From contig DWWU01000004.1 in NCBI GenBank assembly GCA_019119555.1, positions 1-32,950 of the forward strand: a stretch of DNA of 32,950 nt. The letters run 5' to 3'. The notes under the pieces are model-generated. The model was not told where the DNA came from and made no database searches. It was given only the letters and a program-made list of their open reading frames with translations. Shown piece after piece: positions 1 through 32,950 of the stretch (its first letter is position 1; each line of letters starts with the position of its first letter). The position numbers were made by a program, and so were the translations under genes. This stretch comes from Candidatus Fusicatenibacter intestinigallinarum. Lineage in GTDB: Bacteria; Bacillota; Clostridia; Lachnospirales; Lachnospiraceae.

Positions 1-155
1 AGGGCGTTTGCGATACAGCCCGCAAGGTAGCTTTTCCCGGTTCCCACGCCGCCCCAGAACAGGCAGCCGATATTGTCGGCTCGCATATCCTCCCAATGCT
101 CCACATACCGGCGGGCAATCCCGGCCTGCGGATTTCTGCCGTTGTCGTTCTCAAA
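1..155 (-). pseudogene. DnaC/IstB-like ATPase fragment, cut by window edge
   Basis: Reading leftward on the minus strand from about 155, one open frame gives a stretch starting TFENDNGRNP and containing a Walker A segment GGVGTGKSYLAGCIANAL. This is typical of DnaC/IstB-type AAA+ helicase loaders found in phages, conjugative elements and transposons. The frame is still open at base 1, so the rest lies outside the window. No proper N-terminus is present: upstream the sequence becomes an FMN reductase gene in another frame. An ATG at 236-234 could open a chimeric ORF through the junction, but nothing suggests it is a normal gene. It is best read as the remnant of a mobile replication module. 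The family call is firm; function here is doubtful. Confidence 0.7.
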
Positions 156-384
156 AGTCCATTCCCACCATATCGTCTTTCTGTACACAGGGACATTCCC
201 GACTGCTGTGTCCGCCAAAGCAGCCTCTGCATCCATGAATTGTCATATCGTTTAAAAAGAATTCCGTAACTGTATGCCCTGCATGTTCTGCGCCTTCCGT
301 AAATGCACGGACCAGTGCAGAGGTATTCCCGTTTTTGCGGGGGCTTCCATTCAGTATCACAATTTTTTTGCTCATGCGTTTCAA
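151..384 (-). pseudogene. Truncated NADPH-dependent FMN reductase (flavodoxin fold)
   Basis: The frame starts MKRMSKKIVILNGSPRKNGN, with the phosphate-binding loop GSPRKNGNTS typical of NADPH-dependent FMN reductase/flavodoxin-like proteins, and continues through CRGCFGG and a CPCVQKDD segment. It stops after 77 residues, whereas family members are about 180-200. Loss of similarity coincides with the switch to DnaC-like sequence near base 160, so the gene has been cut by a rearrangement. It is divergent from the HxlR regulator at 522, the usual arrangement for redox-sensing HxlR proteins that control flavin oxidoreductases. The product would lack most of the flavin-binding fold. Confidence 0.75.
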
Positions 385-402
385 TCTCCATATTCTGTGT
401 TA

Positions 403-435
403 TTGACTTCTGTTTTTAGTGATATTATAATCATA
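403..435. promoter_or_regulatory. Divergent promoters between FMN reductase and hxlR
   Basis: Plus strand: TTGACT (403-408), 17-bp spacer, TATAAT (426-431), pointing to the HxlR gene. Minus strand: TTGCTT (457-452), 16-bp spacer, TATGAT (435-430), pointing to the FMN reductase remnant. The two promoters overlap back to back. Confidence 0.7.
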
Positions 436-455
436 ACAAGAATTGAACAGAAAGC

Positions 456-501
456 AAGTACGTACATTAAAGTGCGATACTTACAGAAAAGTATCATACT
501 T
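456..501. promoter_or_regulatory. Three repeated AAGT-n5-ACTT-like operators (HxlR candidate)
   Basis: Three 13-bp boxes follow one another: AAGTACGTACATT (456-468), AAGTGCGATACTT (470-482) and AAGTATCATACTT (489-501). The last is a perfect dyad around C495. They lie downstream of the plus-strand promoter and the first overlaps the -35 of the minus-strand promoter, so a bound protein could repress both directions. Assignment to the adjacent HxlR protein is inference. Confidence 0.6.
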
Positions 502-521
502 ACCTGAAGGAGAGTTTTAAT

Positions 522-854
522 ATGGACAAACGATGTATTTCCAATGAGCGTCTCAGCTCCACCGGATTCAGCTACACCCTGTCGCTGATCAATGGAAAAT
601 ATAAAATGACTGTTCTCTATACGTTGATGGAATTCGGAGTCGTACGGTTTAACGAGATGAAAAAATATATCGGAGAGATCTCTTACAAAACGTTGAGTTC
701 TACTCTGAAGGAGCTGGAGGCGGATCAGCTGGTTCACCGGGAAGAGTATCCCCAGATTCCGCCGAAGGTTGAATACAGTCTGACGGAAAGAGGAAAATCA
801 CTGATTCCGATTCTGGATGCGATGTGTGAATGGGGAGACAGACACAGACTTTAG
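522..854 (+). CDS. HxlR-family transcriptional regulator
   Basis: A 110-residue winged-helix regulator of the HxlR/DUF24 (MarR-related) type, a usual length for the family. The core reads INGKYKMTVLYTLMEFGVVRF, then a recognition region with SYKTLSSTLKELEADQLV and the wing VEYSLTERGKSL. A single cysteine near the N-terminus (Cys5 in MDKRC) sits where redox-sensing members such as YodB have their sensor cysteine, so electrophile or quinone sensing is plausible. The start is set by AGGAG ending about 7 bases before the ATG. It is divergent from an FMN reductase remnant and is probably autoregulated through the boxes at 456-501. Its original target enzyme is broken here. Confidence 0.9.
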   Translation: MDKRCISNERLSSTGFSYTLSLINGKYKMTVLYTLMEFGVVRFNEMKKYIGEISYKTLSSTLKELEADQLVHREEYPQIPPKVEYSLTERGKSLIPILDAMCEWGDRHRL

Positions 855-925
855 AATCTCAGGAAAGGAGAAGGACGGAGAAAGACAGCAGTAAGGAACA
901 AATCAAACGGTACATAAATAAAAGA

Positions 926-1020
926 GGCGGAGCATGATCCGATATGCCCCGGCGTATGTCTGAAAATTACAGAATTCGCGTAAGGGAATCCCGTTGTCGG
1001 ATCACGTTCCGCCTTTTTTT
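926..1020 (+). terminator. Long-stem hairpin followed by T run
   Basis: Arms 926-942 and 997-1013 pair at 15 of 17 positions plus one G-U, and the second arm runs straight into seven Ts (1014-1020). The loop of about 54 bases is unusually long and contains GGGAATCCC. It lies about 70 bases after hxlR and is probably its terminator, but could be a small structured RNA. Confidence 0.6.
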
Positions 1021-1095
1021 GTGTGCCTGAAACATGCTTTCCATAAGCTCAGTTTGTGAAACGGACAGACTGCCGGATGGTGGATGTTCAGACAC

Positions 1096-1228
1096 GTTGC
1101 CGTTCAGCCAGGTCTGTGCGTTTACTGCACAGACCGTATGAAAGTATAGTGCCTGCGGGCATCCGGTCCATCGCGAAGAGATTTTCAATGTCCGGATGCC
1201 ATAGCAGTTCAGCTGGATGAACGGTTAC
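1096..1228 (+). repeat. Modular palindromic repeat, full 133-bp copy A
   Basis: Order: left half-arm GTTGCCGTTCAGCC (1096-1109); hairpin 1 GGTCTGTGC/GCACAGACC (1111-1119, 1127-1135); hairpin 2 GGCATCCGG...CCGGATGCC (1158-1200); and a terminal palindrome ending GATGAACGGTTAC (1205-1228). The left arm can also pair with the right end, giving a cloverleaf-like fold. A second copy of identical length lies at 1695-1827. This copy abuts the stop codon of the cupin gene. Confidence 0.8.
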
Positions 1229-1582
1229 TCAGAAAGAGATCGCGTCATCCATGGTATAGCCTTCCAGGGAATTTTCTTTTACCTGGATACAGACATAACT
1301 GATTCCCGTATCTTCTGCGGCAAAGAACTGGCGTTTTGCAGCCGGTGAAACGCGGAGCCAGTCGCCGGCCGTCAGTTCAACGGTTTCCTCATCAATGACT
1401 GCTTTTCCTTTGCCGGAGAGAATTCCGTAGATTTCCTCATTGTTTTTGTGGGCGTGTACGAAAGGCACGCATCCTCCCGCCGGAAGCTGATTGATGCTGA
1501 TTTCCGCACCGGTCAGGGAAAGTTTGTCATGAAGTTCTGTTCTTGCGTCGTCTGCTACGCTTACTTTACTGTAACTGCTCAT
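1229..1582 (-). CDS. Small cupin-domain protein
   Basis: A 117-residue single-domain cupin. Cupin motif 1 is visible as PFVHAHKNNEEIYGILSGKG, with the His-x-His and Glu metal ligands, and motif 2 as the following segment ending AGDWLRVSP. Such proteins bind a metal in a beta-barrel and act as small isomerases, dioxygenases or sugar/metabolite-binding proteins; the substrate cannot be deduced. The start has GGAGGT about 7 bases upstream. It is transcribed alone on the minus strand between two copies of the 133-bp repeat, with a TTTACA-17-TATAAT promoter at 1665-1637. Confidence 0.85.
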   Translation of the reverse strand: MSSYSKVSVADDARTELHDKLSLTGAEISINQLPAGGCVPFVHAHKNNEEIYGILSGKGKAVIDEETVELTAGDWLRVSPAAKRQFFAAEDTGISYVCIQVKENSLEGYTMDDAISF

Positions 1583-1636
1583 TGTTCTACCTCCGAATAT
1601 CTGCTTTTTGATGAAATATTTCTTGTTACATCTTGG

Positions 1637-1673
1637 ATTATAACATCGGTTAAATGTAATGTAAATAGTTACA
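1637..1673 (-). promoter_or_regulatory. Cupin gene promoter with overlapping dyad
   Basis: On the minus strand, TTTACA (1665-1660), 17-bp spacer, TATAAT (1642-1637), directed at the cupin gene. A perfect dyad TGTAA-ATAG-TTACA (1660-1673) overlaps the -35 hexamer and is a candidate operator for an unknown regulator. Confidence 0.6.
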
Positions 1674-1694
1674 ATAAAAAATATACCGGCTGTT

Positions 1695-1827
1695 GTTACC
1701 GTTCAGCCCGGTCTGTGTATTTATTGCACAGACCGTATGAAAACGCAGAGTCTGCAGGCATCCGGCCCATTACGAAACGATTTCCAATGGTCGGATGCCG
1801 TTACAGTTCACCTGGCTGAACTATAAC
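1695..1827 (+). repeat. Modular palindromic repeat, full 133-bp copy B
   Basis: Same modules and same length as copy A: GTTACCGTTCAGCC (1695-1708), hairpin 1 (1710-1734), hairpin 2 GGCATCCG...CGGATGCC (1757-1799) and terminal palindrome GTTACAGTTC...GAACTATAAC (1800-1827). Loop bases differ between the copies while stems are mostly kept. Confidence 0.8.
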
Positions 1828-1914
1828 ATTTTCAGACATGTTCCGGGAATGTTCCATATCGAAAAGCGAACGGAAGTGTGATATACTTTTCATAAACAGT
1901 ACAGAAAACGTATC

Positions 1915-1932
1915 CGTTCAGCTGGCTGAACG
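1915..1932 (+). repeat. Short palindrome of the repeat family
   Basis: CGTTCAGC-TG-GCTGAACG is the core of the terminal module, placed about 24 bases before the ribosome site of the next gene, so it would form a hairpin in that mRNA leader. Confidence 0.7.
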
Positions 1933-1968
1933 AATGGAGGAAAAACAGGATTGATCAGGAGGAGAAGG

Positions 1969-2865
1969 ATGACAGAACGAGCAAAAACGACAAAAGAAGT
2001 TACCAGAGATTATTTCGACAGCCTGATGCTGGAAATGCGTCTGATCGACAGTGAGGTGCCTGACACGGGGACGGAGCTTTACGGAAAGAAATTTCAGACT
2101 CCGATTATGACAGCGGCGCTCTCGCATCTGGGTACGTTCCATCCGGATATGCCCAACGGTATGGTGCAGTATGCGGAAAGTGCCCGGATCAGCGGGGCCG
2201 TCCACTGGATCGGAATGGGAAGTGACGAGGAGTTTGAAGCGGTGACAGCTACCGGCGCACAGACGATCCGGATCATCAAACCCTATGCAGACGAAGAGAA
2301 AATTTACCGTATGATCCACTGCGCGGAGAGATGCGGCGCACTGGCAGTGGGAATGGATATCGATCACATGTTTGACCTGAAAGGAAATCCGGACGTGTGC
2401 AGGGACGAAAAAATGTCTGTGAAATCTTTGGGAGATCTCAGAAAATATGTGGAATCCACAGAGCTTCCCTTTATCATCAAGGGAGTGCTGAGCGTACGTG
2501 ACGCAGTGAAATGCATGGAAATCGGCGCCGGAGGAATCGTGGTTTCCAACCATGGCGGCCGTCTGAACGGGACCCTGCCGCCTCTTTGCGTGCTGCCGGA
2601 AATCGTCAAAGCTGTGGGCGGACAGTTCCCTGTTTTTGTGGACTGCGGCATCTGCTCTGGAATGGATGCGTACAAAGCTCTTGCCCTTGGCGCATCGGCG
2701 GTCAGCGTCGGCGGGCACCTGATTCCGTACCTGAAAAAGGGCGGAGGAGAAGCGGCTGCAGTGCGTATCCGGGAAATGACGGAGGAGCTGAAAGGTGCGA
2801 TGGCATACACAGGAGTGCGGAATATGCACGAGTTTGATCCATCGGTGCTCCGGCGGATCGGATAA
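1969..2865 (+). CDS. FMN-dependent alpha-hydroxy-acid oxidase/dehydrogenase family protein
   Basis: A TIM-barrel flavoenzyme related to lactate and glycolate oxidases, 298 residues. Visible features are TPIMTAALSHLG near the N-terminus, IIKGVLSVRDA (flavin-contacting Lys), the family signature SNHGGR with the catalytic His, and DCGICSGMDAYKALALGAS. The segment that in classical enzymes reads GGxRxG and ends in GR-P is CGICSG and VGGHLIP here, so two phosphate-contacting Arg are missing; it probably belongs to the divergent clostridial branch with unknown substrate. The ATG at 1969 was chosen because AGGAGG (1957-1962) sits 6 bases upstream. An upstream in-frame TTG at 1951 is less likely. It is followed after 53 bases by a sugar isomerase-like gene. 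Confidence 0.8.
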   Translation: MTERAKTTKEVTRDYFDSLMLEMRLIDSEVPDTGTELYGKKFQTPIMTAALSHLGTFHPDMPNGMVQYAESARISGAVHWIGMGSDEEFEAVTATGAQTIRIIKPYADEEKIYRMIHCAERCGALAVGMDIDHMFDLKGNPDVCRDEKMSVKSLGDLRKYVESTELPFIIKGVLSVRDAVKCMEIGAGGIVVSNHGGRLNGTLPPLCVLPEIVKAVGGQFPVFVDCGICSGMDAYKALALGASAVSVGGHLIPYLKKGGGEAAAVRIREMTEELKGAMAYTGVRNMHEFDPSVLRRIG

Positions 2866-2918
2866 GGATTACCGTCGGCAGTAATTTGTGACTGTGTTTT
2901 TTGCGGAGGGGTAAGCTT

Positions 2919-3782
2919 ATGAGATTAGGAGGAAGTGTTTTTTATAACGGAACGGATCCGGAGGAGTTTGCGCTGGCGCATGTTGAAAAAGGTTATGGGG
3001 CGGCAATCTGTCCCTGGTGGCTGTCTCTGGAGCGGCCTGGTGAGCTGAAGGAGTTCCGGAAAGTAATGAAGAAGCATGACATTGTGATCGCCGAGGTAGG
3101 TGTGTGGAACAACCCGCTGCATCCTGATCGGGCGGAGGCGGAGAAAAATATCCGGCAGCTGACGGAGAAGCTGCGCCTCGCAGAAGAGCTGGAGGCAGAC
3201 ACCTGTATCAACATCCTCGGAACAAAGCAGACGGCCAGTTGGTTCGGACCACATGGCCGGGATTACAGCGAAGATTTTTTCAGGGAGGCGGTGGCTGTCA
3301 GCCAGTATGTGATCGATCAGGTAAAACCGGAGCGGACAAAATTATCTTTTGAGATGATGCCGTACTGTTTTCTGGACGGCCCTGAGGAATATCTGCGGTT
3401 TCTTCAGGCGGTTGACCGGAAGGCTGCGGGTGTCCACCTGGATATCTGCAATAACATGAACAGTCCGAGACGCTTTTATGAGAATACCGCATACATCCGG
3501 CATACGTTTCAGCTGCTGAAAGATGAGATTGTATCACTTCACCTGAAGGATATTGCCCTGAAGCCGGACGCGCTGACGGTTGTATTCGAGGAGGTGCCGA
3601 TCGGAATGGGTGGAATGGATTATGTGACATTGATGGAAGAGATCTCACGATTGCCTGCGGATACGCCAGCGATTCTGGAACATTTGCAGACAGAGGCGGA
3701 ATATGATCTGGCCGCAGAGGCGGCGGAAGCGTTCGCACGGAAAGCAGGAATGCATAAAGAAGGTCCGGTCTGGGTCCGGTAG
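2919..3782 (+). CDS. Sugar phosphate isomerase/epimerase (AP-endonuclease-2 TIM barrel)
   Basis: A 287-residue xylose-isomerase-like TIM barrel. Likely metal-site strands are visible in order: LSFEMMPY (Glu), GVHLDICNNMNS (His and Asp), LHLKDI (His) and AILEHLQTEAEY (Glu). These proteins isomerise or epimerise sugars or sugar acids using a divalent metal; the actual substrate is unknown. The ATG at 2919 is preceded by GGAGGGG (2905-2911). It follows the hydroxy-acid oxidase in the same direction with a short gap, so the two are probably co-transcribed and may act on the same carbohydrate-derived acid. Confidence 0.8.
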   Translation: MRLGGSVFYNGTDPEEFALAHVEKGYGAAICPWWLSLERPGELKEFRKVMKKHDIVIAEVGVWNNPLHPDRAEAEKNIRQLTEKLRLAEELEADTCINILGTKQTASWFGPHGRDYSEDFFREAVAVSQYVIDQVKPERTKLSFEMMPYCFLDGPEEYLRFLQAVDRKAAGVHLDICNNMNSPRRFYENTAYIRHTFQLLKDEIVSLHLKDIALKPDALTVVFEEVPIGMGGMDYVTLMEEISRLPADTPAILEHLQTEAEYDLAAEAAEAFARKAGMHKEGPVWVR

Positions 3783-3798
3783 TGTCCTTCTGCCGTGA

Positions 3799-3827
3799 TT
3801 GCGCCGCTGCCATTTTTATGCTAAACT
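3799..3827 (+). promoter_or_regulatory. Extended -10 promoter before AAA+ ATPase gene
   Basis: TTGCGC (3799-3804), 17-bp spacer, TG-C-TAAACT (3819-3827). It resembles the promoter before ftsW at 18895-18923, and both have the same A-rich start region. Confidence 0.5.
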
Positions 3828-3855
3828 GAAAAAAACATTACAGGGAGTTTATGAT

Positions 3856-5343
3856 ATGCCAGTTTTTGATTTTAAGAATTCACCGGAGGGTTCCAGAGAA
3901 CCTGAATGTACCTATGAAGTTTTTTATACCAGCGAATCCTTTACAGATGCGGAGCATCCCATTCTGGTGCTGGATAACCGTGAGAGGAAACTGAAGCACC
4001 ATTCCGGCGGAGTATTTACAAATCCCATCCGCAGAACCGCTTTTGAATGGAAGGAAGAGGACGGCAGCACAGTCAGCGCGGATATTCTGCGGATTGACGC
4101 CAGGTTTGTGAGCCTTTTGAAATGGATGGGAGAGAATCATATCAATGTGCGTCTTTCCGGAGAAGTCCGGGAATATGAGTACGTGGTTTATAAAATCAGG
4201 GAGACCGGGTTTGGCGGCAGTGTGAAGCTGTCGGCGGAGGACGGCTTTCTCCAGTTTATGATTGAGCGGCTTCTGGCCAGCGACGCTCCTTCGGAGGAAT
4301 TGCCGGACGAGGAAGAGGACGAGTCCGGAGACAGCATGAAGCTGACCAGCATTCAGAGCATTTCGGATTTTGTGGCCTGCGCGGGAAGAACCCTGCCGGA
4401 CAATATCCGCCTGTGGGCGAGAAGAAATCTGGCCGTGGCCCGTTCCCACGAGGTGTCCGCCGAGGAGCGCCGCCATGCCCAGCGCGCCCTTTCCATTATG
4501 ATGAATATTCAGTGGAAAGGAAACTATTTCCACGCGATTGATCCTGTGGAGGCGCGCCGGATTCTTGACGAGGAACTCTACGGCATGGAACAGGTGAAGC
4601 AGCGGATTATCGAAACGATCATTCAGATCAACCGCACGCATACGCTGCCCGCTTACGGACTTCTGCTGATCGGTCCCGCGGGTACCGGAAAATCGCAGAT
4701 TGCCTACGCCGTGGCGCGGATTCTGAAACTGCCGTGGACGACGCTGGATATGAGTTCTATCAATGACCCGGAACAGCTGACAGGAAGCTCAAGAATTTAT
4801 GCCAATGCGAAACCGGGAATTATCATGGATGCGTTTTCCATGGCGGGAGAGTCAAATCTGGTCTTTATCATCAATGAGCTGGATAAGGCGGCGTCCGGCA
4901 ACGGAAAAGGAAACCCTGCGGATGTGCTTCTCACCCTGCTGGACAATCTCGGCTTTACCGACAATTATATGGAATGTATGATACCTACCGGCGGTGTATA
5001 TCCCATTGCCACTGCCAACGATAAGGAGCAGATCAGCGCGCCGCTGATGTCAAGATTTGCGGTGATTGAGCTTCCGGATTACACGGACGAGGAAAAGAAG
5101 GTCATTTTTTCAAAGTATGCCCTGCCGAAAGTTCTGAAAAGAATCGGCATGAAAGACAATGAGTGCGTGCTGACGCCGGACGGACTGGACGCGGTCATTG
5201 AGCTGCACAGCAATACCAGCGGAATCCGGGATCTGGAGCAGACGGCGGAGCATCTTGCAGCCAACGCGCTGTACCAGATCGAGGTGGAGCATGTACAATC
5301 GGTGACCTTCAATGGGGAGACGGTACGGAAGCTGCTTTCCTGA
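3856..5343 (+). CDS. Lon-like AAA+ ATPase without protease domain
   Basis: A 495-residue protein. The N-terminal half (about 1-220) has no motif I recognise and includes an acidic linker SEELPDEEEDESGD. From about residue 230 it matches the Lon ATPase module: LDEELYGMEQVKQRI, Walker A GPAGTGKS, pore segment LTGSSRIYANAKPG, sensor 1 IATAND, arginine finger MSRF and sensor 2 GIRDLEQ. It ends right after the lid, where Lon continues into its Ser-Lys protease, so it is a chaperone-like or regulatory ATPase. The Walker B motif is odd: IINELDK instead of LLDEIDK, so the Mg-coordinating Asp is Asn, while the catalytic Glu is kept. The ATG at 3856 is chosen for GGGAG 8 bases upstream; an earlier in-frame ATG at 3799 has no ribosome site. 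Function unknown. Confidence 0.8.
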   Translation: MPVFDFKNSPEGSREPECTYEVFYTSESFTDAEHPILVLDNRERKLKHHSGGVFTNPIRRTAFEWKEEDGSTVSADILRIDARFVSLLKWMGENHINVRLSGEVREYEYVVYKIRETGFGGSVKLSAEDGFLQFMIERLLASDAPSEELPDEEEDESGDSMKLTSIQSISDFVACAGRTLPDNIRLWARRNLAVARSHEVSAEERRHAQRALSIMMNIQWKGNYFHAIDPVEARRILDEELYGMEQVKQRIIETIIQINRTHTLPAYGLLLIGPAGTGKSQIAYAVARILKLPWTTLDMSSINDPEQLTGSSRIYANAKPGIIMDAFSMAGESNLVFIINELDKAASGNGKGNPADVLLTLLDNLGFTDNYMECMIPTGGVYPIATANDKEQISAPLMSRFAVIELPDYTDEEKKVIFSKYALPKVLKRIGMKDNECVLTPDGLDAVIELHSNTSGIRDLEQTAEHLAANALYQIEVEHVQSVTFNGETVRKLLS

Positions 5344-5370
5344 AAATGGTAACAGGCCTTGCGTTTTTCC

Positions 5371-5411
5371 GGGGCATGTGCAGTAAATGCACGGATCTGG
5401 CTGAACGGTAA
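5371..5411 (-). repeat. Partial modular repeat, reverse orientation
   Basis: Hairpin-1 module GTGCA-GTAAA-TGCAC (5378-5392) followed by GGCTGAACGGTAA (5399-5411). This is the reverse complement of the left half of the 133-bp repeat; hairpin 2 and the terminal palindrome are absent. Confidence 0.6.
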
Positions 5412-5485
5412 TGAAAATGTACGGCTGGCCTGTGGAAATTCAGGGGAGGCCTCCGGGAAGAAAAGGCACAGGAAAGGGAAAACTT

Positions 5486-5611
5486 ATGAAGACGCCGGAG
5501 GAATGTCTGAAAACCGTCTGTGCGGCTGCTGCCCTTGCGGTGACCAGAAAAGGCGCGGTACCGTCGATTCCGAAGTGGGAGGAAGTGCTGGAATTTCTGA
5601 AAAACCGCTGA
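5486..5611 (+). CDS. Possible small protein of 41 residues
   Basis: An ORF starting MKTPEECLKTVC and ending KWEEVLEFLKNR, preceded by AGGAAAGGGAAAA. It lies in a 400-base stretch between the AAA+ ATPase and deoB. The composition is helix-like and not low-complexity, but I recognise no family. The ribosome site is only moderate and no promoter is obvious, so it may not be translated. Confidence 0.35.
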   Translation: MKTPEECLKTVCAAAALAVTRKGAVPSIPKWEEVLEFLKNR

Positions 5612-5749
5612 AGCTTCCGCCGATGGTCGTATATTTCCTGATCTGCATGGATGTATTTGAGCGATAACCTGAGAGTTGTCGAACAGAAAAAAAGAATAAG
5701 CGTATGATGTATTAATAAGTAAAAAGGCACGGAAAGGAGATGCGGAAAG

Positions 5750-6931
5750 ATGAACCGAAGAGTATTTCTGATTGTGCTCGACAGCTTTGGCATCGGTTAT
5801 GAGCCGGATGCGGACGATTTCGGAGACCGGGGAGCCAATACCCTGAAGACAATTCTGCGGTCGGAGCATTTTCAGGTTCCGACGATGGAAAAACTCGGTC
5901 TGTTTGCAATCGACGGCACGCCGGAGGGAAAAATCCCGGAACAGCTGCTTGGCTCCTATGGAAGACTGCAGGAACAGTCCAGAGGAAAGGATACGACCGT
6001 CGGTCACTGGGAAATCGCCGGGTTGATCTCTGAGCGGCCGCTTCCGGTTTATCCTGACGGATTCCCAGAGGAAGTGATTCGGGAGTTTGAGAAAAAAACC
6101 GGGAGGAAGGTGTTGTGCAACCGGCCTTATTCCGGCACAGAGGTGATTGCGCGGTATGGAGAGGAGCATATGAAGACAGGTGCGCTGATTGTCTATACAT
6201 CGGCGGACAGCGTTTTCCAGATTGCGGCGCACGAAGAAATTGTTCCGACGGAACAGCTGTATGAATACTGCAGAATCGCCAGGAACATCCTTCGGGGAGA
6301 ACATGGGGTCGGCCGTGTGATTGCCCGTCCGTTTACCGGCGTTCCGGGAAATTTTGTCCGTACATCAGGAAGGCATGATTTTTCCCTGACACCTCCGAAG
6401 GATACGATGCTGGATCTCCTTCAGCGGCATGGCTGCCGGACCGTCAGCGTAGGAAAAATCTATGATATTTTTGCCGGAAAAGGAATTGACGAGAGCCATC
6501 CGACCAGAGGAAATTCTGACGGGATGAAGACGACGATGGAGATTGCAAAGAAGGAGTTTGAAGGGCTGTGCTTCACAAATCTGGTGGATTTCGATATGTT
6601 ATACGGTCATCGGAACGATGTGGATGGCTACGCCTCGGCTGCCGCGGAGTTTGACCGGTGGCTGCCGGAATTTATGGGACAGATGCGGGAGAAAGATATT
6701 CTGATGGTCACTGCGGATCATGGGTGCGATCCTGGCTTTCCCGGCACCGACCATACACGGGAATATATTCCGCTGATGATCTTCGGCAGGGAAATCCGGA
6801 GAGGAAAAAATCTGGGTACCCGGAAAACCTTCTCGGACATTGCCGCGACGATTCTCGACATGTTCGGAATTTCGGGAGGGGTTTCCGGGGAGAGTTTTCT
6901 GAAAGAGATTCTTTTGAAGGAGACTCTGTAA
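5750..6931 (+). CDS. deoB: Phosphopentomutase
   Basis: DeoB interconverts (deoxy)ribose-1-phosphate and ribose-5-phosphate, linking nucleoside breakdown to central carbon metabolism in the cytoplasm. The 393-residue protein has the family length. Alkaline-phosphatase-superfamily metal motifs are visible: FLIVLDSFGIG at the N-terminus, TTVGHWE (the conserved Thr region), and TADHGCDPGFPGTDHTREY near the C-terminus with Asp-His and His ligands. AAAGGAG lies upstream of the ATG. It stands as a single gene followed by a strong terminator at 6960-6994. Its nucleoside-catabolic role fits loosely with the purine-hydroxylase-type operon 1 kb downstream, but that operon is on an insertion. Confidence 0.95.
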   Translation: MNRRVFLIVLDSFGIGYEPDADDFGDRGANTLKTILRSEHFQVPTMEKLGLFAIDGTPEGKIPEQLLGSYGRLQEQSRGKDTTVGHWEIAGLISERPLPVYPDGFPEEVIREFEKKTGRKVLCNRPYSGTEVIARYGEEHMKTGALIVYTSADSVFQIAAHEEIVPTEQLYEYCRIARNILRGEHGVGRVIARPFTGVPGNFVRTSGRHDFSLTPPKDTMLDLLQRHGCRTVSVGKIYDIFAGKGIDESHPTRGNSDGMKTTMEIAKKEFEGLCFTNLVDFDMLYGHRNDVDGYASAAAEFDRWLPEFMGQMREKDILMVTADHGCDPGFPGTDHTREYIPLMIFGREIRRGKNLGTRKTFSDIAATILDMFGISGGVSGESFLKEILLKETL

Positions 6932-6959
6932 CCGTCTGGGCTGGCGGAATTGCCGCCGT

Positions 6960-6994
6960 AAAAAAAGTGTCATATATCCAATGGCACTTTTTTT
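6960..6994 (+). terminator. Rho-independent terminator after deoB
   Basis: A run of As, GTGTCAT, a short loop, then ATGGCAC and seven Ts. The A and T runs make it usable in both directions. It separates deoB from the cotJ operon. Confidence 0.85.
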
Positions 6995-7001
6995 GCACCT
7001 T

Positions 7002-7009
7002 CATATACT
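7002..7009 (+). promoter_or_regulatory. Candidate sigma-E type -10 of the cotJ operon
   Basis: CATATACT matches 7 of 8 positions of the mother-cell sigma-E -10 (CATACAnT), 36 bases before cotJA. No convincing -35 is seen 14 bases upstream because the deoB terminator occupies it. Sigma-E control of cotJ is known in Bacillus subtilis; here it is inferred. Confidence 0.4.
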
Positions 7010-7045
7010 GATAAGGAAGAAGGAATCAGACGGAAAGGAAAGAAG

Positions 7046-7294
7046 ATGGAAAACTATCGTATGAACTGTGGCTGCTCCTGCGGCATGGGAAATTCAACGG
7101 CAGGTCGTCAGGGTATGTGCAGGCAGCAGGAAAACCTGTGGGATATGTCTGTGGATAAACTTCCCCTGGCGATGGGCTATGTGCCGATGCAGCGCTTTGG
7201 CAAGACCTATGATCTGCGGACAGGGCTTCGTGCCGGGACGATCTTCCCGGATCTGTATAAACCATTCTGTGGAAAAGGAGGCGCCGGATGTTAA
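7046..7294 (+). CDS. cotJA: Spore coat associated protein CotJA
   Basis: An 82-residue, Cys- and Met-rich protein with the CotJA core: LPLAMGYVPMQRF, TYDLRTGLRAGTIFPDLYKPF. CotJA is a small spore-coat component made in the mother cell and, in Bacillus, acts with CotJC. The Cys-rich head (NCGCSCGMG) is common in clostridial versions. AAAGGAAAG lies before the ATG. It overlaps cotJB by 7 bases, so the genes are translationally coupled. First gene of the cotJABC operon, whose third gene is interrupted. Confidence 0.93.
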   Translation: MENYRMNCGCSCGMGNSTAGRQGMCRQQENLWDMSVDKLPLAMGYVPMQRFGKTYDLRTGLRAGTIFPDLYKPFCGKGGAGC

Positions 7295-7578
7295 TGAAAG
7301 GACAGCAGCCGAACCGTGAAAGTCTGCTCGCCTGGATCAATCAGGTGAGCTTTGCCGTCAATGAAATGACGCTTTATCTGGACACCCATCCGGACGATGA
7401 AGACGCTCTGGCATTCTTCCGTGAGAAACTGAAAATGCGTCAGGAAGCGCTGGAGACCTACGCCCGTTTTTATGGTCCGCTGACCATTGATACTGCCAAC
7501 GACAATATGAGCCGTTCGTTCCAGTGGGTACAGCAACCCTGGCCCTGGGAGCCGCAGAGGAAAGGAGGATGCAGATAA
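7288..7578 (+). CDS. cotJB: Spore coat protein CotJB
   Basis: A 96-residue CotJB: LLAWINQVSFAVNEMTLYLDTHPDDEDAL, then a helical middle ending in ARFYGPLTI, and the tail WVQQPWPWEP, a family hallmark. The start has AAAAGGAG 7 bases upstream and overlaps cotJA. The stop is one base before the cotJC start codon region (ATG at 7580). Structural or assembly role in the inner spore coat, inferred from the family. Confidence 0.93.
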   Translation: MLMKGQQPNRESLLAWINQVSFAVNEMTLYLDTHPDDEDALAFFREKLKMRQEALETYARFYGPLTIDTANDNMSRSFQWVQQPWPWEPQRKGGCR

Positions 7579-7579
7579 T

Positions 7580-7693
7580 ATGTGGAATTATGAAAAGAGA
7601 CTGCAGTATCCTGTCAATATCAAAACACCCAATGCAAAGATCGCTCAGATCATCATGAGTCAGTACGGAGGTCCCGATGGCAGAGGGAGATAG
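7580..7693 (+). pseudogene. cotJC: cotJC 5' part (residues 1-34), interrupted by element
   Basis: A start with AGGAGG upstream gives MWNYEKRLQYPVNIK, then IIMSQYGGPDG, the exact N-terminus of CotJC, a manganese-catalase-like spore-coat protein of about 190-210 residues. After Gly34 the frame leaves the family and stops at 7691-7693 after RGR. The remaining 173 residues are encoded at 14057-14579. The break lies inside the shared 14-bp core 7667-7680. In this arrangement only a 37-residue peptide is made. It is not a decayed pseudogene: the frame, ribosome site and sequence are intact, and joining to the second part at the core restores the family sequence. Confidence 0.93.
7667..7680 (+). other. 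Left core (attL) of the cotJC intervening element
   Basis: GGAGGTCCCGATGG, identical to 14043-14056 and in direct orientation. It encodes the Gly-Gly-Pro-Asp-Gly turn of CotJC. Flanking bases differ immediately on both sides, so 14 bp is the full identity. Confidence 0.9.
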
Positions 7694-7703
7694 TTTTCCG
7701 CCG

Positions 7704-7735
7704 GCAACCGTTCCGCGGTGGAACGGTTGCTTTTG
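7704..7735 (+). terminator. Strong terminator just inside the left end
   Basis: GCAACCGTTCC (7704-7714), loop GCGGT, GGAACGGTTGC (7720-7730), then TTTTGTCCTT. A perfect 11-bp stem. It ends the cotJAB transcript before the element's own genes. Its arms resemble the short palindromes of the repeat family and the hairpin after cotJC. Confidence 0.85.
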
Positions 7736-7738
7736 TCC

Positions 7739-7767
7739 TTGACATGTATGGCAAAAGACTTTACAAT
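7739..7767 (+). promoter_or_regulatory. Sigma-A promoter of the molybdenum hydroxylase operon
   Basis: TTGACA (7739-7744), 17-bp spacer, TACAAT (7762-7767). The leader then holds ATGAC...GTCAT arms around TCCGTACGGA (about 7771-7798) and a T-rich run, a possible attenuator. A housekeeping-type promoter suggests expression during growth, not sporulation. Confidence 0.65.
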
Positions 7768-7836
7768 TCTATGACGTGTGTCCGTACGGAAAGGTCATTC
7801 TTTTTTTCGAATTTTTAACATACGGACGGAAAACCA

Positions 7837-7950
7837 TGATATAATGAGCGAAAGTGAGCCAGCGTGAGCTCGCTCACGTATGGCGAACGGCGAATGTCGA
7901 TCACAGGCGGCGCCTGTGATATAATGAGCGAAAGTGAGCCAGCGTGAGCT
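7837..7950 (+). repeat. 34-bp direct repeat with extended -10 and palindromes in operon leader
   Basis: A 34-bp unit occurs at 7837-7870 and 7917-7950, offset 80 bp. Each begins with TGATATAAT, an extended -10. Between them are two perfect dyads: CGTGAGC-TC-GCTCACG (7863-7878) and ATCACAGGC-GGC-GCCTGTGAT (7900-7920). The arrangement suggests a regulated second promoter or duplicated operator; the regulator is not visible. Confidence 0.7.
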
Positions 7951-8009
7951 TTAGGGACATGAAAGTAGCAGCAGAAACAGACAGAGGGAGCAGAGAAAGG
8001 AGATGTTGT

Positions 8010-8804
8010 ATGCTGACGATTCAGGAATATGTAAAAGCGGAAAGTCTGGAGCAGGCCTATGAGCTGAATCAGAAAAAGACGAACCGTATCATCGGCGGAA
8101 TGCTCTGGATGAAGATGAGTCCGCTGAATATAAAAACAGCGATCGACCTGTCCGGCCTGGGGCTGGACCAGATCGAAGAGACGCAGGAGGAATTCCGTAT
8201 CGGGTGTATGGTGACGCTGCGCCAGCTGGAAACGCATCCGGGACTGGAAGCCTATACCGGCGGCAGTATGAAGGAGAGTCTTCGCCATATTGTCGGGGTG
8301 CAGTTCCGCAATCTGGCGACAGTAGGCGGAAGTATTTACGGAAGATTCGGATTTTCGGACGTACTGACGGAGTTTATGGCGCTCGGCGCAGAAGTGGAAC
8401 TGTTTCATGGAGGCCGGATGCCGCTGGAAGAGTTTGCAAAGCTTCCCTATGACAAGGACATCCTCGTAGGGCTGATTCTGAAGAAAGTTCCGCAGAACAG
8501 CGTGTATCTTTCCATGCGGAATACCCGGACAGACTTTCCGGTACTCACCTGCGCGGTGAGCCGCAGGGAAGGAATGACAGGCGCGTTTATCGGCGCCCGT
8601 CCGGGACGGGCCGTGGCGGTGTACGACAGGGCAGGCCTTCTGAAAAGCGGAATCACAGATGCTGCGGCGCGGGAATTCGCAGCCTATGCGGCGGAGCAGA
8701 CGGTGACGGGTTCCAATAAGAGAGCGCAGGCTGAGTACAGAACGCATCTGATCAGGGTTCTGACCCGCAGAGCCTGTCAGCAGCTGGGAGGTGAAACGAA
8801 ATGA
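8010..8804 (+). CDS. xdhB: Xanthine dehydrogenase-type FAD-binding subunit
   Basis: A 264-residue FAD subunit of the molybdenum hydroxylase family (CO dehydrogenase medium subunit type), which passes electrons from the iron-sulfur subunit to an acceptor. Visible: RIIGGMLWM in the first FAD-binding part, FRIGCMVTLRQLE, and the pyrophosphate-binding segment LATVGGSIYGRFGFSD, matching ATVGGN..-SD of the family. It is slightly shorter than typical (about 280-290). AAAGGAG lies 7 bases before the ATG at 8010; a frame extension to 7944 runs into the leader repeat and is rejected. It overlaps the next gene by ATGA. Symbol follows E. coli subunit naming; substrate unproven. Confidence 0.85.
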   Translation: MLTIQEYVKAESLEQAYELNQKKTNRIIGGMLWMKMSPLNIKTAIDLSGLGLDQIEETQEEFRIGCMVTLRQLETHPGLEAYTGGSMKESLRHIVGVQFRNLATVGGSIYGRFGFSDVLTEFMALGAEVELFHGGRMPLEEFAKLPYDKDILVGLILKKVPQNSVYLSMRNTRTDFPVLTCAVSRREGMTGAFIGARPGRAVAVYDRAGLLKSGITDAAAREFAAYAAEQTVTGSNKRAQAEYRTHLIRVLTRRACQQLGGETK

Positions 8805-9265
8805 AAGTGACGGTTACAGTAAACGGAAGAAAAATTCAGGAAGAGATCGAATGTGATCTGCTGCTGATTGATTTTCTGCGCAGTCACGGGTGCATGAGCG
8901 TGAAGCGCGGCTGTGAGACTTCCAACTGTGGGCTGTGTACGGTGATGATGGATGGCAGACCGGTGCTGTCCTGTTCGGTGCTGACCGCCCGCGCGGACGG
9001 ACATACCATCGAGACGCTGGAAGGACTTCAGGAGGAAGCGGAGGAGTTCGGCGCATTTATCGCAGATCAGGGCGCGGAACAGTGCGGTTTCTGCAACCCC
9101 GGTTTTATGATGAACGCCCTGGCTCTGTTCCGGGAGAATCCTGAACCGGATGTGGATGAGATCAAGGAATATCTTGCGGGAAATCTGTGCCGCTGTTCCG
9201 GATACGAGGGACAGCTGCGGGGAATTCTGAACTTTCTGGAATGGAAAAAGGAGGCGAAGAGATGA
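8801..9265 (+). CDS. xdhC: Xanthine dehydrogenase-type 2Fe-2S subunit
   Basis: A 154-residue subunit carrying two [2Fe-2S] clusters. The plant-ferredoxin-like cluster ligands are in GCETSNCGLC and the later SC; the second, helical cluster is QCGFCNPGF and CRCSGYE. Length and order are standard for the family. It transfers electrons from the molybdenum centre to the FAD subunit. It overlaps both neighbours by 4 bases (ATGA), giving tight translational coupling of the three subunits. Confidence 0.93.
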   Translation: MKVTVTVNGRKIQEEIECDLLLIDFLRSHGCMSVKRGCETSNCGLCTVMMDGRPVLSCSVLTARADGHTIETLEGLQEEAEEFGAFIADQGAEQCGFCNPGFMMNALALFRENPEPDVDEIKEYLAGNLCRCSGYEGQLRGILNFLEWKKEAKR

Positions 9266-11541
9266 GAGCAGTCAGTCAGCCGGTGAGAAAAAAAGATGCA
9301 ATGTCGCTGGTGACCGGAAAGCCGGTCTATATGGATGATGTGATCAATCATGAAAACTGCCTGATCGTCAAAGTCCTGCGCAGTCCCCACGCCAACGCCA
9401 TTGTGGAGAGCGTGCAGAAGACGGCTGCAGAGAAGGTACCGGGCATCGAGGCAATCTATACCTGGGAGGATGTGCCCGGGGAGCGGTTTACAATGGCCGG
9501 ACAGACGTATCCGGAGCCCAGCCCCTATGACCGCCTGATTCTGGACCGCCATGTGAGATACGTTGGGGATCCTGTGGCGATTGTGGCGGGCTACAGCGAG
9601 AAGGCTGTGGATAAGGCGCTGAAAATCATAAAGGTAAAATATCAGGTGCTTGAGCCACTGCTGGATTTCCGCAAGGCGAAGGACAATGAGATTCTGGTAC
9701 ATCCGGAGGAAAACTGGAAAGCACTGTGTCCGGTGGGGGCGGACAATAAACGGAATCTCTGCGCTTCCGGGGAGAGCGGAGACGGGGATATCGAGGCGGT
9801 TCTCAGCGACTGTGATATTGTGCTGGAACGTACCTACCATACCAGGGCCTGTCAGCAGGCGATGATGGAAACCTTCCGGACATATTGTTCCATCGACGCC
9901 TACGGAAGACTGAATGTGCTGAGTTCCACGCAGATTGTTTTTCATGTGCGTCGGATTCTGTCCAATGCCCTTGGAATTCCAAAATCCATGATCCGTGTGT
10001 CCAAGGCGAGAATCGGCGGCGGATTCGGAGCGAAACAGAGTGTGGTTGCCGAAGTGTTCCCTGCTTTTGTCACCTGGATGACAAAGAAACCGTCCAGAAT
10101 GATCTACACCCGGCGGGAGAGCCAGACAGCGTCCTCGCCTCGTCATGAGATGGAGGTTACCGTACGGCTTGGCGCAATGAAGGACGGAAAAATCCGCGGG
10201 ATTGACGTGTATACCCTTTCCAATACCGGCGCCTACGGAGAGCACGGTCCGACAACGGTGGGACTGTCCGGTCATAAATCGATTCCTCTGTACGGAACGC
10301 CGGAAGCATATCGGTTCCGCTATGATGTGGTATATACAAACGTTATGTCGGCCGGAGCCTACCGTGGTTACGGCGCAACCCAGGGAATTTTTGCCCTGGA
10401 GACTGCAGTGAACGAGCTGGCGGCGCAGCTGCACATGGATCCTGTTGTGATACGGGAAATCAACATGGTGCGGGAAGGCCAGATCATGCCGGCCTATTAC
10501 GGAGAGCAGACGAACAGCTGTGCGCTGGACCGGTGTGTGGAGCGTGCAAAACAGATGATCGGATGGGAGGAAAAATACCCGTGCCGGGATATGGGAAACG
10601 GAAAGGTGCGGAGCGTGGGAATGGCCATGGCGATGCAGGGTTCCGGAATCGCAGGCGTGGACGTTGGTTCTGCAACGATTAAAATGAATGAGGAAGGCTA
10701 CTATACGATGATCATCGGCGCGGCGGATATGGGAACCGGCTGCGATACGATCCTTGCCCAGATGGCGGCAGAGTGCCTGGACTGTCCGGTGGATGCGGTC
10801 ACCGTCTTCGGTGCGGATACGGATGCGTCGCCCTATGATTCCGGTTCCTACGCATCCAGCACGACGTATGTGACCGGAAAGGCGGTGGAAAAAGCCTGCC
10901 AGAAGCTGAGAGAAAAGATCCTTGAAAAGGGTGCGGAGCTTTTGCAGTGCAGTCCCGAAGAGGCGGAGTTTGACGGAGAAAAGGTCTTCCGCACAGAGAC
11001 CGGAGAATCTGTTGACCTTAAGACCATCGGAACCAGCGCGATGGACGGAAACCGGACCGCCCTGGAAGTGACGGAGACCAACAGCTCGCCGTTTTCTCCT
11101 CCGCCATTTATGTGCGGAATGGCTGAGATTGAACTGGATAAGGAAACCGGACAGGTGGACGTGATTGACTATGTCGCTGTGGTCGACTGCGGAACTGTGG
11201 TAAATCCGAATCTCGCACGGGTACAGACAGAGGGAGGTATTGCCCAGGGAATCGGCATGGCGCTTTTTGAGAACATTCAGTACAGCGACCGGGGACACCT
11301 GTTTGAAAATTCCCTGATGCAGTATAAGATTCCCACCAGAGAGGATATCGGGAAGATCCGGGTGGAGTTTGAGAGCAGTTATGAGCCCACCGGACCGTTT
11401 GGAGCGAAATCCATCGGAGAGATTGTAATCAATACGCCGTCTCCGGCGATCACACAGGCGATTTACAACGCCACCGGACACTGGTTCCGGGAACTTCCGA
11501 TCACTCCGGAGAAGATTGCGATGGTGCTTGCGGATGATTGA
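9262..11541 (+). CDS. xdhA: Molybdenum hydroxylase catalytic subunit (xanthine dehydrogenase type)
   Basis: A 759-residue molybdopterin-binding subunit. It begins VRKKDAMSLVTGKPVYMDD, as in clostridial members, contains the cofactor motif IGGGFGAK (about residue 250), AGAYRGYGATQ (about 365), MGTGCDTI, and GPFGAKSIGE near the C-terminus, whose Glu is the catalytic base of the family. It would hydroxylate a purine or other N-heterocycle; the exact substrate and whether it uses the selenium-containing variant cannot be told. GGAGGCGA precedes the ATG at 9262, which overlaps the upstream stop. It overlaps the MocA-like gene by 8 bases. All key motifs are intact, so it is probably active cargo. 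Confidence 0.9.
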   Translation: MRAVSQPVRKKDAMSLVTGKPVYMDDVINHENCLIVKVLRSPHANAIVESVQKTAAEKVPGIEAIYTWEDVPGERFTMAGQTYPEPSPYDRLILDRHVRYVGDPVAIVAGYSEKAVDKALKIIKVKYQVLEPLLDFRKAKDNEILVHPEENWKALCPVGADNKRNLCASGESGDGDIEAVLSDCDIVLERTYHTRACQQAMMETFRTYCSIDAYGRLNVLSSTQIVFHVRRILSNALGIPKSMIRVSKARIGGGFGAKQSVVAEVFPAFVTWMTKKPSRMIYTRRESQTASSPRHEMEVTVRLGAMKDGKIRGIDVYTLSNTGAYGEHGPTTVGLSGHKSIPLYGTPEAYRFRYDVVYTNVMSAGAYRGYGATQGIFALETAVNELAAQLHMDPVVIREINMVREGQIMPAYYGEQTNSCALDRCVERAKQMIGWEEKYPCRDMGNGKVRSVGMAMAMQGSGIAGVDVGSATIKMNEEGYYTMIIGAADMGTGCDTILAQMAAECLDCPVDAVTVFGADTDASPYDSGSYASSTTYVTGKAVEKACQKLREKILEKGAELLQCSPEEAEFDGEKVFRTETGESVDLKTIGTSAMDGNRTALEVTETNSSPFSPPPFMCGMAEIELDKETGQVDVIDYVAVVDCGTVVNPNLARVQTEGGIAQGIGMALFENIQYSDRGHLFENSLMQYKIPTREDIGKIRVEFESSYEPTGPFGAKSIGEIVINTPSPAITQAIYNATGHWFRELPITPEKIAMVLADD

Positions 11542-12205
11542 TCTGATTCTGCTTGCGGCCGGCAGCAGCCGCAGATTCCGGGCCTCCGGCAGCGGCAGTA
11601 AGCTTCTCACCCTGTGGAACGGGCGGCCCATGTACCGGACCTCGCTGGAGCGCTGGGAGGAAGCTTCCCGGGGAATGCTGGACGGTGGCAGGGTGTATGT
11701 GGTTTCCCGGGAGCCGGAAATCCTGGAGGCGGCAGCGGAATACGGAATGGTTCCGGTTTTCAGCCCGGAAAGCGCGCAGGGAATCTCCTGGTCCATTCGA
11801 AACGGGCTTTGCGCTGCCGGAAGCCAGACGGCAGCCCGGACAGGCCGTCAGGCGGATCACTATGTATTCGCTGTGACGGATCAGCCGATGTTGACCGCAG
11901 GCACGATGCGGCGGTTTCTTCAGCAGGCACAGACCTCCGTCTATGCCTGCCTGAGCTGGGATGGGAGAACCGGCAATCCTGTCTCCTTTCCTGCAGAGGC
12001 CGTGGAGGAACTTATGATGCTTGAGGGCGACAGCGGCGGAAAAAAGGTGCTGCGGCGTCATATGGAAGAGTGTACAATGGTTTCAGCGGCGGAAGCTGTC
12101 GAGCTGAAGGATATCGACACGCTGGAACAGCTGCGGGAAGCCGAACGGGAATCCGTCAGCAGCGGAAAACAAACTGCAGACGGTTTTCCGCCCGGGAAAA
12201 TATAA
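11534..12205 (+). CDS. MocA-like molybdenum cofactor nucleotidyltransferase
   Basis: A 223-residue NTP-transferase of the MobA/MocA type. The N-terminus IDLILLAAGSSRRF is the nucleotide-binding signature (LAAGxSxRF), followed by SKLL (the catalytic Lys region) and VTDQPMLTAGTM (metal-binding Asp). MocA adds cytidine to the molybdenum cofactor for xanthine-dehydrogenase-type enzymes, which fits its place as fourth gene of the operon. The start overlaps the previous stop by 8 bases. Its 3' end overlaps the convergent recombinase gene by 50 bases, and no separate terminator is visible. Confidence 0.85.
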   Translation: MIDLILLAAGSSRRFRASGSGSKLLTLWNGRPMYRTSLERWEEASRGMLDGGRVYVVSREPEILEAAAEYGMVPVFSPESAQGISWSIRNGLCAAGSQTAARTGRQADHYVFAVTDQPMLTAGTMRRFLQQAQTSVYACLSWDGRTGNPVSFPAEAVEELMMLEGDSGGKKVLRRHMEECTMVSAAEAVELKDIDTLEQLREAERESVSSGKQTADGFPPGKI

Positions 12206-13649
12206 TACAGGAAAAAATCAGGCGAAGCAGTTCGTTGGATTCTTTACCAGTGAGAACACCGGATTTCAGCAGACGCACCAGCCCCTGAGAATTCCAGGAG
12301 AAAGAAGGACAGGAGGAAACAGAATCTTCCGGTCCTTCTTTTTCTGTCTCTTTCAGGACAGCGATTTTTTTCCGGATCTCCTGCTTTCGCTGCTGGTATT
12401 CTTCCAGGGAATCCGCCCCTGCCTCATATGCCAGCCGCAGCCGTTCCAGCCGTTTTTCTTCGGCGCGGATCCGGGCCCGGACAGAACAGGGATGCCGGCA
12501 GTCCGACGGCGGCAGGGAAGACTGCGGGGGCTGCACGTAAGAGGACGCCCCGTGCAGGAACAGAGGACATTCTTCCAGCGCCTGCAGGACAGCTGGCTTC
12601 AGAAACCGCAGGGAAATATAATGGCTGCTGCGGCAGCGGCCTTTTGCGTAAGCGCCGCATTGAAGCGCACGTCCCCGGGCGGCGGACACAAGGGCGGAAC
12701 CGCAGGCACTGCACCGGAGGATGCCTCCCGACAGAATTCCTGCTTTCTGTGCTGTGTCGGACGCGTTTTCTGAACAGGGCAAAACGCATTCCCGGTTCCG
12801 GGTCAGCCGTTTCTGCACTGCGTCAAAAAGTTCTTCCGGGACCAGAGGAATATGGGAGGCCGGGACAATCTGCACATCCTGTCCCCGATAAAACCGGTCT
12901 GCAGTTCCGGAGACGGGAGACTTTGGCGCGCCGGCTTTGTCGCTGGAAATTCTGCGGCGAAGTTTTCCGGTATACACAGGATTCGACAGGATATATTCCA
13001 CCGTCCTGCTTTCGAACAGATTTCCCCTGGCCGTGCGGATCCCGGCGCTGTTCAGCCACGCGGCAATTCTGCGGAGAGAACATCCCTGGCTGTATTTCCG
13101 GTAGATCAGGGGGACAAAAGGGGCGGTGTCCTCGTCCGGTTCAAACCGGGAGTTTCCCATCCGGTAACCGAAGGGAGGGACGGACACTGCCTGGCCGCGG
13201 GAAAATTTTTCGTTCATCCCCCGCCGGACCTCCCCTGCCAGATTCAGGGAGTAATATTCGTCCATGGCCTCCAGAAGGGCTTCCACGAGAATGGATGTGG
13301 GATCGTCGGACAGAGGTTCCGAGACAGAAACCACATCCACGCCGCATTCTTTCCGGAGCATGGATTTATACAGAATGCTGTCCTGCCTGTTTCGGGCGAA
13401 ACGGGAATATTTCCAGACAAGAATTACCTGGAAGGGGGTGGGACGTCTGCGCGCGGAGGCAATCATCTGCTGGAAAGCAGGGCGTTTTTGAGCGTTTCGT
13501 CCGCTGATTCCCTCGTCGACATAAATCTGATCGTCAGGAATGGTTATCTGGTGCTGTCCGGCGTACTCACGGATTTTTTTCAGCTGGCTGTCCGGTGAAA
13601 ATTCCAGCTGGTCTTCTGTGGATACCCGGATATACGCGGCGCCTGTCAT
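12156..13649 (-). CDS. Large serine recombinase of the cotJC element
   Basis: A 497-residue site-specific recombinase of the SpoIVCA/SprA/phage-integrase type. Resolvase domain about 1-150: YIRVSTEDQ with the catalytic Ser10, then YVDEGISGRNAQKRPAF and WKYSRFARNR with the conserved Arg. Recombinase domain about 160-290: AGEVRRGMNEKFSRGQ, PPFGYRM, GNLFESRTVEYILSNPVYTGK. Zinc ribbon about 320-350: LRCSACGSAL with later Cys in LQCGAY and GRCRSSHY. Then a charged coiled coil (about 390-440). All parts are present, so it should be active. It starts 394 bases from the right core and has GGGGTGA upstream. Its promoter looks sigma-E-like. It is the obvious candidate to excise the element and rebuild cotJC. 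Confidence 0.93.
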   Translation of the reverse strand: MTGAAYIRVSTEDQLEFSPDSQLKKIREYAGQHQITIPDDQIYVDEGISGRNAQKRPAFQQMIASARRRPTPFQVILVWKYSRFARNRQDSILYKSMLRKECGVDVVSVSEPLSDDPTSILVEALLEAMDEYYSLNLAGEVRRGMNEKFSRGQAVSVPPFGYRMGNSRFEPDEDTAPFVPLIYRKYSQGCSLRRIAAWLNSAGIRTARGNLFESRTVEYILSNPVYTGKLRRRISSDKAGAPKSPVSGTADRFYRGQDVQIVPASHIPLVPEELFDAVQKRLTRNRECVLPCSENASDTAQKAGILSGGILRCSACGSALVSAARGRALQCGAYAKGRCRSSHYISLRFLKPAVLQALEECPLFLHGASSYVQPPQSSLPPSDCRHPCSVRARIRAEEKRLERLRLAYEAGADSLEEYQQRKQEIRKKIAVLKETEKEGPEDSVSSCPSFSWNSQGLVRLLKSGVLTGKESNELLRLIFSCIIFSRAENRLQFVFRC

Positions 13650-13666
13650 AAAAAATCACCCCGGAT

Positions 13667-13687
13667 GGCTATACTTATGATATAGCC
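13667..13687. promoter_or_regulatory. Perfect dyad between recombinase and divergent ORF
   Basis: GGCTATA, seven bases, TATAGCC. It overlaps the -10 and expected start site of the recombinase gene, so a dimeric repressor bound here would block it. It lies in the 59-base gap between two divergent genes. Confidence 0.65.
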
Positions 13688-13712
13688 TATGGTTTCGGAG
13701 GGCAGCTTATGA
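13684..13712 (-). promoter_or_regulatory. Sigma-E-like promoter of the recombinase
   Basis: On the minus strand TCATAAG (13712-13706), 14-bp spacer, CATAGGCT (13691-13684). This fits the mother-cell sigma-E pattern (ATA-rich -35, 14-bp spacing, CATA...T -10), and CATAGGCTA also fits the sigma-K -10 CATAnnnTA. The leader to the ATG at 13649 would be about 28 bases. Consensus is from memory of Bacillus subtilis. Confidence 0.55.
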
Positions 13713-14134
13713 CCGGAAAGAAAAAAGGAGCGAAGACGGGGAAAAGCAGCGGTAGCGGCAGAGGCTGCGGCGGAGGGGAGATACAGGTCTCAGACCGGGC
13801 GGGAGCGCTTTGGCGTGCAGATGATCTGGCGGAGGACAGCAGGACAGGGCAGACCGTGCCGCTGAAGAATCTTTCGGAAAAGGAGAAAAGAGAGTTGGAA
13901 GAATCCATCAGTGAAAGGATCACCGGCTGGCTGATCGGGTATCTGCAGCAGAATCCCGGAAAGCAGAAGCAGGCGCTCGCGTGTCTGGAAGACGGGCTTT
14001 CTGCATCGAACGGAGATTTACTGGCGTCACCGGACGGAATCGGGAGGTCCCGATGGAGAGATGGGCGCGTCGATGCGCTATCTGTCCCAGAGATTCACCG
14101 CCCCGAACCGGACGGTGATGGGCGTCCTGACTGA
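13709..14134 (+). CDS. Small basic protein, candidate directionality factor; ORF crosses attR
   Basis: An unrecognised protein read divergently from the recombinase. GGAGGG lies 7 bases before the ATG, a strong ribosome site. The N-terminus is Lys/Gly-rich (MTGKKKGAKTGKSSGSG), followed by a helical region LSEKEKRELEESISERITGWLIGYL. The frame does not stop inside the element: it passes through the right core and ends at 14134 inside cotJC sequence in another frame, giving 141 residues. In an excised circle the tail would instead be read from the left end of the element. Position, size and divergent control suggest a recombination directionality factor, as SprB or the factor of the C. difficile skin element, but there is no sequence match I can claim. 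Confidence 0.5.
   Translation: MTGKKKGAKTGKSSGSGRGCGGGEIQVSDRAGALWRADDLAEDSRTGQTVPLKNLSEKEKRELEESISERITGWLIGYLQQNPGKQKQALACLEDGLSASNGDLLASPDGIGRSRWRDGRVDALSVPEIHRPEPDGDGRPD
14043..14056 (+). other. Right core (attR) of the cotJC intervening element
   Basis: GGAGGTCCCGATGG, identical to 7667-7680. Here it is part of a perfect dyad ATCGGGA-GG-TCCCGAT (14039-14054) centred on GG at 14046-14047. Serine recombinases cut at a central dinucleotide, so GG is the candidate crossover point. Only 8 kb of sequence lies between this and the repeat unit's neighbours, so position is exact. Confidence 0.88.
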
Positions 14135-14579
14135 TGTGGGGACGGAGGAACTGGCCCATCTTGAGATGGTGGCTACCATCGTCCATCAGCTGACCTGCAA
14201 TCTCACGCCGGAGGAAATCGAAAAACAGGGATTTGCCAACTATTACGTGGATCACACGGTGGGGATCTGGCCGCAGGCGGCAGGCGGCGTTCCGTTCAAT
14301 GCCTGCGAATTTCAGTCAAAAGGCGACCCGGTGACCGACCTGTTTGAAAACCTTGCAGCAGAGCAGAAAGCACGCTCCACATATGACAATATCCTGCGGC
14401 TGGTCAAGGATCCGGAGGTTGCAGACCCGATCCGTTTCCTGCGCGCCCGCGAGATTGTTCACTTCCAGCGGTTCGGAGAGGCGCTCCGTTCTGTGCAGGA
14501 TGATCTCGAATCCAGGAACTTCTATGCATTCAATCCGAGCTTTGACGCGCCGGTATCCTGTCCGCAGTGCGGAAAATAA
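14057..14579 (+). pseudogene. cotJC: cotJC 3' part (residues 35-207), separated from its start
   Basis: The frame continues CotJC from Glu35: EMGASMRYLSQRF, GTEELAHLEMV, LAAEQKARSTYDNI and REIVHFQRF, ending in CPQCGK. CotJC belongs to the manganese-catalase family, and the likely metal ligands are Glu35, the Glu and His of EELAHLE, the Glu of AAEQKA and the His of IVHFQ. The first ligand is the first complete codon after the junction. There is no proper start or ribosome site here (an ATG at 14061 follows the core without one), so the piece is silent unless the element is removed. All conserved features are intact, which argues for selection and against decay. Confidence 0.93.
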
Positions 14580-14587
14580 ACAGCCTG

Positions 14588-14649
14588 CCTGCCGCAACCG
14601 TTCCTCTGGCGGACGGTTGCGGCAGGTCTGTGCATTCACTGTACAGACC
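14588..14649 (+). terminator. Hairpin after cotJC joined to repeat hairpin 1
   Basis: CCTGCCGCAACCGTTC (14588-14603) pairs with GGACGGTTGCGGCAGG (14611-14626), 16 bp with one G-U. No T run follows. It merges with GGTCTGTGC/GTACAGACC (14625-14649), hairpin 1 of the repeat family. Its inner arms match the terminator at 7704-7730 (GCAACCGTTC). Confidence 0.65.
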
Positions 14650-14692
14650 GTAAGAAAGCTTACCAGAACAAACGCGCAGTCGGAAACACATG

Positions 14693-14742
14693 TTGACAAT
14701 AATCCGTTTTCGGATTATAATGAGTGTTGTCCGTTTTCGGAT
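14693..14742 (+). promoter_or_regulatory. Consensus promoter with two MarR-type operators
   Basis: TTGACA (14693-14698), 17 bp, TATAAT (14716-14721): a perfect sigma-A promoter. A perfect dyad ATAATCCG-TTTT-CGGATTAT (14699-14718) fills the spacer, and TCCGTTTTCGGAT recurs at 14730-14742 beside the start site. Strong autorepression by the downstream MarR protein is the natural reading. Confidence 0.8.
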
Positions 14743-14759
14743 AAAAATGGAGGTGAATG

Positions 14760-15221
14760 ATGGACAAAGACAACAGGGATCCTCTTGCAACGTTTAATCA
14801 GCTTTATAAGGAGATGGACGAGATCTATCATCAGTATGCCCGGGGACATGGAATTTCGGACACGGCTTTGTGGCTGCTGTACTCTCTTTATCTGAGCGAT
14901 GTGCCTTATACCCAAAGAGAGATCTGTTCCGAGTGGCACTATCCGCCCCAGACATTGAATTCTGCGCTGAAAACGCTTGAGAGGCAGGAACTGATTTCTC
15001 TGGAACCTGCGCCGGGAAATCAGAAAAATAAGCAGGTGGTATTGACGGAAAAGGGAAAATCCGTGGTACGACAGATTATTTCGCCGCTGGTTTCTGCCGA
15101 GCGGCAGTCTTTTCACCAACTGGAAGAGGGAGAAAAAGAAGTGCTTCTGTCACTGACGCGGAAATATGTGGAAGTGTTGCGAAGTAATGTACAGAAAATA
15201 TGCAACAGTTCAGCCAGCTGA
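14760..15221 (+). CDS. MarR-family transcriptional regulator
   Basis: A 153-residue winged-helix repressor. The DNA-binding part is YTQREICSEWHYPPQTLNSALKTLERQELI, and the wing is NQKNKQVVLTEKGKSV; flanking helices form the dimer. The ATG at 14760 is preferred over 14757 because GGAGG (14749-14753) is then 6 bases away. It is followed at 15271 by a MATE efflux gene in the same direction, a common drug-responsive pair: ligand binding would release the operators at 14699-14742 and induce the pump. The last residues (NSSAS) and stop codon are encoded by an inserted repeat palindrome (15202-15229). Confidence 0.9.
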   Translation: MDKDNRDPLATFNQLYKEMDEIYHQYARGHGISDTALWLLYSLYLSDVPYTQREICSEWHYPPQTLNSALKTLERQELISLEPAPGNQKNKQVVLTEKGKSVVRQIISPLVSAERQSFHQLEEGEKEVLLSLTRKYVEVLRSNVQKICNSSAS

Positions 15222-15229
15222 ACTGTTAC
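15202..15229 (+). repeat. Short palindrome overlapping the marR stop
   Basis: AACAGTTCAGC-CA-GCTGAACTGTT is a perfect 11-bp dyad. It is the only copy with A-T at the sixth arm position, where others have C-G or an unpaired A-A. The marR TGA lies in its right arm. Confidence 0.8.
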
Positions 15230-15270
15230 GAAAATTTAACAAATGAGGGAAAGGAAGGAACCAATCAATT

Positions 15271-16617
15271 ATGAACTCGACGGTTTTGTTTTCAAAAACA
15301 CCGCCGCTGAAGCTGTTTTTTCTTGTTTCGATTCCCGGAGCAATCAGTATGCTGGCTTCCGCTCTTTACCAGACCATCGACGGAGTGTTCGTCGGACAGT
15401 TTCTGGGGGCGACAGCTTTTGCAGCGCTCAATCTTGCGATGCCTTTTGTAATTATCAATTTCTCGCTGGCGGATCTGATCGGTGTGGGTTCTGCCGTGCC
15501 GATTTCGGTCTGTCTGGGACAGAAAAAAACACAGGAAGCGAATAATATTTTCACCTGCGCCTGCCTGATGATTGTGGGAGCGGGTGTTGTGATCGGTGGG
15601 ATTCTGTTTGCTGCAGCCCCGGCGCTGATCCGGTTTATGGGAGCGGAGGGCGAGTTTGCCCGGCTGGCGGTGCAGTATCTCAGGGTCTATGCGCTCTGTT
15701 CACCGGTGACCACGATTACCTTTGCTCTGGACAACTATCTCAGAATCTGCGGCTACATACGGGGCAGTATGTTTCTGAACATTTTCATGTCTGTTTTGAG
15801 CGGCGTGCTGGAGTTTCTGTTCCTGGGCGTATTCCGTTTCGGAATCTGGGGCGCGGCGCTTGCCACATGTTCCGGTATGGTGATCTGCGAGGCCATCGCG
15901 TTTCTTCCGTTTATACGGGGAAAGGCGCTGCTCAGATTCTGCAGGCCGCATTTTCACGGAAGGATGATAAGGCAGATCATTGCCTGCGGAAGTCCTAATT
16001 TCCTGAATAATATCGCAGGGAGGATCACATCGATTCTCATGAACGCAATCCTTGTGCGGCTTGGCGGCGAGACGGCTGTCTCTGTGTACGGGATTCTGAT
16101 GTTTGCAGACGGATTTATCCAGCCGCTTCTGTACGGTATGTGCGATTCCCTCCAGCCTGCGGTCGGCTATAACTGGGGCGCGGGAAAATATTCCAGGGTG
16201 CGCGCGGTCGAGAAGTGCTGCTTTACGGCAAGCGGAATAGTCTCTCTGCTGGCGGTCTGCGTCATCGCGCTGCTTCCGGAACAGATTACCAGGTTGTTTG
16301 TGGCTGACGCCGGACCGGAGATTCTGAGCATGTCTGTGGGAGCACTGAGACTTTTCAGTATCACCTACGTTACCAGGTGGTTTTCCTTTGCCACACAGAG
16401 CTATATGCTTGCGGTGGAGAAGCCTCTGCCGGCTTCCGTTATCTCTGTCTCGACAGCTCTGATTTTCCCGGTGCTTCTCATAGTGGTTCTCTGGCCGCTG
16501 GGACTGACGGGAATCTGGCTGAACTTTGCCGGAACAGCCGTTCTGGCAGCGGTGCTGTCCGTGATAGTACTGCTCAGAGTCCGCGGCGAGTTGGTAAGGG
16601 CGGACACAGAATCGTAA
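15271..16617 (+). CDS. MATE-family multidrug efflux transporter
   Basis: A 448-residue membrane protein with about 12 hydrophobic segments in two related halves, the MATE layout. The N-terminus has PLKLFFLVSIPGAISMLASALYQ split over the first helix, then DGVFVGQFLGATAFAALNLAMP, typical of the family. The second half begins around IIACGSPNFLNNIAGRI and contains GYNWGAGKY. MATE pumps exchange Na+ or H+ for cationic drugs at the cytoplasmic membrane. AAGGAAGG precedes the ATG. Likely in one operon with the MarR gene, with a repeat hairpin in the 49-base gap that could modulate read-through. A strong terminator follows at 16668. Confidence 0.92.
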   Translation: MNSTVLFSKTPPLKLFFLVSIPGAISMLASALYQTIDGVFVGQFLGATAFAALNLAMPFVIINFSLADLIGVGSAVPISVCLGQKKTQEANNIFTCACLMIVGAGVVIGGILFAAAPALIRFMGAEGEFARLAVQYLRVYALCSPVTTITFALDNYLRICGYIRGSMFLNIFMSVLSGVLEFLFLGVFRFGIWGAALATCSGMVICEAIAFLPFIRGKALLRFCRPHFHGRMIRQIIACGSPNFLNNIAGRITSILMNAILVRLGGETAVSVYGILMFADGFIQPLLYGMCDSLQPAVGYNWGAGKYSRVRAVEKCCFTASGIVSLLAVCVIALLPEQITRLFVADAGPEILSMSVGALRLFSITYVTRWFSFATQSYMLAVEKPLPASVISVSTALIFPVLLIVVLWPLGLTGIWLNFAGTAVLAAVLSVIVLLRVRGELVRADTES

Positions 16618-16667
16618 AGTGTCGGAAAATTTATCATATGCGGAAATCTGCAGGCGTACCTGCAGAG

Positions 16668-16702
16668 AAGGGGCTGCTGCGTGTTCGCGGCGGCCCCTTT
16701 TA
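16668..16702 (+). terminator. Terminator after MATE gene
   Basis: AAGGGGCTGCTGCG (16668-16681) pairs fully with CGCGGCGGCCCCTT (16686-16699) using two G-U pairs; four-base loop, then a T run. Confidence 0.9.
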
Positions 16703-16710
16703 TGCTGACA

Positions 16711-16750
16711 GGTTACAGTTCTGTCAGCTCTGTGCATTCATTTCACAGAC
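16711..16750 (+). repeat. Partial modular repeat (left arm plus hairpin 1)
   Basis: GGTTACAGTTCTGTCAG followed by TCTGTG (16729-16734) and CACAGA (16744-16749). Same left-half organisation as 1096-1135, without hairpin 2 or the terminal palindrome. Confidence 0.6.
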
Positions 16751-16807
16751 CCTGGTACATCTGAAAATAAATACCCAGCCATTTGACTTGTCTATTTTCC
16801 TGACAGC

Positions 16808-16857
16808 ACATATCAAAATACTCAGTGTAGCCCGCCGCGCCTGTGTTTTTGATATGT
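16808..16857. other. 11-bp inverted repeat in gene-free stretch
   Basis: ACATATCAAAA (16808-16818) and TTTTGATATGT (16847-16857) with a 28-base loop. It lies in the 365-base gap between the MATE and phosphodiesterase genes. Apart from this, the partial repeat and the promoter at 16965, I see nothing in the gap. Confidence 0.5.
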
Positions 16858-16964
16858 ACTCTCAGAAAAATATCCTGCGTTATCTGACCAGATATTTATT
16901 TCCCGATGTACTAGGAAAGCACAGTGTCTGTGAGTGTCCGTTTATGGAAGATTCGGCAGAAGGC

Positions 16965-16994
16965 TTACCATATTTTCCTGTTTTGTGGTATACT
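16965..16994 (+). promoter_or_regulatory. Extended -10 promoter of phosphodiesterase gene
   Basis: TTACCA (16965-16970), 18 bp, TG-G-TATACT (16986-16994), 74 bases before the ATG. Confidence 0.55.
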
Positions 16995-17067
16995 ATACTT
17001 TTATAAAAGATTTTGGAACGGTTTCGCAGAACAGCAGCAATCTGCGGAGCGGAAAAAGGATGATATT

Positions 17068-18903
17068 ATGAGACAGTTTCTTGAAAATGTCTGGAAGTTA
17101 CTGGGGAAAAACTGGGTAAGTCTTCTGATTTTTGAAATTCTATACCGGATTTTTTTCAATGAGCTTGTTACCCGCACTGCGCGGGCAGCGGTGAATTTTT
17201 CTCTCAGAAAACAGGGCTACAGCTATATGACAGAGGAAAATTTTATGGAGTTTATCGGGCATCCGCTGACGATTGTTCTGATGGTTCTGGGGATTCTGAT
17301 GGTACTTTTGCTGCTTCTGTTTGAAATCTGTGCGCTGTTTGGCTGTATGGAAGCGTCCTGGAAGAAGGAGAAGATCAGCGTTCCGGGAATGATCTGCGCA
17401 GGAGTCGTCGGGAGTATCCGGTTCATCAGGAGAAAGCCGGCAGGATGGGCTCTGGCTGTAGGGGGAGCCGTTCCCTGTCTGCTGTTTCAGGCAATGTACG
17501 GATTTATCACCGGAATGAAGCTTCTGCAGATCACAGCCGCCAAAGTTTTTCAGGCATTTCCCAATTTTGTGATTCCCGGGATACTTGCCGTCCTTCTGCT
17601 GCTTCTGTCCGTCCTTTTTACGTATTCGCTTCCGTTTCGGGTGCTGATGGAGGAGCCGGAACGGAAGGTATTCCAAAGAGTGGGGGAGGTGTTTGGCGGC
17701 AGCTGGAAAAAGGCTGTCAGGCGGCTGGGAAGAGAGCTGGGCCGTTATTTTATTCTCCAGTTGATTTTTCTCGGGATCCTGCTGCTTCTGTATCTGGTTT
17801 CCCATATGCTGATTGTGCTGTACGTACTGATTGTCGGCTCGCCGCAGGCGCTGGTCAGCTCAGTTCTGGTTTACTCAGACGGTGCAAAGTCTGTACTTGG
17901 CGGTATGGCTGCAGGGCTGGGAACTTCCGGTACTCTGCTGTATTTTTATCTTCTCTTTGCCGGTTCGGAGCGCGGCGGATACCGCAGGGAGAGACGGAGG
18001 AAGAAAACACCGTCCAGGCTGCGCAGGATTCTCGCGGGAAAAGCTGCGGCCATTGTGCTGACGGCTGTGCTGGCCGTGGGGGAATGTGTTTATCTGATTT
18101 ACGTGGTCCAGAGGGAGCATCCCAGTGCGACGGCTTCTTCAGACTATATTTCGGTATCCGCCCATCGGGGCGGAGCGCGCAAGGCGCCGGAAAATACGCT
18201 GAGCGCGCTGGAGTATGCCATCAGCTCCAAGTCGGATTTCGCGGAGATCGATGTTCAGGAGACGAAGGACGGGGAAGTGGTGCTGCTCCATGACAATAAT
18301 CTGAAACGGACGACGGGCCTGAATGCGAACATCTGGACCCTGACCTACGCGGAACTGCAGCAGCTTGACGCCGGCGTGCGTTTCAACCAGAGTTTTCGCG
18401 GTGAGAAGATACCGACGCTGGAAGAGGCCATTGAGGCGGCAAGGGGAAAGATTCAGCTGAATATTGAGGTGAAATACAACGGACATAATCCCAACCTTGT
18501 CCGGAAAGTGGTGAGGATCATCGAGGAACAGGAATTTGCTGAGAACTGCGTGCTGACGTCGATGAACTATAAATTCCTGGAACAGGCAAAAGCCCTGAAT
18601 CCGAAGATACGTACAGGATATACGATGAACATGACTTACGGAGATCTGGAAAATATGGACGGTGCGGATTTCTTTTCCGTGAAATATACCTATATTACCG
18701 AACGGTTTGTGGAGAAGGTTCATGCGCTTGGAAAGGAAGTATATGCATGGACGCTGAATTATCAGGGAGATATTCAGAGAATGGTCAACTGCAAGGTGGA
18801 CAATATCATCACGGATGACCCGGAGCTGGTACGCCAGGTAATTCTCGGCGGGACAGATCGTTCTCCGGGATTTCTGGAACTGCTCAAATATGCTTTGAAA
18901 TAG
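17068..18903 (+). CDS. Membrane-anchored glycerophosphodiester phosphodiesterase
   Basis: A 611-residue protein with two parts. Residues 1 to about 350 hold several long hydrophobic helices, the membrane domain found before some bacterial phosphodiesterases. After an Arg/Lys-rich stretch and one more helix comes the catalytic TIM barrel: SAHRGGARKAPENT with the catalytic His-Arg, then AEIDVQETKDGEVVLLHD with Glu, Asp and His ligands, IEVKYNG, and YAWTLN and DNIITDDPE near the end. It hydrolyses glycerophosphodiesters to glycerol-3-phosphate, probably facing outside, possibly in lipoteichoic-acid or phospholipid turnover. The ATG at 17068 has AGGA 7 bases upstream; the frame extends upstream to 16924 without ribosome site. 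Confidence 0.9.
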   Translation: MRQFLENVWKLLGKNWVSLLIFEILYRIFFNELVTRTARAAVNFSLRKQGYSYMTEENFMEFIGHPLTIVLMVLGILMVLLLLLFEICALFGCMEASWKKEKISVPGMICAGVVGSIRFIRRKPAGWALAVGGAVPCLLFQAMYGFITGMKLLQITAAKVFQAFPNFVIPGILAVLLLLLSVLFTYSLPFRVLMEEPERKVFQRVGEVFGGSWKKAVRRLGRELGRYFILQLIFLGILLLLYLVSHMLIVLYVLIVGSPQALVSSVLVYSDGAKSVLGGMAAGLGTSGTLLYFYLLFAGSERGGYRRERRRKKTPSRLRRILAGKAAAIVLTAVLAVGECVYLIYVVQREHPSATASSDYISVSAHRGGARKAPENTLSALEYAISSKSDFAEIDVQETKDGEVVLLHDNNLKRTTGLNANIWTLTYAELQQLDAGVRFNQSFRGEKIPTLEEAIEAARGKIQLNIEVKYNGHNPNLVRKVVRIIEEQEFAENCVLTSMNYKFLEQAKALNPKIRTGYTMNMTYGDLENMDGADFFSVKYTYITERFVEKVHALGKEVYAWTLNYQGDIQRMVNCKVDNIITDDPELVRQVILGGTDRSPGFLELLKYALK

Positions 18904-18923
18904 AGGGGGAACTGTGCTATACT
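18895..18923 (+). promoter_or_regulatory. Promoter for ftsW-like gene
   Basis: TTGAAA (18895-18900, inside the end of the previous gene), 17 bp, TG-C-TATACT (18915-18923). Confidence 0.65.
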
Positions 18924-18942
18924 GAAAAAAACGCAGCGGCCT

Positions 18943-18984
18943 GTCGCAAAGCGATTTTCAACGGTCAGCTGGCTGAACGGTTAC
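18943..18984 (+). repeat. Partial modular repeat (3' half)
   Basis: TGTCGCAAAGCGATTTTCAA resembles the hairpin-2 loop region of the 133-bp copies, followed by ACGGTCAGCTGGCTGAACGG and TTAC (18961-18984), the terminal palindrome. It lies in the mRNA leader of the next gene. Confidence 0.6.
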
Positions 18985-19020
18985 GATCTTAACAAGGGTT
19001 ATTAAAAGAAGGGTTGCAAA

Positions 19021-20241
19021 ATGAGTCAAAACGGGACTGCAGGAGGGACACAGAGACGAAAGAGAACGGCAGGCTATTATGATTATAATCTTCTGCTCTG
19101 CCTGATACTTCTGATGTCGTTTGGCCTGATTATGCTGTACAGCGCCAGTGCATACGAGGCTTATACAAGCAGTAACATTACGGACAATATGTATTTTTTC
19201 AAGCACCAGCTGAGAAACTCTGTGGTAGCGTTTGTGTGGGTGCTGATTCTTTCGAAAATGTCCTATCATTTTATGGCGAAATTTGCCGGGTTCCTGTATG
19301 TGCTGGCTTTTGTTCTGATGGCGCTTGTTAAGTCGCCTCTCGGCATAGAGGAATTCGGCGCGAGAAGATGGCTGAAAATCGGGCCGATCCAGTTTCAGCC
19401 GTCGGAGATTGCGAAGATCGCGGTGATTATGTTTGTGCCGCTGGTGATTCTCCAGATGGGCAGAAAATATAAAATCGTCAAGGCGCAGGGATTTGTGTTT
19501 CTGCTGGGACTGATTCAGGCCCTGGGCGCGTGGATTCTGACGGAAAACCTGAGTACGGGAATTATTATCATGCTGATCACAGTCACAATTATGATCGTGG
19601 CCAGTCCGAAACAGAAGAAGAGGGTGCTGGCGGCGATTGGAATTCTCTTCTGCGCCGGTGTCGGTGTGCTGATTTATCTGAAAACGCATCTGAGTATTCT
19701 TGAAGAGATGGTGGAGGACGAAGTCGGTGGTTATCAGCTCAACCGCGTTTACGAATGGCTTGCGGGAGGAAGCTATCAGGTTCACCAGGGGCTGTATGCG
19801 ATCGGCGCCGGAGGATTTTTCGGAAAGGGGCTGGGAAACAGCACGCAGAAGCTGGGGACGATCCCGGAGGCCCAGAATGATATGATTTTCTCCATTATCT
19901 GTGAGGAGCTTGGAGTATTCGGCGCGCTGCTTCTGCTTCTGATGTTCGGGTATCTTCTGTACAGGCTTTTCGTGATCGCGCAGAACGCCCGGGATCTCTA
20001 CGGAACTCTGGTGGTCAGCGGTGTCTTCGGGCATATAGCGCTCCAGGTGATACTGAATATACTGGTGGTTCTGGGAATGATGCCGGCAACCGGAATTACG
20101 CTTCCGTTTATCAGCTACGGGGGAACCTCCCTGTTATTCCTTATGACGGAACTTGGCGTCGCGCTGTCCGTGGCGAATTCAATCCGGCTGGAAGAAAGTG
20201 AAGTCCGGCTTGGCAGCGCCTCCGCAGACAGAACGGCGTAA
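19021..20241 (+). CDS. ftsW: SEDS-family peptidoglycan polymerase (FtsW/SpoVE/RodA)
   Basis: A 406-residue protein with about ten membrane helices. Family signatures: LMSFGLIMLYSAS in the first helix, FGARRWLKIGPIQFQPSEIAK, GLGNSTQKLG followed by PEAQNDMIFSIICEELG, and LPFISYGGTSLL near the C-terminus. SEDS proteins polymerise lipid II into glycan strands with a partner transpeptidase. The GLGNS...PEAQND pattern is nearer FtsW/SpoVE than RodA, so it serves division or, in a sporeformer, spore cortex synthesis; which one cannot be settled. The ribosome site is weak (AAGGGTTG). The TAA stop lies in a repeat palindrome (20238-20265). Confidence 0.88.
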   Translation: MSQNGTAGGTQRRKRTAGYYDYNLLLCLILLMSFGLIMLYSASAYEAYTSSNITDNMYFFKHQLRNSVVAFVWVLILSKMSYHFMAKFAGFLYVLAFVLMALVKSPLGIEEFGARRWLKIGPIQFQPSEIAKIAVIMFVPLVILQMGRKYKIVKAQGFVFLLGLIQALGAWILTENLSTGIIIMLITVTIMIVASPKQKKRVLAAIGILFCAGVGVLIYLKTHLSILEEMVEDEVGGYQLNRVYEWLAGGSYQVHQGLYAIGAGGFFGKGLGNSTQKLGTIPEAQNDMIFSIICEELGVFGALLLLLMFGYLLYRLFVIAQNARDLYGTLVVSGVFGHIALQVILNILVVLGMMPATGITLPFISYGGTSLLFLMTELGVALSVANSIRLEESEVRLGSASADRTA

Positions 20242-20265
20242 CCGTTCAGCTGGCCGAACGGTTAC
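20238..20265 (+). repeat. Short palindrome supplying the ftsW stop
   Basis: GTAACCGTTC/GAACGGTTAC arms pair without mismatch over 10 bp (C-G at the variable sixth position). The TAA of the preceding gene is bases 20239-20241. Confidence 0.8.
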
Positions 20266-20293
20266 GAACTGAGAAGCGGTTGTGAAAAATCTA

Positions 20294-20399
20294 TTGACAA
20301 ATACAGGAAGAACAGATACACTCATTCATGATATAATAGACGTCTTTCGGCAACGGTAAAAATGTACGGACAGCCGCCTGCCAGATGAGCGGCGGCTGT
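20294..20399 (+). promoter_or_regulatory. acpP promoter and leader hairpin
   Basis: TTGACA (20294-20299), 17 bp, TACACT (20317-20322); a second extended -10, TGATATAAT, follows at 20329-20337. In the leader ACAGCCGCC (20370-20378) pairs perfectly with GGCGGCTGT (20391-20399), 31 bases before the ribosome site, without T run. Confidence 0.6.
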
Positions 20400-20444
20400 T
20401 CGGGACGGCACGTTTCCGGGACGGAAGAAAGGAGTCAGGGTACG

Positions 20445-20678
20445 ATGTTAGAGAAGATGAAACAAATTCTTGCGGAGCAGCTGGGCTGTGATGCCGACAT
20501 GATTACGGAGGAAACTTCTTTTAAAGACGACCTGGGTGCGGATTCTCTGGATCTGTTTGAGGTGATTATGGCGCTGGAGGATGCGTACGGAATCGAGATC
20601 AATACCGAGGATCTGACTGACCTCAATACGGTTGGCGATGTTATGAACTATCTGAAAGACAACGGAATCGAGGCATAA
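20445..20678 (+). CDS. acpP: Acyl carrier protein
   Basis: A 77-residue acidic helical protein. The phosphopantetheine attachment Ser is in GADSLDLFEV (family DSLD), with the C-terminal helix DLNTVGDVMNYL. Carries fatty acyl groups during lipid synthesis in the cytoplasm. AGGAG sits 10 bases before the ATG at 20445; the frame extends upstream only into leader. It has its own promoter and is not next to fab genes in this window. The only downstream partner is a sirtuin-like gene 45 bases away. It could be the housekeeping ACP or a second copy. Confidence 0.93.
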   Translation: MLEKMKQILAEQLGCDADMITEETSFKDDLGADSLDLFEVIMALEDAYGIEINTEDLTDLNTVGDVMNYLKDNGIEA

Positions 20679-20723
20679 GAAACCGTTTGTTTTCGATAAG
20701 ATAAAAAATGAAAAGGGGGCCGA

Positions 20724-21455
20724 ATGCAGATGAGTAGTTTGGAGTATGTGAGAAGAGTGCTGACGGAAGCGGAAAGCGTGGTATGTCTGGTGGGACGGAG
20801 CACGACCTTCCAAACAGGGTGTCAACTGTACGACGGTGATTTTGAGTATGAAACGGAATCCCGTTACGGCCTCTCGGTGGAAGAGATATTTTCGGAGTCT
20901 TATTACAACAACCGGACAAAGGAATTTTTTGAATTTTACAGAGAAGAGGTTCTGAAGCACCGGGGCGAACCCAACGTGGTTTACCAGACGCTGGCCCGGA
21001 TGGAACAGGACGGAAAACTGATCGGCGTGGTATCGAGAAGCATTTTTGCTCTTTCGGAACGGGCCGGCTGCCGGAATGTGGTGGACATCCACGGAAATAT
21101 CTATCAGAATATCTGTCCCCGATGCGGGAGAACCTATGATTACCGCTATATTCTGGAACACACGCCGGTTCCGTACTGCGAGGACTGCCGGGCGGTGGTA
21201 CGGCCGCAGATCGTTCTGACCGGTGAGATGGTCAGCAACGATAAAGTCACCCGTGCGACGGAGCTGGTTTCCCGCGCGGACGTTCTCTGGATTCTGGGTT
21301 CCACCATGCAGTCTTATCTGACAAAAAGTTTTATTAAGTATTTTAACGGCTCCAAAGTTGTGCTGGTCAACTGGGCGGAGCACTACTCCGACGTGAAAGC
21401 AGACGGAGTGTGCATCGGAAACCTGCTGGAGATCGTTCCGAAGATTTACCCGTAA
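20724..21455 (+). CDS. Sir2-like protein with degenerate NAD site
   Basis: A 243-residue protein of sirtuin fold. The overall order matches Sir2: N-terminal Rossmann strand, helical insertion with YYNNRTKEFFEFYRE, VVDIHGN with the catalytic His, a four-Cys zinc ribbon (CPRCGRTYDY ... PYCEDC), VRPQIVLTGEMV and LWILGSTM. But the NAD-binding signature GAGIS..GIPDFR is VGRSTTF-QTGCQLYD, and QNID, which holds essential Asn and Asp, is SRSI. It may therefore not deacylate by the usual route; a binding, scaffold or altered-chemistry role is possible. GGGGG precedes the ATG; ATG 20730 is an alternative start. Probably co-transcribed with acpP. Confidence 0.78.
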   Translation: MQMSSLEYVRRVLTEAESVVCLVGRSTTFQTGCQLYDGDFEYETESRYGLSVEEIFSESYYNNRTKEFFEFYREEVLKHRGEPNVVYQTLARMEQDGKLIGVVSRSIFALSERAGCRNVVDIHGNIYQNICPRCGRTYDYRYILEHTPVPYCEDCRAVVRPQIVLTGEMVSNDKVTRATELVSRADVLWILGSTMQSYLTKSFIKYFNGSKVVLVNWAEHYSDVKADGVCIGNLLEIVPKIYP

Positions 21456-21463
21456 GAATGAAC

Positions 21464-21528
21464 GTAACAGTTCAGCTGGCTGAACGGTTGCGGTGAAAAC
21501 ATTACAGTTCAGCTGGCTGGACTGTTAC
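21464..21528 (+). repeat. Two tandem short palindromes
   Basis: Copies at 21464-21491 (GTAACAGTTCAGCTGGCTGA then ACGGTTGC) and 21501-21528 (ATTACAGTTCAGCTGGCTGG then ACTGTTAC), 9 bases apart, between the sirtuin-like gene and gltX. Confidence 0.8.
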
Positions 21529-21534
21529 CTGAAA

Positions 21535-21560
21535 ACCCCGCAGCATGCTGCGGGGTATTT
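21535..21560 (+). terminator. Perfect dyad terminator before gltX
   Basis: ACCCCGCAGC-ATG-free centre-GCTGCGGGGT forms a 22-base perfect palindrome (21535-21556) followed by ATTT. It probably ends the acpP-sirtuin transcript; the T run is short. Confidence 0.65.
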
Positions 21561-21626
21561 ACAAGCACCTGAAACAGGAAAAACCTGTGTTCCCGGAGCG
21601 GAAGGTGCGTCAACAAGGAGGAAAAA

Positions 21627-23087
21627 ATGAGCAAAGTTAAGACAAGATTTGCGCCGAGTCCCACAGGACGTATGCATGTCGGGAATCTGCGCACCGCGCT
21701 CTATGCATATCTGATTGCGAAGCATGCGGGCGGAGATTTCATGCTCCGTATTGAGGACACGGATCAGGAACGTTTTATGGAGGGAGCGCTGGAGATTATT
21801 TACCACACGCTCTCTGAGACGGGTCTGCATCATGACGAAGGGCCGGACAAGGACGGCGGCTGCGGGCCGTACGTGCAGAGCGAGAGAAATGCTTCAGGCA
21901 TTTATCTGAAATATGCGAAGCAGCTGATCGAGCAGGGAGACGCCTATTACTGTTTCTGCGATCAGGAGCGTCTGAGCCAGTGCAGGAGAACGGTCAACGG
22001 AAAAGAAATTTCCATTTATGACAAGCACTGTCTGCATCTGTCCAAAGAAGAGGTGGAGGCAAACCTGGCGGCAGGAAAGCCTTATGTCATCCGTTTCAAT
22101 ATGCCGACGGAGGGAACCACCACGTTCCATGATGAAATTTACGGAAATATCACTGTCAACAACGAAGAACTGGAGGATCTGATTCTGATCAAGTCCGACG
22201 GCTATCCCACCTACAATTTTGCAAATGTTGTGGACGATCATCTGATGGGAATCACCCATGTGGTCAGAGGAAATGAGTATCTGTCCTCTTCGCCGAAATA
22301 CAACCGGATTTATGAAGCGTTCGGCTGGGACATCCCAGTGTATGTTCACTGTCCGCTGATCACCAACGAGGAACATCAGAAGCTGTCCAAGCGAAGCGGT
22401 CATTCCTCCTATGAGGATCTGATCGAACAGGGCTTTCTGTCAGAGGCGATCGTCAACTTTGTCGCGCTGCTTGGCTGGTGCCCGCAGGACAACCGCGAGA
22501 TCTTTTCTCTGGAAGAACTGGTTCAGGTATTTGATTACCATCATATCAGCAAGTCTCCGGCAGTCTTTGATATGACGAAGCTCCGCTGGATGAACGGTGA
22601 ATATATGAAGGCTATGGATGATGAGAAATTTTATCAGATGGCGCTTCCGTATCTGAAAAAGGCGATTTCCAGAGATTTGGATTTCCACAAAATCGCGGCG
22701 ATGGTGAAGACAAGAATTGAAGTTTTTCCGGACATTTACGAGCTGGTGGATTTCTTCCAGGAGGTTCCGGAGTATGATACATCCATGTATGTGCACAAAA
22801 AAATGAAGACAAATGAGGAAAATTCTCTGGCGCTTCTTCAGGAGGTTCTCCCGCTTCTGGAGGCACAGGAGGATTACAGTAACGACGCGCTGTTTGAGAT
22901 GCTTTCTGCGTTCGGAAAGGAGAAAGGCTATAAGACGGGATATATCATGTGGCCGATCCGCACAGCGCTGTCCGGAAAGCAGATGACGCCTGCAGGCGCC
23001 ACGGAGATTCTTGAGGTGCTCGGGAAGGACGAGTCTCTGAGACGTCTGAACGCGGCGGTTGAAAAACTGCAGGCGGCGCTTGCCTGA
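21627..23087 (+). CDS. gltX: Glutamyl-tRNA synthetase
   Basis: A 486-residue class I aminoacyl-tRNA synthetase that charges tRNA-Glu (and tRNA-Gln if non-discriminating). Signature 1 is [19 protein letters not shown] (HIGH-type), then [11 protein letters not shown]; signature 2 is HQKLSKRSG (KMSKS-type) about residue 254. The C-terminal anticodon-binding helices are present and the length is standard. AAGGAGG lies before the ATG. The helicase gene starts directly after its stop codon, so the two are translationally coupled. Confidence 0.96.
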
Positions 23088-24923
23088 ATGCCTATGGAAT
23101 ATAATCGTTCTCAGCGGCAGGCAGTGGAGCACACGGAAGGTCCGATGATGGTTCTGGCAGGCCCGGGGTCCGGCAAGACAGCCGTGATCACCGGGCGGAC
23201 CTGCCGCCTGGTGGAGCGGGGAATTCCCGCGGAATCGATTCTGGTGGTGACATTCACCAAGGCAGCGGCGCGGGAGATGAAGGAGCGGTATCTGAAGCGG
23301 ATGAACCGGCCATCGACCCGTGTGACGTTCGGAACCTTTCACGGGGTATTTTACGGGATTCTCAGAAACGCGTACCGCCTGTCCGGACAGAATATACTGA
23401 GCGAGGAGCAGAAACAGCGGTTGCTGAGAGAGCTGGTGCATACCTACTGCCGGGAGACGGAGGAAGAGGATGAGCTGACGGCGAATCTGAACCGGGAGAT
23501 CGGCACCGTGAAAAATAACCGGATCGAACTGGAGCATTTTTATTCGACCGCCTGCCCGGAAGAAGTGTTCCGCACAATTTACCGGGCGTATGAGGAATGG
23601 AAGAAAAAGAACCGGAAGCTTGATTTTGACGATATCATGGTCTGGTGTTATGAATTGTTCCGGAAACACCCGGGAATCCTGTCTTTGTGGCAGAAAAAAT
23701 TTCAATATATTCTGATTGACGAATTTCAGGATATCAATCCGATTCAGTACGACATTGTCCGGATGCTGGCGAAGCCGCAGGACAATCTGTTCATAGTTGG
23801 GGACGACGATCAGTCGATCTACCGTTTTCGAGGAGCACGTCCGGAAATCATGCTCCATTTTCCAGAAGATTATCCAAATGCAGAAACTGTCACGCTGGAT
23901 GTGAATTATCGGAGCACCGGCGCCATTGTCCGTCAGGCGGGAAAACTGATCGCCAATAACAGAATGCGTTTTCCGAAAAACATTACCGCCAGCCATGGAC
24001 AGGGGAAGGCGGTGGCCCTGAGAGAGTATGGCACGGTCAGAGAGGAGCTGCAGGAAGTGTCGGAGAATATCCGCAGCTGTGCTGCAGAGGGAACGCCGTA
24101 TGAAGAGATTGCGCTCCTGTTCCGCACGAACGCAGGAAGCAGAATGGCGGTGGAACAGCTGATGGCGGACAACATCCCTTTTCAGATGAGAGACCGCTTG
24201 CCGAATCTGTATGAACACTGGATTTCCAGGGATATTCTCACTTATCTCCGTATCGGAATGGGGAGCCGCAGACGGGCAGATTTTCTGCAGATCTGCAATC
24301 GTCCGAACCGGTATCTGGCGCGAGATGCGTTTGACAGTCCCCAGGTCAGCTTTGAGGCGCTGTATGACTATTATGAGGGAAAAGACTGGATGTGCCGCCG
24401 GATTGAAAAACTTGAGCAGGATCTTCAGCTGATCGGAAGAATGCCGCCGTTTGGAGCAGTCAATTATATCCGGTATGCGATGGGCTATGAGGAATATCTG
24501 AAGGAATACGCTTCCTACCGGAGGATGAAGCCGGAAGAATTTCTGGAGCGTCTCGATGAGCTTCAGGAGCTTGCGCGGAGCCATCGGACTTCTGAGGATT
24601 GGTTCCGCCATATTGAAGAGTACCGGGAAACGCTGGCGGAGGATGCGAGGAAAAATCAGCAGGAAAAATCGGGCGTGACGATTTCCACACTCCACAGCGT
24701 CAAAGGGCTGGAATACGACTGTGTCTATATTCTTGACGTAAACGAGGGTGTGATTCCGTACCGGAAGGCGGTGCTTGAGGAGGAGATTGAGGAGGAACGC
24801 CGGATGTTTTATGTGGGGATGACCAGAGCGAGAAAACAGCTGACCCTCTGTACGGTGCGGGAACGATTTGACAAAAAAGAAGAGCCGTCCCGGTTTCTCG
24901 ATGAATTGCTGCAGTCTACCTGA
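23088..24923 (+). CDS. UvrD/PcrA-like superfamily 1 DNA helicase
   Basis: A compact 611-residue ATP-dependent 3'-5' helicase. Motifs in order: Q motif YNRSQRQAVE, Walker A LAGPGSGKT, motif Ia VVTFTKAAAREMKER, motif Ib TFHGVFYGIL, motif II LIDEFQDINPIQ, motif III VGDDDQSIYRFRGA, motif IV VNYRSTGAI, motif V TISTLHSVKGLEYD and motif VI RRMFYVGMTRARKQL. Shorter than PcrA (about 730) because insertion domains and the C-terminal tail are reduced. It acts in DNA repair or removal of proteins from DNA. ATG at 23088 abuts the gltX stop; ATG 23094 is an alternative. Confidence 0.93.
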   Translation: MPMEYNRSQRQAVEHTEGPMMVLAGPGSGKTAVITGRTCRLVERGIPAESILVVTFTKAAAREMKERYLKRMNRPSTRVTFGTFHGVFYGILRNAYRLSGQNILSEEQKQRLLRELVHTYCRETEEEDELTANLNREIGTVKNNRIELEHFYSTACPEEVFRTIYRAYEEWKKKNRKLDFDDIMVWCYELFRKHPGILSLWQKKFQYILIDEFQDINPIQYDIVRMLAKPQDNLFIVGDDDQSIYRFRGARPEIMLHFPEDYPNAETVTLDVNYRSTGAIVRQAGKLIANNRMRFPKNITASHGQGKAVALREYGTVREELQEVSENIRSCAAEGTPYEEIALLFRTNAGSRMAVEQLMADNIPFQMRDRLPNLYEHWISRDILTYLRIGMGSRRRADFLQICNRPNRYLARDAFDSPQVSFEALYDYYEGKDWMCRRIEKLEQDLQLIGRMPPFGAVNYIRYAMGYEEYLKEYASYRRMKPEEFLERLDELQELARSHRTSEDWFRHIEEYRETLAEDARKNQQEKSGVTISTLHSVKGLEYDCVYILDVNEGVIPYRKAVLEEEIEEERRMFYVGMTRARKQLTLCTVRERFDKKEEPSRFLDELLQST

Positions 24924-24927
24924 CCAT

Positions 24928-25009
24928 CAGATTCCACGAAGTTTAAATCCCCCGAAGCTTTGACGTACGGCGTTTCATCCTGCCGCACATCAGGACTTCG
25001 GGGAATCTG
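24928..25009. terminator. Hairpin with two alternative left arms
   Basis: The right arm 24995-25009 (ACTTCGGGGAATCTG) can pair with 24928-24942 (14 of 15) or through CTTCGGGG with CCCCGAAG just after it (24949-24957). It lies between the convergent helicase and ldhA genes and probably terminates one or both; the competing arms could also form a switch. Confidence 0.5.
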
Positions 25010-25042
25010 AAATTACAGTCTCTTCAGATATACACCGGAGCG

Positions 25043-26035
25043 TCACGCTTTTACAATATTTCCGGTTTCCAGTCCTGCTTCAAAATCCAGAGCATTCTGA
25101 AGCGTCGTCTGTGCAATCGCCGCCAATGCTTCCTGGGTGAAGAAGCCCTGGTGGGAAGTGATCATCACATTGGGGAAGGACAGGAGACGTGCAGTTGTGG
25201 AGTGCTCCAGGATTTCATCCGATCGGTCTTCAAAGACATTGGGAGTTTCCTCTTCATAGACATCCAGCCCCACACCGAAAAATTTCCGCGCACGGATCCC
25301 CTCGATCAGATCTTCCGTTTTCACAAGACCGCCGCGGGAGGTGTTGACCAGAATCACACCGTCTTTCATTTTTGCAATCGTCTCCCGGTTGATCATATGG
25401 TAAGTGCTGTCCATCAGCGGGCAGTGAAGGGAAATCAGATCACTCTGCGCCAGCAGTTCGTCCAGCGTCACATAAGTCACGAAATCTTTCAGAGAGTCGT
25501 TCTCGTAAACATCATAAGCGATCACTTTCATTCCAAAACCGTGGCAGATTCTTGCCATCGCCGCGCCGATTTTTCCGGTTCCGACAATTCCCGCCGTCTT
25601 CCGGTAAAAGTTAAAGCCCATCAGTCCGTTGAGGCTGAAGTCATTTTCACGCACCTTTGTGTAGGCTTTATGCATCCTGCGGTTTACCGTCAGGGCAAGG
25701 GCCATCGCATGTTCCGCAACTGCCTCCGGAGAATATCCGGGCACGCGGCGGATCTCGATGCCATATTTCTGTGCCAGCGGAAGATCTACATTGTTAAAGC
25801 CTGCGCACCGGAGCAGGATCAGGCGGACGCCCGCTTTGTGAAGTTCTTCCACCGTGCCGGTTCCCACATCTGAATTGACAAATGCACAAACCGCGTCATG
25901 GCCTTTCGCAAGAGCCGCCGTCCGGGGCGCCAGCGAAGTTTTCAGGAATTCCATTTCCACTCCAGGATAATTTTTTGCTTCGCGGCTGAAAGACTCCTTG
26001 TCATAGGACTGTGTATCGTAAAATAAGATTTTCAT
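25043..26035 (-). CDS. ldhA: D-lactate dehydrogenase (2-hydroxyacid dehydrogenase family)
   Basis: A 330-residue NADH-dependent enzyme reducing pyruvate to D-lactate to regenerate NAD+ in fermentation. Visible: MKILFYDTQSYDKESF at the start, LRCAGFNNVDL (substrate-binding), GIVGTGKIGAAMARI (NAD Rossmann loop), LISLHCPL, NTSRGGLV with the active-site Arg, the Glu in YEEETPNVF, and TSHQGFFT with the catalytic His. Standard family length. The ATG at 26035 has AAGGAGG upstream; the frame could extend to 26143 but without ribosome site. It is controlled from 26201-26173 by a promoter overlapped by a Rex-like box. Confidence 0.93.
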   Translation of the reverse strand: MKILFYDTQSYDKESFSREAKNYPGVEMEFLKTSLAPRTAALAKGHDAVCAFVNSDVGTGTVEELHKAGVRLILLRCAGFNNVDLPLAQKYGIEIRRVPGYSPEAVAEHAMALALTVNRRMHKAYTKVRENDFSLNGLMGFNFYRKTAGIVGTGKIGAAMARICHGFGMKVIAYDVYENDSLKDFVTYVTLDELLAQSDLISLHCPLMDSTYHMINRETIAKMKDGVILVNTSRGGLVKTEDLIEGIRARKFFGVGLDVYEEETPNVFEDRSDEILEHSTTARLLSFPNVMITSHQGFFTQEALAAIAQTTLQNALDFEAGLETGNIVKA

Positions 26036-26172
26036 AATATAAGATTCCTCCTTATAAAAGTTCTGTACCGCTCCGGATTCTGTGCCGTCTGTTTCAGACA
26101 TCCCGTCATCGCATACGTTCGCCGGGAGGACGGCAGAAGACATCGGAATCAGTATCTCCCTGTTTCGCTCTT

Positions 26173-26201
26173 ACTATACGCTATTGTTAATTATTTGTCA
26201 A
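26173..26201 (-). promoter_or_regulatory. ldhA promoter with Rex-like operator
   Basis: On the minus strand TTGACA (26201-26196), 17 bp, TATAGT (26178-26173). On the plus strand 26184-26201 reads TTGTTAATTATTTGTCAA, a near match to the clostridial Rex box TTGTTAAnnnnTTAACAA (first half perfect, second half 5 of 7). Rex senses NADH/NAD+ and commonly represses ldh. Confidence 0.65.
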
Positions 26202-26260
26202 TATTAATTGTTAAAAATTTATCATTTTTTTGAAAGGTTTCCTGACGCGTCATTCACGGG

Positions 26261-26402
26261 TTAACAGTTCAGTTGGCTGAACAGTTACGCGCAGCGTTCG
26301 GGCAAAAAAAGAAAATACTTTTAAAATAAAAGAAAATAGTGTATAGTAAGTAGCAGAAACGCAACAGAAATTATGTAACAGTTCAGCTGGCTGAACAGTT
26401 AC
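26261..26402 (+). repeat. Two short palindromes in ldhA-polA intergenic region
   Basis: Copies at 26261-26288 and 26375-26402, both of the form GTAACAGTTCAG-(C/T)TGG-type centre then CTGAACAGTTAC, 114 bp apart. In both, the sixth arm position is an unpaired A-A. The 424-base gap otherwise holds only the ldhA promoter region and a possible TATAGT -10 at 26342. Confidence 0.8.
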
Positions 26403-26459
26403 GAAATTATACGGAGAGACAAAAAGCGCAAACAGAGACGGAAAGGGGTGGCGCCGGCA

Positions 26460-26819
26460 ATGGAATGCGAAAGAGCGGAAAAACTGATACAGTCTTACGT
26501 GCAGGACAAGATGCCGGAAAAGGAGATGGAAGAATTCATCCACCATGTGCGGAACTGCCCGTCCTGCTACGATGAACTGGAAACGTACTTTATCATCCGT
26601 CGGGCGGCTCTCGCTCTGGACGATGACGATAAACAGTCCTACAATCTGAAAGGACTTCTGGAACGGGATCTGCGGGAAAAGGAACGCCAGATCCTGCAAA
26701 AAAGGCGCAGAAACGTGTTTTTTTCCGTGCTGATTCTGATCCTGACCATTCTGCTGATTTTATTCACACTGAATTATCTGGAGTTTGTTGAGATACCCTG
26801 GCTGAAAGGATTATTTTAA
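26460..26819 (+). CDS. Small zinc-finger membrane protein (anti-sigma-like)
   Basis: A 119-residue protein: an N-terminal putative zinc finger of the anti-sigma HC2 type with Cys in MECERAEKL and HHVRNCPSCYDEL (His-x3-Cys-x2-Cys), a charged helical linker (about 60-85) and one C-terminal membrane helix VFFSVLILILTILLILFTL. Such proteins often bind a sigma factor at the membrane, but no sigma gene is nearby. The gene ends one base before polA starts, so it is coupled to polA translation. The ATG at 26460 is preferred over a GTG at 26448 that lies too close to the AAAGGGG ribosome site. Confidence 0.7.
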   Translation: MECERAEKLIQSYVQDKMPEKEMEEFIHHVRNCPSCYDELETYFIIRRAALALDDDDKQSYNLKGLLERDLREKERQILQKRRRNVFFSVLILILTILLILFTLNYLEFVEIPWLKGLF

Positions 26820-26820
26820 T

Positions 26821-29469
26821 ATGAGCGAAAAAATTGTACTGATTGACGGGCACAGCATTCTGAACCGTGCCTTTTACGGACTGCCGGATCTGACGAATTC
26901 CGAGGGACTGCATACCAATGCGGTCTACGGTTTTCTGAATATCCTGTTCCGGACGCTGGAGGATGAACAGCCCCAGTATCTGACGGTAGCCTTCGACGTA
27001 CATGCGCCGACGTTCCGGCATCAGATGTACGGGGAATACAAGGGAACGAGAAAGCCGATGCCTTCGGAGCTGCGGGAGCAGGTGCCGCTGCTGAAGGACG
27101 TGCTGAAGGCCATGGGGGTTGAGCTGGCGGAGCTGGAAGGCTATGAGGCGGATGATATTCTGGGAACGATCGCAGGGCGCTGCGAGAGTCAGGGGATGGA
27201 TGTGACGATTGTCTCCGGCGACAGAGATATTCTGCAGCTCGCCACAGACAAAGTGATGATCCGGATGCCCAAGACGGTCAGGGGGAAGACCACCATTGAA
27301 AATTACCATGCCGGCGAGGTGCTGGAGCGTTATCAGGTACAGCCAAAGCAGATCATCGAGCTGAAAGCGCTGATGGGCGACTCCTCGGACAATATTCCGG
27401 GAATCCCAGGTGTCGGGGAGAAAACTGCGACGAAGCTGATTGTGGAGTACGGATCCATTGAAAATGCATATGAGCATGTGGAGGAGATCAAGCCCAATAA
27501 GGCGAAGGAATCCCTGAAAAATCACTATGATATGGCGGTGATGAGCAAGAAGCTGGCGACCATCGACACGGAGGCGCCGGTGGATTTTGATCTGGAGCAT
27601 GCCCGGATCGGCAGTCTGTATACGGCGGAGGCTTATGAGATCTTCCGGAGACTGGATTTCAAGAATCTTCTCGGAAGATTCGACGCACAGGCCGAAAAAG
27701 AGCAGGACAGTCTGCTGATCCGGATGGAGGCGGATCCGGGAGAGCTGGAGAGACTTCTGGACCGGGCAGCAGAGCAGCCGGCGGTCGGTCTTGAACTGCT
27801 GGAAGGCACAGGACATGAAATTCAGGGGCTTGCCGCAGCCTGGGAGGAGAATCAGGAGCCGCTGGTCTGCTATTTTCCGGTTTCGGAAAGAATAACCCCG
27901 GAAATCCTGGTCCGAAAAGCGGAGGAACTGTCCTGCAGGGCGAAGAAAATCTGTGTGATGGATATCAAAAAACTTCTGAAGACGGTGAAACAGGTGGAAC
28001 CGGCAAAAGTTTTTGACGCGGGAATCGCGGCGTATCTTCTGAACCCTCTGAAGAATACCTACACTTATGATGATCTGGCAAAGGAGTATCTTCAGGTATA
28101 CCTTCCGTCGACGGAAGAGATTTTCGGCACGGCGAAGCTCCCGGATCTGTCTTCCGTCCCGGAAGACCTGGCGGGCACTTATGCCGGAAACATGGCTTAC
28201 GCCGTTTACCGGGTGAGCGGTACCATGGAACGGAAGCTGGAGGAAGAAGAAATGCTCCGCCTGTACAGGAAAGTGGAGATTCCGCTGGCCTTCACGCTTG
28301 CAGATATGGAGGAGGCAGGCATCCGCGTGGAGGCGGAAGACCTGAAGGAATACGGGGAACGGCTTCAGGTGAGAATCCGGGAACTGGAAGAAAAAATCTA
28401 TGAGGAGGCGGGGGAAACCTTTAATATCAACTCGCCCAAACAGCTGGGAGTCATTCTGTTTGAAAAGATGAAACTGCCCGGAGGACGGAAGACAAAGAGC
28501 GGCTATTCCACGGCGGCGGACGTGCTGGAAAAGCTGGCGCCGGATCATCCGATCGTCTCGGATATTCTGGAATACCGTCAGCTGGCCAAGCTGAAATCCA
28601 CTTATGCGGACGGTCTGGCGGCGTATATCGGCCCCGACGGAAGAATCCATTCCAATTTCAATCAGACGATCACAGCCACCGGAAGGATCAGTAGCACGGA
28701 ACCGAATCTGCAGAATATTCCGATCCGGATGGAGCTGGGACGGCTGATCCGAAAGGTTTTTCTTCCGAAGGACGGCTGTGTTTTTATCGATGCGGATTAT
28801 TCGCAGATTGAACTTCGGGTGCTGGCCCACATGTCCGGGGACGAAAAACTGATCGCCGCATACCGGCAGGCGGAGGACATACACCGGATCACGGCTTCGC
28901 AGGTCTTTCACGTACCTTTTGACCAGGTGACGCCGCTGCAGAGAAGAAACGCGAAAGCGGTAAATTTCGGCATTATCTATGGAATCAGTTCTTTCGGCCT
29001 GAGCCAGGATCTGAGCATCTCTCGGAAAGAGGCCCAGCAGTATATCGAAAAGTATTTTGAAACCTATCCGGGTATCAAGACGTTTCTCGACGACTGCGTG
29101 AAGAAAGCGAAGGAGCAGGGCTATTCGGTGACGATGTTCGGGCGGAGAAGGCCTGTTCCGGAACTGAAATCCAGCAACTATATGCAGCGTTCCTTCGGGG
29201 AACGCGTCGCGATGAACGCACCGATCCAGGGAACCGCGGCGGACATTATCAAGATTGCGATGATCCGTGTCAATGAACGTCTGAAACGGGAGGGGATGAA
29301 CTCCCATCTGCTGCTGCAGGTTCACGACGAGCTTCTGATTGAAGCGCCGCTGGAAGAGGTGGAACACGCACGGGAGATCCTTGAGGAGGAAATGACCCAT
29401 GCGGCGGATCTGAAGGTGAAGCTGGAGATTGATATGCATACCGGAAAGAACTGGTATGAAGCAAAATAA
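26821..29469 (+). CDS. polA: DNA polymerase I
   Basis: An 882-residue polymerase for gap filling, Okazaki fragment processing and repair. Residues 1 to about 290 form the 5'-3' exonuclease (LIDGHSILNRAFYGLP, YEADDILGT, VSGDRDILQL, LMGDSSDNIPGIPGVGEKTA). The middle region (about 300-460) has the 3'-5' exonuclease fold but lacks the metal-binding Asp/Glu: VGLELLEG stands where the proofreading motif DxE is expected, so proofreading is probably absent. The polymerase part has DYSQIELRVLAHMSGD (motif A), RRNAKAVNFGIIYG (motif B) and LLQVHDELLIEAP (motif C). It is directly followed by coaE, a common Clostridia order. Confidence 0.96.
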   Translation: MSEKIVLIDGHSILNRAFYGLPDLTNSEGLHTNAVYGFLNILFRTLEDEQPQYLTVAFDVHAPTFRHQMYGEYKGTRKPMPSELREQVPLLKDVLKAMGVELAELEGYEADDILGTIAGRCESQGMDVTIVSGDRDILQLATDKVMIRMPKTVRGKTTIENYHAGEVLERYQVQPKQIIELKALMGDSSDNIPGIPGVGEKTATKLIVEYGSIENAYEHVEEIKPNKAKESLKNHYDMAVMSKKLATIDTEAPVDFDLEHARIGSLYTAEAYEIFRRLDFKNLLGRFDAQAEKEQDSLLIRMEADPGELERLLDRAAEQPAVGLELLEGTGHEIQGLAAAWEENQEPLVCYFPVSERITPEILVRKAEELSCRAKKICVMDIKKLLKTVKQVEPAKVFDAGIAAYLLNPLKNTYTYDDLAKEYLQVYLPSTEEIFGTAKLPDLSSVPEDLAGTYAGNMAYAVYRVSGTMERKLEEEEMLRLYRKVEIPLAFTLADMEEAGIRVEAEDLKEYGERLQVRIRELEEKIYEEAGETFNINSPKQLGVILFEKMKLPGGRKTKSGYSTAADVLEKLAPDHPIVSDILEYRQLAKLKSTYADGLAAYIGPDGRIHSNFNQTITATGRISSTEPNLQNIPIRMELGRLIRKVFLPKDGCVFIDADYSQIELRVLAHMSGDEKLIAAYRQAEDIHRITASQVFHVPFDQVTPLQRRNAKAVNFGIIYGISSFGLSQDLSISRKEAQQYIEKYFETYPGIKTFLDDCVKKAKEQGYSVTMFGRRRPVPELKSSNYMQRSFGERVAMNAPIQGTAADIIKIAMIRVNERLKREGMNSHLLLQVHDELLIEAPLEEVEHAREILEEEMTHAADLKVKLEIDMHTGKNWYEAK

Positions 29470-29484
29470 GAGGGGATGATACAA

Positions 29485-30078
29485 ATGAGAATTATCGGAA
29501 TTACCGGCGGCGTCGGCGCAGGGAAGACGGAGGTCATGACCTATATCGGACAGCATTACGATGCTGCGGTGATTAAGGCGGACGAGGTCGGATATCTGCT
29601 GATGGAGCCGGGCAGGGAATGCTATGCGCCCATTGTCCGGCTGTTCGGACGGCAGATCACCGATGAATCCGGCAATCTGAACAGAAAAAGAATTGCGGAG
29701 CTGATTTTCCGCGATCAGGAAAAGCTTCGCCAGATGAACCAGATCGTACATCCGGCGGTAAAAGCGTATGTGCGCCGGGCGATCGCGGAGGAGGAAAAGG
29801 CAGGAACCTCCTATGTGTTTATCGAGGCGGCGCTTCTGATTGAAGATCACTATGATGAAATCTGCGATGAACTGTGGTACATTTACGCAGACGAGCGTGT
29901 ACGCAGAGACCGGCTGCGCAGAGGCCGGAACTATTCCGACGACAGGATTGACAGTATTATGGAAAATCAGCTTTCTGAGGAAGAGTTTTCCGAACACTGT
30001 GATTTTGAGGTGGACAACAGCGGAGCGTTCGAGGAGACGATAAAGCAGATTGCCCGGAGGATGAGTAAGTATGAGTGA
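29485..30078 (+). CDS. coaE: Dephospho-CoA kinase
   Basis: A 197-residue P-loop kinase that phosphorylates dephospho-CoA in the last step of coenzyme A synthesis. It starts MRIIGITGGVGAGKTEV (Walker A GGVGAGKT), has the Asp in IKADEVGYLL, VHPAVKAYV and the lid Arg region RRDRLRRGRNYSDD. The ATG at 29485 has GAGGGG 9 bases upstream; ATG 29476 would be in direct contact with it. Standard length; part of the polA-coaE-MBL run. Confidence 0.93.
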   Translation: MRIIGITGGVGAGKTEVMTYIGQHYDAAVIKADEVGYLLMEPGRECYAPIVRLFGRQITDESGNLNRKRIAELIFRDQEKLRQMNQIVHPAVKAYVRRAIAEEEKAGTSYVFIEAALLIEDHYDEICDELWYIYADERVRRDRLRRGRNYSDDRIDSIMENQLSEEEFSEHCDFEVDNSGAFEETIKQIARRMSKYE

Positions 30079-30143
30079 CTGTTCGGAGAATATCATTTTT
30101 AAATACCCTGATGACGCAGCGGTGCGTCGGGAAAGAGGAAAGT

Positions 30144-30941
30144 ATGAAACTTTGTAGTATTGCCAGCGGTTCCAGCGGAAACTGTATTTTTGCGGGAAGT
30201 GAGAGAACGAGCCTTCTGATTGATGCGGGAATCAGCGGAAAACGCGTGGAGGCAGGGCTGAACAGTCTGGACCGCACGGCGAAGGAACTGGACGGAATTC
30301 TGGTTACCCATGAGCATATCGACCATGTACAGGGACTCGGCGTTCTTGCCAGGAGATACCAGATACCGATTTATGCGACACGGGGGACGATCCGTGCAGT
30401 GATGGAATGCAGAAACCTGGGAAAATTTCCGGAAGGGATTTTCCATGAGATCCGGGAGGATGAGTCGTTTACGCTGGGAGATATGGAAATTTTCCCTTTT
30501 GCGATTTCTCATGACGCGGCGCAGCCGGTGGGTTACCGGATGGAACATGACGGGCATGCGGTCGCGGTCGCCACAGATCTTGGAGTTTATGATTCTTATA
30601 TCGTAGAACATCTGCGGGGGCTGGATGCAGTGCTGCTGGAAGCAAACCATGATGAAAAAATGCTGGAGGTCGGCTCCTATCCCTATCCTTTGAAGCGCAG
30701 GATTGCCGGGGCCAAGGGACATCTCTCCAATACGATGGCGGGGCAGCTTCTCTGTGAGATTCTCCATGACAATCTGAAGGAAGTGCTCCTGGGACATCTG
30801 AGCAAGGAAAACAATTATGAGGCGCTGGCTTATGAGACGGTAGCCGCGGAGGTGACGTCGGGGGACAATCCTTACCGCTCCGTGGATTTCCACCTCTCTG
30901 TGGCAAAACGCAGCGAGGTATCGCCGCTGATTGAGGTCTGA
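30144..30941 (+). CDS. MBL-fold metallohydrolase (WalJ/YycJ type)
   Basis: A 265-residue metallo-beta-lactamase-fold protein. Metal motif THEHIDHVQG (HxHxDH), IYATRGT, AISHDAAQPVGY (His), VATDLGVYD (Asp) and LLGHLSKENN (His). It resembles YycJ/WalJ, an exonuclease-like enzyme linked to DNA processing, which fits its neighbours polA and coaE. GAGGAAAG precedes the ATG at 30144; the frame extends upstream over the coaE stop without ribosome site. Confidence 0.88.
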   Translation: MKLCSIASGSSGNCIFAGSERTSLLIDAGISGKRVEAGLNSLDRTAKELDGILVTHEHIDHVQGLGVLARRYQIPIYATRGTIRAVMECRNLGKFPEGIFHEIREDESFTLGDMEIFPFAISHDAAQPVGYRMEHDGHAVAVATDLGVYDSYIVEHLRGLDAVLLEANHDEKMLEVGSYPYPLKRRIAGAKGHLSNTMAGQLLCEILHDNLKEVLLGHLSKENNYEALAYETVAAEVTSGDNPYRSVDFHLSVAKRSEVSPLIEV

Positions 30942-30990
30942 TACGGACCGCGCGGAAACACAAAACCGGAACTGAGAAAAGGAGAACAAA

Positions 30991-31263
30991 ATGAAGAAAA
31001 CCATTATCACCGTTGTAGGAAAAGACGCCGTTGGAATTATCGCAAAGGTCTGCAATTATCTGGCGGACAATCAGGTAAATATCGAAGATATTTCACAGAC
31101 TATTGTGCAGGGATATTTTAACATGATTATCGTGGCTGATATTTCCGAGAGCCCGAAATCCAATGCCGAGATGGCGAAGGAACTGGAAAAGGTAGGGGAA
31201 GAGATCGGAGTCGTCATTCGCTGCCAGCATGAAGATATTTTCAATATGATGCATCGGATCTGA
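30991..31263 (+). CDS. ACT-domain protein (UPF0237)
   Basis: A 90-residue single ACT domain starting MKKTIITVVGKDAVGIIAKVCNYL split over the first strand and helix, with VNIEDISQTIVQGYF. ACT domains bind amino acids or other small ligands; this stand-alone type nearly always precedes a UPF0210 gene, as here, 18 bases downstream. AAAGGAG lies before the ATG. The ligand is unknown. Confidence 0.92.
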   Translation: MKKTIITVVGKDAVGIIAKVCNYLADNQVNIEDISQTIVQGYFNMIIVADISESPKSNAEMAKELEKVGEEIGVVIRCQHEDIFNMMHRI

Positions 31264-31281
31264 GCCAAAGGAGATAAGTAG

Positions 31282-32646
31282 ATGATTAACCTGTTTGAAG
31301 TAAAAGAGACCAATGAGATGATCACCAAGGAAAATCTGGATGTGCGCACGATTACCCTGGGGATCAGTCTGATGGATTGTATCGATTCCAATCTGGATAA
31401 GGTAAACCGCAAGATTTATGACAAGATTACAACGATGGCGCGCAATCTGGTGGCTACCGGAGAGGAGATCGAGGCAGAATACGGCGTTCCCATCGTCAAC
31501 AAGCGGATTTCCGTGACCCCGATCGCTCTGGTGGGCGGTTCCGCCTGCAAGACTCCGGAGGATTTTGTGACCATAGCCGAGACCCTGGACCGTGCGGCCA
31601 AGGAGGTAGGCGTCAATTTCCTCGGAGGATATTCTGCGCTGGTGAGCAAGGGAATGACAAAGGCGGACGAACTGCTGATCCGCTCGATTCCTCAGGCAAT
31701 GGCGCGGACCGAGAGAGTTTGCAGTTCTGTGAATCTCGGTTCCACAAAGACCGGCATCAATATGGATGCGGTGAAACTGATGGGAGAGATTATCAAGGCG
31801 ACGGCGGAGGCAACCAGAGAGAACAGCTGTATGGGCTGTGCGAAGCTGGTGGTGTTCTGCAATGCGCCGGACGACAATCCGTTTATGGCCGGAGCATTTC
31901 ATGGAGTGACTGAGGCGGATGCGATCATCAATGTGGGCGTTTCCGGACCGGGAGTGGTGAAATGTGCGCTGGAGAAAGTCCGGGGCGCGGATTTTGAGGT
32001 TTTATGTGAGACCATCAAGAAGACAGCGTTCAAGATTACCCGTGTGGGACAGCTGGTTGCCCAGGAAGCGTCGAGAAGAATGGGCGTTCCGTTTGGAATC
32101 ATCGATCTTTCCCTGGCTCCTACGCCGGCGATTGGAGATTCCGTGGCGGAAATCCTGGAAGAGATCGGCTTGGAATCCGCAGGTGCACCGGGAACGACGG
32201 CGGCTCTGGCGATGCTCAATGACCAGGTGAAAAAGGGCGGCGTGATGGCATCCTCCTATGTAGGAGGATTAAGCGGCGCGTTTATTCCGGTTTCCGAGGA
32301 TCAGGGAATGATCGATGCGGTGAACGAGGGCGCTCTGACGCTGGAGAAGCTGGAAGCGATGACCTGCGTCTGCTCGGTGGGCCTCGATATGATTGCCATT
32401 CCGGGAGATACGAAAGCGTCTACGATCTCCGGAATCATCGCTGATGAGATGGCAATCGGCATGGTCAATCAGAAGACAACCGCAGTGCGGCTCATTCCGG
32501 TGATCGGAAAAGGAGTAGGAGACACGGTGGAATTCGGCGGCCTGCTCGGATATGCGCCGGTTATGCCGGTGAATTCCTTCTCCTGTGAGGCGTTTGTGAA
32601 CAGAAAGGGAAGAATCCCGGCGCCGATTCACAGCTTTAAAAACTGA
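31282..32646 (+). CDS. UPF0210 (DUF711) family protein
   Basis: A 454-residue protein of the conserved UPF0210/PFL-like family, with [15 protein letters not shown] near the N-terminus, [39 protein letters not shown] in two parts, [20 protein letters not shown] and ETC-like C-terminal [15 protein letters not shown]. It has distant similarity to formate C-acetyltransferase-type proteins but no glycyl-radical motif I can see; the function is unknown. AAAGGAGAT precedes the ATG. In one operon with the ACT protein and followed by a strong terminator. Confidence 0.92.
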
Positions 32647-32666
32647 TTTTTCTGCAGAGCAAAAAA

Positions 32667-32712
32667 GGGCCTGTGAAAAACGTGAATGCGTTGTTTCACA
32701 GGCCCGTTTCTG
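32667..32712 (+). terminator. Terminator after UPF0210 gene
   Basis: GGGCCTGTGAAA (32667-32678) pairs perfectly with TTTCACAGGCCC (32694-32705), then GTTTCTGTC. The usual T run is cut by the intron start at 32715. Confidence 0.85.
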
Positions 32713-32714
32713 TC

Positions 32715-32950
32715 GTGCGCCTGGCGGCGCACGTTTCTAGCGGGTGCAAGTCCCGAATCCGCCCGGTAGTGGGAAGGATATAGCCGAAAGCAAAGGTGTT
32801 GCAGGTGACTGCAAATCTGAAGGAAGCTGGATGTGGGGAACCTACTAACCCACGGGCAAACCTCTGGTCTGACGGACAGAAACCGCATAGAAGGCTGTAC
32901 ATGAGGGTAAGTCTGCGACACAAGACGAAGCCCGATAGCTACACGGAATC
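32715..32950 (+). mobile_element. 5' part of a group II intron, cut by window end
   Basis: Begins GTGCGCC-TGGC-GGCGCAC, the GUGCG 5' end and first stem of bacterial group II introns, followed by GCGGGTGCAAGTCCCG, GCCGAAAGCAAAGG, AATCTGAAGGAAGCTGG, GGTCTGACGGACAGAAACC and AGAAGGCTGTACATG, the familiar domain I segments. Reverse-transcriptase coding sequence should lie beyond the window. It sits 10 bases after a terminator stem, the preferred target of class C introns, although the class cannot be decided from this part. Confidence 0.82.

Follow-up and report, generated by a model that had tools for sequence, protein, structure and literature searches.

The locus analysed here raises the question of whether a spore coat gene that lies in two parts, 6,376 bp from each other, can still be a working gene. 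The gene is cotJC of a cotJABC operon recognised with Pfam, and hence a sporulation gene, on the forward strand of the 32,950-nucleotide stretch of DNA under study (the window). The cotJ genes are expressed in the mother cell. A whole cotJA (7046..7294, Pfam CotJA) and a whole cotJB (7288..7578, Pfam CotJB) are followed by the 5' piece of cotJC (7580..7680, forward strand), which extends to codon 34 and, if unjoined, continues to a stop that closes a 37-aa peptide. The 3' piece (14057..14579, forward strand) supplies codons 34-207 and the stop. At each join lies the core GGAGGTCCCGATGG, a 14-bp direct repeat at 7667..7680 (left, attL) and 14043..14056 (right, attR), to which no strand is assigned. 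The window holds no further exact copies, and with up to two mismatches three matches were found, where shuffled sequence would give 0.34. When 7580-7680 is joined to 14057-14579, the resulting 624 nt comprise 207 codons plus a stop and read SQYGGPDG and then EMGASMRYLSQ across the core; the product belongs to the Mn-catalase family (Pfam Mn_catalase). Because the two parts cover positions 1-34 and 35-196 of that profile, they abut. Repeat search, joining and Pfam thus reproduced exactly the split, the repeats and the in-frame join described in the initial annotation. That annotation had also placed the first metal-ligand Glu directly behind the junction; Glu35 is indeed the first codon after the core and aligned with Glu35 of manganese catalase 1jku, which we take to be a metal ligand.

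The intervening element occupies 7681..14056, the right core copy included, and has no strand of its own. Its cargo is a purine-hydroxylase-like (molybdenum-hydroxylase) operon on the forward strand, composed of an FAD-binding subunit (8010..8804), a 2Fe-2S subunit (8801..9265), a molybdopterin-binding subunit (9259..11541; Pfam and NCBIfam, nearest model XdhA, below cut-off) and a MocA-like cofactor nucleotidyltransferase (11516..12205); the other three were matched by Pfam, and by NCBIfam below cut-off. On the reverse strand lies the complete large serine recombinase claimed at the outset (12156..13649), an ORF of 497 aa with Resolvase and Recombinase domains over the Pfam cut-offs and a zinc-ribbon domain below cut-off, which the tree described below assigned to the site-A lineage. 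Divergent from it, the small ORF OrfX (13709..14134, forward strand) crosses attR and has relatives in the three other site-A species; it found no match in Pfam or NCBIfam and is, by position, a candidate directionality factor. No phage genes were recognised in the element with either library, its remaining proteins matching metabolic or recombinase families. A tRNA-linked island was rejected for this element, as was a self-splicing intron, since Rfam at gathering score gave no intron match within it, the sole match in the window being at 32799-32950.

We consider it likely that the 6,376-bp block is an excisable, domesticated intervening element which restores the 207-codon cotJC, probably only in the sporulating mother cell. 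The serine recombinase would act on the pair of 14-bp cores, with OrfX as its putative directionality factor, and the block would be released as a circle, leaving an uninterrupted cotJC. If excision, as is probable, takes place in the sporulating mother cell alone, spores would inherit both the split gene and the operon. The molybdenum subunit gene is found inside the element in four of the seven genomes of the genus and elsewhere in the other three; in the four element-bearing species the copy inside the element is the only one found, and the cargo operon may in this way help the element to persist in the germ line. The likeness to skin suggested in the initial annotation holds in its design: a split sporulation gene, a direct-repeat core, restoration in frame and an element-borne large serine recombinase.

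The interruption is not peculiar to this locus. A cotJC match was obtained in 243 of 397 sampled Lachnospiraceae genomes, and at least 79 of the 243 have breaks in the gene at four recurrent positions, one or several per genome; every such position coincides with a metal-ligand motif or adjoins one. Left out before counting were one spurious stretch (L201) and 22 genomes whose pieces were incomplete or ambiguous. In the 100 of 165 planned regions that were analysed, a choice that favoured one-contig pieces and multiple splits, 14 of the 68 genomes read as DNA had two or three of the sites occupied by elements. Recombinases were present in 76 of 83 interruptions (83 junctions, 68 genomes), and cotJB was whole upstream of the split cotJC in 66 of 67 genomes. 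The interruptions range from about 1.6 to 118 kb, and their contents vary between prophages and small islands of non-phage type. Of 53 joins running from the first codon to the last, 51 gave 185-235 aa; for G315 and G080 a full-length join was not obtained. Separately, cotJC of G270 is broken near codon 78-80, where no recombinase accompanies the break. In the isolate Parablautia sp. Marseille-Q6255 (L113), the 3' part of cotJC, from codon 26 onwards, adjoins a recombinase of 500 aa.

Exact repeats of at least 7 nt on the length-preserving register were seen at 44 of the 83 junctions, compared with 0.4% of control registers. Some junction cores are just 2-4 nt long, which counts against the excision reading. 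A tree of 74 recombinases sorted by cotJC site with three label changes, the minimum possible. Junction labels were taken from where the 3' piece begins (one unassigned), as 5' alignments overran some breaks; labels taken from where the 5' piece ends left three unassigned and gave seven changes. The site B recombinases form two groups on the tree, although two origins are not required by the branches with good support, and the small ORFs beside the recombinases are conserved by lineage. On the evidence of this tree, the recombinase lineages are dedicated to the four cotJC sites. That cotJC is a special target and, as judged from these genomes, a hotspot with four sites in the family is suggested by the intact cotJB ahead of it, by the presence of recombinases at its junctions and by the sorting of the tree by site.

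The alternative that survives best, although we hold it to be unlikely, is that ordinary mobile elements attach at cotJC, a gene silent in growth and with conserved catalytic codons, and leave by generic induction, the joining in sporulation being incidental. Phage tail and endolysin genes at the edges of several large interruptions (6 of 10 proteins tried, in five elements) agree with it, as do related integrases of Dorea phage DO134P1 (62% identity) and bajarodcaudo virus 3 (43.8% identity). The attachment core of DO134P1 was not matched. The attP junction expected of an excised circle had no match in viral contigs, a result that counts against the excision reading. A population of ordinary mobile elements accords poorly with the sizes, 39 of 61 one-contig elements being shorter than 12 kb, and with the contents of the small ones examined, which are metabolic genes or little besides a recombinase. 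Nor does it fit the absence of a whole second cotJC copy in 62 of 78 split genomes, or the history of the window's element, which looks vertically inherited within a gene under selection.

This history was read from the genus, where the same element sits at the same cotJC codon in four of seven genomes, with a gene order common to G000, G001, G003 and G006. In the six pairs of the four element-bearing species, dN/dS was 0-0.026 for cotJC codons 1-33 and 0.007-0.019 for codons 36-170, values that indicate that both parts are under strong purifying selection across the four species. By the same measure, with dN/dS at about 0.17-0.21, the recombinase is kept by selection. For the cargo subunits dS was 0.63-1.32, overlapping the 0.85-1.79 of the flanking AAA, PPM, CotJB and MATE genes; together with the low dN/dS of cotJC, this suggests an ancient split in a gene that remains in use, and hence rejoining. 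As dS is near saturation, the element may instead have passed among relatives by an old transfer.

Selection of this strength, on pieces that are all open and in frame in the genus, makes it very improbable that cotJC was killed by insertion and persists as decaying remnants, and the normal length of nearly all joins in the family points the same way. Such a death would be tolerable if the function were dispensable or redundant, as it is in relatives according to passages of two reports (PMC11222575, PMC12122855), and paralogues occur in 16 of the 78 split genomes. A second intact cotJC, which the initial annotation had named as the case that would make the split copy irrelevant, was not found in the window's own genome, whose assembly is 75.66% complete, nor in the sister species G006. 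The sister species G001 and G003, however, hold an intact paralogue, 63% identical, which counts against the preferred reading.

Still less credible is that the 3' piece is an independent gene, starting at the ATG at 14061 and encoding a shortened coat protein for which rejoining is unneeded. A 172-aa ORF does begin at this position, but its product would be without Glu35, the 5' piece is equally conserved (33 codons, dN 0-0.025 with dS at least 0.76), and further breaks in G006 and G003 divide the gene into middle and last pieces. That the split is an assembly artefact of metagenome bins can in substance be rejected as having next to no probability, even with many draft genomes and the incomplete assembly of the window, since four genomes share the element and in 51 of 78 genomes the split lies within a single contig, which in G052, G143, G276, G287, G324 and G396 is 2.8-6.9 Mb long.

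Returning to excision as the preferred reading, we think it rather likely that it extends to the family, i.e. that Lachnospiraceae cotJC is routinely stored in pieces, with dedicated recombinases at four catalytic-motif sites keeping prophages and small metabolic islands inside. Genes with elements at two or three sites would become whole only after two or three independent mother-cell excisions had united their three or four pieces. The window's species would hold its only known copy of the purine-hydroxylase-like operon there; the operon would persist in the germ line, and the mother cell would give it up for a functional coat gene.

The programmed rearrangements known in sporulation genes amount to a handful of separate cases. 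For skin in sigK and SP-beta in spsM, the cited passages describe demonstrated excision with precise restoration of the gene, whereas restoration of cotJC by excision is a prediction; common to all are a mother-cell sporulation gene as host, a short direct-repeat core and an element-borne serine recombinase, and the small directionality factor of the known elements has a candidate counterpart in OrfX (PMC5595907, PMC6957869). In contrast to both, the cotJC element targets a coat gene, carries a host-like metabolic operon and has no recognised phage genes, and within the single gene cotJC insertions recur at four sites, of which as many as three are occupied together. A further case is gin in gerE of Bacillus cereus, described in passages of the same source as a non-phage element of 28.6 kb with three recombinases, found in some B. 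cereus and B. toyonensis and excised by the serine recombinase GirC with the factor GirX (PMC5595907). The window's element likewise combines a serine recombinase and a sporulation-gene host with the lack of recognised phage genes, but it has 6.4 kb, one recombinase and a purine-type operon and occurs in four species. The prophage-like yin lies in yabG, a coat-processing gene of Clostridium botulinum, with a recombinase and a putative directionality factor, and is given in the cited passages as unique to one strain (PMC10747680), whereas cotJC elements recur across the family. In heterocyst-forming cyanobacteria, interruption elements are excised in the differentiating cell, nifD of Rivularia having four; their recombinases, 52 of 100 being tyrosine recombinases, mostly cluster by element variant (PMC4874684). 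Several elements in one gene and recombinases largely grouped by variant or site are thus shared, although the cyanobacterial elements belong to another phylum and process and, in these passages, involve no spore gene (PMC4874684). In Clostridioides difficile, attR of prophage phi027 adjoins a cotJC-like gene; the prophage lies beside this apparently whole 678-bp gene and not inside it, and the passages report no restoration (PMC11222575, PMC12122855).

We found no earlier report in the literature searched of cotJC intervening elements of this kind, and the cotJC system would represent a new, multi-site and domesticated form of skin-type gene rearrangement, in which a single coat gene is interrupted repeatedly across a major gut family, adjoining catalytic codons. 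It offers dozens of natural replicates for the question of why mother-cell genes attract integrases, as well as material on the possible shrinkage of prophages into domesticated elements and on the entry of a host-like operon. Many large serine recombinases also become available together with natural attachment sites defined by sequence, and many cotJC genes have likely been entered as broken by gene finders.

As to regulation, a search for sigma-E and sigma-K promoters gave little contrast between the strands: sigma-E-like promoters preceded 12 of 68 recombinases against 4.0 in shuffles, yet the opposite strand had 8 of 68; before the window's recombinase such a site was present only with four mismatches. 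The spore_sigmaK model gave matches below cut-off in all seven genomes of the genus, the strongest being in the other six and missing from the window's incomplete genome. Both results count against the excision reading. Finally, conservation at the four site centres of cotJC was not significant (p 0.10), and four of the five best conserved 40-nt stretches of the gene lie within 5 codons of a site.

In the window, the spore-coat gene cotJC (Mn-catalase family) is split by a 6,376-bp element (7681-14056), and its 5' piece (7580-7680, + strand) and 3' piece (14057-14579, + strand) match positions 1-34 and 35-196 of the Pfam Mn_catalase profile, respectively. Both junctions carry GGAGGTCCCGATGG, and joining the pieces there results in 207 codons in frame. 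The coordinates, repeat, length and frame on which the initial annotation had based its claim of an element that can be excised to restore cotJC exactly were correct. A second cotJC, which that annotation had named as one case against its reading, was searched for and not found in the genome, an assembly of 2.53 Mb in 45 contigs with a completeness of 75.66%, where the recombinase of the element is present in single copy. According to Pfam, cotJA and cotJB upstream of cotJC are both whole.

The element encodes the FAD subunit (8010-8804), the 2Fe-2S subunit (8801-9265) and the molybdopterin subunit (9259-11541) of a molybdenum hydroxylase, followed by a MocA-like enzyme (11516-12205), all on the + strand and assigned with Pfam and NCBIfam, and, on the − strand, a large serine recombinase of 497 aa (12156-13649; Pfam). 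The models closest to the hydroxylase are of the xanthine-dehydrogenase type, with scores below the NCBIfam cut-offs; no phage genes were recognised in the element with Pfam or NCBIfam. OrfX (13709-14134, + strand), a candidate directionality factor, is divergent from the recombinase and spans attR, the right core copy. Between the two lies an inverted repeat, GGCTATA...TATAGCC (13667-13687), in an AT-rich stretch similar across all four species with an element at this position, three of which carry a motif resembling CATANNNTA on the strand of the recombinase. A 30-bp direct repeat upstream of the FAD-subunit gene (7840-7869 and 7920-7949) was not seen in the aligned stretch of the congeneric genome G001. 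Outside the element, a group II intron (D1-D4-3) match at 32799-32950 runs off the window end.

Of seven genomes of the genus (G000, that of the window, to G006), G002 and G005 have an uninterrupted cotJC, and G000, G001, G003 and G006 have one that is broken at codon 34/35 (site A). An extra break near codon 62 (site B) leaves the gene of G006 in three pieces. In G003, which is broken at both of these sites and at a third near codon 174 (site C), there are four pieces, and G004 is broken at site C alone. Gene content and order are identical among the four site-A elements, that of G001 spanning two contigs. The site-A recombinase of G003 (region L050, 8186-9877; 563 aa) has an unaligned stretch between residues 380 and 408 of the window protein. 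Across the six pairs of site-A species, cotJC showed a dN/dS of 0-0.026 in codons 1-33 and of 0.007-0.019 in codons 36-170. The cargo subunits showed dS values of 0.63-1.32, and the flanking genes AAA, PPM, CotJB and MATE 0.85-1.79, PPM and MATE being somewhat above the cargo and two MarR pairs saturated; as dS is near saturation, this clock for the element is only rough. OrfX evolves fast (dN 0.399, dS 1.20; 55 codons, one pair). The simplest reading of these sequence comparisons is that one element has been inherited since before the four species diverged, and that cotJC would have been used all along. All seven genomes have a molybdenum-subunit match, which in the site-A species is the sole one and sits inside the element. 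In G002, G004 and G005 the subunit is located elsewhere (73-75% identical), with no recombinase within the 8-11 kb of DNA examined; a gene of the xanthine/uracil permease family neighbours it in G004, and one with a phosphoribosyltransferase domain in G002.

Across the family, 243 of 397 sampled Lachnospiraceae genomes gave a cotJC match at E 1e-6. A renewed search for pieces in 112 of these (100 without listed matches, 12 with partial ones) found pieces abutting at one of four sites in 78, partial or unclear cases in 22 and a whole gene in 12; no whole second cotJC was found in 62 of the 78. Together with the genome of the window, cotJC is split in at least 79 of 243 genomes, a lower bound since the search for hidden split copies took in the 112 and not the remaining 131. 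The DNA of 100 of 165 planned regions and of the genus genomes, selected by split cotJC and not by recombinase presence, yielded 83 junctions in 68 genomes (28 at site A, 30 at B, 15 at C, nine at D, codons 134-136, and one in no site class). Two or three sites are interrupted in 14 of the 68; in G178, a piece between sites A and C was looked for and not found. CotJB is whole and directly upstream in 66 of 67 genomes.

Exact repeats of at least 7 nt on the length-preserving register were present in 44 of 83 junction pairs; among control registers the share was 0.4% (p 1.9e-38, Mann-Whitney test). Certain repeats are very short (2 nt at site B of G006). Of 53 joins spanning the gene from first to last codon, 51 gave a product of 185-235 aa, a figure that is not independent evidence on its own, as the join was picked by protein score. 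At site A (G315 excepted) the repeats of at least 7 nt start at codons 28-31, at B at codons 60-65, at C at codons 171-175 and at D at codon 134. Alignment to 1jku, with the ligand numbering of the L. plantarum enzyme, places the metal ligands at Glu35, Glu65, His68, Glu136 and His169. Of the five 40-nt stretches of cotJC with the highest conservation, four lie no more than five codons away from a site; right at the four site centres, conservation was not significant (p 0.10).

A serine recombinase ORF was present in the examined DNA of 76 of the 83 interruptions; those without one are at site B of G103, G117, G261, G267 and G369, at site A of G315, and in G270. In the last (region L188), 1.7 kb with a 486-aa ORF that gave no recombinase match interrupts a cotJC-like copy near codon 78-80, a different kind of insertion. 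In a quick tree of 74 recombinases, the four sites required three label changes, the minimum possible, against a mean of 38.0 after shuffling; sites A, C and D each occupy one side of a branch and B forms two groups, the deep joins carrying long-branch warnings. Lineage-conserved small ORFs adjoin the recombinases (in ten genomes for C, seven for D, five and four for B, and as OrfX in the genus), similar to Skr, which overlaps spoIVCA in skin according to an excerpt of PMC6957869; their function is inferred. On the viral side, the 42.8-kb IMG/VR contig L243 carries a cotJC fragment, codons 28-65 directly following a recombinase 43% identical to that of the window. In L250 and L251, the integrase of Dorea phage DO134P1 is 62.4% identical to the site-B recombinase of G143, and that of bajarodcaudo virus 3 is 43.8% identical to the recombinase of the window; comparison of the attachment cores of both phages gave no match.

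By analogy with skin (sigK), SP-beta (spsM) and gin (gerE), a lineage-specific recombinase would integrate the element at attB within cotJC; the element would stay silent during growth and be excised in the mother cell, and the split gene would pass on through the spore. Apart from the present arrangement, these steps are drawn from the known systems, as is the presumed timing of excision in sporulation, on which a promoter scan speaks neither for nor against. An interrupted cotJC is likely new to the literature, with no recognisable description among the matches listed for open-access full texts other than preprints; this novelty is unproven, because subscription papers lay outside the search. 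Excerpts of PMC5595907, PMC6957869, PMC10083194 and PMC10747680 contain no mention of cotJ, and excerpts of PMC11222575 and PMC12122855 describe the C. difficile prophage phi027 as adjoining a cotJC-like gene.

The 61 elements with both ends on a single contig range from 1.6 to 118 kb (median 7.7 kb), 39 being below 12 kb and 16 at least 20 kb. Six of ten edge proteins tried, from five large interruptions, matched phage tail or endolysin families. Proteins tried from small elements include an iron hydrogenase/rubrerythrin fusion, two sulfate permeases, TrkA, TrkH, ABC transporters, a P-type ATPase, a diguanylate cyclase and a family-20 glycosidase; the site-B element of G006 encodes a Rep-like protein. 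Certain small elements contain hardly anything besides the recombinase. The 2.2-kb site-C interruption of G206 (region L170) has few features other than a recombinase of 513 aa, a 60-aa ORF that overlaps the recombinase start and a 103-aa ORF, and is almost a minimal self-removing DNA insert.
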